Below, piece by piece: positions 1 through 64,000 of a stretch of 64,000 nucleotides of DNA (position 1 is the stretch's first letter; every line of letters begins with the position of its first letter). The position numbers and the translations under genes were made by a program. The notes under the pieces are model-generated. The model saw nothing but the letters and a program-made list of their open reading frames with translations, ran no database searches and was not told the DNA's origin. The DNA comes from Actinokineospora diospyrosa (lineage in GTDB: Bacteria > Actinomycetota > Actinomycetes > Mycobacteriales > Pseudonocardiaceae), in assembly GCF_024171925.1 (NCBI RefSeq), contig NZ_JAMTCO010000012.1, positions 124,001 through 188,000 on the forward strand, in the 5' to 3' direction.

Positions 1-164
1 GCCGCCTTGAGCCAGAGCGTGTCGTAGGCCTCGACGCCGAGCACGGTGGCCTGGGGCCGGTGCGCCGCGGAGTCGAGCAGCCCGAGGTCGCGCACCACCA
101 GGTCACCCCCGGTCACGGCGGCGGCGAGCACCAACAGGTCACTGGCGTCGAGGTAGGCGGTCAC
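1..164 (-). CDS. doc: Doc-family (death-on-curing) toxin, C-terminus beyond window edge
   Basis: Only the first 54 or so codons lie in the window; the gene runs leftward off base 1. The N-terminus reads VTAYLDASDLLVLAA, followed by a GGDLVVRDLGLLDSA segment and the pattern RPQATVLGVEAYDTLWLKA. This matches my recollection of Doc proteins of the Fic superfamily, which phosphorylate EF-Tu. The catalytic HxFx(D/N)GNKR motif would be further left and is not visible. The GTG start lies 10 nt after the stop of the upstream ribbon-helix-helix gene, the normal antitoxin-toxin order. The family call rests on the N-terminus and on the partner gene. Confidence 0.7.
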   Translation of the reverse strand, partial: MTAYLDASDLLVLAAAVTGGDLVVRDLGLLDSAAHRPQATVLGVEAYDTLWLKA

Positions 165-174
165 CCGGAGATGA

Positions 175-381
175 TCACACGGGGTCCATCCGGTCGAGCA
201 GGCCGCGGTAGCGCGGCAGCACCCGGCCGAGCACCTCGTCGAGCTGCTCCTGCTTGTGCAACCTGGCCCACCGGTCGGCCAGCGCCAGGCGCAGGACCTC
301 CTGCTTGGAGCGGCCCTCGACCTCGGCCAACTCGTCCAGCCTGGCGTTGTCTTCCTCGGTCAACCGCAAGGTCATCGCCAT
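175..381 (-). CDS. Ribbon-helix-helix (CopG/Phd-like) antitoxin
   Basis: This 68-residue protein opens with MAMTLRLTEEDNARLDELA, the beta strand and first helix of a ribbon-helix-helix DNA-binding fold, followed by GRSKQEVLRLALADRW as the second helix. The C-terminus is charged and probably wraps the toxin. ATG codons at 381 and 375 are both possible; upstream codons back to GTG 399 would run through a palindrome that is more likely the operator. It sits immediately upstream of the Doc-type gene and is expected to neutralise it and to repress the pair. Confidence 0.75.
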   Translation of the reverse strand: MAMTLRLTEEDNARLDELAEVEGRSKQEVLRLALADRWARLHKQEQLDEVLGRVLPRYRGLLDRMDPV

Positions 382-390
382 GGTTGGCCA

Positions 391-409
391 TGGTACCACC
401 GTGGTACCA
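391..409. promoter_or_regulatory. Perfect inverted repeat, likely operator of the toxin-antitoxin pair
   Basis: TGGTACCAC, one base, then GTGGTACCA: 9-bp arms with a single-base spacer, and each arm contains the palindrome GGTACC. It lies 10 bp before the antitoxin start and between two divergent genes. RHH antitoxins usually autoregulate by binding such short repeats. The role is inferred from position and symmetry. Confidence 0.6.
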
Positions 410-445
410 CTCGCGACAGCGTCCCGTGACAGTGTTATGGAACGC

Positions 446-451
446 TAGACT
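446..451 (+). promoter_or_regulatory. -10 hexamer TAGACT of a leaderless TetR gene
   Basis: TAGACT ends 6 nt before the GTG start at 458, so transcription would begin at or next to the start codon. The same hexamer and spacing occur before deoC. No good Shine-Dalgarno sequence is present. A -35-like GTGACA lies at 426-431, at a short spacing. Confidence 0.5.
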
Positions 452-457
452 CCTCCG

Positions 458-1057
458 GTGCCCAGACCCAGGACACACGACGAGGCGCTCCGAGTCCGCC
501 TGCTCGACCGCGCGGGTGAACTCATCGCCGCCGAAGGTGCCACCGCCCTCAGCCTGCGCCGCCTAGCCGCCGACGCGGGCACCTCAACCACCGCCGTCTA
601 CTCCCTCTTCGGCGGTAAACCAGGCTTGGTCCGAGAGCTCTACGTAGAGGCTTTCCACCGCCTCGGCACCCGCCTGCGCGCTGTACCTATGACAGGTAGG
701 CCCGCCGAGGACTTGGTACTACTGGGGGTGGCCTATCGCGAAAGCGCGCTTGCCGACCCGCACCTGTACGGAGTGATGTTCGGCGGGGCGATCCCAGGCT
801 TCGAACCAGACGATGAGGCCACCTCGCACTCCCGCGCTGCTCTCGCACCGTTGCTAGAGGTGATCGCGGCCGGGGTGGAGACGGGCGTGTTCCTCGACTC
901 CGGCGGCACGATGGCGGTGGGGTGCTGGGGAATCGTCCACGGACTGGTGTCGCTGGAACTGCTGGGGAACCTACCCCCGGGCATGGACGTGGCCGCGACC
1001 TACGAGCGCTCGCTGCGCGCCAACACCGCTGGTTGGTTGAACCGCGCTTCTGGGTGA
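458..1057 (+). CDS. TetR/AcrR family transcriptional regulator
   Basis: A 199-residue one-domain regulator. Residues about 10-55 form the TetR helix-turn-helix (LLDRAGELIAAEGATALSLR, then GTSTTAVYSLFGGKPGLV with the usual recognition helix ending in the Y-x-L-F-G-x-K signature). The C-terminal half has an all-helical ligand domain with a GIVHGLVSLELLG segment typical of WHG-type TetR C-terminal domains. Start is GTG, apparently leaderless. It is divergent from the toxin-antitoxin pair and convergent with upp, so no operon partner reveals its target or ligand. Confidence 0.85.
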   Translation: MPRPRTHDEALRVRLLDRAGELIAAEGATALSLRRLAADAGTSTTAVYSLFGGKPGLVRELYVEAFHRLGTRLRAVPMTGRPAEDLVLLGVAYRESALADPHLYGVMFGGAIPGFEPDDEATSHSRAALAPLLEVIAAGVETGVFLDSGGTMAVGCWGIVHGLVSLELLGNLPPGMDVAATYERSLRANTAGWLNRASG

Positions 1058-1093
1058 ACCTTCTCGACCCGCGCCCGTGTTGCCCAGGTGGCC

Positions 1094-1215
1094 GTTATCC
1101 ACAACCTCCCCGGCTATCCACAGCTTTTCGCGAACCCCCGCCGCGCCCCAGGGACCGGGTAGACTGGCACCGGGGACGCCCCCCGTGGTGTGGTGGGGGG
1201 CGGGGCCAGCGGGGA
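1094..1215 (+). repeat. Intergenic TTATCCACA/TAGACTGG element, copy A
   Basis: Contains TTATCCACA at 1095-1103, a one-mismatch second box at 1114-1122, and TAGACTGGCACCGGGG at 1160-1175 followed by a C6 run and a G-rich stretch. Related copies lie near 20435, 38335 and 40574 (the last on the minus strand). The first box to TAGACT distance is 65 bp here, against 64 in copies B and C. This copy reads toward the 3' end of upp and has no downstream gene of its own. Confidence 0.8.
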
Positions 1216-1253
1216 GGGCCTCCGGAATCGGGTCGAGGGCGGTGGGGGCTGGT

Positions 1254-1877
1254 CTAGACCGCGCCGTACTGGCGGTCGCCCGCGTCGCCGAGGCCGGGGA
1301 CGATGAAGCCGGAGTCGTTGAGGCGTTCGTCGATGCTGGCGGTGACCAGGCGGACGGGCAGGTTGGCTGCGGCGAGGTGCTCGATGCCCTCGGGGGCGGC
1401 GAGGGCGCAGATGGCGGTGACGTCAGTGGCGCCGCGGTCGGTGAGCAGGCGGATGGTGTGGACCATTGAGCCGCCGGTGGCGAGCATCGGGTCGAGGACG
1501 AAGACCGGGCGGTCGGAGAGGTCCTCGGGCAGCGACTCCATGTACGGGGTCGGCTTGAGGGTGTGCTCGTCGCGGGCGAGGCCGACGAAGCCCATCTGGG
1601 CGTCGGGGATGAGCTTGTGCGCCTGGTCGGCCATGCCGAGCCCGGCGCGCAGGACCGGCACCAGCAGCGGCGGGTTCGCCAGCCAGAAGCCGTCGGTGCG
1701 GGCGACCGGGGTGTGGATGCGCTCGGTGCGCAGCGGCGCGTGCCGGGTGGCCTCGTAGGTCAGCATCACGGTCAGCTCGTGCAGCGCGGCCCGGAAGGTG
1801 GCGCTGTCGGTCCGCGCGTCGCGCATGACGGTGAGCCTGGCCTTGGCCAGCGGGTGGTCGACGGTGAGCACGTCCAT
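1254..1877 (-). CDS. upp: Uracil phosphoribosyltransferase
   Basis: Converts uracil and PRPP to UMP in pyrimidine salvage. The 207-residue protein has the family length and contains [12 protein letters not shown] near residue 75, the PRPP loop [14 protein letters not shown] (PMLATGG signature, about residues 125-140), and a C-terminal [15 protein letters not shown] uracil-binding loop. Start ATG at 1877 begins [20 protein letters not shown]; longer readings upstream give non-family sequence. It would use uracil from cytidine and uridine breakdown by cdd and a phosphorylase, which ties it functionally to the nucleoside-uptake cluster further right. Confidence 0.96.
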
Positions 1878-1959
1878 GGCCGGACACGGTAGACCGGTCC
1901 GCTTATTCGCTGGTGGCGGCGTGCCCCTATCGGGGGTGGGTGGCGCTACCCTCGTCTCC

Positions 1960-2610
1960 GTGAGTGAGCAACCGCACCTGCCCGGACCGCAAGAGATGCG
2001 CGCGTCCAACGCCGACCGGGAGCGATTCGCCAAGGTCCTGCACGACGCCATGGCCGAGGGCAGACTCACCGTCACCGAACTCGAAGAACGCCTCGACCAC
2101 GTCTACGCCGCCAGGACGTTCGGGGAGCTGGAGCCCCTGGTCCGCGACCTGCCCAACCAGCAGCTGGTCGCCTACCAGTCGCCCCTCCCGCAACCGGCCC
2201 CGTCCACCCACCCCACCCGCGTGGGCGGCCGCGGCACCTCGTCGAGCGCGGTCGCGATCATGTCCGGCTCCGAGCGCAAGGGCCCGTGGACGATCCCGCC
2301 GACCTTCAACGCTTTCGCCCTGATGGGCGGTGTGGAGATCGACCTCACGTACGCGACGTTCGAGGCCCAGGAGACCACCATCCAGGCCTTCGCCCTCATG
2401 GGCGGCATCGAGATCACCGTCCCCCCGGACGTCACCGTCTACGTAACCGGCTCCGGCTTCATGGGCGGCTTCGGCAACTCCATCCGCACCCAAGGTCCCC
2501 CCGGCAGCCCCATCGTCCGCATCACCGGCATGGCCATCATGGGCGGCGTGGACGTTCGGCCACCTAAGAAGCCGAAGAACAAGAAGCAGAAGGAAATCGA
2601 AGAGGGCTGA
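1960..2610 (+). CDS. DUF1707 domain protein with LiaF-like C-terminus
   Basis: 216 residues. Residues about 10-60 ([20 protein letters not shown] onward, with [16 protein letters not shown]) are the DUF1707 helical domain found in actinobacterial envelope or regulatory proteins. The second half carries two FALMGG(V/I)EI repeats and a later MAIMGGVDV, a pattern of the cell-wall-active-antibiotic response (LiaF-like, DUF2154) beta domain. The tail is Lys-rich ([14 protein letters not shown]) and no membrane segment is evident. The GTG at 1960 follows a TACCCT -10 hexamer by 7 nt, so the transcript is probably leaderless. The molecular function of this architecture is not established. Confidence 0.8.
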
Positions 2611-2982
2611 CCGCCCTTGTGGACAGCTCACCTCCGTGGGGTGGCGCACCTGCCGATGCTTCGACCCCAGCGTTCGATGGCCAGGTGGCCCACCTGGGAT
2701 GAGTTCGTCGAGAATCCCGCGCGCCACGACAGTGAGCCGACAAACATCACAACGGCCACAATCGCGAGCCTTGTCCTGGGCCGCGACCAGTTCGATGACG
2801 TATCTGAGTGGCACCGTGGCGGCGAGCAGATGCGCCAGTCCACCGGCTGCGCGCAGTGCACCCTCGCACCGCGCGAATACCGGCCGGCGAGCGTGGGCCG
2901 CTCTAGTTGGCGATAGGCAAGCGTGGTTGCGCTAGGAAGACTTTGCGCCTGGTGCGATCGAGCGGATGCCGTCTGTGGGTTG
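2611..2982. other. Gene-poor intergenic stretch
   Basis: About 370 bp between two convergent genes. Short open frames on both strands lack start signals and family-like sequence. I see no hairpin strong enough to call a terminator and no repeat. Confidence 0.5.
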
Positions 2983-3627
2983 CTAAGCGGTCTCGGCGCA
3001 GCCGTTGAGCAGGGTGCGTAGGGACCAGCGGAATTGCTCCTCTGTGTTCCAAGTTGCCACGACAGGCCAGGTTTGGGCTGTTAGGGGCAGGATGTTGGGG
3101 TCGATGGTCACCGACAGGCGGGCAGTGACGATGTCCTGCTCCGTATAGCCGTTGAGGTCGGCGGCGGTGAGAGTCGCTGAGCCGAGGACGTGGACGATTA
3201 CCGCGTAGGTGGAGCGGGCGGCGTGGGTTGGGGTTAGGCCTGCCCCTACGAATATGGCCAAGAGGCGTTCGCCGACGAGGGCTGAGGTGGGGCCGTCCAT
3301 GGGGGCTGTGTGCAGCAAGGCTGCCGCGCCTCTATGGCTCAGGAGCACGCCCCGCAAAGCGCACGCGTAGTCCTCCACCCTCCGGCGCCAGCTGCGGCGG
3401 CCGGTGAGCAGGTCCGGGTCGGCCATGGCCAGGAACCGGTCGACGAGTGCGCGTTCCATCGCTGCCCGGTCCGGCAGGTACGTGTACAGCGTGTTCGGCC
3501 GCACCCCCAGTCGCGCGGCGACGCCGCGGATGGAGGGGGCTTCGCCGTCGAAGAGGGCTAGGGCGGCGTCGACGATCTGGTCGGCGGACAGGCTGCGTTT
3601 GGGGCCGGGTCGGGTCTTCTCGTCCAC
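2983..3627 (-). CDS. TetR family regulator with tetracycline-repressor-like C-domain
   Basis: 214 residues. The N-terminal HTH spans about residues 12-55 (ADQIVDAALALFDGEAPSIR, then VAARLGVRPNTLYTYLPDRA). The remainder resembles the TetR C-terminal ligand domain (RGVLLSHRGAAALLHTAPMD, and a C-terminal WNTEEQFRWSLRTLLNG helix). It is divergently transcribed from a small membrane-protein gene at 3683. The 55-bp gap holds a 12-bp palindrome, so it very probably represses itself and that neighbour. The inducer is unknown. Confidence 0.88.
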   Translation of the reverse strand: MDEKTRPGPKRSLSADQIVDAALALFDGEAPSIRGVAARLGVRPNTLYTYLPDRAAMERALVDRFLAMADPDLLTGRRSWRRRVEDYACALRGVLLSHRGAAALLHTAPMDGPTSALVGERLLAIFVGAGLTPTHAARSTYAVIVHVLGSATLTAADLNGYTEQDIVTARLSVTIDPNILPLTAQTWPVVATWNTEEQFRWSLRTLLNGCAETA

Positions 3628-3634
3628 GGGAGAT

Positions 3635-3668
3635 CACTGTACAGTGGACAACATTGCACACCGTACAG
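3635..3668. promoter_or_regulatory. TetR-type operator in divergent promoter region
   Basis: CACTGTACAGTG at 3635-3646 is a perfect 12-bp palindrome. A further CCGTACAG at 3661-3668 makes a larger imperfect inverted repeat with TGTACAGTG. The site lies 8 bp from the TetR start and 37 bp from the divergent membrane-protein start, the classic layout for a TetR-controlled pair. Confidence 0.6.
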
Positions 3669-3682
3669 AGATAGGGACCCCG

Positions 3683-4297
3683 ATGCTCCTCACCCTGCTC
3701 CTCGTCGCGGGCGCGGTTGGCGCCAACCTGGCCTTCATCGGCCTCGGCATGGTCTTCGACTACCCCGACGTCCTGGCGAAGCCGCCGCAAGAGGCGCTGG
3801 ACGCCTTCCACCAGAACCAACTGGCCGTGTCCGCGCTCTTCTTGCTGCTGGCCGCCAGCGCCGCCCTGCTCATCCCCATCTCGAGGAAGATGAACAAGCC
3901 CGACCTCATCGCCCTCGGCACCGCGGCGGCCCTGGTCCAGGTCATCGGACTCCTGCGGTGGCCGCTGATCGTCCCGTTCATCGATGACCCCGACACGTTC
4001 AAGACACTGTCCACTGTGCTCGGTACCGTCATCGGCGAAACCCTCGGCTACGCCCTTACCGCAATCTGGACCGTCCGAGTCGCGCACTACTACGGCCTCA
4101 AGTTCCTCGCTTACCCTGCCGCGGGCCTTGTCGCGCTCGGTGTCCTCATCCCGTTGGGCGTGCCTGGCACAGACATGGCCAACTTCATCGGGTACATCCT
4201 CTACACGGTCTGGCTCATCGTGCTCGCGATCAGCGTGCGCCCAAGGTCCACCAAGAACCCCCTAGACTCGACCCCATGGGCGGCACGACAGAGTTGA
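3683..4297 (+). CDS. Small multi-pass membrane protein (DUF4386-like)
   Basis: 204 residues with about six hydrophobic segments, beginning MLLTLLLVAGAVGANLAFIG. A FDYPDVLAKPPQEALDAFH loop precedes the second segment, and a short WPLIVPFIDDPDTFKTLST loop separates the middle helices. The arrangement resembles DUF4386 family proteins, whose function is unknown. It is controlled by the adjacent divergent TetR. The last 22 bases overlap the start of deoC, but deoC has its own -10 hexamer within this gene, so the two need not be co-regulated. Confidence 0.65.
   Translation: MLLTLLLVAGAVGANLAFIGLGMVFDYPDVLAKPPQEALDAFHQNQLAVSALFLLLAASAALLIPISRKMNKPDLIALGTAAALVQVIGLLRWPLIVPFIDDPDTFKTLSTVLGTVIGETLGYALTAIWTVRVAHYYGLKFLAYPAAGLVALGVLIPLGVPGTDMANFIGYILYTVWLIVLAISVRPRSTKNPLDSTPWAARQS
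4263..4268 (+). promoter_or_regulatory. -10 hexamer TAGACT for deoC
   Basis: TAGACT lies 7 nt before the deoC ATG at 4276, inside the 3' end of the preceding gene. No Shine-Dalgarno sequence precedes the ATG, so deoC is probably leaderless. Confidence 0.5.
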
Positions 4298-5211
4298 CCG
4301 ACGTCACCCGGGACGAGGCGTCGCTGCGGCGGTTCCTGCACGGTCTGCCCGGGGTCGACGCGGTGGGGCTTGAGCAGCGCAGTGCCGGGTTGGCCACGCG
4401 CAGCATCAAGAAGGCCAGCAAGCTGTGGGCCATCGACACCGCGATCAGCATGGTCGACCTGACCACGCTGGAGGGCGCGGACACACCGGGCAAGGTCCGC
4501 TCCCTGTGCGCCAAGGCCCGCAGACCCGACGACGACGTCCCCCCGGTCGCCGCGGTCTGCGTCTACCCCGACCTGGTCGCGACCGCCAAAGAGGCGCTGG
4601 CAGGCAGCGGGGTCAACATCGCCAGCGTCGCGACCGCCTTCCCGTCCGGCCGCTCGACCCTCAAGGTCAAGCTCACCGACACCGAGTTCGCCATCGAGTC
4701 CGGCGCGACCGAGGTGGACATGGTGATCGACCGGGGCGCCTTCCTGTCCGGCCGCTACGGGCAGGTGTTCGACGAGATCCGCACCATCAAGGCGGCCTGC
4801 GGGGACACCCACCTCAAGGTCATCCTGGAGACCGGCGAGCTGGCCACCTACGACAACGTGCGCCGCGCGTCCTGGCTGGCCCTGCTCGCGGGCGGCGACT
4901 TCATCAAGACCTCCACCGGCAAGGTCTCCCCCGCGGCGACCCTGCCGGTCACCAACCTCATGCTGCAGGCCGTGCGCGACTGGCACGGGGTCACCGGCCA
5001 GCACCGGGGCGTCAAACCAGCGGGCGGCATCCGCACCACCAAGGACGCCATCCGGCACCTGGTCGCTGTGCACGAGGTCGCCGGGGCGGCCTGGCTCACC
5101 CCGCACCTGTTCCGCTTCGGCGCCTCCAGCCTGCTCAACGACCTGCTCATGCAGCGCCGCACCCAGCTCGATGGCCACTACAGCGGCCCCGACTACTTTT
5201 CTGTTGACTAG
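4276..5211 (+). CDS. deoC: Deoxyribose-phosphate aldolase
   Basis: Class I aldolase that splits 2-deoxyribose-5-phosphate into acetaldehyde and glyceraldehyde-3-phosphate, the end of deoxynucleoside salvage. At 311 residues it is the longer DERA type. The Schiff-base lysine is Lys211 in GDFIKTSTGKV, and the second active-site lysine is Lys247 in GVKPAGGIRTT. DTAISMVDLTTLEG near residue 54 and CVYPDL near 95 are further family segments. It is followed 9 nt later by an aldehyde dehydrogenase gene, which could oxidise the acetaldehyde product. It works with deoA, located 17 kb away. Confidence 0.95.
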   Translation: MGGTTELTDVTRDEASLRRFLHGLPGVDAVGLEQRSAGLATRSIKKASKLWAIDTAISMVDLTTLEGADTPGKVRSLCAKARRPDDDVPPVAAVCVYPDLVATAKEALAGSGVNIASVATAFPSGRSTLKVKLTDTEFAIESGATEVDMVIDRGAFLSGRYGQVFDEIRTIKAACGDTHLKVILETGELATYDNVRRASWLALLAGGDFIKTSTGKVSPAATLPVTNLMLQAVRDWHGVTGQHRGVKPAGGIRTTKDAIRHLVAVHEVAGAAWLTPHLFRFGASSLLNDLLMQRRTQLDGHYSGPDYFSVD

Positions 5212-5220
5212 AGGGCGACG

Positions 5221-6660
5221 GTGGACCTTGTGAACTGGGAATACGCACCGGCGCCCGAGTCGCGGGCGATCGCGAACCTCAAGCCGAGCTACCGGATGTT
5301 CGTCGACGGCGAGTTCGTCGAGGGCGCGGGCGAGCCGCTCAAGTCGGTCAACCCGGCCACCGAGGAGGTGCTGGCCGAGGTCAGCACCGCGAGCTCGGCC
5401 GATGTCGACCGCGCGGTCAAGGCGGCCCGGCGGGCCCACGACAAGACCTGGGGCCGGATGCCCGGCGCCGAGCGGGCCAAGTACATCTTCCGGATCGCCC
5501 GGATGATCGCCGAGCGGGCGCGTGAGCTGGCCGTGCTGGAGTCGCTCGACAACGGCAAGCCGATCAAGGAAGCGCGCGACACCGACGTCCCCACGGCCGC
5601 GGCGCACTTCTTCTACCACGCGGGGTGGGCCGACAAGCTCGACTACGCGGGCTACGGCCCGGACCCGCGCCCGCTGGGTGTCGCCGGTCAGGTGATCCCG
5701 TGGAACTTCCCGCTGCTGATGGCGGCGTGGAAGATCGCACCGGCGCTGGCCTGCGGCAACACCGTGGTGCTCAAACCGGCCGAGACGACCCCGCTGACCG
5801 CGCTGGTGCTCGCCGAGATCATCCAGCAGGCCGAGCTGCCGCCCGGGGTGGTCAACATCCTGCCCGGCGCCGGGGACGTCGGCGCGGAACTGGTCAACCA
5901 CGCGGGCGTGGACAAGGTCGCGTTCACCGGTTCCACCGAGGTCGGCAAGATCATCCAGTCCGCGCTGGCGGGCACCGGCAAGAAGCTGACCCTGGAGCTG
6001 GGCGGCAAGGCGGCGAACATCGTCTTCGACGACGCCCCGCTCGACCAGGCCGTGGAGGGGATCGTCAACGGGATCTTCTTCAACCAGGGCCACGTGTGCT
6101 GCGCCGGGTCGCGGCTGCTGGTGCAGGAGTCGATCGCCGAGGAGCTGCTGGCCAAGCTGCACGCCAGAGTCGCCACCCTGCGCGTGGGCGACCCGCTGGA
6201 CAAGAACACCGACGTCGGCGCGATCAACTCGCGCGAGCAGCTCACCAAGATCACCGAGCTGGTCGCCTCCGGTGAGCGGGAGGGCGCCGAGCGCTGGACG
6301 AGCCCGTGCCCGCTGCCGGACAAGGGCTTCTACTTCGCGCCGACGGTGTTCGCCAACGTCACCCAGTCGATGCGGATCGCCCGCGAGGAGATCTTCGGCC
6401 CGGTGCTGTCGGTGCTGACCTTCCGCACCCCGGACGAGGCGCTGGCGAAGGCCAACAACACGCCCTACGGGCTGTCCGCTGGCGTGTGGACCGAGAAGGG
6501 CTCGCGCATCCTGTGGATGGCCGACCGGCTGCGCGCGGGCGTGGTGTGGGCCAACACGTTCAACCGCTTCGACCCGACCGCCCCGTTCGGCGGCTACCAG
6601 GAGTCGGGCTTCGGTCGCGAGGGCGGCCGGGCCGGGCTGGAGGCGTACCTCGATGTCTGA
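5221..6660 (+). CDS. NAD(P)-dependent aldehyde dehydrogenase
   Basis: 479 residues, the full length of the ALDH superfamily. The nucleotide-binding segment GQVIPWNFPLLMAAWKIAPA is near residue 156. The general base Glu259 is in LTLELGGKAANIV. The catalytic cysteine is Cys293 in FNQGHVCCAG, and EEIFGPVLSV and the C-terminal PFGGYQESGFGREGG loop are present. The GTG start lies 9 nt after deoC, so the two are likely co-transcribed. Its last 8 bases overlap a second, half-length ALDH-like gene. Probable substrate is acetaldehyde or another short aldehyde from deoxyribose breakdown; that is inferred from context. Confidence 0.92.
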   Translation: MDLVNWEYAPAPESRAIANLKPSYRMFVDGEFVEGAGEPLKSVNPATEEVLAEVSTASSADVDRAVKAARRAHDKTWGRMPGAERAKYIFRIARMIAERARELAVLESLDNGKPIKEARDTDVPTAAAHFFYHAGWADKLDYAGYGPDPRPLGVAGQVIPWNFPLLMAAWKIAPALACGNTVVLKPAETTPLTALVLAEIIQQAELPPGVVNILPGAGDVGAELVNHAGVDKVAFTGSTEVGKIIQSALAGTGKKLTLELGGKAANIVFDDAPLDQAVEGIVNGIFFNQGHVCCAGSRLLVQESIAEELLAKLHARVATLRVGDPLDKNTDVGAINSREQLTKITELVASGEREGAERWTSPCPLPDKGFYFAPTVFANVTQSMRIAREEIFGPVLSVLTFRTPDEALAKANNTPYGLSAGVWTEKGSRILWMADRLRAGVVWANTFNRFDPTAPFGGYQESGFGREGGRAGLEAYLDV

Positions 6661-7519
6661 TCGCGTGACGGTGTCCAAGACCTACAAGCTCTACCTGGGC
6701 GGGGCGTTCCCGCGCTCGGAGTCCGGCCGCACCTACCCGGTCGCCGACAGCAAGGGCCGCTTCCTGGCAAACGCGGCCCAGGCCTCGCGCAAGGACCTGC
6801 GCGAGGCCGTGGTCGCCGCGCGCGGCGCGTTCGGCAAGTGGTCTGGGGCGACGGCTTACAACCGGGGCCAGGTGCTCTACCGGGTCGCCGAGCTGCTGGA
6901 GGGCAGGCGGGAGCAGTTCGCCGAGGAGGTCGCCGCCGGTGAGGGCGTGCCCGCGCGGCGGGCCCAGGCGCTGGTGGACGCCGCGGTGGACCGCTGGGTC
7001 TGGTACGCCGGGTGGACCGACAAGATCGCCACCGTGCTGGGCGCGGCGAACCCGGTCGCCGGGCCGTACTTCTCGTTCTCGGTGCCGGAGCCGACCGGCG
7101 TGGTCGGGGTGCTGGCGCCGCAGAGGTCCTCGCTGCTCGGGCTGGTCAGCGTGCTCGCCCCGGTGCTGGCCGTCGGCGCGACCGCGGTCGTGGTGAGCAG
7201 CCAGGACCGGCCGCTGCCCGCGATCACCCTGTCCGAGGTGCTGGCGACCTCGGACGTGCCCGGTGGTGTGGTCAACCTGCTGACCGGGCACACCGCGGAG
7301 CTGGCACCGTGGCTGGCCGCGCACGCCGACGTCAACGCGCTCGACCTCACCGGTGCGCCCGGCGAGCTGCGGACCGACCTGGAGAAGGCCGCGGCGGGCA
7401 CGGTGAAGCGGGTGCTGCGGGCGCCGTCGGCCGAGCCGGACTGGACCGAGCGGCCCGACATCAAGCGGCTGCGGGCGCTGGTGGAGACGAAGACCGTCTG
7501 GCATCCCACGGGGGTCTAG
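6653..7519 (+). CDS. Half-length aldehyde dehydrogenase paralogue without catalytic domain
   Basis: 288 residues that align with the N-terminal, cofactor-binding half of ALDHs: KLYLGGAFPRSESGRTYPV, a FGKWSGATAYNRGQVLYRVA segment, and PTGVVGVLAPQRSSLLGLVS where the NAD-binding loop sits. The usual PWNFP is replaced, the ELGG glutamate and catalytic cysteine are absent, and the protein ends soon after the position expected for the first half. It overlaps the intact ALDH by 8 bp, so translation is probably coupled. The frame is clean with no decay, which suggests a retained partner or pseudoenzyme rather than a broken gene. Confidence 0.8.
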   Translation: MSDRVTVSKTYKLYLGGAFPRSESGRTYPVADSKGRFLANAAQASRKDLREAVVAARGAFGKWSGATAYNRGQVLYRVAELLEGRREQFAEEVAAGEGVPARRAQALVDAAVDRWVWYAGWTDKIATVLGAANPVAGPYFSFSVPEPTGVVGVLAPQRSSLLGLVSVLAPVLAVGATAVVVSSQDRPLPAITLSEVLATSDVPGGVVNLLTGHTAELAPWLAAHADVNALDLTGAPGELRTDLEKAAAGTVKRVLRAPSAEPDWTERPDIKRLRALVETKTVWHPTGV

Positions 7520-7628
7520 TCCAGGTTGGGATGCCCCGTCCTGTTTGCCGCCGGCGTACGGCGTGCCATCGTGGACCTCGCGATTCATTGGTCTGGACCT
7601 TTTGTCCGGGTAGCGAGGGGATCGGGAC

Positions 7629-8546
7629 ATGCGCGGTAGCACCGTCTTACCTGGCACGCCGAGCAGGGCACCGCGCGGCGGTGAGCTGCCCATGCACCGC
7701 CTGGAGATCTCCGCGCCGACCGCGCTGCCGTTCGTGGTCGGCACCTTCGAGCAGGTCGGACCGCTGTCGCGGGCGACGTTCCCGCACCGGCACACCTTCT
7801 ACGAGATCGTGCACATCACCGGCGGCACCGGCACCCACGTGCTGGACCTGGCGCGGCTGCCGCTGCGCCCGCCGCACCTGTGCGTGATCAACCCCGGTCA
7901 GGTGCACCACTGGGAGGACCTGCGCGAGCTGCGCGGATCGGTGGTCCTGTTCACCGACGACTTCCTGCTCGACCACCCGGCCGACCGCGACCGGCTGCGC
8001 AGGCTCGGCGAGCGGCCGTGGACGACGCTGAGCGCCGAGGAGGACGCCAGCACGACCCGGCTGGTGGAGGAGCTCGCGGCGGAGTTCCAGCGCGGCGCCG
8101 AGGACGGCCACACGGTGCTGCGGGCCCTGCTGCACGTGCTGGTCGTGCGCGCGGGCAGGCTGCCGCTGACCCCGCCAGCCGCGCCGCAGGTGCCGCCGCG
8201 GGCCGGGTCGGTCGCCGACGAGTTCAGCAGGCTGACCAGCCGGGTGGACCTTGACCTGTGGTCGGTGCGGGCGTATGCAGAACACATCGGCGTGACACCG
8301 GGCTACCTCACCGAGGCGGTCAAGGCGGCGACCGGGCGCACCCCGTCGGAGCTGGTCAGACAGGCGCGGGCGGCGGAGGCGAAACGGTTGCTGGCGCGCA
8401 CCGACCTGACCGTCCGGCAGGTCGCCGGGCGGATCGGTTTCGCCGACGCGGCGTATTTTTGTCGCTTTTTCCGCCGCGAGGCCGGGGTCAGCCCCGGTGA
8501 TTTCCGCAGACGCGGCGAGTCGGCCCCGCGGCCGGGACGTGAATGA
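7629..8546 (+). CDS. AraC family transcriptional regulator
   Basis: 305 residues from ATG 7629; an ATG at 7692 (MHRLEISAPTALPF) is a possible shorter start. An N-terminal cupin-like sensor domain contains FPHRHTFYEIVHITGGTGTH and VINPGQVHHWEDL. A variable linker is followed by the C-terminal double HTH (LWSVRAYAEHIGVTPGYLTE, then TDLTVRQVAGRIGFADAAYF and the RFFRREAGVSPGDFRR signature). It lies upstream of the secreted dioxygenase and downstream of the ALDH pair, and could control either. An inverted repeat in front of the dioxygenase is a candidate site. The ligand is unknown. Confidence 0.9.
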   Translation: MRGSTVLPGTPSRAPRGGELPMHRLEISAPTALPFVVGTFEQVGPLSRATFPHRHTFYEIVHITGGTGTHVLDLARLPLRPPHLCVINPGQVHHWEDLRELRGSVVLFTDDFLLDHPADRDRLRRLGERPWTTLSAEEDASTTRLVEELAAEFQRGAEDGHTVLRALLHVLVVRAGRLPLTPPAAPQVPPRAGSVADEFSRLTSRVDLDLWSVRAYAEHIGVTPGYLTEAVKAATGRTPSELVRQARAAEAKRLLARTDLTVRQVAGRIGFADAAYFCRFFRREAGVSPGDFRRRGESAPRPGRE

Positions 8547-8634
8547 CGAACGTGTGAATGGCGTCCACAGTGGTAACAGCCACCCTGAGATTCACCACGT
8601 CCGACCGATTGAGTCCATCGTCGCCACCGATTCC

Positions 8635-8648
8635 CGAACGTAGGTTCG
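8635..8648. promoter_or_regulatory. Inverted repeat upstream of dioxygenase gene
   Basis: CGAAC-GTAG-GTTCG lies 38 bp before the ATG of the dioxygenase gene. It is a plausible operator; the binding protein, perhaps the adjacent AraC regulator, is not known from the sequence. Confidence 0.35.
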
Positions 8649-8686
8649 TGTTCATTCCCCGGCCTCCCCACCAAAAGGAGCTAGGC

Positions 8687-9607
8687 ATGGACGCGCCCCT
8701 GCACGGCGATGAAGGTTCGAACGAGGTACAGCCATCAGCTGACAAGGGCATCAGCCGCAAGGCGGTGCTGCGCGCCGCGCTGGCCGCCGGTGTGGCCGCA
8801 CCTATCGCGCTGGTCGGTGTTCCCGCGCTCGCCCGCACCAAGGCCGAAGAGGCCGCGAACGGCACCCTGCTCGAACTGACCCCCGACTGCAGCGACGGCG
8901 ACGCGCCGACGATCGCGCAGACCGAGGGTCCGTACTTCAAGCCGGGTTCACCGCAGCGCACCTCGCTGATCGAGCCGGGCTACCCCGGCACCCCGCTGAC
9001 CGTCACCGGCTACGTGTTCGGCCGCAACTGCCAGCCACTGGCGAACGTGCTGCTGGACTTCTGGCAGGCCGACAACGGCGGCAACTACGACAACACCACC
9101 TACCGCTTCCGCGGCCACCAGTACACCGACGCCACCGGCAAGTACACCCTCACCACGATCGTGCCCGGCCTCTACCCCGGCCGCACCCGGCACATCCACA
9201 TGAAGGTGCAGAACCCCGGCGGCCGCATCCTCACCACGCAGACGTACTTCCCCGGTGAGCCGCGCAACAACACCGACACCATCTACGACCCGCGACTGCT
9301 GATGAACGTCCGCACCGTGGGCAGCGGCAAGGAGGCGTCGTTCGACTTCGTCCTCAACGTCACCGGGCCGACCACCACCACCCGCCCCACCACGACCACC
9401 ACGCGCCCGACCAACTCGACGACCACCAACCCGACCACCACCACGACGACGACCGGTTCCCCCGGTGGCTCGTGGGCGGCGGGTACCAACTACGCCGCGG
9501 GCGCCAAGGTCACCTACGGCGGCAGCAGCTACACCTGCCTGCAGGGCCACCAGGCCCAGCCCGGCTGGGAGCCGCCGAACGTGCCCGCCCTCTGGCGCGT
9601 CGGCTAA
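8687..9607 (+). CDS. Secreted intradiol ring-cleavage dioxygenase with C-terminal CBM5/12-like module
   Basis: 306 residues preceded by AAAAGGAG 6 nt before the ATG. The N-terminus has SRKAVLRAALAAG and an Ala-rich stretch, a Tat-like signal with an RK pair rather than RR. Residues about 60-225 form the intradiol dioxygenase fold: TEGPYFKPGSP, LLDFWQADNGG, a YRFRGHQYTD loop and GRTRHIHMKV, which hold the Tyr and His ligands of the non-haem Fe(III). A Thr/Pro-rich linker follows, then a 45-residue module (WAAGTNYAAGAKVTYGG, ending PPNVPALWRVG) like chitin/cellulose-binding CBM5/12 domains. A secreted Streptomyces enzyme of this architecture has been described as acting on lignin-derived catechols. 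Confidence 0.88.
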   Translation: MDAPLHGDEGSNEVQPSADKGISRKAVLRAALAAGVAAPIALVGVPALARTKAEEAANGTLLELTPDCSDGDAPTIAQTEGPYFKPGSPQRTSLIEPGYPGTPLTVTGYVFGRNCQPLANVLLDFWQADNGGNYDNTTYRFRGHQYTDATGKYTLTTIVPGLYPGRTRHIHMKVQNPGGRILTTQTYFPGEPRNNTDTIYDPRLLMNVRTVGSGKEASFDFVLNVTGPTTTTRPTTTTTRPTNSTTTNPTTTTTTTGSPGGSWAAGTNYAAGAKVTYGGSSYTCLQGHQAQPGWEPPNVPALWRVG

Positions 9608-9645
9608 ACCCGCTCTACCAGCCTCGGTAGCCCTGTGCCGAGGAA

Positions 9646-9684
9646 CCCGTGCCCCGGCGGTGGTCCCCACTGCCGGGGCACGGG
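9646..9684. terminator. Strong hairpin, shared by convergent genes
   Basis: CCCGTGCCCCGGC(g)GTGG pairs with CCACTGCCGGGGCACGGG across a 3-nt loop. It sits between the dioxygenase stop and the fic stop, so it can end transcripts from both sides. Confidence 0.8.
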
Positions 9685-9689
9685 CATCT

Positions 9690-10268
9690 CTACGCCTTGC
9701 CCACGAGCGCTAACGCGAACTGGTCGGCCAGGGTGTCCAACTCGCCGACCATGGCGGCGACGCAACCGACCAAGTAGCGCTCGCGGTCAAGCCTGCTGAA
9801 GTCGACACGCCATCCGGCGAAGAGGGCCAACTGCCGGAAAAAGGCTCTTTGGGTCCGACCATTGCCCTCGCGAAACGGGTGGACGACGTTGATTTCGGCG
9901 AAGAAGTACGTGAACCGCTCAAGGAAGTCAGGGAGCTCTAGACCGCCGAGAAACCGCTCCGCGTGAAGCTTGGTGAACAAGTCATCCAAGGCAGGCTCAA
10001 CGTGCCGCCAGTGCGCGAAAGGGGAGCCACCTCTAGCTAGGTCAACGTTGCGCGGTTGGCCTGCCCACGCATAGACGTCCCCGAAGAGGTGCTTGTGGAA
10101 AGCGCGGAGGTGGGCTGTGTCGTAGCCACCCGGCAGCGGGAAGCGCTTGAGCTCCTCGTCCCGCAGGAAGGCCAGGTCACGCTCGGCCTCGGCGAGGACG
10201 GTGGCGTCGGTGAAGTCGTGGATGTTGCGCAGGACCCCGGAGGCGGGGTCGACATACGGGTCGGTCAC
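9690..10268 (-). CDS. Fic-domain protein (predicted AMP transferase, candidate toxin)
   Basis: 192 residues with the full Fic core. The catalytic motif HPFREGNGRTQR is at about residues 131-142 (His base, acidic metal ligand, Arg contacts), and the preceding flap reads VYAWAGQPRNVDLARGG. Fic enzymes usually transfer AMP to a hydroxyl side chain. I see no clear [S/T]xxxE[G/N] inhibitory helix within this protein, so restraint would need to come from elsewhere. Start is GTG. It lies 80 bp downstream of a Panacea-domain gene on the same strand, which is the likely antitoxin. Confidence 0.88.
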   Translation of the reverse strand: MTDPYVDPASGVLRNIHDFTDATVLAEAERDLAFLRDEELKRFPLPGGYDTAHLRAFHKHLFGDVYAWAGQPRNVDLARGGSPFAHWRHVEPALDDLFTKLHAERFLGGLELPDFLERFTYFFAEINVVHPFREGNGRTQRAFFRQLALFAGWRVDFSRLDRERYLVGCVAAMVGELDTLADQFALALVGKA

Positions 10269-10348
10269 GTGCGCGGCCCACTAGGGCGCGGCGGGGATAA
10301 CACCCGGGGTTCGTCCTTGTACGTCGGGCTAAGCGCGATGGGCGGCGG

Positions 10349-10942
10349 TCAGGCGGTCTTGAGCAGTTGGCGCAACCGTCGCTGGACAGCCTCATCAGTG
10401 GTGATGGCCCCGCTCGCGACGTCAGCACATGCGGCTACCGCGCTGTCGGAGACCTCTAGGCCCTCGAGGTGCGCGCTGGCTTTCGCCTCGGCGACCGCGG
10501 TGGCCGGATCGGTGATCATCCTGCCGAAGAAGCGGGCCATCACCGCCTCGGACAACCGGGCCGTGCTGGGGGCGGTGTCGGGCAGGTCCCCCCGCGCCGA
10601 GCGCCAGGGTTCTTCCTCGTGGGTCATCGCGCTGAGCTGGTGGCGGTCGAAGCTGCCGTAGCGGTCGACGACCGTGCTGACCAGGTCGGCGTCGGACTCG
10701 CTGAGCCTGCCGCCGTCACCGCCCGGCCACCCGTCGACCTCCCGGCTGCCCTCGTGGCAGAGGTACACCTCCGGCACGACGGGGCCCGCGGTCCACGCCT
10801 CGATCCGGTTGGGGAACAGCGGTTCGCCGGTGAGACCCAGGTGCCAGCCCTGGGTGTAGTAGAGCAGCTTCTGCAGCTTCATCGGCGACTCCGGACCGGT
10901 GCGGTCCAGGATGGCGGCCACCACATCGTGCACTGACGCCAC
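10349..10942 (-). CDS. Panacea-domain (DUF4065) protein, candidate antitoxin
   Basis: 197 residues. The start GTG 10942 is set by GAGGAG 6 nt upstream and begins VASVHDVVAAILDRTG. Residues about 18-60 give the Panacea/SocA signature: SPMKLQKLLYYTQGWHLGLT then IEAWTAGPVVPEVY. The rest is helical with an HEEEPWRSARGD segment common in this family. The Panacea domain is established as a widespread antitoxin domain paired with many unrelated toxins. Here the following gene encodes a Fic protein, so the pair is a candidate toxin-antitoxin operon. The 80-nt gap between them is longer than usual for tight coupling. Confidence 0.85.
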   Translation of the reverse strand: MASVHDVVAAILDRTGPESPMKLQKLLYYTQGWHLGLTGEPLFPNRIEAWTAGPVVPEVYLCHEGSREVDGWPGGDGGRLSESDADLVSTVVDRYGSFDRHQLSAMTHEEEPWRSARGDLPDTAPSTARLSEAVMARFFGRMITDPATAVAEAKASAHLEGLEVSDSAVAACADVASGAITTDEAVQRRLRQLLKTA

Positions 10943-11143
10943 GCCATGCTCCTCGGCTCGGTGTTCCCCTCCATCATACCGCCCGCGACCCCCACCACCC
11001 CGGGGTTGTGGACAACTTCGCACGCCGGGCCACGGCGTTGTCCTAACCTGGTCCAGCGGTCAGGGGAGCCGATCGCGTCCGGTGTACGTCCTAGTGCGGG
11101 CGGGGTCGGGCCGGACGGGTGCGCGGCGGGAGAGGGGAGAGCC

Positions 11144-11506
11144 ATGGGCGGGGAGTCCGACGCTGGCGAACAGGTGGTGACCTCGGGTTACCGGGGCGAG
11201 GAGGACGCCTTCCAGGCGTACACCACCGGGGTGCGGCCGCTGGCCGAGCAGCTGCGGGAGTCGGCCGAGCGCGGTTTGGCCGGGCCCGGCGCGTTCGACG
11301 AGCACGCCTTCTCCAAGATCGGCAGCGAGGTGGGCCTGTCGCACGCGCTGCGCACGGCCACCCAGCGCCAACTCGACGGCGCCCGCGGGCTGGCCGACAG
11401 CCTGGGCGGCACCGTGGACGCGGTGCGCAACACCTGGACGAACCTGGAGGCGACCGAGCAGGACTCCGGGGCAGCGGTGCGCCGCGCGGCAGGTGAGCTC
11501 ACGTGA
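11144..11506 (+). CDS. EspC-like small helical protein of type VII secretion class
   Basis: 120 residues, start chosen by AGAGGGGAGA just upstream of the ATG. Almost entirely helical: YRGEEDAFQAYTTGVRPLAE, LSHALRTATQRQLDGARGL and a C-terminal AVRNTWTNLEATEQDSGAAV helix. Length, composition and position fit the ESX-1 secretion-associated EspC family, related to WXG100 substrates. It overlaps the next gene by 4 bp and heads a four-gene operon. No secretion machinery (EccC and so on) lies in the window. Confidence 0.6.
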   Translation: MGGESDAGEQVVTSGYRGEEDAFQAYTTGVRPLAEQLRESAERGLAGPGAFDEHAFSKIGSEVGLSHALRTATQRQLDGARGLADSLGGTVDAVRNTWTNLEATEQDSGAAVRRAAGELT

Positions 11507-12627
11507 CCGCGTCCGTGCGCGACCTGCTGGAACCGATGATCCAGCCCGCCGCGACCGCCCAGCGCCACCTGGCCACCGACGACGACGCCGTGGACCGCCT
11601 CGGGCAGGCCCACGGCGCCATGAGCACCACCTTCGCGACCGTCGACCACGACGCCACCCGCTACGCCGGGTCGCTGCGCGAGGGGTGGACCGGCCAGGGG
11701 TCGGCCCGCCACGAGCAGGACGTCGTCGCGCAGCGGGCGGCGGGCGCGGAGCTGGGCCAGTACAGCGCCGAGGTGCAGCGCGCGGTGCACGACGCCGCAG
11801 CGATCCTCAAGGTCGGCCAGCGGACCAACCAGGCGCAGATCGACGACTTCAACCGGGTCGCCGCCGGGCTGCTGCAGGCGGCGGCAGCGCTACGCCGCGC
11901 CGGTGACCCCGCCGGGGCGCAGCAGAAGCTCACCGAGCTGGCCCAGTACGCGTCCAGGCTCACCGGCGACACCTCGCAGAACCTCGAGACGGTGATGACC
12001 CAGCTCTCCGGGGTCGTCACGACGCTCACCGGCGGCGCGGGCGCGACCTCGCCCGCGAGCGCGCCGGTCACCGCTCCCCCGCCGCCCGCCGCGTACAACC
12101 AGCACCAGGGCGGCGGTGGCGGTGGGGGCGGCGGAGGTGGCGGCTACGCGGGCGGCGGAGGTGGCGGGGGCGGTGGCGGCCGGGTCACCAAGCGGCGGCT
12201 GCCGATGGCGATCCCGCCGCAGCCGGGCTCGGGCGTGGCGATCAACCTGCCGGACGGCAGCACGGTGATGGCCCCGAACGAGACCGCGGCCCGGGCCGTG
12301 CGCGCGGCGCTGAGCCAGCTGGGCGTCCCCTACGTCTGGGGCGGCACGGCTCCCGGCGTGGGCCTCGACTGCAGCGGCCTGACCCAGTACGCCTACGGCG
12401 AGGGCGGCTTGGACATCCCGCGGACCTCCCGCGAGCAGGACATCGGCGCCGAGGTGCCCTCCGCCGACCAGCTGCTGCCCGGCGACCTGGTGTGCTGGGA
12501 GGGCCACGTGGCGATGTACATCGGCGAGGGCCAGATCGTCGAGGCGGGCGACCCGGTGCAGGTGGGGCCGCTGCGCACCACCAACTCGGGGATGCCGTTC
12601 GTGGGCTTCTACCGCCCGACCGGCTGA
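11503..12627 (+). CDS. NlpC/P60 peptidase with N-terminal helical (WXG-like) domain
   Basis: 374 residues. Residues 1-180 are helical with a REGWTGQGSARHEQDV stretch reminiscent of the W-x-G turn of ESX substrates. Residues about 200-230 are an extreme Gly-rich linker. The C-terminal 110 residues are NlpC/P60: VPYVWGGTAPGVGLDCSGLT with the catalytic Cys near 290, GHVAMYIGEG with the His near 335, then VEAGDPV. Such enzymes cut peptidoglycan stem peptides. No classical signal peptide is seen, consistent with export by a type VII route. The GTG start overlaps the preceding TGA. Confidence 0.88.
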   Translation: MTASVRDLLEPMIQPAATAQRHLATDDDAVDRLGQAHGAMSTTFATVDHDATRYAGSLREGWTGQGSARHEQDVVAQRAAGAELGQYSAEVQRAVHDAAAILKVGQRTNQAQIDDFNRVAAGLLQAAAALRRAGDPAGAQQKLTELAQYASRLTGDTSQNLETVMTQLSGVVTTLTGGAGATSPASAPVTAPPPPAAYNQHQGGGGGGGGGGGGYAGGGGGGGGGGRVTKRRLPMAIPPQPGSGVAINLPDGSTVMAPNETAARAVRAALSQLGVPYVWGGTAPGVGLDCSGLTQYAYGEGGLDIPRTSREQDIGAEVPSADQLLPGDLVCWEGHVAMYIGEGQIVEAGDPVQVGPLRTTNSGMPFVGFYRPTG

Positions 12628-12637
12628 CGGGAGTCCT

Positions 12638-13048
12638 GTGGAGATCGACATCGACTACGAGCTGGACGCGGTCGACCGCCGCGTGCGCCAGACCGAGGAG
12701 CGGGCGCTGGCGCGGCTGGACCAGGTCGGCCCGATCACCGGTCAGGCCAGCGACGGCGCCGTCGGCGTCGAGGTCCGGCCGGGTGGGCAGCTGTCGCAGG
12801 TGCAGCTCACCCCGGCCGCCCTCGCGGGCGGCGCCGAGCAGCTGGCGGCCCGGATCATGGCGCTCGCCGAGCAGGCCACCCGGCGCGCCGGGGCCGCGAT
12901 GCACCAGGCGCTGGCGCCGGTGCTGGGGCCCGACGGGGAGAAGCACCTGACCTCGCTGGGGTACGAACCGATCGACCACGACGTCGAGGACGTCGCGGAC
13001 ACCGTGTTCGAGAGCCCGCTCGGCCCGCCGAGGCGGCCGCGCCGATGA
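12638..13048 (+). CDS. YbaB/EbfC-fold protein
   Basis: 136 residues. The centre (SDGAVGVEVRPGGQLSQVQL, then a helix ending MHQALAPVLG) has the beta strand plus long helix arrangement of the YbaB/EbfC nucleoid-associated family. In actinomycetes such YbaB-like proteins are commonly encoded beside ESX-type substrates rather than beside recR, and their role there is not settled. Start GTG lies 10 nt after the peptidase stop, and the end overlaps the next gene by 4 bp. Confidence 0.65.
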   Translation: MEIDIDYELDAVDRRVRQTEERALARLDQVGPITGQASDGAVGVEVRPGGQLSQVQLTPAALAGGAEQLAARIMALAEQATRRAGAAMHQALAPVLGPDGEKHLTSLGYEPIDHDVEDVADTVFESPLGPPRRPRR

Positions 13049-13704
13049 CCGGACGCGACCCGGTGGAGCGCAGCACCCGGCAGCTGATCGAGGACGGCCG
13101 CGCCCGCCAGGAGGCGATGGCGGGGGTGGACGCGGTCCTGGCCGCGGTCCGGGGCACCGCCTACGACGAGCACGGCAGCGTGCGGGTCACCGTGGACGGT
13201 CGCGGGAAGCTGCTGGACCTGTGGCTGCGCCAGGACGCGGTGCGCTGGGGGCCGCAGCGGCTCGGCGCGCTCATCGTCGCGGTGGCCGACGCGGCGCTGG
13301 CCCAGGCCACCCAGGCGGGCTACAACAAGCTGGGCCCGATCCTCGGCGACTCGATGACCCAGGCGATCGAGCTGCTCTCCGGTCGAGCGGCCCCGGCCAG
13401 GCGCGACACCCGCCCGGGGATCACCGCCGAGGAGTTCCAGCGCAGACGCGACGAGCGGATGCACGCGCGCTCGGCGGGCGCACCGGCGGCCGAGGGGGAC
13501 GGCGTCCCGGGTGGACAACCCGCGCCCGGTGCGGGAACCATTGGCGGACAAGCACATCCGGCAGCCGGGCAGGTGGCGCCGAGCGGGGCGACGACGGCGG
13601 CCGGACGGGCCGACGACGGGCGCGGGCGGGCCGGGGCGGACGACGGCTTCGACCCGGACGACCCGCTCGCGTTCGACCTGTCCTCCCTACGTTCCGACCG
13701 GTGA
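13045..13704 (+). CDS. Second YbaB/EbfC-like protein with disordered tail
   Basis: 219 residues. Residues 1-110 repeat the YbaB pattern (GSVRVTVDGRGKLLDLWLRQ, then a long helix through AVADAALAQATQAGYNKLG). From about residue 125 the sequence is low-complexity, rich in Gly, Ala, Pro and Arg, and ends in an acidic DDPLAFDLSSLRSDR. ATGA overlap with the preceding gene suggests translational coupling and perhaps a heterodimer. Function is not known. Confidence 0.65.
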   Translation: MTGRDPVERSTRQLIEDGRARQEAMAGVDAVLAAVRGTAYDEHGSVRVTVDGRGKLLDLWLRQDAVRWGPQRLGALIVAVADAALAQATQAGYNKLGPILGDSMTQAIELLSGRAAPARRDTRPGITAEEFQRRRDERMHARSAGAPAAEGDGVPGGQPAPGAGTIGGQAHPAAGQVAPSGATTAAGRADDGRGRAGADDGFDPDDPLAFDLSSLRSDR

Positions 13705-13788
13705 TCCGCACCCCGTAGGCTGCCGACGCGCCGCGCGGGTGTGCGCGCGCACCGTACGCCGATGGCTGCGCGACCAGGAGGACCTCCA

Positions 13789-15030
13789 ATGGCCCAGGAC
13801 ATCGTCCCGATCGAGCTGGGGCTGCCGCAGGGTGACGTCGTCACGCTGTGGGCGCCGCGGTGGCGGGAAGACGGTGAGGAGTGGGAGGCGTTCCTCGGCC
13901 ACGAGGACGACCTCTACGCCTTCCCGGACGCCGCGCACCTGGCGGCGTTCGTGCGCACCACCAGCGAGCACGACCTGTCCGACCACCCGGCGTGGCACCT
14001 GGTGCCCGCGCTGTCGGTGGCCGAGCTGATGCCCGACGAGGACCACCAGTTCGACCTGGTCGGCGTGCCGGAGCTGGTCGCGGAGGAGCCCGACACGTGG
14101 ACCGTCGGCGAGCTCGCCGACATCGTCGGGATCGTGCGCGCCCTCGCCGACGTGTGCGAGCTCGACGAGGTGCACGAGGTGCTCAACTCCGCCGACGGGT
14201 TCGCCGTGCTCGAGCAGGGCACCTTCCCGTTCACCGGCCGCGACGGCGAGCGGTTGTGGACGGACATGGCCGAGACCATCTCCGAGCGCTGGGACGAGGT
14301 GCTCGACGCGCTGGACTCGGTGGTGACCGTCCCGGACGTGGACGAGACCGCGCTGGAGAAGAGCGCCGAGGAGCTCGCCGCGTTCCACGCCGAGGCCGCT
14401 GAGGCCGAGGAGGCCGCCGACGGCGAGGACATCGAGCCGGTCGACACCGCCGAGACCGAGGCCGAGGCCGCGCCGGTGGGCTTCTGGGGCGAGGTCGGGA
14501 TCGACCCGATCAAGATCATCACCGGCGGCAGCGAGTACTACACGCTGCGCTGCTACCTCGACGACGAGCCGGTGTTCCTCGGCAGCGAGGGCAAGATCGG
14601 CGTGGCCACCTCGGCGCGCGGGCTGGCCAAGCTGCTGGCCACCACCGACCTGACCGACAACGACCTCACCGAGGTCTCCACCTGGGACGAGGTCGCGATC
14701 AAGGCGACCGACGGCAGCCTGGAGATCACCGTCGACGCGGACAACACCTACGTCCTGGAGGGACTGGGCGACGACCTCGGCGACGGCGTCGACGCGGTCG
14801 ACCCGGTGCAGCTGGACCTGGCCGTCGAGCTGCTCACCGACGCGGCCGACTGGGCGGGCGACGAGTCGGTCGCCGAGGCGCTCAACCAGTCCGAGTCGCT
14901 GGGCTGGCTGGTCAGCTTCATCCTGGCCCCGGACCCGACCCGCCTGGCGCCGAGCCCGCCGTTCGCCGACGAGGCGGCCAAGTGGAACAAGCTGGTGCAG
15001 GACCTGCAGGACCGGCTCACCGAGCGCTGA
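13789..15030 (+). CDS. Conserved acidic actinobacterial protein of unknown function
   Basis: 413 residues, strongly acidic, preceded by AGGAGG. The N-terminal part (LGLPQGDVVTLWAPRWREDG, FLGHEDDLYAFPDAAHLAAF) and C-terminal part (FYL-like EYYTLRCYLDDEPVFLG, then a long acidic domain) look like two mixed alpha/beta domains joined by a Glu/Ala-rich linker at about residues 200-235. I recall similar proteins being labelled primosomal protein in databases without clear basis. It follows the YbaB operon by 84 nt and ends at a strong terminator, so it may be the last gene of that unit. I do not assign a function. Confidence 0.7.
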   Translation: MAQDIVPIELGLPQGDVVTLWAPRWREDGEEWEAFLGHEDDLYAFPDAAHLAAFVRTTSEHDLSDHPAWHLVPALSVAELMPDEDHQFDLVGVPELVAEEPDTWTVGELADIVGIVRALADVCELDEVHEVLNSADGFAVLEQGTFPFTGRDGERLWTDMAETISERWDEVLDALDSVVTVPDVDETALEKSAEELAAFHAEAAEAEEAADGEDIEPVDTAETEAEAAPVGFWGEVGIDPIKIITGGSEYYTLRCYLDDEPVFLGSEGKIGVATSARGLAKLLATTDLTDNDLTEVSTWDEVAIKATDGSLEITVDADNTYVLEGLGDDLGDGVDAVDPVQLDLAVELLTDAADWAGDESVAEALNQSESLGWLVSFILAPDPTRLAPSPPFADEAAKWNKLVQDLQDRLTER

Positions 15031-15041
15031 TCACGGACGAG

Positions 15042-15073
15042 GAAGGGGGCCACCGCTCGCGGTGGCCCCCTTC
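15042..15073 (+). terminator. Rho-independent-like hairpin
   Basis: GAAGGGGGCCACCGC pairs with its complement across a very short loop, followed by TTCTACT. It lies 12 nt after the acidic-protein stop and also faces the end of add. Confidence 0.8.
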
Positions 15074-15105
15074 TACTGTCCGCTTCTACTGTGCGCGCAC
15101 GACGG

Positions 15106-16227
15106 TCACGGGGTGCCGAGCAGCGCGGCGTACCCGGGCTTGATCGTGTTGTTGATGATCTCCAGGCGCTGCTCGAAGTCGATGAACGCGGACTTCATCG
15201 CGTTGATGGTGAACCAGCGCAGGTCAGTCCAGTCGTAGCCGAAGGCGTCGACGAGGGCGGCCATCTCGCTGCTGACGGTGCAGCCGCTCATCAGCCGGTT
15301 GTCGGTGTTGACGGTGACCCGGAAGCGCAGCTCGGTGAGCAGGCCGATCGGGTGCTCGGCGATCGAGCTGGCGGCGCCGGTCTGCAGGTTCGACGTCGGG
15401 CACATCTCCAGCGGGATGCGCCGGTCGCGCACGTAGGCGGCCAGCGGGCCGAGCACGACGCCGTCCGGGGTCACCTCGATGTCGTCGACGATCCGCACGC
15501 CGTGCCCGAGCCGCTCGGCACCGCAGTGCTGGATGGCCTCCCAGATGGACGGCAGCCCGAACGCCTCGCCCGCGTGGATGGTGAAGTGCGCGTTCTGCTG
15601 GCGCAGGAACTCGAACGCGTCGAGGTTGCGGGTGGGCGGGAAGCCCGCCTCCGGGCCCGCGATGTCGAACCCGACGACCCCGGCGCCGCGGTGGCGCACG
15701 GCGAGGTCGGCGATCTCCAGCGACCGCGCGTTCTGCCGCATCGCGCACAGCAGGGTCCCGATCCGGATCACCCGGCCCGCCGCTGCGGCCCGGCGCTCGC
15801 CCTCGCGGAAGCCCGCTTGAACGGCGTTCACGATCGTGTCGAGATCAAGCCCGCGTTCGGTGAACAGCTCGGGCGCGTACCGCACCTCGGCGTACACGAC
15901 TCCATCCGCAGCAAGGTCTTCCGCGCATTCGGCTGCCACCCGAACGAGTGCATCTTCGTGCTGCATGACACCGCAGGTGTGCGCGAAGGTCTCCAGGTAC
16001 CGCACCAGCGAGCCGGAGTCGGCCGCGTCGCGGAACCACTGCCCGAGGGCAGCGGGGTCGGTGGTGGGCAGCGCGCCGTAGCCGGCCGCGGCGGCCAGTT
16101 CCACCACCGTCGCGGGCCGCAGGCCACCGTCGAGGTGGTCGTGGAGCAGGACTTTAGGGGCGTCGCGGATGGTGTCGGCGGTCAGCGGCACCGGCTGGGA
16201 GGCGGCCATGGCGATCACGGTACCCAT
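15106..16227 (-). CDS. add: Adenosine deaminase
   Basis: Deaminates adenosine and deoxyadenosine to inosine forms. 373 residues. The Zn ligands are in LLHDHLDGG near residue 28; [12 protein letters not shown] near 196 and the helix-start [14 protein letters not shown] supply further active-site residues. GHGVRI and the late [10 protein letters not shown] (Zn-binding Asp region) complete the pattern. ATG 16227 is preferred over 16209 because GGAGG lies 7 nt upstream. It is the purine-side partner of cdd/deoA/upp in this window, though not in the same operon. Confidence 0.93.
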
Positions 16228-16362
16228 GCCCCGGCCTCCACCCGATCGGGTAGCCGGGTGGTCACGTAAGGTGGGTCCAGCCGTCCGCGTACCGCTGGAT
16301 GGCCGTCGACCGATCGGGCTAATCGATCGTGTCGAGACCGACGTACGAGCCACGGGTGGTGT

Positions 16363-17763
16363 ATGGACGCGTTCTGGGACTGGCTAGGCTCCCCTGCGTC
16401 CGCCCCAACTCCGAGCGCTGGCCCATCTCCCAGCCCCGTCCCCTCTCCCCTCCCCAGGACGAAGGTCACCTCCGTGAACGAAAACAATCCCACGGTGTCG
16501 TTCGACCGGATGCGCAACATGCTCACCCGCGCGGCCGAGATCCGAGAGAGCGAACAGCAGCAGATCTTCGACGCCCTCGACGAGATCCACGCCAGGCTCG
16601 CCCCGCTGGAGTCGATCGGGTCGGTGCGCAAGCGGCTCTCGGAGATGCCCGACCGCACCGAGGTCGGCGTGCTGGCCGAGCGGCTGGACGAGGCGATGAC
16701 CAAGCTCGACGCGCAGGACGCGGCGATCGCGGCCATCGGGCGCGCGGTGGAGAGCATCGTGGACAAGCTGGCGACGCCGTTCGCGCAGCTCGACGGCAGG
16801 CTCGACGGGGTGGCGGGCCGGTTCGAGGGCGTGGCGGGGCGGATGGACGGCCTGGAGGACAAGCTCTCCAGCATCCACCGGCGCATCGACGAGCTCGACA
16901 GCCACCTGGACAAGCAGGACAACCGGCTCGAGCAGGTGCCCGGCGCGGTGCACGGCCCGGTGCGGGAGCGGATCGAGATCCTGGAGACCGCGCTGCGCGG
17001 GCGCATCGACGAGGTCGACGAGGGCGTGCACGAGCACCTCGACGGCACCAAGGACGCGCTGGCCCGGGTCGTCGGCGAGCAGTCGGACACGATCCGCGCC
17101 GCGGTGACCGAGTCCGGTACCGCGGTGCGCGGGGCCGTCGACGAGTCGACCAGCGCGCTGCACGGCCGGTTCACCGAGACCTCGGACTCCCTGCACGGCA
17201 AGCACGACGCGACCGCCGCGGCCCTGGTTGACCTGCGCGGCGCGGTCGGCGAGTCGCGCGAGGCGGTGCACGGGCGCCTCGACGAGGCCACCGGCGCGCT
17301 GCAGGAGGCGTTGCGCGAGACCAAGGAGACGGTCGACGCGAGCGACCGGCTGGAGTCGCTGGCGCAGCGGCTGGAGAAGGTCACCAGCAGGCTCGACGAG
17401 ATGGCGACCCGGCTGGACACGGTCGAGGACGGCTTCACCGAGCGGCTCGGCGAGCTGGGCGGGGCCATCGAGCGCGGCCTGAGCAAGGTCGAGGGCACGC
17501 TGTCGCACCGCCCCGACGCGGACTCGGTGGAGTCGCTGGTCAAGCGCGGCAACGACGAGTCGGTCCGGCGGATCGGCGGTCACCTGGACGAGGCGATGGC
17601 CACCTTCGCCGAGCTCATGCTCGGCGGCGGCCAGCCCACCCCGCCCCCGCCGACCACGCTCCCCCGGCAGGGCACCCGCCGCCGCTCCAACGGCAAGGGC
17701 GTCGTACCCGCCGAGAAGCGCGACGACAACGCCGAAGACAGCGACATCGCCGCAGGCGCTTAA
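16363..17763 (+). CDS. Long coiled-coil protein (PA-rich ends)
   Basis: 466 residues from ATG 16363; GTG 16474 ([17 protein letters not shown]) is an alternative that drops a Pro/Ser-rich leader. From about residue 50 to 410 the protein is continuous heptad-like helix, with repeated L-D-x-x-L/V units such as [19 protein letters not shown] and [18 protein letters not shown]. The tail is Pro-rich then basic. No membrane segment is clear. The pattern suggests an elongated structural or scaffold protein. I do not recognise a named family. Confidence 0.75.
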
Positions 17764-17775
17764 GACGACGTGTTG

Positions 17776-17807
17776 ATGGGGCCGCCCTCTCTTGAGGGCG
17801 GCCCCAT
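17776..17807 (+). terminator. Hairpin terminator
   Basis: ATGGGGCCGCCCTC-TCTT-GAGGGCGGCCCCAT: 14 bp perfect stem with 4-nt loop, 12 nt after the coiled-coil gene. It may also stop leftward transcription from the MFS gene. Confidence 0.85.
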
Positions 17808-17817
17808 CGGCGTTGTC

Positions 17818-17890
17818 AGGCGACTATCGGATCCTTGGGTGACTGGGATGTGCCGCAGGATGCGATAGGCGAGCACCGCGGCAACAGCGG
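17818..17890 (-). pseudogene. Remnant of an MFS transporter C-terminus
   Basis: On the minus strand these bases translate to AVAAVLAYRILRHIPVT, nearly the last residues of the intact MFS gene that ends at 17915 (AVAAVLAFFAYRILRHIPVTT). At the DNA level 17840-17890 matches 17941-18000 closely except for a missing 9 bp (three codons). It is an orphan 3' end, left by a tandem duplication and deletion. Confidence 0.75.
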
Positions 17891-17914
17891 CTCTTGCGGG
17901 CTGCCTGAGGTGTT

Positions 17915-19384
17915 CTAGGCGGCTACCGGTTCGTTTGTGGTGACCGGGATGTGCCGCAGGATGCGATAGGCGAAGAAGGCGAGCACTGCGGCCACGGCGG
18001 CGGTAACCGTTGCTGTCACGGTTAAACCGTGGGTGAAGGCTTCCCGGGCTGCCGCGATGAGGGCGGGGTCGCCGCTGCCGGTTGCCTCGCCGAGGGTTGA
18101 TGGGCCTGCCGGGAGGTCGGCTCGGTAGATGGCGGTGCCGATGGTGCCGAGGATCGCCATACCCAGTGCCCCACCGAGTTCACTCGCGGTCTCGGAGACC
18201 GCCGAGGCGGCGCCCGCGTGTTCGGCGGGGGCGGCGGTGAGCATCAGGTCCGAGGTCAGCGAAGTGGTCATCAACACACCGGCGGCGACACCGCCCGCGC
18301 CGAGCAGTACCAGCCACAGCGGCGAAGTCGGGGTGAGTCGGGTGAGCACGAGGAAGGCGATCGCGAGGACGACCAGCCCGGTCGCGACCAGCGCGGCGAC
18401 GCGGACCTTGCTGGCGAGCACCCCGGTCACCGTCATCCCGACGATGACCAGCGGCATCGCGGCCAGCGACCAGAGGGCGGCGGTGAACGGGCGCATGCCG
18501 AGCACCAACTGCAGGTACTGCGTGGTGAAGTAGGTCGACCCGATGAAGCAGAACATCGCGATGACGTTGACCACCACGGCCCCGCTGAACGCGGGCACCC
18601 GGAACAGCGCGACGTCGACCAGCGGGGAGCGGCCGGTGCGCTGGCCGTGCACGAACGCCCAGCCCAGCAACAGCCCCACGACGAGCGCGGCCACCGGCAG
18701 TGGCGCGAACCCGTCGACGGCCAACTGCTTGATGCCGTAGATCACCGCCAGCACCGCGGCCAGCGACAGAGCAGCGCCGCGCAGGTCGAACCGGCCCGCG
18801 TCGGGGTTGCGGTACTCGGGCAGCAGGACCGGGCCGAGCACCAGCAGCAGCACCATGGCGGGCACGTTGATCAGGAACGCCGAGCCCCACCAGAAGTGCT
18901 CGAGCAGGAAGCCGCCGACGATCGGGCCGACGGTGGCGCCCAGGGTGAGCCCGCCGGTCCACACCGCGATGGCGGTCTTGCGCTGCGCGCCGTCGTGGAA
19001 CATCGCCCGGATCAGCGACAGCGTCGAGGGCATCAGGGTCGCACCGGCGACGCCGAGCAGGCCGCGGGTGAGGATCAGCACCTCGGCCGACCACGAGTAG
19101 GCGGCGACCACCGAGGCGACGCCGAACGCGGCCGCGCCGATCAGCAGCAGCTTGCGCCTGCCGATCCGGTCGCCGAGCGCGCCCATGGTGATCAGCAGTC
19201 CGGCCAGCGCGAACCCGTAGACGTCCATCACCCACAGCTGCTCGGTGCCGCTGGGGTGCAGGTCGGCGCTGATGAACGGCAGCGCGAAGAACAGCACGCT
19301 GACGTCCATGGAGATCAACAAACACGGCAGGACAAGGACGGCGAGGCCGATCCACTCCCTGCGCCCGGCACGTGGCTCGATCAT
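17915..19384 (-). CDS. MFS drug exporter, DHA2 (14-TM) type
   Basis: 489 residues with about 14 hydrophobic segments. Family marks include motif A between TM2 and TM3 (GALGDRIGRRKLLLIG, about residue 68) and motif C in TM5 (GGLTLGATVGPIVGGFLLEHFWW), with WVMDVYGFALAGLLITMGAL before motif A. It resembles EmrB/QacA-like and mitomycin/antiseptic exporters driven by proton motive force. It is divergent from a TetR gene with paired operator repeats between them, so it is probably induced by the TetR ligand. A remnant of a second copy lies just beyond its stop. Confidence 0.9.
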   Translation of the reverse strand: MIEPRAGRREWIGLAVLVLPCLLISMDVSVLFFALPFISADLHPSGTEQLWVMDVYGFALAGLLITMGALGDRIGRRKLLLIGAAAFGVASVVAAYSWSAEVLILTRGLLGVAGATLMPSTLSLIRAMFHDGAQRKTAIAVWTGGLTLGATVGPIVGGFLLEHFWWGSAFLINVPAMVLLLVLGPVLLPEYRNPDAGRFDLRGAALSLAAVLAVIYGIKQLAVDGFAPLPVAALVVGLLLGWAFVHGQRTGRSPLVDVALFRVPAFSGAVVVNVIAMFCFIGSTYFTTQYLQLVLGMRPFTAALWSLAAMPLVIVGMTVTGVLASKVRVAALVATGLVVLAIAFLVLTRLTPTSPLWLVLLGAGGVAAGVLMTTSLTSDLMLTAAPAEHAGAASAVSETASELGGALGMAILGTIGTAIYRADLPAGPSTLGEATGSGDPALIAAAREAFTHGLTVTATVTAAVAAVLAFFAYRILRHIPVTTNEPVAA

Positions 19385-19398
19385 GACCGCTCCTGGTT

Positions 19399-19435
19399 GT
19401 TTATGTCGTACGCACTTCTGTTTACGTTATACGCA
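19399..19435. promoter_or_regulatory. Two 16-bp direct repeats between MFS and TetR genes
   Basis: GTTTATGTCGTACGCA (19399-19414) and GTTTACGTTATACGCA (19420-19435) match at 13 of 16 positions and start 21 bp apart, two helical turns. They sit 15 bp from the MFS start and 42 bp from the TetR start and are the likely regulator sites. Confidence 0.6.
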
Positions 19436-19476
19436 GCTGTAGGGTGGGACGTCAAGCCGATCCAGGGAACGAGGAC

Positions 19477-20190
19477 ATGACCGAAACCGGACTCCCGGCC
19501 AGCATCGAGGCGGCCTGGGGCGTGCAGCGGCCCGCGCGCGGACCCAAGCGCGCGTTGAGCCTGGCCCGGATCGTCACCGCCGCGGTGGTCGTCGCCGACG
19601 CCGAGGGCCTCGACGGCCTGTCCATGAGCCGGGTCGCCGCCGAACTGGGCACCAGCGCGATGTCGCTCTACCGCTACGTCTCCGCCAAGGACGAACTGCT
19701 GACCCTCATGTCCGACGCCGTCTTCGGCGACGCGGCCGAGGTGACCCCGGGTGCGGACTGGCGCACCGCACTCACCGAGTTGGCCTGGGGCTGCATCCGC
19801 GGCTACCGCGCCCACCCGTGGACCGTCCGCATCCCCATCAGCGGCCCCCCGGTGACCCCGAACCAGCTGCGCTGGCTGGAAGCAGGCCTGGCCGCCCTGG
19901 CGCCGACGCCGCTGACCGCAGCCGAGAAGATGAGCACCCTGCTCATGCTCAGCGGCCTGGCCCGCAACGACGCCACCCTCGCCCACGACATCGGCGCGAC
20001 CGGCGACATGATGCCGAACTACGCCAAGGCATTGCGCCACCTGCTGCCGCAGGCCGAGTTCCCCCACCTGTTCGCCATGCTCGACACCGACGTCATGACC
20101 CAAGACGACCACCCAGACGTCGAGTTCGCCTGGTCCCTCGACCGCTTCCTCGACGGCCTCGCCGCATTGATCACCGCGAAGTCGCAGTAG
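19477..20190 (+). CDS. TetR family regulator of the divergent MFS exporter
   Basis: 237 residues, start ATG 19477. The N-terminal 30 residues precede the HTH (LARIVTAAVVVADAEGLDGL, then VAAELGTSAMSLYRYVSAKDELL). The C-terminal domain (WRTALTELAWGCIRGYRAHPW, and later a GATGDMMPNYAKALRHLLPQ helix) is of the TetR_C class common for regulators of multidrug exporters. Divergence from the MFS gene with two repeats between supports local repression. A GTG at 19444 is in frame but lies next to the second repeat and lacks a better ribosome site. Confidence 0.88.
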   Translation: MTETGLPASIEAAWGVQRPARGPKRALSLARIVTAAVVVADAEGLDGLSMSRVAAELGTSAMSLYRYVSAKDELLTLMSDAVFGDAAEVTPGADWRTALTELAWGCIRGYRAHPWTVRIPISGPPVTPNQLRWLEAGLAALAPTPLTAAEKMSTLLMLSGLARNDATLAHDIGATGDMMPNYAKALRHLLPQAEFPHLFAMLDTDVMTQDDHPDVEFAWSLDRFLDGLAALITAKSQ

Positions 20191-20434
20191 CCCCAACCCG
20201 CCTGTCACCACCTCCACACCCCACCGCCCCCCGGCGGCGAGTGCTCACACCACACCGACCCCGGCCCGCCCGGGACCCCGGCGAGCCGACCCCGGCCCTC
20301 TCCACACCCCGGAGTCCGCGCTCTGCCCTGCCCTGCCCTGCCCTGCCCACGCCACGCCACGCCACGCCACGCCACGCCACGCCACGCCACGCCACGCCAC
20401 GCCACGCCACGCCACGCCACGCCACGCCACGATG
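20191..20434. repeat. Pentanucleotide repeats: CCCTG run and 16-copy GCCAC array
   Basis: After a C-rich stretch, a short run of CCCTG units (about 20323-20347) passes directly into GCCAC repeated 16 times without interruption at 20351-20430. The array is intergenic, between TetR and the repeated element. Perfect short-unit arrays like this change copy number by slippage. No protein-coding use is likely, although open frames exist through it. Confidence 0.9.
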
Positions 20435-20545
20435 AGTTATCCACAACGCCTGAGTTATCCACAGATTCTCGGCGGCCCTGTTTCCGCAGCTCAGAACTGA
20501 TAGACTGGCACCGGGGTCGCCCCCCGGTGAGGGTGGGGGCTGGGT
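20435..20545 (+). repeat. Intergenic TTATCCACA/TAGACTGG element, copy B
   Basis: TTATCCACA at 20437-20445 and 20455-20463, then TAGACTGGCACCGGGG at 20501-20516, then TCGCCCCCCGGTGAGG and a G-rich stretch. Spacings are identical to copy C. This is the one copy that reads toward a gene on the same strand, the NLR-like gene at 20698. Confidence 0.85.
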
Positions 20546-20697
20546 GTCGGCCGGTGGTTGCGGCTGGCGAAGTTGAGAGCCGTCGGTCGGGGCTCGTGTT
20601 TGCCTGGTCGGGGTGCTTTCTAGCGGATCTGATGGCCGCCGGGGGTTGGCGCGAAGGGGTCGTCCGGGGGTGGGGTAGGCCGTACGATCCTGGGGGT

Positions 20698-22270
20698 ATG
20701 GACGCCGCGAACCAGGTCAGTGGCAGCGTTGAGAATGTTGTTCAGGCGAGCCACATCCATGGAGATGTCAACGTCTATGGCAGCCGGGCCGCCGATGTTC
20801 TGCCGTGTCGGTTCGGGCCGGTTCCGCCGCTGGCGGGGGGCTATCAGCGGCGGGCGGTGCCGGATACCCGGGATTGTGTTGTGTTGAGCGGGAGCGGTGG
20901 TCACGGCAAGACTCAGCTGGCCGCGGGCCTCGCCGAGGACCAGTGGCTGACGGGGGAGCTCGGTCTGTTGGCGTGGATCACGGCCTCGAGTCGTGACGGC
21001 CTCGTCTCCGCCTATGCGGACCTGGCCCACCGGCTCACCGGCGACGACATGCCCACCGATCGCGCGGTGCGGTGGGCGCTCGGCTGGCTCGGCGAGACCA
21101 CAACCGCCTGGTTGGTCGTCCTCGATGACGTGCGGGATCCGCGGGATCTCGACGGTTTGTGGCCGCCGCCCAATGGGCGGGTGCTGGTGACCACTCGCCG
21201 CCAGGACTCCGAGTTGGTCGGCCACGGTCGGCGCAGGGTGCCGGTGGACCTGTTCACCCCGGAGGAATCCCGCACGTGCCTGTCCGCACACCTGGACCCG
21301 CCGTTGATGTTCGGCGCCGAGGAGTTGGCATCGGCGCTGGGGCACCTCCCGCTGGCCGTCGGTCACGCGGGCGCCTACATGGCCGACCGGAACCTCACTT
21401 GTGCGCAGTACCTGACCCGCTGGCGCACCAAGCCGTTGCGCGAGCTGTTCCCGGCCCACACCTGGCAACTCTCGATCGAGCTGGCCAACTCCCTGGAGCC
21501 GGCGGGCTTAGCGGCCCCATTGCTGCACATCGCCGCCGTGTTGGACCCGCGCGGCATTCCCATCACGGCCCTGACCTCACAACCCGTTCTGGACGACCTG
21601 TCCACAACCCGTGAAGACGCCTGGGACGCCCTCGGTTGCCTGAACCGACTCTCCCTGATCACCTTTGACGACAAGACAATCCGCCTCCACCCCGTCGTCC
21701 AGCGGGCCACCTGGGAACAGGCCGGTCCAAAGCAAAGCGCCGCCCAGGTCGCCGCAGACGCTCTCGCAGCGGCGTGGCCTGCGAGCGATGACCCCCTCGC
21801 GGCGACATTCCGCGACAACACGGCGTTTCTGACCAAGAGGACGGGTTCGTCGTTGTGGCGCAACGGCGTTCACAGCGTCCTGTTCAAGGCGGGCAACAGC
21901 TTGGGCGAAGCAGGGCATCCCGCCGACGCACAGGCCTACTTCGCCACCCTGTTCACCAAAGTCGACAGGAGCCACTCCAGCGGTCTTACCATCCGCCACA
22001 ACATCGCTTACTGGCGCGCAGCGGCGGGCGACCTCGTCACGGCGCTCACCGAACTAGAGTCGGTACTGGCGGATCAAGTCCGCGAAATCGGTCGAGAGCA
22101 CCCAAGCACACTGAACACCCGGCACAACATCGCCCAGTTCCGCGCCGAGGCGGGCGAAAGGGCAGCCGGGCTCACCGAACTAGAGGCGGTACTCGCGGAC
22201 CTGATCCGGACCCGCGGGCCGCACCACCCAGCCACGGAGAAGACCCGGGCCGCCATCACCAAGTGGCGGT

Positions 22271-22284
<14 letters not shown>
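20698..22284 (+). CDS. NLR-like STAND ATPase (NB-ARC plus TPR) with RHIM-like N-terminal motif
   Basis: 528 residues from ATG 20698. Residues 5-28 read NQVSGS then [18 protein letters not shown], a pattern like the RHIM-type bacterial amyloid signalling motifs found on actinobacterial NLRs. The NB-ARC domain follows: Walker A GSGGHGKT at 65-72, Walker B WLVVLDDV near 138-145, [14 protein letters not shown] as the GxP motif, and LHPVVQ in place of MHD. The last 130 residues contain at least two TPR-like repeats ([20 protein letters not shown] and again [20 protein letters not shown]). A TTA codon is present at codon 271. The gene converges on deoA with a 14-bp overlap. A role in conflict or phage sensing is inferred. 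Confidence 0.8.
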
Positions 22285-23544
<1,260 letters not shown>

Positions 23545-23545
<1 letters not shown>

Positions 23546-23943
23546 CAGGCCTCTTTCGCGGGCAGGTCGTGCGGACCGAAGGCGTGCGGGAGGACCACGG
23601 TCATCGGCTGTGGCCCGTCAGGGGTGTCGACGAGGCAGTCGGGGCCGCCGAGCTCGTAGATGACTTGGCGGCACCGACCGCAAGGCATCAACAGGTCGCC
23701 CGTGCCACTACGACAAGCAAGCGCGACAAGTCGACCGCCGCCAGTCAGCCTCAACTGTCCAGCCAGGGTGCATTCCGCGCACAACGCCAAGCCATAAGAG
23801 GCGTTCTCCACGTTGCACCCGGTGATGATCCTGCCGTCGTCGACCACGGCAGCCGCGCCGACCTGCAACCCGGAGTACGGGCAGTAGGCCAACGCAGCCG
23901 CCGATACCGCTGCCGAACGCAGTGCGTCCCAGTCGACGGTCAT
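23545..23943 (-). CDS. cdd: Cytidine deaminase
   Basis: 132 residues, the small tetrameric type with three cysteine Zn ligands. NVENASYGLALCAECTLAGQ holds the first Cys and the catalytic Glu (CAE), and MPCGRCRQVI holds the other two. CPYSGLQVGAAAVVDDGRII is the substrate-binding N-terminal part. It converts cytidine and deoxycytidine to uridine forms, which deoA and other phosphorylases then cleave. It overlaps deoA by one base and the upstream permease gene by 4 bp. Confidence 0.95.
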
Positions 23944-25196
23944 ACCGCCTGCCCCCGCCTATAGGGCTCACCGACGAACTTGGGCGGCCGCAATCGCTGC
24001 GAGGCCAACCCGAGCACCAGCAAGGTCACCACGTAAGGCGCGGCACCGACCAGCTCCGGCGGCACCTCGTCGCTGGCGAAGAACCACCACCCGAACAGGA
24101 CCCCGATCGCGGCGGCCACACCGGAAAGCACGTAGTGCCCCGACCGGTACTGGATGGCGGCCACGACGATCAGCGCGATCCCCAACAGCAGCAACAAGGC
24201 GTGCACTGCGTCCGCGCTGCGCAACGCCATCGCGTCGGTGTAGCCGAACAACCCGGCGCCGGTGGCCAACCCGCCCGGCCGCCAGTTGCCGAAGATCATG
24301 GCGGCCAACCCGATGAACCCGCGCCCAGCGGTCTGCCCGTCGCGGAACTGCCCGGAGCTCACCGCCAAGAACGCGCCACCGAGCCCGGCGAACGCACCGG
24401 ACGCCGTCACCGCGAGGTACTTGTACTTGTAGACGTTCACACCCAGCGACTCCGCCGCCGAGGGCGACTCACCGCAAGACCGCAGGCGCAGTCCGAACGG
24501 TGTCCGCCACAGCACCCACGCGGTAGCCACAATCAGCACTACCGCGAGCAGGGTCAATAGCGAGACCTGCGTCGTAAGACCGCGCAAGACGCCCGCGAGG
24601 TCCGACACGAAGAACCACCGCTTAGTCTCGATAGTCCCCATCAAGTCCGAGAACCCAGGCAGCGTCACCTTCGCGGCGTCTTCAAGCCGCGGTGACTGCT
24701 TCTGGCCGCCACCGGGCGCGTCCGCGAAGTACAGCTTCGACAGGAACAAAGCGATCCCTGGCGCCAAGAGGTTGATGGCGACACCGGAGACGATGTGGTC
24801 GACCCCGAAGGTGACCGTGGCGACGGCGTGCAGCAACCCCGCGACAAGACCGAGGATCAACCCGAACACCACACCGGCCCAAGGACCCCACTGGTAGCCC
24901 GCGTATCCGGCGCCGAACGTACCCAGCACCATCATGCCCTCTAGCCCGATGTTGACCACGCCTGCGCGTTCGGTCCACACCCCGCCTAGCGCGGCCATGG
25001 CAAGAGGCACAGCGGCGGTAAGAGCTGCCTGCACGGTGCCAGACGATGTGAGGTCTGTAGCGCCGGTAAAGACGCGCACGGTCGACACCACCGCAAGCGC
25101 CCCGACCGCGATAAGCAGGTACACGTACGGCGGAATCCGCCTACTGCGCCGCGCGGGAGCCTTCGCCAACCCCACCGACAGTCCACCGACGGTCAT
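23940..25196 (-). CDS. Nucleoside ABC transporter permease (NupQ-like)
   Basis: 418 residues, ATG 25196 overlapping the preceding stop (ATGA). About ten hydrophobic segments; the conserved block RAGVVNIGLEGMMVLGTFGAGYAG at about 78-100 is the mark of BPD_transp_2 permeases of purine/nucleoside importers. The late GFIGLAAMIFGNWRPGGLATGAGLFG segment also fits. A non-conserved extracytoplasmic loop (PGGGQKQSPRLEDAAKVTLP) is present. It pairs with the next permease upstream. Confidence 0.9.
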   Translation of the reverse strand: MTVGGLSVGLAKAPARRSRRIPPYVYLLIAVGALAVVSTVRVFTGATDLTSSGTVQAALTAAVPLAMAALGGVWTERAGVVNIGLEGMMVLGTFGAGYAGYQWGPWAGVVFGLILGLVAGLLHAVATVTFGVDHIVSGVAINLLAPGIALFLSKLYFADAPGGGQKQSPRLEDAAKVTLPGFSDLMGTIETKRWFFVSDLAGVLRGLTTQVSLLTLLAVVLIVATAWVLWRTPFGLRLRSCGESPSAAESLGVNVYKYKYLAVTASGAFAGLGGAFLAVSSGQFRDGQTAGRGFIGLAAMIFGNWRPGGLATGAGLFGYTDAMALRSADAVHALLLLLGIALIVVAAIQYRSGHYVLSGVAAAIGVLFGWWFFASDEVPPELVGAAPYVVTLLVLGLASQRLRPPKFVGEPYRRGQAV

Positions 25197-26311
25197 GCCG
25201 ACACCTCCTCGGCGGTCTTGGTGCGACCGAGCGCGTGCCCGACGGCGTGCTGCTCGGCACGCACCCGGTAGCGCCGGACGAGTTCGTAGGCGACGACGAC
25301 GGACAGCACGATCACGCCCTGCATGATGTCGACGATCTCGCGGGGCACGCCCGCGGTGTCCAGCGAGTTGGCGGTGTTGAACAGGAAGCCCCACAGCAGC
25401 GCGGCGACGGCCATGCCGATGGGGTGGTTGCGCCCGAGCAGGGCGACGGCGATCCCGATGAAGCCCACGCCCGCCGGGAAGTTCAGCGAGTAGCTGTGCG
25501 AGGCGCCGAGCAGCTCCGGAATGCCGACCAGTCCGGCGACCGCGCCGGAGAGCAGCATCGAGATGACGACCATCTTCTTCACGCTGACCCCGCTGGCGAC
25601 CGCGGCGGACTCCGACAGGCCGGTCGCCTTGAGCTCGAACCCGAACCGGGTCCGCGACAGCACGAACCAGTACAGGAACCCGACCAGCACGGCCAGGAAC
25701 ACCAGGCCGTAGACCTTGCTCGAGGACCCGGTCACCTCGAAGCCGGGGACCTGCCCGCCCGCGGTGATGTCCGGGGTCTTGACGTCGTTGCTACCCGGGT
25801 TGACCTCGGCGAGCCTGGCGGGGTTGTTCAGGTAGGACACCAGGTACGTCGCGATCGCGTTGAGCATGATCGTGGAGATCACCTCGGACACGCCGCGGGT
25901 GACCTTGAGCAGCGCGGCGATCCCGGCCCAGGCGGCGCCGACGAGCATCGAGGCGAGCACGGTCATGGTGACCCGCAGCACCGGCGGGACGCCCTCCATG
26001 AACGCCGCGCCCGCGAGCGCCGCGGCCAGCAGCGCGGCCATCCGGTACTGGCCGTCGACGCCGATGTTGAACAGCTTCATCCGGAAGCCGATGGCCACCG
26101 CGACCGCGGACAGGTAGTACGAGACCGCCGTGTTGAGCGAGTTGACCAGGGTCCGCGGCCGCTGCGCCGAGGCCGACATGGCGTCGACGGTGTCCACCGG
26201 CGAGTGCCCGGTGACGGCGAGGATCCCCGCGCACAGCAGCGCCGCGAACACCAGCGCGCCGACCGGGGCGGCGAGGCCGAGCAGGACGGAGCGGAGGGTG
26301 AGGTTGCGCAT
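25193..26311 (-). CDS. Nucleoside ABC transporter permease (NupP-like)
   Basis: 372 residues, about ten membrane segments. AIGFRMKLFNIGVDGQYRMA near residue 73-92 is the BPD_transp_2 coupling region, and PAGVGFIGIAVALLGRNHPIGMA near 279-301 is the second conserved block. The gene begins within the TGATG overlap with the ATPase stop and overlaps the second permease by 4 bp, so the three membrane-complex genes are translationally coupled. Confidence 0.9.
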   Translation of the reverse strand: MRNLTLRSVLLGLAAPVGALVFAALLCAGILAVTGHSPVDTVDAMSASAQRPRTLVNSLNTAVSYYLSAVAVAIGFRMKLFNIGVDGQYRMAALLAAALAGAAFMEGVPPVLRVTMTVLASMLVGAAWAGIAALLKVTRGVSEVISTIMLNAIATYLVSYLNNPARLAEVNPGSNDVKTPDITAGGQVPGFEVTGSSSKVYGLVFLAVLVGFLYWFVLSRTRFGFELKATGLSESAAVASGVSVKKMVVISMLLSGAVAGLVGIPELLGASHSYSLNFPAGVGFIGIAVALLGRNHPIGMAVAALLWGFLFNTANSLDTAGVPREIVDIMQGVIVLSVVVAYELVRRYRVRAEQHAVGHALGRTKTAEEVSA

Positions 26312-27855
26312 CAGTCTTCCCTCCCCGCGCCGGTCATCGCGGAGCCGAGCTGCTCCGGGGTCACCGCCGCCGGGTCGTGGTCGGCGACGAGCCTGCCGCG
26401 CAGGATCACCGACAGGGTGTCGGACATGCCGATCAGCTCGTCGAGGTCGGCGGAGATGAGCAGGACCGCGAGCCGCTCGGCGCGGGCCCGGCGGATGTGC
26501 TCCCAGATCGCGGCCTGGGCGCCGACGTCGACGCCGCGGGTGGGGTGGGAGGCGATCAGCAGCACCGGGGAGCCGCTCATCTCCCGGCCGACGATCAGCT
26601 TCTGCTGGTTGCCACCCGAGAGCGCGGCGGCGTGCACCTCGATCCCCGGGGTGCGCACGTCGTACTCCGCCACGATCCGCTCGGTGTCGGCTTTAGCGCC
26701 CCGGCGGTCCAGCAGCGGGCCGCGCACGTTGGGTTTGCTGGTCTGGTGGCCCAAGACCCGGTTCTCCCACAGGGTCGCCTCTAGTAGCAGCCCTTGGCGG
26801 TGGCGGTCTTCGGGGATGTAGCCCATACCGGACTCTCGGCGCTGCCTGGTCGTCGCACGCGTGATATCCCTACCGGACAAGGTGATCGTGCCAGCGCTAC
26901 ATGGCCTGATACCCATAAGAGCCTCAACGAGCTCCGCTTGCCCGTTGCCTTCAACGCCCGCGATGCCAAGCACCTCACCGGCGTGAATGGTGAAGGAAAC
27001 GTCGTCGAGCACGGTACGGCCATCAGCGTTGACCACGGTAAGACCGTCGACAGACAAGACAGCTTCATCAGTGACAGTGGACTCGCGCAGCTCCGGCACC
27101 GGCAGAGCGCTACCGACCATCAACTCCGCCAGCTTGCGGGCCGTGACGTCCTGCGGCAACACGCTCGCCACCGTCGTACCCCGCCGCATGACGGTGATGT
27201 CATCGGCGACCGACAACACCTCGTCCAACTTGTGCGAGATGAAGAGGATGGTCAGGCCCTCGGCCTTGAGATCGCGCAGGTTGCCGAAGAGTTCCTCGAC
27301 TTCCTGCGGCACCAGGACGGCGGTGGGCTCGTCCAGGATGAGCGTGCGCGCGCCGCGGTAGAGGACCTTGAGGATCTCGACGCGCTGCCGCTCACCGACA
27401 CCGAGGTCGGCCACGAGCCGGTCCGGGTCGACCCCGAGGCCGTAGGCGGAGGAGATCTCGGTGATCCGGGCGCGCGCGGTGGCGAAGTCGAGCCCGACGC
27501 CCTTGCGCGGCTCGCTGCCCAGGACCACGTTCTCCAGCACGGTGAGGTTGTCGGCCAGCATGAAGTGCTGGTGGACCATGCCGACACCGGCGCGGATGGC
27601 GTCAGCGGGCGAGGCGAAGATCACCGGGGCGCCGTCGATGGCGATGGTGCCCTCGTCCGGCTGCTGCATGCCGTAGAGGATCTTCATGAGGGTCGACTTG
27701 CCCGCGCCGTTCTCCCCCACCAGCGCGTGCACGGTGCCGACCCGGACGCTGATGTTGACGTCGGAGTTGGCGACGACGCCGGGGAAGCGCTTGGTGATCG
27801 CGGACAACTGGACGGCTGGGGCGGGCGCACCGCCCGCTGGTGGCTCCGTTGACAC
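26311..27855 (-). CDS. Nucleoside ABC transporter ATPase with two nucleotide-binding domains (NupO-like)
   Basis: 514 residues, GTG start preceded by GAAGGA. First domain: Walker A GENGAGKST near residue 51-59, Q-loop VGMVHQHFML, and Walker B TLILDEPTAVL; its signature is GVGERQRVEILK rather than LSGGQ. Second domain: Walker A replaced by GVEGNGQAEL, signature LSGGNQQKLIVGRE, and Walker B LLIASHPTRGVD. This asymmetric double ATPase is the form used with BMP-family lipoproteins. It is separated from the lipoprotein gene by a hairpin that probably reduces its expression relative to the binding protein. Confidence 0.92.
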   Translation of the reverse strand: MSTEPPAGGAPAPAVQLSAITKRFPGVVANSDVNISVRVGTVHALVGENGAGKSTLMKILYGMQQPDEGTIAIDGAPVIFASPADAIRAGVGMVHQHFMLADNLTVLENVVLGSEPRKGVGLDFATARARITEISSAYGLGVDPDRLVADLGVGERQRVEILKVLYRGARTLILDEPTAVLVPQEVEELFGNLRDLKAEGLTILFISHKLDEVLSVADDITVMRRGTTVASVLPQDVTARKLAELMVGSALPVPELRESTVTDEAVLSVDGLTVVNADGRTVLDDVSFTIHAGEVLGIAGVEGNGQAELVEALMGIRPCSAGTITLSGRDITRATTRQRRESGMGYIPEDRHRQGLLLEATLWENRVLGHQTSKPNVRGPLLDRRGAKADTERIVAEYDVRTPGIEVHAAALSGGNQQKLIVGREMSGSPVLLIASHPTRGVDVGAQAAIWEHIRRARAERLAVLLISADLDELIGMSDTLSVILRGRLVADHDPAAVTPEQLGSAMTGAGRED

Positions 27856-27903
27856 TGCCGAATCCTTCGTCGCTGGCTGGTGGGGACTCGCGGGGAATGC
27901 CCG

Positions 27904-27941
27904 ACGGGCCCGGGGCCGCGCGAGGCGGAACCCGGGCCCGT
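27904..27941 (-). terminator. Hairpin between BMP lipoprotein and ATPase genes (attenuator)
   Basis: ACGGGCCCGGG and CCCGGGCCCGT are perfect 11-bp arms around a 16-nt loop, just after the lipoprotein stop. There is no clear U-run. Its place inside the operon suggests partial termination, giving more binding protein than transporter. Confidence 0.6.
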
Positions 27942-27958
27942 TCGAGTCGGGGTACCCG

Positions 27959-29023
27959 CTACTTGGTCGACGGGACCTTGATCTCGCCCGAGACGATCTT
28001 GGCCTTGTACTCGTCGACCTTGGTCTTGATGTCGTCGATCTTGCCGCCGCTGGTGGAGTAGTCGATGCCACCGGCCTTGAGGTCGTAGACCTTCTCGCCC
28101 TTGGCGAACTTCGCGTCCTTCACCGAGGAGATGAAGTCGTACACCGCGACGTCGACCTCCTTGATCATCGAGGTGATGATCACGTCCTTGACGTCGGCGA
28201 GCGCGGGCAGGTTGTACTGGTCGGAGTCGACACCGATGCCGAACTTGCCGTTCGCCTTGGCCGTCTTGAACACGCCGTTGCCCGAGCCGCCCGCGGCGGC
28301 GTAGACGATGTCGGCGCCCGCGTCGTACATGCCCTTGGCGGCGGTCTCGCCCTTGGCCGGGTCGTTGAAGCCGGTGAAGTCCGGCGGCTGGGTCAGGTAC
28401 TTGACCTGCACCGTCGCGTCGGCCTTGACGGCCTTGACGCCCGCGGCGAAGCCGACCTCGAACTTCTGGATCAGCGGCACGTTGACGCCGCCGATGAACC
28501 CGACGTTGCCGGTCTTGCTCTTGAGCGCGGCGGCGACACCGACCAGGAAGGAGCCCTCCTGCTCGGCGAAGGTCAGGTTCGCGACGTTGTCGACCTTCGG
28601 GTCGGCGCTGTCGATGATGGCGAACTTGACGTCCGGGTAGTCCTTGGCGGTCTTCTCCAGCGCGGTCGCGTAGGCGAACCCGACGGCGATCACGGTGTTG
28701 TAGCCGCCCTCGGCGAGCTGGCGGAGCCGGTCCTCCTTCTGCGCGTCGGTCTCCCCCGCCGCGGCCTCCAGCTCCTTGATGTCGAAGCCGAACTCGGACT
28801 TGGCCTTGTCCAGGCCACGCGCGGCCGAGTCGTTGAAGGACTGGTCGCCGCGACCACCGATGTCGTAGGCCAACCCGATCTTGAGGTTGGACGCGGGCTT
28901 GCCTGCACTCGGGGTGCCGCTCGTCCCACCGGTGGTGCTGTCGTTCTTGGAGCCGCAGGCGGCCAGGGTGAGCCCCAGCGCCATCAGGCCTGCCGCGAGA
29001 CGAAGTCCTCGCACTCGACGCAA
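27959..29023 (-). CDS. BMP-family nucleoside-binding lipoprotein
   Basis: 354 residues. The TTG at 29023 is chosen because GGAAGGAG lies 6 nt upstream; a GTG at 29014 is the alternative. The signal peptide ends in a lipobox LTLAAC with the lipid-modified Cys near residue 23. The mature protein begins with a Ser/Thr/Gly linker and then LKIGLAYDIGGRGDQSFNDS, the BmpA/Med family opening. VGFIGGVNVPLIQKFEVGF and the AGADIVYAAAGGSGNGVFK region are the sugar/base-binding lobes. It should capture nucleosides outside the membrane for the permease/ATPase complex encoded next. Confidence 0.93.
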   Translation of the reverse strand: MRRVRGLRLAAGLMALGLTLAACGSKNDSTTGGTSGTPSAGKPASNLKIGLAYDIGGRGDQSFNDSAARGLDKAKSEFGFDIKELEAAAGETDAQKEDRLRQLAEGGYNTVIAVGFAYATALEKTAKDYPDVKFAIIDSADPKVDNVANLTFAEQEGSFLVGVAAALKSKTGNVGFIGGVNVPLIQKFEVGFAAGVKAVKADATVQVKYLTQPPDFTGFNDPAKGETAAKGMYDAGADIVYAAAGGSGNGVFKTAKANGKFGIGVDSDQYNLPALADVKDVIITSMIKEVDVAVYDFISSVKDAKFAKGEKVYDLKAGGIDYSTSGGKIDDIKTKVDEYKAKIVSGEIKVPSTK

Positions 29024-29219
29024 GGCGTTCTCCTTCCGGATCTCCAGCCGTCCGCGCCGGACGCTGTCGTTCCGCAGGACCGTACTCCCCGGTACGGGAC
29101 TTTCCCCGGCACGACCCGGGGCGTGACCCAATTGTTGGTTGGCACCACCCGGCGTGGCCACCGGGCGACCCGACCGGGTGGTCAGACCGGTGGACCCGGC
29201 CCGACCAGCGCCGCCCACC

Positions 29220-29234
29220 TGTCCAGTGTGGACA
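29220..29234. promoter_or_regulatory. Inverted repeat TGTCCA-GTG-TGGACA
   Basis: Perfect 6-bp arms with 3-bp spacer, followed at once by TATAGG on the plus strand. It lies about 200 bp upstream of the lipoprotein start and 360 bp upstream of sdhC, in the divergent region. A regulator site for either side is plausible. Confidence 0.4.
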
Positions 29235-29540
29235 TATAGGGGTCGCCGGTAGGGGTGCCGGGTGGCCAGGACCAGGGGTTCGCCGAATCGATCCAGAACC
29301 AGCGCCACCCCGACCGGGGAGCGACCGCGACCCTGCGTCACCACCACCGCCGGGATGCCGGGCGGCAGTGGCCCCACCAGCGGGGGACGGCGGTCCAGCG
29401 CGTGTCTTGTCCGTCACAGAGGGGATCGGCGGGTTGGGTGCGCTCCGCTTGTCAGGTCTAGCATCCGTTGAGTCAAGACCCGTTTCGTGTGGAGTCCCCG
29501 CACGCCGCGGCGCAGCACCGGCGAGTCAGCCGGCACCAGT

Positions 29541-29562
29541 CAGCACTGGTCAGCCAGTGCTG
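29541..29562 (+). promoter_or_regulatory. Stem-loop in the sdhC leader
   Basis: CAGCACTGG-TCAG-CCAGTGCTG: perfect 9-bp stem with a 4-nt loop, ending 12 nt before the GAAGGAGG ribosome site of sdhC. The surrounding sequence repeats CAGT/TCAG so that alternative pairings with flanking ACCAGT and TGGTCA are possible. It may tune translation or mRNA stability. Confidence 0.5.
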
Positions 29563-29593
29563 GTCAGTCAGCGAGGAAGGAGGCCTGCTTCCG

Positions 29594-30025
29594 ATGTCCG
29601 ACTCGGCCATCGCCACCGAGCAGGTGGCGCCGCGCGGATCCCGGCGGACCGGGACCCTCTACCGCGGCGACCCGGGCATGTGGTCCTGGGTGGCGCACCG
29701 GATCACCGGGGTGCTCACCTTCTTCTTCCTCTTCGCGCACGTGCTGGACACCGCGCTGGTGCGGGTCTCGCCGAACGCCTACGACGAGATCATCGAGACG
29801 TACAAGACCCCCGTGGTCAACCTGCTCGAGGTCGGTCTCGTCGGCGCCGTGCTCTACCACGCGCTCAACGGCCTGCGGGTCCTGCTCGTCGACTTCTGGT
29901 CGCGCGGACCCCGGCTGCAGAAGCCGATGCTGTGGACGATCCTGGGCATCTGGGTCGTGGTGATGGTCCCCGGTGCCTACTTCATGATGGAGCGCACCGT
30001 GCGCGAGATGTTCGGGGGCAACTGA
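29594..30025 (+). CDS. sdhC: Succinate dehydrogenase cytochrome b556 subunit
   Basis: 143 residues, three membrane helices, preceded by GAAGGAGG. TLYRGDPGMWSWVAHRITGV at residues 22-41 is the SdhC signature (quinone-site region), and LYHALNGLRVLLVDFW near 92 supplies the haem-ligand His. First gene of sdhCDAB; with sdhD it anchors the complex and reduces menaquinone. It ends 2 nt before the sdhD start. Confidence 0.93.
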   Translation: MSDSAIATEQVAPRGSRRTGTLYRGDPGMWSWVAHRITGVLTFFFLFAHVLDTALVRVSPNAYDEIIETYKTPVVNLLEVGLVGAVLYHALNGLRVLLVDFWSRGPRLQKPMLWTILGIWVVVMVPGAYFMMERTVREMFGGN

Positions 30026-30027
30026 TC

Positions 30028-30441
30028 ATGGCGCTCGCCCTGGACAAGCCGCGCTCGCCGCGGCGCCCCGCCGCGCGCAGGGGCAACTTCGAAATGATCA
30101 GCTGGGTCTTCATGCGGGTGTCCGGGCTGGCCCTGGTCGTGCTGGTGCTCGGGCACCTGCTGATCATGAACATCCTCGACGGCGGCGTGCACCGGATCAA
30201 CTTCGCCTTCGTCGCCGGGCGCTGGTCGAGCCCGTTCTGGCAGGTGTGGGACCTGCTGATGCTGTGGCTGGCCGAGATCCACGGCGGCAACGGGTTGCGC
30301 ACGGTGATCAACGACTACGCGCGCAAGGACAGCACCCGGTTCTGGCTGAAGATCATGCTGTACGTGTCGATGGTGCTGATCCTGTTCCTCGGCACCTACG
30401 TGATCTTCACCTTCGACGCCACGATCCCGACCACGCACTGA
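30028..30441 (+). CDS. sdhD: Succinate dehydrogenase hydrophobic anchor subunit
   Basis: 137 residues, three membrane helices. A basic N-terminus (RSPRRPAARRGNFEMISWVF) precedes MRVSGLALVVLVLGHLLIMN, which carries the haem-region His; AEIHGGNGLRTVINDYARKD forms the cytoplasmic loop typical of actinobacterial SdhD. The gene follows sdhC closely and precedes sdhA by 42 nt. Confidence 0.92.
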   Translation: MALALDKPRSPRRPAARRGNFEMISWVFMRVSGLALVVLVLGHLLIMNILDGGVHRINFAFVAGRWSSPFWQVWDLLMLWLAEIHGGNGLRTVINDYARKDSTRFWLKIMLYVSMVLILFLGTYVIFTFDATIPTTH

Positions 30442-30483
30442 GCGCGCCCCCACCACACCCGAGTCGGAAGAAGCGGTTGACCC

Positions 30484-32246
<1,763 letters not shown>

Positions 32247-32247
<1 letters not shown>

Positions 32248-33032
32248 TGACTGCTGCCACTGTGGACCGGGCGGCCTCGGGCGCGCGCGGGGACCAGCCG
32301 CCGGTGCCCGACGGTGCGATCACCATCACCGTGAAGATCATGCGGTTCAACCCGGAGGTCGACTCCGAACCGCGCTGGGAGTCCTTCGGGGTGCCCGCGC
32401 TGCCCACCGACCGGGTGCTGAACCTGCTGCACTACATCAAGTGGTACCTCGACGGGACGCTCACCTTCCGCCGGTCCTGCGCGCACGGCATCTGCGGCTC
32501 GGACGCCATGCAGGTCAACGGCGTGAACCGGCTGGCGTGCAAGGTCCTGGTCAAGGACCTGATGGCAGGCGGCGGCAAGCACACCACGATCACCGTGGCG
32601 CCGATCAAGGGCCTGCCGGTGCACAAGGACCTGCTGGTCGACATGGAGCCCTTCATGGAGGCGTTCCGCGCGGTCAAGCCGTTCCTCATCACCTACGGCA
32701 ACGAGCCCACCCGCGAGCGCGTCCAGTCGGCCGCCGACCGCGAGCGCTTCGACGACACCACCAAGTGCATCCTGTGCGCCTGCTGCACCACCTCGTGCCC
32801 GGTCTTCTGGAACGAGGGCAGCTACTTCGGCCCCGCGGCCATCGTCAACGCCCACCGCTTCATCTTCGACTCCCGCGACGAGGGCGCCCAAGAACGCCTG
32901 GACATCCTCAACGACGCCGAAGGCGTGTGGCGCTGCCGCACGACGTTCAACTGCACGGACGCCTGCCCGCGCGGCATCCAGGTGACCAAGGCGATCCAAG
33001 AGGTCAAGCGCGCCCTCCTGTTCCGCCGCTGA
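32247..33032 (+). CDS. sdhB: Succinate dehydrogenase iron-sulfur subunit
   Basis: 261 residues carrying electrons from FAD to quinone through three Fe-S clusters. The [2Fe-2S] ligands lie in SCAHGICGSDAMQVNG plus the later RLAC. The ferredoxin-like second domain has CILCACCTTSCPVFW and CRTTFNCTDACPRGI, which bind the [4Fe-4S] and [3Fe-4S] clusters. Last gene of sdhCDAB, followed 14 nt later by a hairpin terminator. Confidence 0.97.
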
Positions 33033-33046
33033 GTTGTGCTCTATCT

Positions 33047-33076
33047 AGAGGCCGCGTTCACCCGGACGCGGCCTCT
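33047..33076. terminator. Bidirectional hairpin after sdhB
   Basis: AGAGGCCGCGT and ACGCGGCCTCT form an 11-bp stem, with TTTCAATTT following on the plus strand. The stop codon of the convergent lipoprotein gene (33058) lies in the loop, so the structure overlaps coding sequence. Confidence 0.85.
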
Positions 33077-33762
33077 TTCAATTTCGGCACCACTGTCTCC
33101 GCTAGCTCACGCGCGCCCTCACCGGACACTCTTAGATCTACCGGGACATCGGGGTGGACGCGGACGAAGACCGCGGAACCGGTGACAAGCGCGGGCCGCC
33201 CACCTACGTGCTCGTTGTAGCTGGAGACGCTGTACAGGCTCGCTTCCAACCCCACCTCGTTGCGCCCCGCGGTGCACTTCCCGTCGCCCTTCTCCGCCGC
33301 CAGGAGCGCACAGAGCCGTTCCGTGCGGACAGGCTTGGGCAGATCAACCAGCTTGGCACCGTCGAGGTTGGACGGCCCGGTGAGCACCGGGCGCAACGCG
33401 GCCAACGCCCGCTCCCGCAACGCGGCGTCCTCCGGCTCAACAGTCACATTGACCGAAGTGGCCCCCAGATCCAAGCCCGGCCCCCCAAGCCGCACCGTGA
33501 CAACGCGGTCCCCGCCCCGCAGCACACACGCCCCCGCCACCGTGACAGTTGCGTCGACCGGCCCCACGACCTCACCCCACCGCACAGCCCCGCAGAGAAC
33601 CTGCCCAGCGGTCTCGGGGAACACCTCACCCAGCGCGTCCCCGGTGATCAGGGCAACCGGCCGCACACCGAACTCGGCCAAAGTGGTCGCGGGCTCCTCT
33701 TCAGGAGCGGCACACCCCACAACCGCGCTCAGCGCGAGCACCACCAACAGACTCCTCCACAT
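33058..33762 (-). CDS. Putative secreted lipoprotein of unknown function
   Basis: 234 residues starting MWRSLLVVLALSAVVGCAAP, a lipoprotein signal peptide with the lipid Cys at about residue 17. The mature part is beta-rich with paired cysteines (GQVLCGAVRWGEV and AGACVLRGG) and a second pair further on, and resembles small extracytoplasmic lipoproteins of mycobacteria and relatives, possibly of the DUF3558 kind. ATG 33762 has a TACTGT hexamer 6 nt upstream, so it is probably leaderless. No linked partner gene. Confidence 0.65.
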   Translation of the reverse strand: MWRSLLVVLALSAVVGCAAPEEEPATTLAEFGVRPVALITGDALGEVFPETAGQVLCGAVRWGEVVGPVDATVTVAGACVLRGGDRVVTVRLGGPGLDLGATSVNVTVEPEDAALRERALAALRPVLTGPSNLDGAKLVDLPKPVRTERLCALLAAEKGDGKCTAGRNEVGLEASLYSVSSYNEHVGGRPALVTGSAVFVRVHPDVPVDLRVSGEGARELAETVVPKLKEAASG

Positions 33763-34062
33763 GCCGCGACAGTACCCACGATCAGGTGACGAGCTTCGGA
33801 ACCGCTCGCTCCCCCAGTTCACGACCCCCGCCGCCGGAGACCGTCCGGTCGATCTTGACGACAGAAGCCGGACAAACGATCGAATCACCACTCGTACGCA
33901 CCGGACGACCGCCGACTGCGGTGGATCAAGGGCGAGGGCTTCGCCTGGACCGCCAATGCCTCCGCATGGCGTGAGAGTGCTCACGATGGGGTGAATCCGT
34001 GCCAATGCGTACTTTTCCAGGCGGTCCCGCTGCCAGTCTCCGGCACCGAGGAGAGGGGACTC
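33763..34062. other. Divergent intergenic region
   Basis: 300 bp between a leftward lipoprotein and a rightward hypothetical gene. A small inverted repeat GTGAG-AGTG-CTCAC is at 33971-33984. I see no other structure and no convincing small gene. Confidence 0.45.
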
Positions 34063-34725
34063 ATGGGCTGGTGGGATCAACCGCGCGGACCGGATGGCAA
34101 GTGGATCAAGGGTGGGGCCGGGGTGAGCGTCGCGGCGGTGGCTGTGGGGCTGGCGGTCGTCGGCGGGGGCGGGGCGGGTGGTGCGGCGGCGGGCGGCGCG
34201 GTAGTGGATGGTGCGGCACAGGCGGCGAATGCGGCGAGGGCTGAAGCGGCGGCGAAGCCGAACCGCGGTGCGCGCAAAGCCAAGGCCGATGACGGCTGGC
34301 GCAAGCTGCGGCTGCGCAATGTCCGCGAGGCCACGGAGAACGCGCTCGACTGCGCGATCAACTCCTACGGCCAGGTGCGGGACTTCTTCCTGCGCAACCC
34401 GTGCGCCGACCTCGACCGGACGCTGTTCACCCTCGCTGATCCGGCAGGGAACACGTTCGTCGTGTCCGTCTCGTGGGTGCGCATGCGGTCAGCGAAGGAT
34501 GTGCCGCCGCTTAAGAAGCTCATCGACACCGATGGCACCGGCAGCGTCAAGTCGCTCGGGTTCGACCTGCTTAAGCACCAAGGCGTGCGGTTCACCGGCA
34601 CCCCCTTCCGCTCACGGCCGAGTAAGGACGTCCTTGTCGTCGCCGAAGGTGCTGTTGTGTCTGGGAAGCCAGATCCAGCGATCTTCCAGCAAGCCGTCAC
34701 TATCGCGGCAGAGCTACCGCGATAG
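34063..34725 (+). CDS. Hypothetical protein with one Gly/Ala-rich hydrophobic segment
   Basis: 220 residues, ATG preceded by GAGGAGAGGGG. A WW-rich start (MGWWDQPRGPDGKWIKGG) leads into a Gly/Ala/Val hydrophobic stretch at about 20-48 that could span the membrane. The rest is a globular domain with paired cysteines (NALDCAINSYGQ and FLRNPCADLDRTLF), VVSVSWVRMRSAKDVPPLKK and GVRFTGTPFRSRPS. I do not recognise the family. It may be anchored with the globular domain outside. Neighbours give no functional hint. Confidence 0.6.
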   Translation: MGWWDQPRGPDGKWIKGGAGVSVAAVAVGLAVVGGGGAGGAAAGGAVVDGAAQAANAARAEAAAKPNRGARKAKADDGWRKLRLRNVREATENALDCAINSYGQVRDFFLRNPCADLDRTLFTLADPAGNTFVVSVSWVRMRSAKDVPPLKKLIDTDGTGSVKSLGFDLLKHQGVRFTGTPFRSRPSKDVLVVAEGAVVSGKPDPAIFQQAVTIAAELPR

Positions 34726-34726
34726 G

Positions 34727-35893
34727 TCAGGTTCGAACGGCGGAAGACACTGTGCGGAACTCGATGCCTGCGGCCACTAGGCGGTCGATGAGCGCGGTGC
34801 CCATGGCTGTCGCGGTGGTTACCTGGCCCGCGGTGGGCGGGAGGGCGTCGAAGGCTAGGGAGAGGGCTGATTCGGCGAGCATCTTGGAGGTCTCGCCGTA
34901 GCCGGGGTCGCCGCCGGTGATTTCGGTGTGGACGCGCCTATCGCCGCCGGTGCCGATGAAGGTGGCCTTGAACCAAGAGCGTTCGCGCTGGGCTTCGGTC
35001 GGGCCTTCACCGGCGGGCTTGCGGGTCAGCAGCCAGTTGCGCAGTGGTGGGACCTGAGATGCCGCGATGAGGCCTATAGCGCCGCCGGAGACGGCTAGGG
35101 CCGCGGGGAAGCGTTTGACGGCCAGGTGGTGGCCGTAGCTGAACTCGGGTCCGTACTGGTCCAGCGCGCGGGCGGACCGTAGGACCACCTGTGGGTCGAT
35201 GGTCGGTAGCGGTACCGCCCAGATACCCAGATCAGCCACCCGCCCCGCCTTACCCCGACCCCGAGCCTTACGAGCGGGCCTTGGCTCGACCTTGCGACGC
35301 TCAGCAGCTGCCTTGCGCATGTCGCCGAGGCGCGAGAAGGCGTTCACGGCTGACTGGAACGTCCCGCCGGAGATGGAGGCTGAGACGGTGAGGTAACCGT
35401 TGACAGTTAGCGGTACGTCGGCCGGTAGCTGGTTCACGGTGTAGAGCACGCCGAGGTCGTAAGGGATCGAATCGAAACCGCAGCAGTGGACGAGCCGGGC
35501 TCCTGTTTCCACCGCCTTCGCGTGGTGGCGCAGGTAGGTGCGGTCGACGAACTCGGGTTCACCGGTGAGATCGACGTAGTCGGTGCCAGCGGCGGCGCAC
35601 GCGCCCACCAGGGGGTCGCCGTAGGTGATGTACGGGCCGACGGTGGTGATGACGACCCGGGTCGCCTCCGCGACGGCGGCGAGCGAGGCCGGGTCGTTCA
35701 CATCCGCGGTCAGCAGGTCGACGCCCTCGACGCCGAGGCGGTCGCGCACGGCCTCCAGCTTCGCCCGGTTGCGCCCGGCGAGCGCCCACCGGGTCCCGGT
35801 GGGCGCGTGGCGCGCCAGGTACTCAGCGGTCAGCTGACCGGTGAACCCGGTGGCCCCGAACAACACGACGTCGAACCTGCGGCCGGTAGGCAT
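34727..35893 (-). CDS. Saccharopine-dehydrogenase-like NAD(P)-binding protein (trans-acting enoyl reductase family)
   Basis: 388 residues. N-terminal Rossmann fold with VVLFGATGFTGQLTAEYLA (GxTGFTG), then TRVVITTVGPYITYGDPLV and GTDYVDLTGEPEFV, a pattern of the saccharopine dehydrogenase-like/trans-acting enoyl reductase proteins of mycobacteria and relatives. A basic linker (RKVEPRPARKARGRGK) interrupts the middle and a hydrophobic stretch follows near residue 265. The substrate is unknown; lipid modification is suggested only by family resemblance. Confidence 0.82.
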   Translation of the reverse strand: MPTGRRFDVVLFGATGFTGQLTAEYLARHAPTGTRWALAGRNRAKLEAVRDRLGVEGVDLLTADVNDPASLAAVAEATRVVITTVGPYITYGDPLVGACAAAGTDYVDLTGEPEFVDRTYLRHHAKAVETGARLVHCCGFDSIPYDLGVLYTVNQLPADVPLTVNGYLTVSASISGGTFQSAVNAFSRLGDMRKAAAERRKVEPRPARKARGRGKAGRVADLGIWAVPLPTIDPQVVLRSARALDQYGPEFSYGHHLAVKRFPAALAVSGGAIGLIAASQVPPLRNWLLTRKPAGEGPTEAQRERSWFKATFIGTGGDRRVHTEITGGDPGYGETSKMLAESALSLAFDALPPTAGQVTTATAMGTALIDRLVAAGIEFRTVSSAVRT

Positions 35894-35918
35894 GACCTCA
35901 TCTTACCGACCGGTAACC

Positions 35919-36260
35919 TCACGTCCAGAAGACGGCCAGCCCCACGTTGAGCACGACCAACCCGCCCAGGGTCGGTGGCAGCCAGCGCGGGTTCGCCTTC
36001 TTGGCGGTGAACGTGACGGCCAGCACCAGGACCGCCACGACGACCAGCAGCTTGATGCCCAGTTTCATGTGGTTGTACTCGGCCCCGGTGAGCGGGGCCA
36101 ACGCCATCAGGGCGATCCCGGTCACCAGTTGCAGCCCGGCGCCGTGCAACCAGCCCTTGTTCACCTCTTCGGGCGAACGGAACTGCAGCAGCAACGCCCC
36201 GATCAGGGCACCCATGCCCAGCAGGTGCAGGAAGACCAGCAAGTGTCGGACGAACTCCAC
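35919..36260 (-). CDS. Four-helix membrane protein
   Basis: 113 residues from GTG 36260, preceded by GGAGGAG. Four hydrophobic segments: HLLVFLHLLGMGALIGALLL, the region LQLVTGIALMALAPLTG, LLVVVAVLVLAVTF and the C-terminal LGGLVVLNVGLAVFW. HxxxHxxG-like His residues occur in the first helix. It lies 2 nt after the stop of the SCO4848-like gene, so the two are probably one operon. Function unknown. Confidence 0.7.
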   Translation of the reverse strand: MEFVRHLLVFLHLLGMGALIGALLLQFRSPEEVNKGWLHGAGLQLVTGIALMALAPLTGAEYNHMKLGIKLLVVVAVLVLAVTFTAKKANPRWLPPTLGGLVVLNVGLAVFWT

Positions 36261-36262
36261 GC

Positions 36263-36475
36263 CTAACTCCTCCTCCAGGCCCGCCAGCCGATGACGCCGA
36301 TCATCGTGCCGAACAGCAGTGACGCGGCGGTCAGCAGGGCGTGCACCAGGAAGAAACCGGTCGGCCCCGGCGCGAAGGACCGCGGGTCGGCCCAGATGTT
36401 GCGCAAGAACATGGGCCAGATCACCCACGACCACACCCCGAAGCCCACCAGGAACAACGCCGCGCGCCGACTCAT
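36263..36475 (-). CDS. SCO4848-family small membrane protein
   Basis: 70 residues, two membrane helices: LFLVGFGVWSWVIWPMFLRN and LVHALLTAASLLFGTMIGVI. The GVWSWVIWPMF and GxVIGxxG-like end match what I recall of the Streptomyces SCO4848 family. There too the gene lies beside a D-Ala-D-Ala carboxypeptidase gene and near sdh. It is divergent from the carboxypeptidase gene here. A role in envelope biology is inferred from that association only. Confidence 0.75.
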   Translation of the reverse strand: MSRRAALFLVGFGVWSWVIWPMFLRNIWADPRSFAPGPTGFFLVHALLTAASLLFGTMIGVIGWRAWRRS

Positions 36476-36553
36476 ACGGGCAGTATCCAGCGCGGACGGC
36501 GGCTGCCCACGTGTGGGTGACAGGCCGGATCGTGGCCGGATCGTGACAGGCCC

Positions 36554-36559
36554 TACCCT
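36554..36559 (+). promoter_or_regulatory. -10 hexamer TACCCT of leaderless carboxypeptidase gene
   Basis: TACCCT ends 6 nt before the GTG start at 36566, which implies transcription starting at the start codon. Confidence 0.5.
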
Positions 36560-36565
36560 GCAGGG

Positions 36566-37915
36566 GTGCGCTTCGCAGCCCGCAGGACCGTGACCGCCCT
36601 CTTCGTCCCGTTGTGCGCCCTGCTCTTCGGGGCCACGCTCGCGACCCCGGTGGCCGCGCAGCCGGTGGTCCGCAAGGCCCAGCAGCAGACAACCGGCACC
36701 CAGGCGCCCACGTCGAACAGCGCCCAGTGCCAGAACCACGACCGGCCGCCGCCCCCGGTGGACACCTCGGAGGAGCCCAAGCCGGGCCAGCCGAGCCCCG
36801 AGCCGCTGCCGGTGCCCAAGGAGCCGGTCGGCGGCACGCGGATGGGCGAGTGCGGCCTGGTGGTGCCCAACGGCGCGAAGGCCGCCATCACCGGTGACAT
36901 CACCTCGGCGTCGTGGGTCATCGCCGACGTCGACACCGGCGCGGTGCTGGCCGCCAAGGACCCGCACGCCAGGGAGCGGCCCGCGTCGCTGATCAAGACG
37001 CTGCTGGCCGTGGTGGTGATCCGCGAGCTGCGGCTCGACGAGGTCGTCACCGGCACCCAGGACGACGCCAACCAGGAGGGCACCAAGGTCGGCATCGGCC
37101 CCGGTGGCCAGTACACGGTCCGCCAACTGCTGTTCGCCCTGCTGATGCGCTCAGGCAACGACGCGGCGCACGCGCTGGCCGGTCAGCTCGGCGGCGTGCC
37201 TGCTGCGCTGGAGAAGATGAACGCGCTGGCCAAGGAGATCGGCGCGCTCGACACCCGCGCGGCGACCCCGTCCGGCCTCGACGGGCCCGGCATGAGCACC
37301 TCGGCCTACGACCTGAGCCTGGTCTTCCGCGCGGCGATGAAGCACAAGGAGTTCGCCGAGGCCATCGCCACGAAGTCGCTCGACTTCCCCGGCTACGGCA
37401 CCAAGCCGGGCTACAAGGTCATCAACGACAACAAGCTCCTCGGCCGCTACCAGGGCTTCACCGGTGGCAAGACCGGCTTCACCGACGACGCCCGGCACAC
37501 CTACGTCGGCGGCGCCAAGCGCGGCAACACCCGCATCGCGGTCGTGTTGCTGCGCGGCGAGCTGAACCCGAACCCGCTGGCCGAGCAGGCATCCCGGCTA
37601 CTCGACTACGGCTTCGCCCTGGCCGCCGAGAAGGCCAAGCCGGTCGGACAGCTCGTGGACCACGCCCCGGAGGCGCAGCCCAAGCAGGACACCGGCCTGG
37701 GCACGACGTCGTCCAACGAACCGCAGCAGCCCTCGAGCGGCAGCGCCCCGGCCGCAGACACCGCCCTCCCGCCGGACGCGCAACGGTCAGCGTTCGGCAA
37801 CTACGGCGCGCCGCTGGTGGCCCTGGCAGGCGTGGCGGTACTGGTCACGTTCGGCCTGTGGTTCCGTCGCAAGCGAGCCCGCGCCGCCCGAGCTGCCCGC
37901 ACCGCCACCGGCTGA
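36566..37915 (+). CDS. D-alanyl-D-alanine carboxypeptidase (peptidase S11, PBP5-like)
   Basis: 449 residues. Signal peptide to about residue 31 (FGATLATPVAAQ), then a Pro-rich stretch. The serine transpeptidase motifs are in order: RPASLIKTLLAVV (SxxK, near 141), LLMRSGNDAAHAL (SxN, near 195) and GGKTGFTDDA (KTG, near 305). A C-terminal linker leads to a single membrane helix (APLVALAGVAVLVTFGLWF) and a basic RRKRARAAR tail, so the enzyme is anchored and faces the wall. It trims pentapeptide stems. It lies next to SCO4848-like and YihY membrane-protein genes. Confidence 0.93.
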   Translation: MRFAARRTVTALFVPLCALLFGATLATPVAAQPVVRKAQQQTTGTQAPTSNSAQCQNHDRPPPPVDTSEEPKPGQPSPEPLPVPKEPVGGTRMGECGLVVPNGAKAAITGDITSASWVIADVDTGAVLAAKDPHARERPASLIKTLLAVVVIRELRLDEVVTGTQDDANQEGTKVGIGPGGQYTVRQLLFALLMRSGNDAAHALAGQLGGVPAALEKMNALAKEIGALDTRAATPSGLDGPGMSTSAYDLSLVFRAAMKHKEFAEAIATKSLDFPGYGTKPGYKVINDNKLLGRYQGFTGGKTGFTDDARHTYVGGAKRGNTRIAVVLLRGELNPNPLAEQASRLLDYGFALAAEKAKPVGQLVDHAPEAQPKQDTGLGTTSSNEPQQPSSGSAPAADTALPPDAQRSAFGNYGAPLVALAGVAVLVTFGLWFRRKRARAARAARTATG

Positions 37916-37952
37916 CCCGGCCGGGGTTGCCGATGCGGGCATTGCGGGCAGG

Positions 37953-38189
37953 ATGAGCGACGTGGACAACGTCAACATCCCCTTGTGGCGAGCTGACGCC
38001 ATTGTGCTGTTCGACTGGCTGATGAGCACCGACCTGAACACGGTGCCGATCACCCACCCGGCGCAGAAGCAGGCGCTGACCGACCTGCTGTCCCGGCTGG
38101 AGGCGGACGTGGACAGCGACATCGCCGGGTCCACGGCGGAGGAGATCGCCGCGGCGCAGGAAGCGGTCGCCCGGGACATGGGCTGGTAG
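37953..38189 (+). CDS. Small conserved hypothetical protein
   Basis: 78 residues with acidic composition and a compact helical prediction: VNIPLWRADAIVLFDWLMST, then PVTHPAQK-like PITHPAQKQALTDLLSRLEA and a C-terminal helix. The PLWRADAIVLFDWL block looks conserved in actinomycetes by recollection. No Cys, no membrane segment. No function assigned. Confidence 0.6.
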   Translation: MSDVDNVNIPLWRADAIVLFDWLMSTDLNTVPITHPAQKQALTDLLSRLEADVDSDIAGSTAEEIAAAQEAVARDMGW

Positions 38190-38334
38190 TCGCCACTCCG
38201 TGCCGGGCCCACTGTGCGAACTTGCGTTGACCATTCAGCTTCACGGTTCGAATGCCATCGCCCCCTGGGCAGCATCCTCGGCTAAACCCACTTCAGCGCA
38301 CGAACTCGCCCCGGAAGAACTCCGTCCGGGCCGA
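38190..38334. other. Intergenic sequence before element copy C
   Basis: About 145 bp between a small hypothetical gene and the repeated element. No gene or hairpin stands out. Confidence 0.4.
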
Positions 38335-38447
38335 AGTTATCCACAACGCCCAAGTTATCCACAGATTTTCGGCGACCCACCGTTTGATCTTGTAACCAGA
38401 TAGACTGGCATCGGGGCCGCCCCCCGGAGAGGGTGGGGGCTGGGGCG
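38335..38447 (+). repeat. Intergenic TTATCCACA/TAGACTGG element, copy C
   Basis: TTATCCACA at 38337-38345 and 38355-38363, TAGACTGGCATCGGGG at 38401-38416, then CCGCCCCCCGGAGAGG and a G-rich stretch. Box-to-box (18 bp) and box-to-TAGACT (64 bp) distances equal those of copy B exactly. It reads into the 3' side of the leftward YihY-type gene, with no gene of its own downstream. Confidence 0.85.
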
Positions 38448-38563
38448 GGCGATCTTGGTCGGCCTGGGGCGGTTGTGGGGCAGCGGTTTTGGGGATTTGG
38501 GGCAGCGGAGTGGGTCGGCTGGGGTGGCCGGTTGGGGTGAAAGCTGCGGTGGGTGGGAAGGGT

Positions 38564-39571
38564 TTACTTCCGGCGGCGCCAGGCCAGGCCTAGGGCGGCG
38601 CCGACGCCGATGAGGCCGAGGGCTTCTTTGAGGCGGGGGGTGCGGGCTTCCTCGACCAAGGGGCGGATCACCGCGGGGGGTGGGGCCGCCGGGGGTTCCT
38701 TGACGATGTTCTCCTTGGCGGTGGCCGTCCACGCGGTGATGAACAGCAGGAACCGGGAGACCAGGTTCGCGAACACCAGCAGACCGACGATCGGGCCGAT
38801 GATTGTCCCCAAAGGTCCGCCCAGCACGGTATTCAAGTAGAGGGCGCCGACCAGCTTAAGCAGTTCGAACCCAATAGCGGCGGCAAGAGCACCACGCACA
38901 GCACTCTTGACGCTTACCGGCCTGCGGGGCAGCCGAGCGATGACCCACAGGAACACAAGCCAGTTCGCGCCTATAGACAGCACCGTGGTCACGATGAACA
39001 GCACGACCTTGGCCCACCCGTAGCCACCTAGGCCTACCGCGTCGAGCAAGGTGTCAGCAAGACCGCTGCCGATAGCGCTAAGGCCGAACGACACGGCTAG
39101 CGCGGCGCCCAAGCCCAGTAGTGCCAACAGGTCCATCAGCATCCCGCGGAAGAACGGGCGCTGGTCGAGCTTTTGGCCCCACTGCGCGGTAAGGGCGTCA
39201 CGGAGGTTACTCATCCAGCCGAGACCGGTGTAAGCGGCGGTAAGAAGACCGATTATCCCGACCTTCCCGCGCTCGTCGATTGCCGTTTGAACGAGGTCGT
39301 CGAGAGTTCGCCGGATGCTGGTCGGCGCCGCCTCGATGATGGTGCCGCGCAGTTCCAACAACGTGTCGGGCTGGCCCACCACCACAAAACCGATGACCGC
39401 GACACCGATGAGCGTCAGCGGGAACAGCGACAGGACGCTGAAGTAGGTGATCGACGCGGCGAAGTGGTTGCCGTAGCGCTCGGTGAACGCGTCGAAGGCC
39501 CGGATCAGGTGGTCGATGGCAGGGCGACGGGCGCGCAGCCGGGTCAGGGCCGACTCGTTCTCGGTCACCAC
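38564..39571 (-). CDS. YihY/BrkB-family membrane protein
   Basis: 335 residues. The family core spans residues about 30-285 with six membrane segments. FAASITYFSVLSLFPLTLIG near residue 38 is the characteristic first helix and WVFLW-type NWLVFLWVIARLPRRPV the later one, followed by GGPLGTIIGPIVGLLVFANL. The cytoplasmic C-terminus is basic (AWRRRK). Members were once called RNase BN and are now regarded as membrane proteins of uncertain role. Confidence 0.9.
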   Translation of the reverse strand: MVTENESALTRLRARRPAIDHLIRAFDAFTERYGNHFAASITYFSVLSLFPLTLIGVAVIGFVVVGQPDTLLELRGTIIEAAPTSIRRTLDDLVQTAIDERGKVGIIGLLTAAYTGLGWMSNLRDALTAQWGQKLDQRPFFRGMLMDLLALLGLGAALAVSFGLSAIGSGLADTLLDAVGLGGYGWAKVVLFIVTTVLSIGANWLVFLWVIARLPRRPVSVKSAVRGALAAAIGFELLKLVGALYLNTVLGGPLGTIIGPIVGLLVFANLVSRFLLFITAWTATAKENIVKEPPAAPPPAVIRPLVEEARTPRLKEALGLIGVGAALGLAWRRRK

Positions 39572-39755
39572 GGGAACTCTAGCCGCCCAGGCCGGGACCG
39601 CAACGCGAAAGATCTTCAGGCGCGCGGGTTTCCGACCGGCCCATCGCCCGAACGGGCGCAGTTGTGCGGAGAACGGGTGATCATCGTTCTCCCGGCGGCC
39701 CGCGACCCCCTAGCGTCGGCGGGATCCGCGTCTGCACCGATCATGAAAGGCCACC

Positions 39756-40421
39756 ATGACCCACACCCTCCAGGGCGTCGACGTCGCCGACCTGGTTCCG
39801 TCGCTGGGCGCCCAGCACTCCGTGACCGTCACCAACCGTTCCACTGTGGACGGACGGAACGCCGTGGTGTTCCAGAGCTCGCCGTCGCTGCCGGACAACG
39901 CCGTCCCGCTGGCCTGGCTGGCCCGCCTCTCCCGCCCCGGCACGACCGCCACGCTGGAATGGTCGCTGAACTACTGCTTCGTCCACGGCAGGCAGGGCAA
40001 CCTGCACGACGGAGTCGATTACGGCCGCGCAGGAATTCTTGACGCAAGACTTGCCCGTTATAACGTCGCCGGGTTGTCCTACCGGGCCGGGAACTTCGGT
40101 TTCCACCGCGAACTCGGCAACCACCCCGACGGCGTTCTCGCCGTGTTCCAAGACGACACCGTCCCCGGCGCGGGCGCGTACCGCCGCGGCTGCGTCGGCA
40201 TCGGCATGGACGGCGCGGCCACCTTCGTCGCCCCAACCGAACCGGGCGTCGACCTCACCTTCGACCCGCACCCCGAGTACTGGCTCACCCTGGCGCGCTA
40301 TGCCGCCGGAGCCGTCATCGACCCCGGTACCGCTGCCGCCGTGCGGTTGAGCTTCCCCGGCGGGAAGACCAAGGCGAACGCGGTATTCACCGGCAGCACC
40401 TGGACGATCGACTACAGCTAG
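39756..40421 (+). CDS. RhiA-like protein of unknown function
   Basis: 221 residues, no signal peptide or membrane segment, predicted beta-rich. Segments such as VTVTNRSTVDGRNAVVFQSS, LAWLARLSRPGTTATLEWSL and NYCFVHG, then GVGIGMDG-like CVGIGMDGAATFVAP and LTFDPHPEYWLTLARYAAG resemble, by memory only, the rhizosphere-induced RhiA protein of Rhizobium. The resemblance is modest and unverified. A stand-alone gene with AAAGG upstream. No partner genes. Confidence 0.5.
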   Translation: MTHTLQGVDVADLVPSLGAQHSVTVTNRSTVDGRNAVVFQSSPSLPDNAVPLAWLARLSRPGTTATLEWSLNYCFVHGRQGNLHDGVDYGRAGILDARLARYNVAGLSYRAGNFGFHRELGNHPDGVLAVFQDDTVPGAGAYRRGCVGIGMDGAATFVAPTEPGVDLTFDPHPEYWLTLARYAAGAVIDPGTAAAVRLSFPGGKTKANAVFTGSTWTIDYS

Positions 40422-40470
40422 CGCCACCGCACCCCGCCAACCACCAGACCCCCGCGCGCGGGTCGGGGGC
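40422..40470. other. Short spacer after the RhiA-like gene
   Basis: C-rich sequence leading into the minus-strand copy D of the repeated element. Nothing else seen. Confidence 0.4.
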
Positions 40471-40574
40471 GCAGCCCCCACCCTCACCGGGGGGCGGCCC
40501 CAGGGCCAGTCTACTGGGCCCCACCGACAAAGGATCTTGAAAGTGGGGCGGCGAAGATCCACATGTGGATAACT
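40471..40574 (-). repeat. Intergenic TTATCCACA/TAGACTGG element, copy D
   Basis: On the minus strand TTATCCACA (40572-40564) is followed 59 bp later by TAGACTGGCCCTGGGG (from 40513) and GCCGCCCCCCGGTGAGG, then a G-rich stretch. The second direct box is missing; instead the first box extends into the palindrome ATCCACATGTGGAT. It lies between convergent RhiA-like and trpS genes. Confidence 0.8.
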
Positions 40575-40659
40575 TCTGTCGCTGGGGCGGGTGAATCCAG
40601 GTCACCCCGCTGGCGCGGAGTCGCAGGTCGGGGAGCCGGGAGTGCCCGGCTGTCCGGCT

Positions 40660-40775
40660 CAGCACCAGGAACCCGATACCAGGGCACCCAGCACCAGGCA
40701 CCCGGTACCAGGGCACTCAGCACGAGGGCACCAGGCACCAGGCGTACCGGGCGCTGAGTACCAGGCGAAGGGGTA
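40660..40775. repeat. Degenerate tandem 29-bp repeat
   Basis: CAGCACCAGG-based unit of 29 bp repeated at 40660-40688 and 40689-40717 (26 of 29 positions alike), followed by decayed copies up to the trpS stop. The GGCACC/GGTGCC content allows many small hairpins. It occupies the trpS 3' flank. Confidence 0.65.
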
Positions 40776-43559
<2,784 letters not shown>

Positions 43560-43859
43560 TCAGGCCCGGTTGTCGGCCTGGTGCGCCCTGCGCGGCGCGG
43601 GCACCTTCAACGGCGTCACCGCGGGCGCGGGCGCCTTGGTCGCCTTGCGCCTGCGCACGAGCCCCACGGCGAACCCACCGACCCCGACGATCACGGCCGC
43701 GATCCCGACCGGACCGGCCACGGTGAACGGCACGCTGCTCTCCACCGCACCGTCAACGGCCGCCGAGGCGACCTGGGTGGACCCGAGGACGAGGGCCACC
43801 GCCCCGGTCGTGGCGACCGCCACGCGCGACCCCAGCGCGCGCAGAGTCCGCGCGCTCAC
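43560..43859 (-). CDS. Small exported membrane-anchored protein
   Basis: 99 residues, GTG start. Signal peptide through about residue 34 (VAVATTGAVALVLGSTQVAS-AA), a short exposed segment (VDGAVESSVPFTVAGP), then a C-terminal membrane helix (VGIAAVIVGVGGFAVGLV) followed by RRRK and a basic tail. The layout resembles a sortase-type anchor without LPxTG. No family recognised. Confidence 0.6.
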   Translation of the reverse strand: MSARTLRALGSRVAVATTGAVALVLGSTQVASAAVDGAVESSVPFTVAGPVGIAAVIVGVGGFAVGLVRRRKATKAPAPAVTPLKVPAPRRAHQADNRA

Positions 43860-44232
43860 GAATCGACACCACTTGACACTGCGCTACCGTCCCTCGATTG
43901 GACTAGCACCATCGGCCTGGTCCCCGGAACCCGCGACCGATCGTGGCGGCCTGGACCGCACGTTCGGTTGACGCCCGCGAGACTAGCCCTGTCCACAGCG
44001 CCCGGCGGCACGGGGTAGTCGATCACCAGATGGCCACGTCGCAGTCTGCGCAGTGGCGCAGGTCACCGCTGGCCTGGCCGGACACCGGGACGCTGGGTAG
44101 GCGCGCGGTTGCACCTGGTGACCCACAGGCGCCCCACAGACCACCTACCCGGGTGACACCCGATCACGTGCCCAGCTGCCCAGAACCCACCACCACGGGA
44201 GCAAAGCTGACCACGTCGTCGCACCCCGGGCG
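43860..44232. other. Gene-poor intergenic region
   Basis: 370 bp between two leftward genes. Open frames here are out of character with real genes (no ribosome site, odd composition). No repeat or hairpin that I would call. Confidence 0.45.
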
Positions 44233-44550
44233 TCACACAGCGAAATAGAGCATCTCCCTGCTCTCCAGCACCTGTTGCCGGAAGTAGGGATTTCGGAGCC
44301 CAGCGGTGGTCACGACGTCCACCGGGCGCCCGAGGAGGGCTTCGAGCCCCTCCTTGAGCGAGAAGTAGGCGTCGAAGTGGTCGAACCCCGGACCACCCGC
44401 GAACTCGACGAGGACGTCGACATCACTGGTCTCGGGGTCGAAGCGCTCGCCGAGCGCCGATCCGAACAGGTCGAGCCTGCGGACCCCGGTCCAGCGGCAG
44501 AGGTCTTCGATCGCGGGCAGCCTGGCCGCGACGAGCTCGTGCACCGCCAT
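44233..44550 (-). CDS. Minimal nucleotidyltransferase (MNT family), no HEPN partner visible
   Basis: 105 residues. The catalytic pattern LDLFGSALGERFDPETSDVD then VLVEF gives the GSx(10-11)DxD nucleotidyltransferase motif. It is followed by a helical segment FDAYFSLKEGLEALLGRPVDVV and the end FRQQVLESREMLYFAV. MNT proteins usually act as antitoxins that AMPylate a HEPN toxin encoded next door. Neither flanking gene encodes a HEPN domain here. GGAGGTG overlaps the region before the ATG, and a GTG at 44544 could also be used. Confidence 0.85.
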   Translation of the reverse strand: MAVHELVAARLPAIEDLCRWTGVRRLDLFGSALGERFDPETSDVDVLVEFAGGPGFDHFDAYFSLKEGLEALLGRPVDVVTTAGLRNPYFRQQVLESREMLYFAV

Positions 44551-44617
44551 CACCTCCGGCGCTCCGCGAGATTCCGTTCGGCCACGGCACAGGCCCGCCC
44601 GGAGCGCGGCCTGGGCG

Positions 44618-45424
44618 TCAGTCGGTGGGCGGCCAGTTGTAGACGGCGGTGACCGGGGCGTGGTCGGTCCAGCGGGCGTCGTAGCTCTCGGGGCGTTCGA
44701 CGGTGATGGTGGTGGTGCGGTCGGCCAGGCGCGGGGTGGAGACGTGGTAGTCGATGCGCCAGCCGGAGTCGTTGTCGAAGGCTTTGCCGCGGTAGGACCA
44801 CCAGGTGTACGGGCCGGGGCCTTCAGGGTGCAGCTGCCGGAAGACGTCGCGGTAGCCGGCGTCGGTGAAGACGGTGGTCATCCAGGCGCGCTCGCCCGGG
44901 GTGAAGCCCGCGTTCTTGCGGTTGGCCTTCCACGCCTTCAGGTCGATCTCCTGGTGCGCGATGTTCCAGTCGCCGCAGATGAGGACCTCTCGACCGTCGG
45001 CGGCGGCTTTAGCGCGGAGTTCGACTAGGTAGGGCAGGAACGTCTCCATGAAGCGTTCCTTCTGGTCCTGTCGCAGCGTGCCGACCTCACCGCTGGGGAG
45101 GTAGACGCTGCCTACGACCACGCCGGGGAACCAGGCCTCTACGTAGCGGCCGCTGGCCTCGAACTCGGAAACGCCGAAGCCGACCCGGGTGGCCTCAGGC
45201 GCTTCCCGCGAGTACACCGCGACCCCGTTGCGCCCGCGCAGCAGCGTCGACTCGGCGTGCACCGCGTGCCAGCCCTCGCTGAACTCGGCGGGCAGCTCGT
45301 CGACCGGCGAGCGCACCTCCTGCAGGCAGACCACGTCGGCCTCGGTGGCGGCGAGCCACTCCAGGAAGCCCTTCTTGGCGGCGGCACGCAGCCCGTTCAC
45401 GTTGACGGTGGCGACAGTCAGCAC
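44618..45424 (-). CDS. xthA: Exodeoxyribonuclease III
   Basis: Repairs abasic sites and 3' blocked ends. 268 residues, family length. VNVNGLRAAAKKGFLEWL at the start, CLQEVR with the metal-binding Glu near 37, YLPSGE for the loop, CGDWNIAHQEIDLKAWKANR with Asp-Asn, and the C-terminal YHVSTPRL and TDHAPV with catalytic Asp-His. GTG start. It is followed by the orphan MNT gene and preceded closely by an SH3-like gene, with no clear operon logic. Confidence 0.95.
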   Translation of the reverse strand: MLTVATVNVNGLRAAAKKGFLEWLAATEADVVCLQEVRSPVDELPAEFSEGWHAVHAESTLLRGRNGVAVYSREAPEATRVGFGVSEFEASGRYVEAWFPGVVVGSVYLPSGEVGTLRQDQKERFMETFLPYLVELRAKAAADGREVLICGDWNIAHQEIDLKAWKANRKNAGFTPGERAWMTTVFTDAGYRDVFRQLHPEGPGPYTWWSYRGKAFDNDSGWRIDYHVSTPRLADRTTTITVERPESYDARWTDHAPVTAVYNWPPTD

Positions 45425-45439
45425 GCCACCACCCTATGG

Positions 45440-45757
45440 CTACCCGCAGTCGCGCCCGTCCAGCGGCTTGAGGAACTCGTTCGACGCCCACCGGTTCTCG
45501 CCGAGTTTGCGGTAGCCGTTCTGCACGAGCTTGTCCGCGTCGGTCTCCGCGCCGCTCTTGAACTTGCCGACGATCGCCCCGGCGGCCTCCGGCGCCGCGC
45601 GCACGTTGAGCACGTCGGCGGTGACCGCGACCCGGCAGCCACCCACGCCACTGGTCGGCGCCGACTCGCCGTTGGGCGGGTCGACCCCCATCGAATAGAT
45701 GATCGCGACGGCGATGATCCCACCACCGACGAGCAGGGTGCCCTTGGGCAGCAACAC
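45440..45757 (-). CDS. SH3-like domain protein with N-terminal membrane anchor
   Basis: 105 residues, start GTG 45757. GTLLVGGGIIAVAIIYSMGV at about 6-25 is a membrane segment or uncleaved signal. The rest is a bacterial SH3 domain: VTADVLNVRAAPEAAGAIVG, KSGAETDADKLVQNGYRKLG and WASNEFLKPL. Two cysteines (GGCRVAV and DGRDCG) could form a disulfide across the domain. Probably exposed on the outer face and binding wall or protein ligands. Confidence 0.75.
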   Translation of the reverse strand: MLLPKGTLLVGGGIIAVAIIYSMGVDPPNGESAPTSGVGGCRVAVTADVLNVRAAPEAAGAIVGKFKSGAETDADKLVQNGYRKLGENRWASNEFLKPLDGRDCG

Positions 45758-45941
45758 GACTCACACTCCACGGTGCGCGGACGGCTCCCCACCACGGTCC
45801 CGCAACCACACCGACCCGCGCCAGTGCCCGTGGCCCGAACCACCCACTGGAGCCAACGCCGGGCACCGACAGTCACGGCGCACCGCGGCGCACGCCGGGA
45901 CCTCCAGCAGACCCGCAGGAGCGGGTGCGCGGGGAAACGGC

Positions 45942-45973
45942 GACGGCCCCCGCACCTGGGTGCGGGGGCCGTC
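45942..45973 (-). terminator. Hairpin after icd
   Basis: GACGGCCCCCGCAC and GTGCGGGGGCCGTC form a perfect 14-bp stem with a 4-nt loop, about 15 nt beyond the icd stop on the minus strand. Confidence 0.88.
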
Positions 45974-45987
45974 GAAGGGAGAACGCG

Positions 45988-47205
45988 TCAGCCTGCGGCC
46001 TTCTGCAGGTTCTCGTCCAGCGTCGCGAGGAACTCCTCGGTGGTCTGCCACTCCTGGTCCTTGCTGACCAGCAGGGCCAGGTCCTTGGTCATCCGGCCGC
46101 TCTCCACGGTCTCGATGACGACCCGCTCGAGGGTCTCGGCGAAGCCGGTGACCTCGGGGGTGCTGTCGAGCTTGCCCCGGTGGGCCAGACCGCGGGTCCA
46201 GGCGTAGATGGACGCGATCGGGTTGGTCGAGGTGGGCTTGCCCGCCTGGTGCTGGCGGTAGTGCCGGGTGACGGTGCCGTGCGCGGCCTCGGCCTCGACG
46301 GTGCGGCCGTCGGGGGTGGAGAGCACGGAGGTCATCAGGCCGAGGGAGCCGAAGCCCTGGGCGACGGTGTCGGACTGGACGTCGCCGTCGTAGTTCTTGC
46401 AGGCCCAGACGTAGCCGCCCTCCCACTTCATCGCGGCGGCGACCATGTCGTCGATCAGGCGGTGCTCGTAGGTGAGGCCCTTGGCGTCGAACTCGGCCTT
46501 GAACTCGGCCTCGAAGATGGCCTGGAAGATGTCCTTGAAGGCACCGTCGTAGGCCTTGAGGATGGTGTTCTTCGTCGACATGTACACCGGGTAGTTGCGC
46601 TGCAGGCCGTAGGAGAAGGAGGCCCGCGCGAAGTCCTCGATGGACTTGTTGAAGTTGTACATGCCCATCGCGACGCCGCCGTCGGGGCCGTAGTTGGCCA
46701 CGACGTGCTTGATCGGCTCGGAGCCGTCCTCGGGCGTGAAGGTGATGGTCAGCTCACCGGCGCCCGCGACCTTGAAGTTGGTCGCCTTGTACTGGTCGCC
46801 GTGGGCGTGGCGGCCGATGATGATCGGCTTGGTCCAGCCGGGCACCAGCCGCGGGATGTTGGAGATGATGATCGGCTCGCGGAAGACGACCCCGCCGAGG
46901 ATGTTGCGGATCGTGCCGTTGGGCGAGACCCACATCTTCTTCAGGCCGAACTCCTCGACCCGCGCCTCGTCCGGGGTGATGGTGGCGCACTTGACGCCGA
47001 CCCCGTGCTGCTTGATGGCGTTGGCGGCGTCGATGGTCACCTGGTCGTCGGTGGCGTCGCGGTGCTCGATGCCCAGGTCGTAGTACTCCAGGTCCACGTC
47101 CAGGTAGGGGTGGATCAGCTTGTCCTTGATGAACTGCCAGATGATCCGGGTCATCTCGTCGCCGTCGAGTTCGACGACCTTCCCCTGGACCTTGATCTTG
47201 GCCAT
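45988..47205 (-). CDS. icd: NADP-dependent isocitrate dehydrogenase (homodimeric, eukaryote-like type)
   Basis: 405 residues. Converts isocitrate to 2-oxoglutarate in the TCA cycle. [20 protein letters not shown] at the start is characteristic of this subfamily, as are [20 protein letters not shown] (isocitrate phosphate-binding Ser/Asn region) and [20 protein letters not shown] with metal-binding aspartates. [15 protein letters not shown] and [15 protein letters not shown] complete the cofactor site. ATG preceded by GAGAGGAG. It is a single gene with its own terminator. Confidence 0.96.
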
Positions 47206-47315
47206 GAGCCGCGGTGCTCCTCTCGCCTGCTACGCCTTCAAACGGTACAAGCGTACTGCTATTCGGGCGGACGATGCCTGTGGGCACAGTCACCCGGGAT
47301 GGTATGCCGTCAAGG

Positions 47316-47321
47316 TATCCT
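47316..47321 (+). promoter_or_regulatory. -10 hexamer TATCCT of a leaderless HTH gene
   Basis: TATCCT ends 7 nt before the GTG at 47329; no ribosome site precedes that start. Confidence 0.45.
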
Positions 47322-47328
47322 GACAGAT

Positions 47329-47721
47329 GTGTACGACATGGACCTGCCCGGACACCGGGGTGGCATCACCGACCTGCGCCCGCACTGCGACTGCGGCTGG
47401 GCGGCCGACCGGCACTTCCGCGACCGCGAAGAGGCGACCGCGCACTGGTTCCGCGCGCACGCCCTGCCCGCGGTCGAGGCCGAGCCGCCCGGCTGGTTGC
47501 TGGTCAAGTCGGACGTGCTGCGCGAACAGGTCGAGGAGCTGATCAAGAGCCGTCCCGAGGTCGCGCTCAAGCTGCTGCACGAGATCGAGGCGTGGCACCG
47601 ACCGCTGACCCAGCGCGCGGTCGCCGCCGCCCGCACCTCCGGGGCGTCGTGGACCGAGGTGGGCCAGGCGTTAGGCGTGACCAGGCAGGCCGCGCACGAA
47701 CGGTTCCGCGACCCGAGCTGA
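47329..47721 (+). CDS. Small protein with C-terminal helix-turn-helix
   Basis: 130 residues from the leaderless GTG 47329. The N-terminal half has CDCGW (LRPHCDCGWAADRHFRDREE) and HWFRAHAL, perhaps a metal site. The C-terminus, AVAAARTSGASWTEVGQALG then VTRQAAHERF, is a classic HTH of the kind seen in small actinobacterial DNA-binding proteins. Its codon 115 is TTA, and that same triplet read on the other strand is the TAA stop of the convergent GNAT gene; the coding regions overlap by 51 bp. Confidence 0.65.
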   Translation: MYDMDLPGHRGGITDLRPHCDCGWAADRHFRDREEATAHWFRAHALPAVEAEPPGWLLVKSDVLREQVEELIKSRPEVALKLLHEIEAWHRPLTQRAVAAARTSGASWTEVGQALGVTRQAAHERFRDPS

Positions 47722-48270
47722 CGGCCACTCGCTGTCGAGCATCGCGAAGACAGCCTCATCAGCCCACCGACCGCGGACGAACTCGTTACGCACGAAGTGG
47801 GCCTCCTTACGCATCCCCAGCCGTTCGAGCAGCCGCGTCGAGGCAGCGTTGTCGGCGTCGAGACGCGCGATGACCCGGTGCATGTCCAGGTCGTCGAACG
47901 CTATCCGCACGAGCTGCGCAGCGGCCTCGGTGGCGTAACCGTAGCCCGCGTAGTCGGGGTGGAAGATGTAGCCGATCTCCACCGTTCGGTGTTCCTCGCT
48001 GATCCAGGCCAGGTGCACCTCGCCCAGCAGCTCCCCCGTGTCAGCTAGGTCTACCGCGAGGATGACACGGTCGCCTTCGACAGTCAGGGCTGTCCGCGTC
48101 ATCCGGTCGGCCAGAGCCACCTCAGCCTCTTCGCGAGTGCGCGGCCCCCAGTAGAGGTACTGCGTCACGTCTTCCCGCGACTGGGCGCGATAGAGCTGGT
48201 CAGCGTCTTCCGCGGCGTAGGGGCGCAAAACGAGTCGGCGGGTCTTGATCGGAAACGGCGGGAGCGGCAC
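47671..48270 (-). CDS. GNAT N-acetyltransferase (RimJ/RimL-like)
   Basis: 199 residues. IKTRRLVLRPYAAEDADQLY at the start is typical of RimJ/RimL-type acetyltransferases. RTVEIGYIFHPDYAGYGYAT and then EAAAQLVRIAF hold the acetyl-CoA pyrophosphate loop (Q/RxxGxG/A type), and NAASTRLLERLGMRKEAHFV the C-terminal strand. The GTG at 48270 follows a TAGGAT hexamer by 7 nt, so the gene is probably leaderless; a longer N-terminus would be atypical. The substrate may be a protein N-terminus or a small amine. Confidence 0.82.
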   Translation of the reverse strand: MPLPPFPIKTRRLVLRPYAAEDADQLYRAQSREDVTQYLYWGPRTREEAEVALADRMTRTALTVEGDRVILAVDLADTGELLGEVHLAWISEEHRTVEIGYIFHPDYAGYGYATEAAAQLVRIAFDDLDMHRVIARLDADNAASTRLLERLGMRKEAHFVRNEFVRGRWADEAVFAMLDSEWPSARVAEPFVRGLPGHA

Positions 48271-48277
48271 CTCGCGG

Positions 48278-48283
48278 ATCCTA
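48278..48283 (-). promoter_or_regulatory. -10 hexamer TAGGAT for the GNAT gene
   Basis: TAGGAT on the minus strand ends 7 nt before the GTG at 48270. Confidence 0.45.
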
Positions 48284-48329
48284 GAGTGAGCGGCGTTTGT
48301 CGGCTTTCGAGTTTCCTGGGGGTTCACCG

Positions 48330-49142
48330 GTGTCGACCGGTCCTACGCACGCCATGAGCGGGCTCGCCGCGTGGGCCGCGGTCACCGCGCTCGCCGAGGG
48401 CACCGCCATCGGCAGCCTCTCCGCCAAGGGCTGGCTGGTCGGGGCGATCCTGGCCACCGGGGCGGCGCTGTTACCCGACCTCGACCACCCCGAGTCGACC
48501 GTCTCCTCGACCTTCGGACCGGTCACCCAGGCCGCGTCGAAGGTGTTCAACACGCTCAGCCGCGGCGTCTACCAGGTGACCAGGACCAAGCGGGACTCCA
48601 AGCGCGAGGGCGGGCACCGCGGCCTCACCCACACGCTGGTGTTCGCGCTGATCGCGACCGTGGTGACCACCGCGATCATCCAGACCAGCCGGTCGTGGGC
48701 GCTGCCGGTGCTGATGTTCTTCTTCAGCGGGCTCGCGGTGCGCGGGATCATGCACAAGTGGTGCCCGCGCAACGACGCGCTGTGGATCACCGGCACCGCC
48801 CTGCTGCTCACCTACGCGTGCCTGAAGTGGACCGACCAGACCACCGCCGACGCCGCGGCCTGCGGGGTCGCCGTCGGCATCGGCTGCATCGCGCACTACC
48901 TCGGCGACGCGATCACCGAGCAGGGCTGCCCGATCCTGTGGCCGGTGCCGATCGCCTGGAAGACCTGGTACCCGATCGCGCCGCCGAAGATCTTCCGGAT
49001 GCGCACCGGTGGGCGGGTGGAGATGGCCCTGGTCGGGCCCGCGCTGACCGTGGTCGCGGTGTGGATGTCGGCGATCGCGCTGCAGCGGACCGGGGTGCTG
49101 CCGATGCTCGACGGGGTGCCGCTCGCGCCGTGGGCCGGGTAG
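48330..49142 (+). CDS. Metal-dependent hydrolase-like membrane protein (YdjM/DUF457)
   Basis: 270 residues, start GTG 48330. HAMSGLAAWAAVTAL near residue 7 and LLPDLDHPES near 46, then GHRGLTHTLVFALI near 106 are the conserved H, DxDH and HRGxTH motifs of the YdjM family, expected to bind metal at the membrane. Several hydrophobic segments follow, and HYLGDAITEQGCPILWP with KTWYPIAPP is a late signature. Codon 48 is TTA. It is preceded divergently by the GNAT gene. Biochemical substrate is not known. Confidence 0.85.
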   Translation: MSTGPTHAMSGLAAWAAVTALAEGTAIGSLSAKGWLVGAILATGAALLPDLDHPESTVSSTFGPVTQAASKVFNTLSRGVYQVTRTKRDSKREGGHRGLTHTLVFALIATVVTTAIIQTSRSWALPVLMFFFSGLAVRGIMHKWCPRNDALWITGTALLLTYACLKWTDQTTADAAACGVAVGIGCIAHYLGDAITEQGCPILWPVPIAWKTWYPIAPPKIFRMRTGGRVEMALVGPALTVVAVWMSAIALQRTGVLPMLDGVPLAPWAG

Positions 49143-49352
49143 CCGCGTGAATCACCCCGGATAAGCACCGCCGCCGAATTTGTCGGCCGATGACAAATTA
49201 TTTCCGAATTCAGCTCCGGTATTGCCCGGAGTGCGCGCCGGCTGTTTCATTTGTCTTTCCCTTGGCTTGCCTGTAACACACCCGCCACAACGGAGCGGTT
49301 GTTTCACCGTGCCGTTTTCCGGGTGCGTGGGGCGTGGAGAGAGGAAACAGGC
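49143..49352. promoter_or_regulatory. Leader region of FnIII-repeat gene with two hairpins
   Basis: Unusually A+T-rich for this window. AATTTGTC and GACAAATT (49177-49184, 49192-49199) form a perfect 8-bp stem. CTCCGG and CCGGAG (49214-49219, 49226-49231) form a second. The first may end the preceding gene; both could also be leader structure for the gene at 49353. Confidence 0.45.
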
Positions 49353-52300
49353 GTGGAGTTCGGAAGCAGAGGACGAAGACTGGCCACCGCCGTCGGCGCG
49401 GCCGCCGGTCTGGTGGCCGCCGGGGTGCTGGTCGGCTCCGGCACCGGGACCGCGGCGCCGCAGGAGGTCACGCTCAACTACACCTGCCCGTTCCCGCTGA
49501 TCGGCACCCAGCAGGTCAAGGTGACGGTCAAGGGCGACATCCCGGCGGAGCTGCCGCTCGGCACGCCGTCGCCGGAGTTCGTGATCGACACCGTGTCCAA
49601 CGCGGGGCCGACCGCCACCCAGGGCATGAACCTGATCGGCGCGGTGACAATCGAAGGCAGCGCGGTCGCCAACACCGAACTGGTGATGCCCGGGTTGACG
49701 CTGCCGCTCGAGGTGCCCGCCACGGTGCCGCTGCAGCCGGTCCCGCCGACCGGGCAGGACTTCATCGTCACCGCGACCGGGCGGGCGCCGTCGATCACGG
49801 CCCCGCAGGTCGGCACCGTGCGGATCTTCATCAAGGACCTGCTGCTGCGGCTGACCCCGAAGAAGCCGGACGGGACCGCGCCGCTGGGCACGTTCGACTC
49901 GGCGTGCGCGCAGGTGGCCGGGCAGAACAACCTGTTCGCCGAGATCGCGATCACCGAGGCCCAGGACACCGAGGCGCCAACCGCCCCAGGCAACCTGCGC
50001 GCGACCGACACCACCCAAACCAGTGTCACCCTCGCGTGGGACGCCTCAACCGACAACAAGGGCGTCACGGGCTACGACGTGTACCAAGGCGCGACACTGG
50101 CGAAGTCGGTCACCGGTACCACCGCGACCGTCGATGGGTTGACTGCGGACACGGCATACACGTTCACCGTCAAAGCCCGAGACGCAGCGGGCAACGCATC
50201 CGCAGCTAGTCCAGCACTGACGGCCCGCACTTCAGCCGCACCCGACACGGCGGCACCCTCCACTCCGGGCAACCTGCGCGCGACCGGCACCACCCAGACG
50301 AGCGTCGCCCTTGCGTGGGACGCGGCCTCGGACAACGTCGGCGTCACCAGCTACGACGTCTACCAAGGCTCCACTCTGGCCAAGTCGGTCACCGGCACTA
50401 CGGCGACTGTCGATGGGTTAGCTGCGGACACCGACTACACCTTCACCGTCAAGGCCCGAGACGCAGCGGGCAACGCGTCCGCAGCCAGCCCGGTGCTGAT
50501 CGCACGCACGGCAGCCGCGCCGGACACAGCGGCACCAAGCGCACCCACGGGCCTGCGTTCAACCGGGGCCTCGCAGTCCAGCATCGGCCTGGCCTGGGAT
50601 CCCTCAACCGACAACGTCGGCGTCACCAGCTACGACGTCTACCGGGGCTCCACCCTGGCCAAGTCGGTCACCGAGCCCACGGCGACCGTTGACGGGTTGA
50701 CTGCGGACACGGCATACACATTCACCGTCAAAGCACGAGACGCCGCAGGCAACGCGTCCGCAGCCAGCCAGGCGTTGACCGCACGTACCTCAGCCGCCCC
50801 GGACACCCAAGCACCAAGCGCCCCAACCGCTCTCACCGTCACGGCCACCACTCAATCCAGCGTCACCCTTGAGTGGACCGCCGCCACCGACAACGTCGGC
50901 ATCACCGGCTACGACGTCTACCAGGACGCGGCGCTTACCAAGTCGGTCGCCGCCACCACAGCGACCATCGACGCCTTGACCCCCGATACCGAGTACACCT
51001 TCACCGTCAAAGCCCGCGACGCTGCGGGCAATGTGTCTGCCGCAAGCACGGCACTGAAGGTACGCACCCAACCCACACCAGACACCGCAGCCCCCAGTAC
51101 CCCCACCAACTTCCGCGCGACCGGCAGCACCCAAACCTCGGTGACGCTGGCTTGGGATGCCGCCACCGACAACGTCGGCGTCACAAGCTACGAAGTCTTC
51201 GAAGGCACCACGTCGGTCGCCACGGCCACCGGGACCGCGGCAACCATCAACGGTCTGTCTCCGGATACCGAACACACCTACACCGTCAAAGCCCGCGACG
51301 CCGCAGGCAATGTGTCCCCAGCAAGTTCGGCACTTAAGGTGCGCACTCAGCCCTCCCCGGACACAGCCGCGCCTAGTGCTCCTGGCAACCTCCGTTCGAC
51401 CGGTGCTACCCAAACCTCGGTAACGCTGACCTGGGACGCCGCCACCGACAACGTGGGCGTCACCGGCTACGAGGTCTTCGAAGGCACCACCTCCGTCGCC
51501 ACGGCCACCGGGACCACGGCGACCATCAACGGCCTAACACCCGACACCGAGCACACTTACGCCGTCAAGGCCAAAGACGCCGCAGGCAACATCTCTGCCG
51601 CAAGCGCGGCGCTCAAGGTGCGCACTCAGTCCACACCGGACACCACAGCCCCAAGTGCGCCAGGCAACCTACGCTCAACAGGAGCCACCGACACCTCGGT
51701 AGCACTAGCCTGGGACGCCGCCAATGACAACGTCGGCGTCACTGGGTACGACCTCTATCGCGGGGCCAGTCTCGCCGCGAGTGTCGTGGGCACCACGGCC
51801 ACTGTGTCAGGTCTGACCGCTGACACCGAGTACTCGTTCACCGTCAAGGCGAAGGACGCGGCAGGCAACGTCTCGGCGGCGAGTGGGGTGGTCAAGGTGC
51901 GGACCAAGCCGACCACCGGACCACCGGTGATCAAGTACGGCTACGACCTCACCGGGTCCGGGAAGCTGCGCGCGCTCGACGGCACCCTCCCGCTCACCGG
52001 CGGGATCGAGGCCCAGGTCGTGCTCACCACCGGTGCCGTCGACGCGAAGTTGACGCTCAACCCGACGACTGGGCGGTTCCGGTTGTGGGGACTGCTGCCG
52101 GTCACCGCGCAGGTGCGGTTCGAGCAGGTCGGTAGCACCACCGGCACCCTGTCCGCGGGCGCGCTAAGCACCACGTCGAACGTGATCGTGAAGCTGCCGA
52201 AGGTGAGCCTGCTCGGCTTCCCGATCAACGCCAACCCCGGCTGCCAGACCAAGACCCCCGCCCAGATCCCGCTCAAGTCCAAGCCCGGCTTCGACCCCAT

Positions 52301-52433
52301 CCAGGGCGGCAAGCTCTCCGGGACCTACACGCTGCCCGCGCTGCAGGGCTGCGGTCCGCTGACCCCGCTGCTCAGCGGTCTCGTCGCCGGACCGGGCAAC
52401 ACCCTCGACATCACCCTCAAAGCCCGACGCTGA
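49353..52433 (+). CDS. Secreted multidomain protein with seven fibronectin type III repeats
   Basis: 1026 residues, GTG 49353 preceded by GAGAGAGGA. Signal region to about residue 35 (GLVAAGVLVGSGTGTAA). Residues about 36-200 are a beta-rich domain (LNYTCPFPLIGTQQVKVTVK, FDSACAQVAGQNNLF; DUF6801-like). Residues about 205-850 are seven fibronectin type III repeats of about 92 residues, each opening with D(T)xAPSxP and containing DNVGVTGYDVY- or YEVFEG-like strands. The C-terminal 175 residues (KYGYDLTGSGKLRALDGTLP, then paired Cys) form another beta domain. The repeats are very alike, so recent amplification is likely. An extracellular adhesin or substrate-binding role is inferred. A TTA codon is at codon 356. 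Confidence 0.85.
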   Translation: MEFGSRGRRLATAVGAAAGLVAAGVLVGSGTGTAAPQEVTLNYTCPFPLIGTQQVKVTVKGDIPAELPLGTPSPEFVIDTVSNAGPTATQGMNLIGAVTIEGSAVANTELVMPGLTLPLEVPATVPLQPVPPTGQDFIVTATGRAPSITAPQVGTVRIFIKDLLLRLTPKKPDGTAPLGTFDSACAQVAGQNNLFAEIAITEAQDTEAPTAPGNLRATDTTQTSVTLAWDASTDNKGVTGYDVYQGATLAKSVTGTTATVDGLTADTAYTFTVKARDAAGNASAASPALTARTSAAPDTAAPSTPGNLRATGTTQTSVALAWDAASDNVGVTSYDVYQGSTLAKSVTGTTATVDGLAADTDYTFTVKARDAAGNASAASPVLIARTAAAPDTAAPSAPTGLRSTGASQSSIGLAWDPSTDNVGVTSYDVYRGSTLAKSVTEPTATVDGLTADTAYTFTVKARDAAGNASAASQALTARTSAAPDTQAPSAPTALTVTATTQSSVTLEWTAATDNVGITGYDVYQDAALTKSVAATTATIDALTPDTEYTFTVKARDAAGNVSAASTALKVRTQPTPDTAAPSTPTNFRATGSTQTSVTLAWDAATDNVGVTSYEVFEGTTSVATATGTAATINGLSPDTEHTYTVKARDAAGNVSPASSALKVRTQPSPDTAAPSAPGNLRSTGATQTSVTLTWDAATDNVGVTGYEVFEGTTSVATATGTTATINGLTPDTEHTYAVKAKDAAGNISAASAALKVRTQSTPDTTAPSAPGNLRSTGATDTSVALAWDAANDNVGVTGYDLYRGASLAASVVGTTATVSGLTADTEYSFTVKAKDAAGNVSAASGVVKVRTKPTTGPPVIKYGYDLTGSGKLRALDGTLPLTGGIEAQVVLTTGAVDAKLTLNPTTGRFRLWGLLPVTAQVRFEQVGSTTGTLSAGALSTTSNVIVKLPKVSLLGFPINANPGCQTKTPAQIPLKSKPGFDPIQGGKLSGTYTLPALQGCGPLTPLLSGLVAGPGNTLDITLKARR

Positions 52434-52441
52434 TCTGGCGA

Positions 52442-52475
52442 CCCGGCCCCACCGCCCCGCGCGGATGGGGCCGGG
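52442..52475. terminator. Hairpin terminator between convergent genes
   Basis: CCCGGCCCCA and TGGGGCCGGG form a 10-bp stem with a 14-nt loop, between the FnIII gene and the leftward Cys-rich gene. Confidence 0.7.
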
Positions 52476-52481
52476 CCTGCC

Positions 52482-52742
52482 TCACACGGGATGCGCCCCC
52501 ACCGCGTCCCGAATCCGCTCCCCCAACCGCTCGTCGGCCGTGCGCGCGCAGTGCGCACAGCAGTAGAAGCGGCCCTCGACCTCCACCCCGTGCCCCAGGA
52601 TCCGGCACGAGCAGTGCTCGCACACCGGCGCCAACTTGGTCGCCGCGCACTCGAAGCAGTCGAAGGTGTAGATCTGCCCGCTGACCGTCCGCACCTCGAA
52701 CGCCATCCAGTAGTCATTGCCGCAGGTGTCGCAGATCGCCAT
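52482..52742 (-). CDS. Small cysteine-rich zinc-ribbon-like protein
   Basis: 86 residues, ATG preceded by GAGAGGAG. Four paired cysteine motifs: CDTC, CFEC, CEHC and the last CCAHC, plus His residues, suited to two zinc sites like a LIM or Zn-ribbon fold. It resembles small actinobacterial proteins loosely labelled prokaryotic metallothionein. Function uncertain; a metal-bound structural module or a partner protein. Confidence 0.7.
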   Translation of the reverse strand: MAICDTCGNDYWMAFEVRTVSGQIYTFDCFECAATKLAPVCEHCSCRILGHGVEVEGRFYCCAHCARTADERLGERIRDAVGAHPV

Positions 52743-52876
52743 CGGGGCTCCTCTCGTCCACCCCGCACCCTGCGCCCCAGCCCCGCCCCCGGCAACCCGG
52801 AACGCCGCCCCCGCGCCCAACCCGCACGATCGAGTGATCCTGCAACGCCACGGCCCCGGGATGAGATCTTCACGGT

Positions 52877-55093
52877 ATGAGGCGGCACATCCTGGTCCCC
52901 CTGCTGACCGTCGCCGCGGGGGTGGTTCTCGCCCTCGCGGCCGCGGTGACCAACTACGCCACGGAGAACGCTCCGGAGTTCTTCAAGGACCCGTGGCGGG
53001 TGGGGCTGTCGCTGGCAGTGCTGGTGCTGGTGGCGGTACTGATCGAACTGATGATCCTCTGGCCCCGGCAGGCCGACAGCGTTGAGCTGGCACCGGGTCC
53101 GGCCGCGCCCCGGTCGTTGCGGCCACCGTCGGTGGGCGCGGTGGTGTTGCGGGGCCGGGAGTCTGAGCTGGCCCGAGCAGGGGCCAAGACCGGCTTGGTG
53201 GTGATCTGCGGTCCCGGCGGCATGGGGAAGACGACCCTCGCCGCCGCGGTCGCCGCGGAGCGGTCTGGGCAGACGGTGTTCTGGATCCGCTGGCAGGACC
53301 CGGAAACGTTGACGGCGCTGATGATCGAGGTGGCCTGCACGTTGGGCCTGCCCACAGCTTCGGTGGACGCAGCCCAGAAGTCCGGGGCAAGCATCCCCGA
53401 CCTGGTATGGCGCCACTTGGCTTCAGTGCGCCGATGGACCCTGGTGCTGGACAACATCGACGACCCCACCGCTGTTAGCCCCGCCGAGCCGCTCTCCACC
53501 TACCGCAGCTGGATTCGCCCCTCCGATACCGGTCTAGTGCTGGTGACCAGTCGCGACCGCTCCCCCGAAACCTGGGGACGCGATGCCGACCTAGTAGATC
53601 TCTCGCCACTATCCCCACCCCAAGGCGGCCGCATCCTGTGCGACCTAGCCCCACAAGCCGGCCCGGTCGAGGACGCCGAGGCCCTCTCCGCCCGCCTAGG
53701 TGGACTGCCACTAGCCCTACACGCAGCAGGCACAGCGCTAGCGTCACCCACCGCACGCCTACGCACCTTCGCCGCCCTGACCGACAAGTCGGCCGCTGTG
53801 CTGCCGCCACGCCCAGACGCCTCCGACCGCGAGACTGCCCGCAAACTAGTCGGCTACACCTGGGAACTCTCCCTAGACGACATCACCGACGAAGGCCACC
53901 CGCTAGCCCGCCCACTCCTACGAGCCCTGTCCCTCTTGGCCGAGGCACCTATCCCCATCGCCCTTATCACCCCAGCCCTTCTGTCGGAAGGCACCCAGCC
54001 CGAGGTAGACGCGGCACTAGCCCAACTACACCGCTACGGCCTGATCGACACCCGCACCGACCCGACTCCCGCAGTCGTGCTGCACCCCTTGGTCCGCGAA
54101 ACCAACCAACTCCTGGACAACAGCCTCCAGCCCACTGTCGATGCTGCGCTGATGAACTTCACAACCACCACCGCAGCCGAAGGCCGTCCTGGCTGGCCCA
54201 CACTGCACCTCTTGGCGCCACACCTAATAGCCCTCACCGCCTTGGACGACGTCGAAACGTTCACCGATGCCCGCGATGTTCTCACCGTCGCAGCTTCTGA
54301 ACTTTCCACCGCAGGCAACGCCGCTACAACGGCCGCCTTGCGACAACGGATTCTTCAGACTGACCTAGCCCACCTAGGAGATTCTCACACTCAAGCGCTA
54401 ACCAGTCAAAGTAACTTCGCCAACGCCTTAGGCGCTCTGGGCCGCTATAGCGAAGCGATCAACCTGCATCGGGTCACACTAGACGCCCGTCGTCGAATAC
54501 TAGGAGCCGATCACGCAGACACCCTGGCCAGCCAAAACAACCTCGCCAAATCCCTACAGAATCTCGGCCAACACAACGAGGCCGCCGAGTTGCACCGCGC
54601 CACGCTAGAGACTCGCCGCCGAATACTAGGCGACAACGACCTGCGCACCCTCAACAGTCAGAACAACCTCGCCGCAGCCCTGGTCAACCTCGAACAACAC
54701 AACGAAGCTACCGAACTACACCACATTACATTAGAGGCGCGCCGCCGAATACTGGGCGAAGATCACCCAGATACCTTGGCCAGCCAGAACAATTGTGCAA
54801 ACGCCTTGAGCAGCCTAGGCCGCCACCATGAAGCAATCGACCTACATCGGTCCACGCTAGAAAAGCGTCACCGCATACTTGGCGGCGACCACCCGCAAAC
54901 TCTTATCAGCCAGAACAACCTTGCCATTACCCTGGACATTCTCGGCCATCACTCCGAAGCAGCCGAACTGCACCGCACCGCACTCGAAGCGCGGTGCCGA
55001 ACGCTAGGCGAAGATCACCCAGACACCCTGGTCAGTCAACACAACCTGGCCATAGCGGAAAGGGCAGCCCGGAGGTGGTGGTGGCGCCGGTGA
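52877..55093 (+). CDS. Membrane-anchored NB-ARC/TPR (NLR-like) protein
   Basis: 738 residues. Two N-terminal membrane helices (LLTVAAGVVLALAAAVTNYA, residues 9-28; SLAVLVLVAVLIELMILW, 45-62) put the rest in the cytoplasm. The NB-ARC ATPase follows: Walker A GPGGMGKTT at 112-120, Walker B TLVLDNIDD, LGGLPLALHAAG, and LHPLVRE near the end. At least six TPR units (kinesin-light-chain type, about 42 residues each) fill the C-terminus; they share EARRRILGEDHPDTLASQNN. Two TTA codons (518 and 619) occur. It overlaps no gene but its stop abuts the kinase stop. No N-terminal amyloid motif like the first NLR. Confidence 0.85.
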   Translation: MRRHILVPLLTVAAGVVLALAAAVTNYATENAPEFFKDPWRVGLSLAVLVLVAVLIELMILWPRQADSVELAPGPAAPRSLRPPSVGAVVLRGRESELARAGAKTGLVVICGPGGMGKTTLAAAVAAERSGQTVFWIRWQDPETLTALMIEVACTLGLPTASVDAAQKSGASIPDLVWRHLASVRRWTLVLDNIDDPTAVSPAEPLSTYRSWIRPSDTGLVLVTSRDRSPETWGRDADLVDLSPLSPPQGGRILCDLAPQAGPVEDAEALSARLGGLPLALHAAGTALASPTARLRTFAALTDKSAAVLPPRPDASDRETARKLVGYTWELSLDDITDEGHPLARPLLRALSLLAEAPIPIALITPALLSEGTQPEVDAALAQLHRYGLIDTRTDPTPAVVLHPLVRETNQLLDNSLQPTVDAALMNFTTTTAAEGRPGWPTLHLLAPHLIALTALDDVETFTDARDVLTVAASELSTAGNAATTAALRQRILQTDLAHLGDSHTQALTSQSNFANALGALGRYSEAINLHRVTLDARRRILGADHADTLASQNNLAKSLQNLGQHNEAAELHRATLETRRRILGDNDLRTLNSQNNLAAALVNLEQHNEATELHHITLEARRRILGEDHPDTLASQNNCANALSSLGRHHEAIDLHRSTLEKRHRILGGDHPQTLISQNNLAITLDILGHHSEAAELHRTALEARCRTLGEDHPDTLVSQHNLAIAERAARRWWWRR

Positions 55094-56698
55094 TCAGCCG
55101 TTGCGGGCTTGGGTGAAGTTGTCGATTTTGAGTTTGCCGTCCTGCTGGGCGAAGGCGTAGACGTAGGGCTCCTGGCTCGACTTGCCCTTCTTCGTGACGA
55201 ACTTGATCTGGGCCGTCACCTTGTCGCCGTCGGCTTTGGGGTTGAGGAGTTCTACCGACTCCATGTCGCCGTAGAAGCCGGAGAAGGCTTCGAAGCCCTT
55301 GGACTTCACGCGTGCCTTGTCCGTCAGGAGTTCCCACGCCGCCTGCGGGTTGGCGGGCAGCAGGGCGTAGTAGTCGCGCAGCGCGCCTTCCAACTCCGCC
55401 GCCGAGGGGCCCGGCGCCGCTGTGGTGGTGGAGGGCGGCGGCGTGGTCGTGGTGGGGCGGGCGGTTGTGGTCGTTGGGCGGGGCGCGGTGGTGGACTTCG
55501 TGGTCGTCACGGGCGCCGTTGTTGTGGTGGGGCCTGGGCCCGTGGCCTGGGGGGTGGTCTTGGTGAACACGCTCGCCACGAGGATGCCGATCAAGGCAGC
55601 GGCAACGATCGCCAACACCGTCAACAGCACCGACCGGACGTCGTGCTTCTTCTTGCGCTCCGGTGCCGGGGGCTGACGGACCCCGCCCGGCGGCGTGCGG
55701 GGCGGCGGGGGCGGCGGCGTGTAGTTGCGCGGCGGGGGCTGCTGGCGGAGCGGCCCGGACGGGGTGGGCTCCGAGAAGGGGTTGACGTCCAGGCGGGTGC
55801 CGCTGACGGGGGGCATGGTCGTTGGACGGGGGGCTGGCACCGTGCGCTGGTTCAGCATGGCGACGCCCGGCAGGGGCTTCCCGGCAGCGACAGCAGCGAG
55901 GGCTTCCTTCGCCGCGGTCATGGTGGGTCTTTCGGTCGGGTCCGCGCGCAGCAGCTGCATCAGCAGGGCCGTAAGAGGCCCAGCCTGGCGCGGCGGCGTC
56001 ACCTTGCCTGCGGCGACCGCGTACAGCAGCGCCAGCGTGTTCTCCGATAGGCCGAACGGCGAGTGGCCCTCTACCGCCGTGTACAGCGTCGAGCCGAGCG
56101 AGAACACGTCCGCCGCGGGCGTCGGGGCCTCGCCTTTAGCGACCTCAGGCGCCAAGTAGGCAGGCGTACCCGCCAGCATCCCGGTAGCGGTAACGGTGAT
56201 GTCGCCGGTCGCGCGGGAGATGCCGAAGTCGGTGATCTTGACGGTGCCGTCCTCGCCGAGCAGGACGTTGGCGGGCTTCACGTCGCGGTGCACGATCCCG
56301 GCCGCGTGCGCGGCGACCAGAGCTGCCGCGATCTGGGTACCGATCCGCGCCGCTTCGACCGGGGCGAGGACCTCGCTCTCGGTCAGCGCCGTCGCCAGGC
56401 TCTTCGACGGCAGGTACTCCATGATCAGCCAGGGCTCGTTGTCGTGCTCGGCGACGTCGTAGACGGTGATCGCGTTGGGGTGCGCGAGCCTGGCCGCGAT
56501 CCGGCCCTCGCGCATGGCGCGCTGCCTGGCCTCCTCGGCCTGGTCTGCGGACAACCCCGGCTGCGAGAGCAGTTGCTTGACCGCGACGGTGCGGTGCAGC
56601 CGCTCGTCGCGCGCCTGCCAGACCACACCCATGGCGCCGCTGCCGATGCGCGCGCCGAGCCGGTAGCGCCCGGCCACCAAGGTCTGCTCGCTGGTCAT
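55094..56698 (-). CDS. Receptor-type Ser/Thr protein kinase with extracytoplasmic domain
   Basis: About 534 residues. Kinase domain about 10-270: ARIGSGAMGVVWQA, VAVKQLL, IVHRDVKPANVLL, TDFGIS and GTPAYLAPE are all present, so it should be active. A Pro-rich juxtamembrane segment precedes one helix (VRSVLLTVLAIVAAALIGIL). Outside the membrane a Thr/Pro linker leads to a C-terminal domain starting LEGALRDYYALLPANPQAAW and ending IDNFTQARNG, similar to domains in two nearby proteins. It is the second of two tandem kinases and lies 17 nt from the first. Confidence 0.92.
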   Translation of the reverse strand: MTSEQTLVAGRYRLGARIGSGAMGVVWQARDERLHRTVAVKQLLSQPGLSADQAEEARQRAMREGRIAARLAHPNAITVYDVAEHDNEPWLIMEYLPSKSLATALTESEVLAPVEAARIGTQIAAALVAAHAAGIVHRDVKPANVLLGEDGTVKITDFGISRATGDITVTATGMLAGTPAYLAPEVAKGEAPTPAADVFSLGSTLYTAVEGHSPFGLSENTLALLYAVAAGKVTPPRQAGPLTALLMQLLRADPTERPTMTAAKEALAAVAAGKPLPGVAMLNQRTVPAPRPTTMPPVSGTRLDVNPFSEPTPSGPLRQQPPPRNYTPPPPPPRTPPGGVRQPPAPERKKKHDVRSVLLTVLAIVAAALIGILVASVFTKTTPQATGPGPTTTTAPVTTTKSTTAPRPTTTTARPTTTTPPPSTTTAAPGPSAAELEGALRDYYALLPANPQAAWELLTDKARVKSKGFEAFSGFYGDMESVELLNPKADGDKVTAQIKFVTKKGKSSQEPYVYAFAQQDGKLKIDNFTQARNG

Positions 56699-56715
56699 GT
56701 GCTGCCGCTCCTGGC

Positions 56716-58038
56716 TCACTGGGTGGTGGTCGGGGTCACGCTCGAGGTGTTGACGTCGGTCGAGGTCGGCGGTGCCGTGGTCGTGGTGGTCGTCGGCGTC
56801 GACGGGGTCGTGGTGGTCGTGGCCGCCGACGGGGTCGTGGTGGTGACCGCGGTGCTCGTCTGCCGCGGGGCGTTCGTGGTCGGGACGACGACCTTGGTCG
56901 GCCGCCCGGTCTCCGAAGGCCGGTCGCTGGTGGTGGGCACGACGACCGCGCTGGTCGGGTTGTCGACCGGGCCGGGCTGGTTGGCGGGCTCGGCCCCGGT
57001 CTCGCGGTTGATGATGAAGAACGTTCCCACAGCCAGGATCGCGGCCAGCCCCACCCCGGCGACTACCAGCGGCATCCGCGAGCGCGGCGGCAGCGGCGGC
57101 GGCGCGCCGACCGGCCGCGCCCGACCGGTCCTCGGGGTGAGCGCGGTCGGGTCGGCCGCGGCGACCAGGCGGGTGCGCGAGTCGGCCGCGGTCAGCACCG
57201 GCGGCAAGTCCGGCTCGTCGCCCCTGGCGACCGCGCCGAGCATGTCGCGGGCCCTGGCCGCGCTCGGCCGGACCTCGACGTCGGAGGCCAGCAGCGCGAT
57301 CAGCACGTCGGTCAGCGGGCCGGAGCGGGACGGCGGGTTGATCTTGCCGGAGGCGACCGCGTGCAGCAGGCCGAGGGTGTTCTCCGAGAGCCCGAACGGC
57401 GGCTCGCCCTCGGTGGCCGCGTAGAGCGTCGAGCCGAGGGAGAACACGTCGGAGGCGGCCGACGGGTCGCGGCCGACGGCGACCTCGGGGGCCAGGTAGG
57501 CGGGGGTACCGGCGATCAGGCCGGTCTTGGTGACGGTGACGTCGTCGGAGGCGCGGGAGATGCCGAAGTCGGTGATCTTCACCGAGCCGTCGTCGCCGAG
57601 CAGGATGTTGCCCGGCTTGATGTCGCGGTGCACGATCCCGGCCGCGTGCGCGGCGGCCAGGGCGGCGGCGACCTGCACGCCGATCGCGGCGACCTCGACC
57701 GGGTCGAGCGGGCCGCGCTCGGTGAGCGCGATCGCCAGGCTGACCGAGGGCAGGTACTCCATGATCAGGCAGGGGGCGCCGTCCTCGTCGACGACGTCGA
57801 ACACCGCGATCGCGTTCGGGTGGTGCAGCCGCGCGGCGATGCGGCCCTCGCGCTTGCAGCGGGCCACCGCCTCCTCGGCCTCGTCCTCGGGCAGCCCGGG
57901 CGGCAGCAGCAGCTTCTTGACCGCGACGGTCCGGTTCAACCGCTCGTCGACGCCCTGCCACACCACGCCCATGGCGCCGCTGCCGATGCGTCGCTCCAGC
58001 CGGTAGCGCCCGGCGACCAGCCGGCCCTCGTCGCTCAT
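56716..58038 (-). CDS. Receptor-type Ser/Thr protein kinase, upstream paralogue
   Basis: 440 residues. Kinase domain about 10-270 with RIGSGAMGVVWQGV, VAVKKLL, IVHRDIKPGNILL, TDFGIS and GTPAYLAPE, closely like the neighbouring kinase. After a Pro/Arg linker comes one helix (MPLVVAGVGLAAILAVGTFF, about 329-348). The outside part is only a Ser/Thr/Pro-rich tail with no folded domain. It sits first in the pair; the two are tandem duplicates that diverged in the extracytoplasmic part. SD GGGAGG precedes its ATG. Confidence 0.92.
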   Translation of the reverse strand: MSDEGRLVAGRYRLERRIGSGAMGVVWQGVDERLNRTVAVKKLLLPPGLPEDEAEEAVARCKREGRIAARLHHPNAIAVFDVVDEDGAPCLIMEYLPSVSLAIALTERGPLDPVEVAAIGVQVAAALAAAHAAGIVHRDIKPGNILLGDDGSVKITDFGISRASDDVTVTKTGLIAGTPAYLAPEVAVGRDPSAASDVFSLGSTLYAATEGEPPFGLSENTLGLLHAVASGKINPPSRSGPLTDVLIALLASDVEVRPSAARARDMLGAVARGDEPDLPPVLTAADSRTRLVAAADPTALTPRTGRARPVGAPPPLPPRSRMPLVVAGVGLAAILAVGTFFIINRETGAEPANQPGPVDNPTSAVVVPTTSDRPSETGRPTKVVVPTTNAPRQTSTAVTTTTPSAATTTTTPSTPTTTTTTAPPTSTDVNTSSVTPTTTQ

Positions 58039-58060
58039 CCCGACCGGAACCTCCCTTACC

Positions 58061-58078
58061 CGCGAAGCGCCTCGCGGG
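58061..58078 (-). promoter_or_regulatory. Small hairpin in the kinase leader
   Basis: CCGCGA and TCGCGG arms lie 23 nt before the upstream kinase start on the minus strand. Role uncertain. Confidence 0.35.
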
Positions 58079-58281
58079 CTGTTCGTCTACGGCGCGGGTG
58101 CGCGCCGCCGGGCACACCCCCGACACCGGCGTCGCCGGTTCGCCAACCAGGGGTGGCCGACCGTTCCAGGCTAGGCGTTCACGCAGCGCGCACGAACGCA
58201 GTCCCACCACCGCGGGGACGCCACCGGCGACGGCTACATATTGTCACAGGCATGCCCCGAACGGGGGCGCAACACCGGACT

Positions 58282-59130
58282 TCAGTCCAGCTGCGCGGAC
58301 ACCAACTCGGCGCCGATGATGCGCTGCGGCGCGGTCTTGGTGACCGTCAGTAGCTGCTGTACCCGCAGGTGCACACCGTCGCGCAAGTCGATGCGCAGCA
58401 CAGCGAGCACCCCGTCGCGCCGCTCTACCACGTCGAGCACCTCGATCCGGCTGACGTCGGTCCACGAGCCGAGGAATTCCCCGAGCGTGGTGCCCAGCAC
58501 ATCGCCCGCGATGAGCTCGAACGCCGAGCGCGGGTTGATCTCGATCAGCCGGTAGTACTCCAGCACCAGCTCGCGGCTGGAGGTGATCGCGCGGTAGCCC
58601 CGCTCCGAGCGCGCCGGGCTGGTGTCGCCCCTGCGCTGGCCGGTGCTCGCCGCGACCACGCGGCTGGTGGTAGTCGGCGGCGGGCTGATGCTGCCCGAGG
58701 CGGCGCCGGTGGACTGCGGGGCGAGCCGGGCGTCGACCTCGTACTCCTCGCCGGTGACCGCCCGGCCGATCTGGTGCGGCAGCAGCGCGCGCTCGCCGGT
58801 GATCTGGCCTGCCGCGGCGACGGCGCCCCTGGTGGCGTCCCGGTCGCGGGCGATGACGGTGGCCGCGGCGACCGCGCCGCAGAGGGTGACCACGGCCACG
58901 CCGAGGCCGGTGAGCTTGGCCAGCCGCGCGGTGCGCGAGTCCGGGTGGGCCGCGGCCGCGGGCGGCGCCGGTCGTTCGGGCGCGGGCACCGGCTGGGGGT
59001 CCACCGCCGGGGTGAACACGGGGTCGGGGTCGACCGGATCGCCACCGGTGCCGGGCCTGCGCTCGATCAACTCGGCGACGCGAACCGACCCGGAGCGCAC
59101 CCGGCGCCTGCCGGTCGTCGGACGATCCAC
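58282..59130 (-). CDS. Single-pass membrane protein with extracytoplasmic domain shared with the kinase
   Basis: 282 residues, GTG 59130 preceded by GGAGGAAA. A cytoplasmic basic N-terminus and Pro-rich linker precede one helix (LTGLGVAVVTLCGAVAAATV, about 86-105). The outside part ends in a domain LVLEYYRLIEINPRSAFELI, then EFLGSWTDVSRIEVLDVV and a beta end. That part resembles the C-terminus of the Ser/Thr kinase and of the next protein. No kinase motif. It may regulate or be a target of the adjacent kinases. Confidence 0.7.
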   Translation of the reverse strand: MDRPTTGRRRVRSGSVRVAELIERRPGTGGDPVDPDPVFTPAVDPQPVPAPERPAPPAAAAHPDSRTARLAKLTGLGVAVVTLCGAVAAATVIARDRDATRGAVAAAGQITGERALLPHQIGRAVTGEEYEVDARLAPQSTGAASGSISPPPTTTSRVVAASTGQRRGDTSPARSERGYRAITSSRELVLEYYRLIEINPRSAFELIAGDVLGTTLGEFLGSWTDVSRIEVLDVVERRDGVLAVLRIDLRDGVHLRVQQLLTVTKTAPQRIIGAELVSAQLD

Positions 59131-59407
59131 TGCCGCTTTCCTCCGCCTGACTCGCTCGTCGGGGCAACTCGTACCGTGCTGCCTTCTGCTCACACCAGTC
59201 TTTCTCGGCGTATCACCCGATCGAGGCGATACCTGGCCGCCAGATTCACTCGAAAGGAGCAGTGGTGACACACCGCTCCGGCCGGATCCCGCTGGGTCGG
59301 GTGCGATCGGACCAGTGCCGGGGGCCGCGCGGTCCATCACCGCGACCCCACCCCGCCCATCATGCCCCACCAGCGCGAAGAGGTGAACCGAGCGCGGATC
59401 CGGTCGG

Positions 59408-60496
59408 TCATGCCGCGGTCTTGTCGGCGGTGATGAGCGGGTCGTCGCCGTAGGAGAAGGTCAGCTCGCGCTGCTCGGTGCTGACCGACCCGTCCTCGCG
59501 GAACACCCGCAGCACCGACCGGGTGCGCGCCCGGGTCGGGTCGATGACGATCCGCTCGACCTGGACCCTGGTGACGCCCGCGTAGCGGCGCTGGATCTGC
59601 TCTTGGCCCTGGCGGCGCAGCTGCCCGCTGGTCATCGCGAACGCCGCGTCCGGGTCGGCGACCACGTCCCGGTAGTAGGCCTCGGTGCGGTCGCCCATGG
59701 TGTCCGGGTCGTTCGCGGGGACCACCAACATCGGGGTGACCACGGTGCTGCGCTTAGCGGCGCCGGTCGGCTGCTCCGGTTCGAAGAACGCGCCCGGCCC
59801 GCTGTCGGTGGTGGACGGTCCGATCGCGGCCGAGCCGGGGCTGCTGGGTGGGGCGGGCGGCGGTTCGGGGGGCGGCGCGGCCGAGCCGGGCGTGGGTGAG
59901 CCCGCCGTCGTGGTGGACGGGACCGCCGACTGGCTGCGGTCCGGTGTGGCGGTGAGCCCGGACGGGGCGTCGGTCATCGGTCGCGGGAACTGGCTGGGCA
60001 GGCCGGGGAGCGCCTCGACCACGTCCGGGCGGCGCGGACCGGTCATCAGCGTCACCGCCGCGTAGGTCAGGCCGAGGACGACCAACATGGCCGAGGTCAC
60101 CGCGAACCACGCCGCGTGCCGCCACGAGCGCGGCGGGGTCACCGAAGCCGGGATGCTGCCCAAGTCGAACTTGGCCAGCCCGGTGGCGGGACGGTCGACG
60201 CGGACGGTAGCGCCAACGACCGGCAGCACGTCGGTGTCGTCCGCGGCGCGGGCAGCGCTGGTACGCGAGTGCGCTCCCACACCGCGCACCCGCCGAGCCC
60301 GGGTACCGCAGGCGCGGTGCTTACCCGGCTCGACCTCCGAGCCGTCCGAGTCGTCTGGACAGTTGACGCTGTCGCCGTCGTCTATGTCGGCGCGGTCGTC
60401 ATCGTCGTAGTCGACGACGTCGAAGTCGTAGGCAGCGGGGTCTTCGGGGTTGTTGACGCTGTCGGGGGCGTTGGCCTGGCCGTCGCTTGGGGCCAT
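59408..60496 (-). CDS. Acidic single-pass membrane protein, second relative of the kinase ectodomain
   Basis: 362 residues. The N-terminal 55 residues are very acidic (VVDYDDDDRADIDDGDS). One helix near 130-150 (WFAVTSAMLVVLGLTYAAV). A Pro/Ser/Thr linker follows, and the last 95 residues, starting TEAYYRDVVADPDAAFAMTS, resemble the YY-x3-NP-x2-AF/W region of the kinase and the previous protein. The end (RRELTFSYGDDPLITADKTAA-like) is a beta strand. It lies 278 nt upstream of the previous gene on the same strand. Confidence 0.7.
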   Translation of the reverse strand: MAPSDGQANAPDSVNNPEDPAAYDFDVVDYDDDDRADIDDGDSVNCPDDSDGSEVEPGKHRACGTRARRVRGVGAHSRTSAARAADDTDVLPVVGATVRVDRPATGLAKFDLGSIPASVTPPRSWRHAAWFAVTSAMLVVLGLTYAAVTLMTGPRRPDVVEALPGLPSQFPRPMTDAPSGLTATPDRSQSAVPSTTTAGSPTPGSAAPPPEPPPAPPSSPGSAAIGPSTTDSGPGAFFEPEQPTGAAKRSTVVTPMLVVPANDPDTMGDRTEAYYRDVVADPDAAFAMTSGQLRRQGQEQIQRRYAGVTRVQVERIVIDPTRARTRSVLRVFREDGSVSTEQRELTFSYGDDPLITADKTAA

Positions 60497-60520
60497 CGTG
60501 CTGGGGACTCCTCTTCGCGT

Positions 60521-61252
60521 TCAGCCGGTGTTGACGACCTGGAACTCCTCGGCCAGCCGCCCCCTGGGCAGTCCGTACCTGGCCGCGGTGTCGGTGAAGT
60601 GCGCGAGCAGCCGGTCCGCCAACTCCGCGTCGGCGCCCACCTGGGAGACGTGGCAGCGCAACGCGGCCATCCGGCGCTCGAAGAAGTCGGTGGTGTCCAC
60701 GCAGTGGTTGCGCAGCTGCCGGGGCGCGTCGGCGAGCCACAGCTCGGCTACCGCCCACGGCTCGAGGCCCTCCTCGGCGTGCAGCTCGGGGAAGGCGTTG
60801 GGGTTGCGCGCGTCGGGGTAGACCGCGGCCAGGGTGGCGGTGCCGGTCGCCCGGTGGTCGGGGTGCGCGGTGGGCAGGTGGTCCCAGTTGATCTCGGGTG
60901 ACCAGGTGAGCACCCGGTGCGGGCGGACCCGGCGGATCACGCGCGTGAGGTCGCGGCGCAGCGCCTGGGTGGGTTCGACGGCGCCGTCCGGGTGGTCGAG
61001 GAAGACGACCTCGGCGACGCCGAGCAGGTCGGCGGCGTGCAGCTGCTCGGCCTGGCGCACGGCACCGGTCTCGGCGCGCGGGCGGGTGCCGTCACCGCCC
61101 GACTCGCCCCTGGTGACCAGGCAGTAGGTCACCGCGACCCCGGCCGAGGTCCAGCTCGCGACGGTGCCCGCGGCGCCGAAGTCGACGTCGTCGGGGTGCG
61201 CGCAGACCACCAGGGCCCGGCGCACGTCCTCGCGTGGGGTAGCTCCGATCAC
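60521..61252 (-). CDS. PIG-L family LmbE-like deacetylase
   Basis: 243 residues, GTG start. RALVVCAHPDDVDFGAAGTV with the zinc-binding AHPDD motif near residue 18, LVTRGESGGDG, and DHRATGTATLAAVYPDARNP with the third ligand His are all present. The family includes MshB and Mca of mycothiol metabolism and GlcNAc-type deacetylases; which one applies here cannot be told from sequence. Upstream of the acidic membrane protein by 24 nt, so they may share a transcript. Confidence 0.85.
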   Translation of the reverse strand: MIGATPREDVRRALVVCAHPDDVDFGAAGTVASWTSAGVAVTYCLVTRGESGGDGTRPRAETGAVRQAEQLHAADLLGVAEVVFLDHPDGAVEPTQALRRDLTRVIRRVRPHRVLTWSPEINWDHLPTAHPDHRATGTATLAAVYPDARNPNAFPELHAEEGLEPWAVAELWLADAPRQLRNHCVDTTDFFERRMAALRCHVSQVGADAELADRLLAHFTDTAARYGLPRGRLAEEFQVVNTG

Positions 61253-61357
61253 GCGGAGAAGACTAAGCGGTCACTCTCCGTTGTTTCGCCTGCGCCGCTG
61301 TCGCCCGGACCGCGCCACACGTTCGCGTGAAACGCGGCCGCGGATTCCCCGCTGGGT

Positions 61358-61666
61358 TCACTTGTCGGTGCGGTAGCGGTCCATGGTGGCGGTGAGCGCC
61401 TTGCCCGCGGCCGCGCCGGAGCCCGCCGCGATGAGGATCGCCACCACGTCGAGGAAGCCACCCCCGCTGGTCAGCAACCAGGCGAGCAGCGCCCCGGCGG
61501 TGGTGAACCCGGCGACGGGCCACCGACTGCGGACGTACGTGGCGACCGAGTTCCCGCTCACCCCGCGTTTGCGCGCCGCCGAGTTCAGCAGCGCGAGGTA
61601 ACCGGTGAGACCGAGGGCGGCGACCAGGGCCACGATGGCGACGAGGACCGCGATGAGATCCAACAT
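61358..61666 (-). CDS. Small membrane protein
   Basis: 102 residues, ATG 61666. Three hydrophobic segments (LDLIAVLVAIVALVAALGLT, VAGFTTAGALLAWLLTSGGG, FLDVVAILIAAGSGAAAGKA) separated by a basic loop (AARKRGVSGNSVATYVRSRW). No family recognised. It lies between a deacetylase and chorismate mutase, on the same strand as both. Confidence 0.65.
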   Translation of the reverse strand: MLDLIAVLVAIVALVAALGLTGYLALLNSAARKRGVSGNSVATYVRSRWPVAGFTTAGALLAWLLTSGGGFLDVVAILIAAGSGAAAGKALTATMDRYRTDK

Positions 61667-61743
61667 GGTCCCAGTCTGCCCCACCCCGGGCACCGGTAGA
61701 TGGGGGAATCTCCCCTAGTCGACCCTGGTTGCGCCCGGCGGGC

Positions 61744-62049
61744 TCAGCGGCCGAGCTTGCCCCGGCTCAGGTCCAGCAGCGCCATGGCCAGCGTGCGCCC
61801 GGCCGGGCCGAGCTCGCGGTAGCGGGCCATCACGTCCATCTCGCGGTTGACCACTATCCGCGGGCCACCGGCGGCCATCCGGGACGCCCCGATCGCCCTG
61901 GACACCTCCGCGCGGCGCTTGACCAGGCGCAGGATCTCCTGGTCGAGGACGTCGATCTCCTTGCGCAGCTCGGCGACCTCCTCGGGGGCGGGCAGCTCGA
62001 CGCTGGGCTTCTCGGACTCGGGCTTGTTCTCGGTGATCGGGCTCATCAT
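61744..62049 (-). CDS. Chorismate mutase (AroQ-type, intracellular)
   Basis: 101 residues. Converts chorismate to prephenate, the branch to Phe and Tyr. LRKEIDVLDQEILRLVKRRA near residue 27, then EVSRAIGASRMAAGGPRIVV and MDVMARYRELGPAGRTLAMA, and LLDLSRGKLGR at the end. This matches the short intracellular MtCM type of Mycobacterium (Rv0948c), which also lies beside uvrD1. ATG 62049 is directly followed by a second ATG; GAGGGAAG lies upstream. A leader peptide and a hairpin in the 5' region suggest attenuation by aromatic amino acids. Confidence 0.9.
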   Translation of the reverse strand: MMSPITENKPESEKPSVELPAPEEVAELRKEIDVLDQEILRLVKRRAEVSRAIGASRMAAGGPRIVVNREMDVMARYRELGPAGRTLAMALLDLSRGKLGR

Positions 62050-62095
62050 CTTCCCTCGGTGTTGGATCGCACCAGGTCACGTTCCCGAAGCAACG

Positions 62096-62125
62096 GAAGC
62101 CCCGGGTCCGTGGACTCGGGGCTTC
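62096..62125 (-). terminator. Leader hairpin before chorismate mutase (attenuator terminator)
   Basis: GAAGCCCCG pairs with CGGGGCTTC and inside it GTCC with GGAC around GT, giving a 30-nt stem-loop. It lies between the leader-peptide stop and the chorismate mutase start, where no other gene ends, so it is best explained as an intrinsic attenuator. The downstream T content is weak, as is usual in this GC-rich genome. Confidence 0.75.
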
Positions 62126-62143
62126 GCGGTGGGTTTGTGGTGC

Positions 62144-62203
62144 CTACGCCACTACGGGAGCCGGAGTCCGGGTCCCGTAGAAAAACTCGTAGCAGGTCAG
62201 CAC
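62144..62203 (-). CDS. Leader peptide for chorismate mutase attenuation
   Basis: Nineteen residues, MLTCYEFFYGTRTPAPVVA, from GTG 62203 to TAG. A GTG at 62221 would add six residues. Codons for Tyr, Phe, Phe and Tyr sit close together (YEFFY) 19 nt-scale upstream of the stop, and the terminator hairpin begins 18 nt after the stop. Low charged Phe or Tyr tRNA would stall a ribosome on this run, as in classic pheA-type attenuation. A related csm attenuator has been reported in Corynebacterium glutamicum. The start codon choice is uncertain. Confidence 0.7.
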   Translation of the reverse strand: MLTCYEFFYGTRTPAPVVA

Positions 62204-62251
62204 CCCACGAGTTTGGCACACGGCGGCGGCGCTGGGCGAGCAGTTGGGTGA

Positions 62252-62257
62252 ATTACA
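62252..62257 (-). promoter_or_regulatory. Possible -10 (TGTAAT) for the chorismate mutase leader
   Basis: TGTAAT on the minus strand lies 48 bp before the GTG at 62203, a reasonable distance for a short leader. No clear -35 stands out. Confidence 0.3.
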
Positions 62258-62338
62258 GGGGTCGGTCCGGGATGTGGATCGCGGCGCACCGGTGGCGTGG
62301 CCCGGTTGTCGGGGGCCACCGGTACGGTGGTCGCCACG

Positions 62339-64000
62339 ATGGAAGCTCTCTTCGACCTCCCCGCACCCGACCCCGGCCCGGCTCCCGAGCAGCGGCTCCC
62401 GGCGCGGGTGGCCGCACTGCTCGACGACCTCAACGACCACCAACGCCGTGCCGTCGAGCACGCCGGTACCCCGCTGCTGGTGGTGGCGGGCGCGGGCTCG
62501 GGCAAGACCCGGGTGCTGACCAGGCGCATCGCGTACCTGCTCGCCGAGCGGCACGTGCACCCCGGCCAGGTGATGGCGATCACCTTCACCAACAAGGCCG
62601 CCGCGGAGATGAAGGAGCGGGTGGCCGACCTGGTCGGGCGCCGGGCGAACGCGATGTGGGTGTCGACGTTCCACTCCATGTGCGTGCGGGTGCTGCGCCG
62701 CGAGGCCAAGTCGCTCGGGATGGGGTCCAGCTTCTCCATCTACGACGCCGACGACTCGCGCAGGCTGCTCACCCTGGTGGCCCGCGACCTGGACCTGGAC
62801 CCGAAGCGGTACCCGGCGCGCACCCTGTCGGTGCACATCTCGAACCTGAAGAACGAGCTCGTCGACGCCGAGACCGCGGCGCAGAACGCGAGCAACGACC
62901 TGGAGCGCCGGGTCGCCGAGGTGTACGCGGAGTACCAGCGCAGGCTCGCCCAGGCGAACGCGATGGACTTCGACGACCTGATCATGCGCACGGTCGAGGT
63001 GCTGCAGGCGTTCCCGGACGTCGCCGAGTACTACCACCGGCGGTTCCGGCACGTGCTGGTCGACGAGTACCAGGACACCAACCACGCGCAGTACACCCTG
63101 GTGCGGAAGCTGGTCGGCAAGGGCGACGACGGACTGCCCCCGGCGGAGCTGTGCGTCGTCGGTGACGCGGACCAGTCCATCTACGCGTTCCGCGGCGCGA
63201 CGATCCGCAACATCGTCGAGTTCGAACGGGACTACCCGAACGCGACCACCGTGCTGCTCGAGCAGAACTACCGGTCCACGCAGAACATCCTCACGGCGGC
63301 GAACGCGGTCATCTCGCGCAACGCGAACCGGCGCGACAAGCGGCTGTGGACGGCCGAGGGCGACGGCGAGAAGATCGTCGGCTACGTCGGCGACAACGAG
63401 CACGACGAGGCCAGCTTCGTCGCCAACGAGATCGACCGGTTGGTCGACTCCGGGGTGGCGAACAACAGCGACGTCGCGGTGTTCTACCGGACCAACAACC
63501 AGTCCCGGGTCTTCGAGGAGATCTTCATCCGGTTGGGGCTGCCCTACCGGGTGGTCGGCGGCGTCCGGTTCTACGAGCGCCGGGAGATCCGCGACGCCCT
63601 TGCGTACCTGCGGGTGTTGGCGAACCCGGACGACACGGTCAGCCTGCGCCGGGTGCTCAACGTGCCCAAGCGCGGCATCGGCGAGCGGGCCGAGGCGTGC
63701 GTGTCCACCTACGCCGACCGGGAGCGGATCACCTTCGCCGCGGCGTTGCGCGCGGCGACCGAGGGCAAGGTCCCGCTGCTCAACCCGCGCTCGCAGCGGG
63801 CCGTGTCCGGGTTCGTCGAGCTGATCGATGGGCTGCGCCGGTTCGTCGACGACGGCCAGGACGTGGCCGAGGTGCTCGACGCGGTGCTCGACCAGACCGG
63901 CTACCGCGCGGAGCTGGAGGCCAGCGACGACCCGCAGGACGCGTCCCGGCTGGAGAACCTCAACGAGCTGGTCACCGTCGCCAGGGAGTTCACCGAGGCG
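62339..64000 (+). CDS. pcrA: UvrD/PcrA-type DNA helicase, truncated at the right edge
   Basis: 554 codons are visible and the frame continues past the end. Superfamily I helicase: motif I GAGSGKTRVL near residue 50, MAITFTNKAAAEMKER (motif Ia), VDEYQDTNHAQY (motif II), GDADQSIYAFRGA (motif III) and LEQNYRSTQNIL (motif IV). It unwinds DNA in repair and replication restart. It is divergent from chorismate mutase, matching the Rv0948c/uvrD1 neighbourhood of mycobacteria. The C-terminal motifs lie outside the window. Confidence 0.95.
   Translation, partial: MEALFDLPAPDPGPAPEQRLPARVAALLDDLNDHQRRAVEHAGTPLLVVAGAGSGKTRVLTRRIAYLLAERHVHPGQVMAITFTNKAAAEMKERVADLVGRRANAMWVSTFHSMCVRVLRREAKSLGMGSSFSIYDADDSRRLLTLVARDLDLDPKRYPARTLSVHISNLKNELVDAETAAQNASNDLERRVAEVYAEYQRRLAQANAMDFDDLIMRTVEVLQAFPDVAEYYHRRFRHVLVDEYQDTNHAQYTLVRKLVGKGDDGLPPAELCVVGDADQSIYAFRGATIRNIVEFERDYPNATTVLLEQNYRSTQNILTAANAVISRNANRRDKRLWTAEGDGEKIVGYVGDNEHDEASFVANEIDRLVDSGVANNSDVAVFYRTNNQSRVFEEIFIRLGLPYRVVGGVRFYERREIRDALAYLRVLANPDDTVSLRRVLNVPKRGIGERAEACVSTYADRERITFAAALRAATEGKVPLLNPRSQRAVSGFVELIDGLRRFVDDGQDVAEVLDAVLDQTGYRAELEASDDPQDASRLENLNELVTVAREFTEA

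Follow-up and report, generated by a model that had tools for sequence, protein, structure and literature searches.

What is the function of an intergenic element that recurs four times within a 64-kb window (the whole stretch of DNA analyzed here), and that joins putative DnaA boxes (TTATCCACA) at a defined distance to a TAGACT hexamer followed by C- and G-rich DNA? An initial annotation of the window interpreted this element as a promoter plus a structured RNA controlled by a TTATCCACA-binding protein. Here, comparing sequences from the window, its genome and related genomes, we arrive with moderate confidence at a modified interpretation, in which the element is an interspersed repeat with a DnaA-box-controlled promoter that would make short noncoding RNA at gene ends.

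Four copies of a conserved intergenic element

Re-reading of the sequence placed the four copies where they had been annotated. Copies 2 and 3 contain two exact TTATCCACA boxes at 18 bp spacing and TAGACTGG 64 bp after box 1, and copy 1 differs from them by 1 bp in the latter distance, as had been described; measured start to start, box 1 and TAGACTGG are 65, 64, 64, and 59 bp apart in copies 1 to 4, respectively. The second box of copy 1 is CTATCCACA and lies 19 bp after the first, and copy 4 has a single box that is followed by an inverted half box. The features of the four copies, in window coordinates, are:

1095..1103, plus strand: copy 1, DnaA box 1, TTATCCACA
1114..1122, plus strand: copy 1, DnaA box 2, CTATCCACA, one mismatch
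1160..1167, plus strand: copy 1, TAGACTGG, i.e., proposed -10 hexamer (1160-1165) plus GG; proposed +1 at 1172
1172..1201, plus strand: copy 1, GGGG, C-run and G-runs, the conserved proposed initial transcribed region
20437..20445, plus strand: copy 2, DnaA box 1, TTATCCACA
20455..20463, plus strand: copy 2, DnaA box 2, TTATCCACA
20501..20508, plus strand: copy 2, TAGACTGG, proposed -10 (20501-20506); proposed +1 at 20513
20513..20542, plus strand: copy 2, GGGG, C-run and G-runs
38337..38345, plus strand: copy 3, DnaA box 1, TTATCCACA
38355..38363, plus strand: copy 3, DnaA box 2, TTATCCACA
38401..38408, plus strand: copy 3, TAGACTGG, proposed -10 (38401-38406); proposed +1 at 38413
38413..38442, plus strand: copy 3, GGGG, C-run and G-runs
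40564..40572, minus strand: copy 4 (class B, see below), DnaA box, TTATCCACA
40555..40563, plus strand: copy 4, inverted half box AGATCCACA abutting box 1
40506..40513, minus strand: copy 4, TAGACTGG, proposed -10 (40508-40513); proposed +1 at 40501
40472..40501, minus strand: copy 4, GGGG, C-run and G-runs

As annotated, only one of the four copies (copy 2) has a co-oriented gene ahead of it. Based on Pfam matches, the neighbors are TetR and UPRTase (copy 1), TetR and NB-ARC (copy 2), a D-Ala-D-Ala carboxypeptidase followed by a small ORF without match, and a BrkB-like protein (copy 3), and a tRNA-synthetase 1b and an ORF without match (copy 4). Directly upstream of copy 2, a CCACG pentanucleotide repeat of ~17 units spans positions 20350-20432. 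All six exact TTATCCACA sites in the window are inside elements, and nine sites with at most one mismatch were found versus 2.39 expected. TAGACTGG with at most one mismatch was found 21 times versus 24.35 expected, i.e., at chance level, and is, therefore, significant only in combination with a box.

A multicopy repeat in one bacterial family

The window corresponds to positions 124001-188000 of contig C12 in a genome of 8.11 Mb and 29 contigs (G000). A genome-wide search with a two-part pattern, as proposed in the initial annotation, gave copy numbers far beyond chance: TTATCCACA-N40-70-TAGACTGG has 93 exact matches and the reversed control 0. Similarly, the core TAGACTGG..GGGG..CGCCCCC with at most two mismatches is present 107 times (control, 0), and TTATCCACA alone 184 times (control, 4). 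After merging of copies with identical ends, the two-part matches represent 90 elements, i.e., 35 of class A with two direct boxes (72-74 bp), 54 of class B (66-67 bp), in most of which an inverted half box directly continues the box, and a single shorter form (58 bp). The sequence between the boxes and TAGACT had been described as unconserved; this is roughly correct for class A, to which window copies 1-3 belong, whereas in class B, which includes copy 4, an ATCCACTGTCGGTGGGGCC stretch is kept. After the boxes, the layout is TAGACTGG, N4 and GGG. In conservation profiles, similarity extends from ~25 bp before the first box to ~75 bp past TAGACTGG and then fades, and neither these profiles nor the flanks of near-identical copies have sharp conserved ends. 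When 102 core copies were grouped within 1,000 bp on the same strand, 42 were single, 30 were in pairs and 30 in triplets, with 31 of 35 array intervals measuring 258-555 bp; the copies of one triplet also have the spacer in common, as expected from tandem duplication. The same genome also contains, at C1:329699-330424, three copies of another variant, which has GGGTAGACTGGATTCGGGG; the fully read copy (L004) is without C-run.

Among relatives, the exact two-part pattern is present in 20 of 150 genomes, the window's genome counted. A 72-position core model (R1) from which the box columns were left out, although its training elements were first found through TTATCCACA, was then searched with strict filters and detected the core in 52 of 150 sampled genomes and 26 of 79 genera (E ≤0.001). 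These 52 are among the 90 sampled genomes of the Pseudonocardiaceae, a family of soil actinobacteria, and none of the 60 genomes of other families had a match. At most 33 cores were scored per genome, so that counts of 33 are minima. Of 394 genomes of the class, 3 contained a generalized pattern, and each of them belongs to the window's family. A named scan returned at least 114 stretches, and among the matches listed are Kibdelosporangium, Amycolatopsis, Kutzneria, Actinosynnema, Streptoalloteichus, Actinokineospora, Labedaea, Actinophytocola, Umezawaea, and Lentzea; three of these genera (Actinokineospora, Kutzneria, and Kibdelosporangium) belong to the Pseudonocardiaceae, as we take the other seven to do. 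Five further rows among the matches listed are from an assembly labeled Rhodococcus rhodnii (Nocardiaceae); these copies resemble those of Kibdelosporangium, and we think that the label of this assembly is doubtful. In open-licence PMC full texts, we met no description of the element.

Boxes and predicted promoter at fixed distances

We used 30 core loci found with the box-free model, 29 of which were re-found by script and which represent 13 genera, to analyze the boxes. Within 140 bp upstream, 27 of the 29 cores have a forward box (≤1 mismatch), and in 26 of them it is at the fixed positions -64..-67, -46..-49 or -58/-59. Thus, the spacing, which the initial annotation had predicted to be conserved in related species, is kept. 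More broadly, a box is present at -44..-50 in 17 and at -61..-70 in 15 of the 29 loci, and class B boxes are at -58/-59. In total, there are 42 forward versus 3 reverse boxes, and the rate in flanks is 14 in 139,446 sites. L123 and L126, which come from the same genus, lack a box with ≤1 mismatch within 140 bp upstream, and the sole box of L108 is at -95. In 30 of the 35 class A copies of the window's genome, box 2 starts 46 bp before TAGACT.

The class A box 2 has the letters (C/T)(T/C)(A/G)TCCACA, and element boxes overall are TT(G/A)TCCACA with (C/T)(C/T) variation. They match the DnaA box used around dnaA and oriC in the window's family: in all eight genomes analyzed for dnaA flanks (six Actinokineospora and two of other genera; G000 not among them), TTGTCCACA is present both downstream (presumed oriC) and upstream of dnaA. 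This is in line with the high-affinity boxes in Table 1 of PMC4285127, the part of that paper considered here, which gives TTGTCCACA for Streptomyces coelicolor and Mycobacterium tuberculosis and TTATCCACA for Escherichia coli. By contrast, Kutzneria elements carry TTGTCCACA while the oriC of Kutzneria albida is reported, in the available part of PMC4210621, to be without classic TT(G/A)TCCACA boxes, which counts against DnaA as the binding protein. In Kibdelosporangium copies (e.g., L157, L187, and L188) and in the Rhodococcus-labeled L196, a palindrome-like GAACGGTCCGTTC or a near variant precedes the DnaA box and is perhaps the site of a second regulator.

Several observations suggest that the DNA following the boxes is a promoter. 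First, when the DNA upstream of 633 gene starts is compared, TANNNT is most frequent at -13 (35 starts) and -12 (33 starts), i.e., at the leaderless position; with -10 hexamers 12-13 nt before +1, the GGG of the element falls on +1. Thus, the spacing of -10 and +1 is that of the genomes' own leaderless genes. Second, the four positions between TAGACTGG and GGG are free in a set of 115 elements, for which the search pattern itself required GGG; in alignment A1 (38 sequences), for which GGG was not required, one of the G positions never varies and another is conserved in ≥90%. Third, GC skew changes sign at the element, with C in excess before it and G after it. This is the case in convergent, co-directional and antiparallel contexts, divergent copies being too few for this comparison. 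For isolated copies in G000 (n = 38), GC skew is -0.34 at -100 and +0.51, +0.52, and +0.37 at +25, +75, and +125, and the excess of T over A at the latter positions is +0.16, +0.40, and +0.28; at other loci (n = 114), GC skew is -0.11 at -100 and +0.61, +0.22, and +0.14 downstream, with T over A at +0.30, +0.23, and +0.14. In element-free 3' flanks, GC skew ranges from -0.20 to +0.11 in G000, where convergent gaps are few, and from -0.07 to +0.07 elsewhere. Because the conserved element is itself G-rich up to +75, the skew is independent evidence only beyond this point. The upstream bias is toward C and T and is no mirror image of the downstream bias; the pattern is, therefore, not origin-like, and the downstream GC and TA skews fit transcription.

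The -10 hexamer itself is less typical. TAGACT had been described as the -10 hexamer of leaderless genes; it does occur in this role, but rarely, i.e., at -12 in 2 of 633 gene starts, and it is hardly enriched anywhere in the 60 bp upstream (5 of 633 versus 3 on the opposite strand). A -35 hexamer at 16-18 bp was not found, and there are just T-rich positions at -21/-20 before TAGACT (spacer ~15); an activated promoter need not have a -35 element.

About half of the other TTATCCACA sites, judged from 20 G000 stretches, belong to a second repeat family with TAGGCTGT(A/G)TATCGGGGGC or near variants, in which box 2 starts 48-49 bp before TAGGCT. This family has 126 copies in G000, 24 in G012, 12 in G005, 8 in G006, and none in the other 37 of 41 genomes, and its copies are often in tandem, ~110-150 bp apart (e.g., L373:2965-3170, L379:3025-3235, and L374:2906-3170). 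The two families have boxes, -10 and GGGG in common, while the C/G-run is absent from the second, and we see this as the strongest argument for the promoter rather than a hairpin as the working unit. An HNH/DUF222 neighbor of the second family was not apparent in ten loci, in which the first part of the translation of each predicted neighbor was inspected by eye.

Other candidate functions were rejected. Ten folds had z-scores of -2.04 to +1.16 relative to shuffles, one of six consensus pairs had a two-sided change (in 1 of 38 sequences), the covariation term was +0.08, and an Rfam search gave no match. Thus, while the fixed box/-10/GGG geometry, the leaderless +1 ruler, the downstream skew, the degeneracy of the boxes and TTGTCCACA beside dnaA uphold the promoter and the TTATCCACA-binding protein of the initial annotation at the level of sequence, the folds, covariation and Rfam do not uphold its structured RNA. 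For a coding function, the orthologs L071 and L281 have different indels within the C-run and immediately past it, making a short peptide there unlikely. For replication-strand polarity, 24 of 35 elements in G015 are co-oriented (p = 0.04, a weak bias), as are 24 of 41 on contig C1 of G005 (p = 0.35, no bias).

Copies at gene ends, dispersal and descent

With genes called by a codon-usage script and array copies counted singly, 102 copies in G000 were examined, of which 4 are at locus edges and 98 could be classed as convergent (51), co-directional (31), antiparallel (13) or divergent (3); element-free gaps of ≥150 bp in the same loci are convergent in 8, tandem in 46 and divergent in 39 cases. 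In the loci of the named scan, which cover several genera including Actinokineospora, 122 copies were examined, 11 at edges and 5 inside called genes; the 106 classed copies comprise 57 convergent, 14 co-directional, 29 antiparallel and 6 divergent ones, and element-free gaps of ≥120 bp comprise 18 convergent, 93 tandem and 91 divergent ones. Thus, divergent gaps are avoided and gene 3' flanks preferred, which is a REP-like trait, and most copies have no co-oriented gene in front.

This distribution would be expected if the element were a REP- or MITE-like repeat without benefit to the host, whose insertion in gene 3' flanks is harmless and whose box/-10/C-run anatomy is either a relic or serves its own copying, e.g., as a site that host replication proteins open or prime. 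We consider this alternative a serious one, although on balance somewhat unlikely. Location and dispersal require no host function, and traces of dispersal are clear. Near-identical copies in Actinokineospora globicatena, compared at 20 loci chosen for near-identity, have ~150-180 bp in common within unrelated flanks and are mosaics of exchangeable left and right modules. A two-element array is duplicated in inverted orientation around ordinary genes (L059:3944-4496 and 6388-6910; 553 bp, 88%). The gap that holds an element at G015 site L272 is empty of the core in all eight other species with matching flanking genes, five of which carry a core in the next gap according to the model search. 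One element is even located in frame within a polyketide synthase gene, between the KR and carrier domains, at orthologous positions in two species (L314 ~1554, minus strand; L331 ~1519, plus strand). Against this alternative, the spacing across unconserved filler is fixed, with GGG at +1 distance, in several genera. Also, 20 of the 35 elements in G015 have an element in the orthologous gap of G011 (31 elements there), i.e., positions are common by descent; in 15 of these 20 pairs, the core could be aligned (regex), and boxes, -10 and C/G-run are mostly preserved, whereas the sequence farther out often could not be aligned. Moreover, a RAYT-type partner was not found: G000 has no Y1 transposase, and PF01797 is missing in 12 of 14 element-rich genomes. 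Finally, phage and plasmid collections (BLAST of copy 2) and viral contigs (pattern scan) contain no match.

In one of the 20 orthologous gaps (L304 versus L333), the element has opposite orientations in the two species. G015 and G007 also contain many copies of a separate MITE-like repeat, a palindrome of ~170 bp that has GGTGGTTCGCCTTGATTCGGGG as inverted ends (L272:1176-1346).

Discussion

We propose that the element is an intergenic repeat of ~110-160 bp, the conserved body of which is a regulated promoter. In the model that we infer, which extends to DnaA binding, transcription, the direction of regulation and a benefit to the cell, if any, one or two direct boxes starting ~46-49 and 64-67 bp (58-59 bp in class B) before the -10 would be bound by DnaA or a protein of the same specificity. 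From a class I-like position, this protein would either recruit RNA polymerase or block it. The predicted promoter would consist of the -10 TAGACT, GG as the discriminator, four unconstrained positions and a start at the nearly invariant GGG, followed by the C-run and G-runs. Its activity would result in numerous short, G-rich noncoding RNAs at the 3' ends of genes that are tied to the replication cycle. Dispersal, together with local tandem duplication, would slowly spread the copies, which are kept by descent. In its most far-reaching form, this model implies a chromosome-wide network of DnaA-controlled noncoding transcription throughout the bacterial family, in which two families with ~230 promoters (107 + 126) in one genome produce short G-rich RNAs at gene ends, and in which the replication initiator is a global transcription regulator or transcription reports DnaA occupancy. 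We regard this extension as unlikely.

Alternatively, the dispersed boxes could be sinks that set the level of free DnaA, with the promoter being secondary or resetting occupancy. The excess of TTATCCACA over the control in G000 and the 126 further box-bearing candidate promoters of the second family would provide such sinks, and titration is reported for chromosomal boxes of E. coli in the available part of PMC12371093. In M. tuberculosis and Mycobacterium smegmatis, only five strongly bound DnaA regions are described in the part of PMC7738170 that we draw on, and the window's family would, therefore, be unusual. Nevertheless, boxes that only titrate need no fixed distance to TAGACTGG, the elements are not significantly clustered at oriC in G015 (35 elements, KS p = 0.15), and core counts within one genus vary from 0 (G002) to 107 (G000); we therefore consider titration as the main function quite improbable. 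A bidirectional terminator or collision site for converging genes, with the GC hairpin as the working part, is very improbable: about half of the copies are in convergent gaps, many of them tens of bp from either stop codon, but the hairpin is no more stable than shuffles and has no U-run, 31 and 14 copies in the two data sets read toward a co-directional gene, the C/G-run is missing from the second family, and boxes and -10 are left unexplained.

The DnaA-box-controlled promoter repeat that we propose resembles several known systems in part. REP/BIME sequences of enterobacteria are short repeats that number in the tens to hundreds, lie at the 3' ends of genes, in many cases convergent ones, and form clusters; REP elements are palindromes tied to RAYT transposases. 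The element is similar in copy number, clustering and location but differs in having a promoter-like body and DnaA boxes, in the weak evidence for a hairpin, with no fold beyond chance where REP has a stable palindrome, and in the rarity of Y1 transposases in the genomes rich in it. DnaA-bound promoters are described for rpmH-dnaA and the region upstream of dnaB in the part of PMC7738170 available; these also have DnaA boxes upstream of a promoter, but concern single genes, as opposed to ~100 similar and mostly noncoding copies here. E. coli datA/DARS and titrating boxes likewise represent numerous non-origin DnaA boxes; however, in the available part of PMC12371093, these are clusters or scattered boxes, and a fixed promoter beside each box, as in the element, is not described. 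The left end of IS2, as given in the part of PMC3299598 considered, begins with TAGACTGG followed by C-rich sequence as in the element; no further similarity was seen there, and we take this match as coincidence.

If the promoters are real, these findings suggest that a promoter, instead of a palindrome, can form the center of an intergenic repeat. The promoters would then represent an unusually large set of similar DnaA-box promoters compared with the five strongly bound regions given for mycobacteria in that part of PMC7738170, and they would offer a ready system in which to ask whether DnaA titration and DnaA-driven transcription act chromosome-wide.
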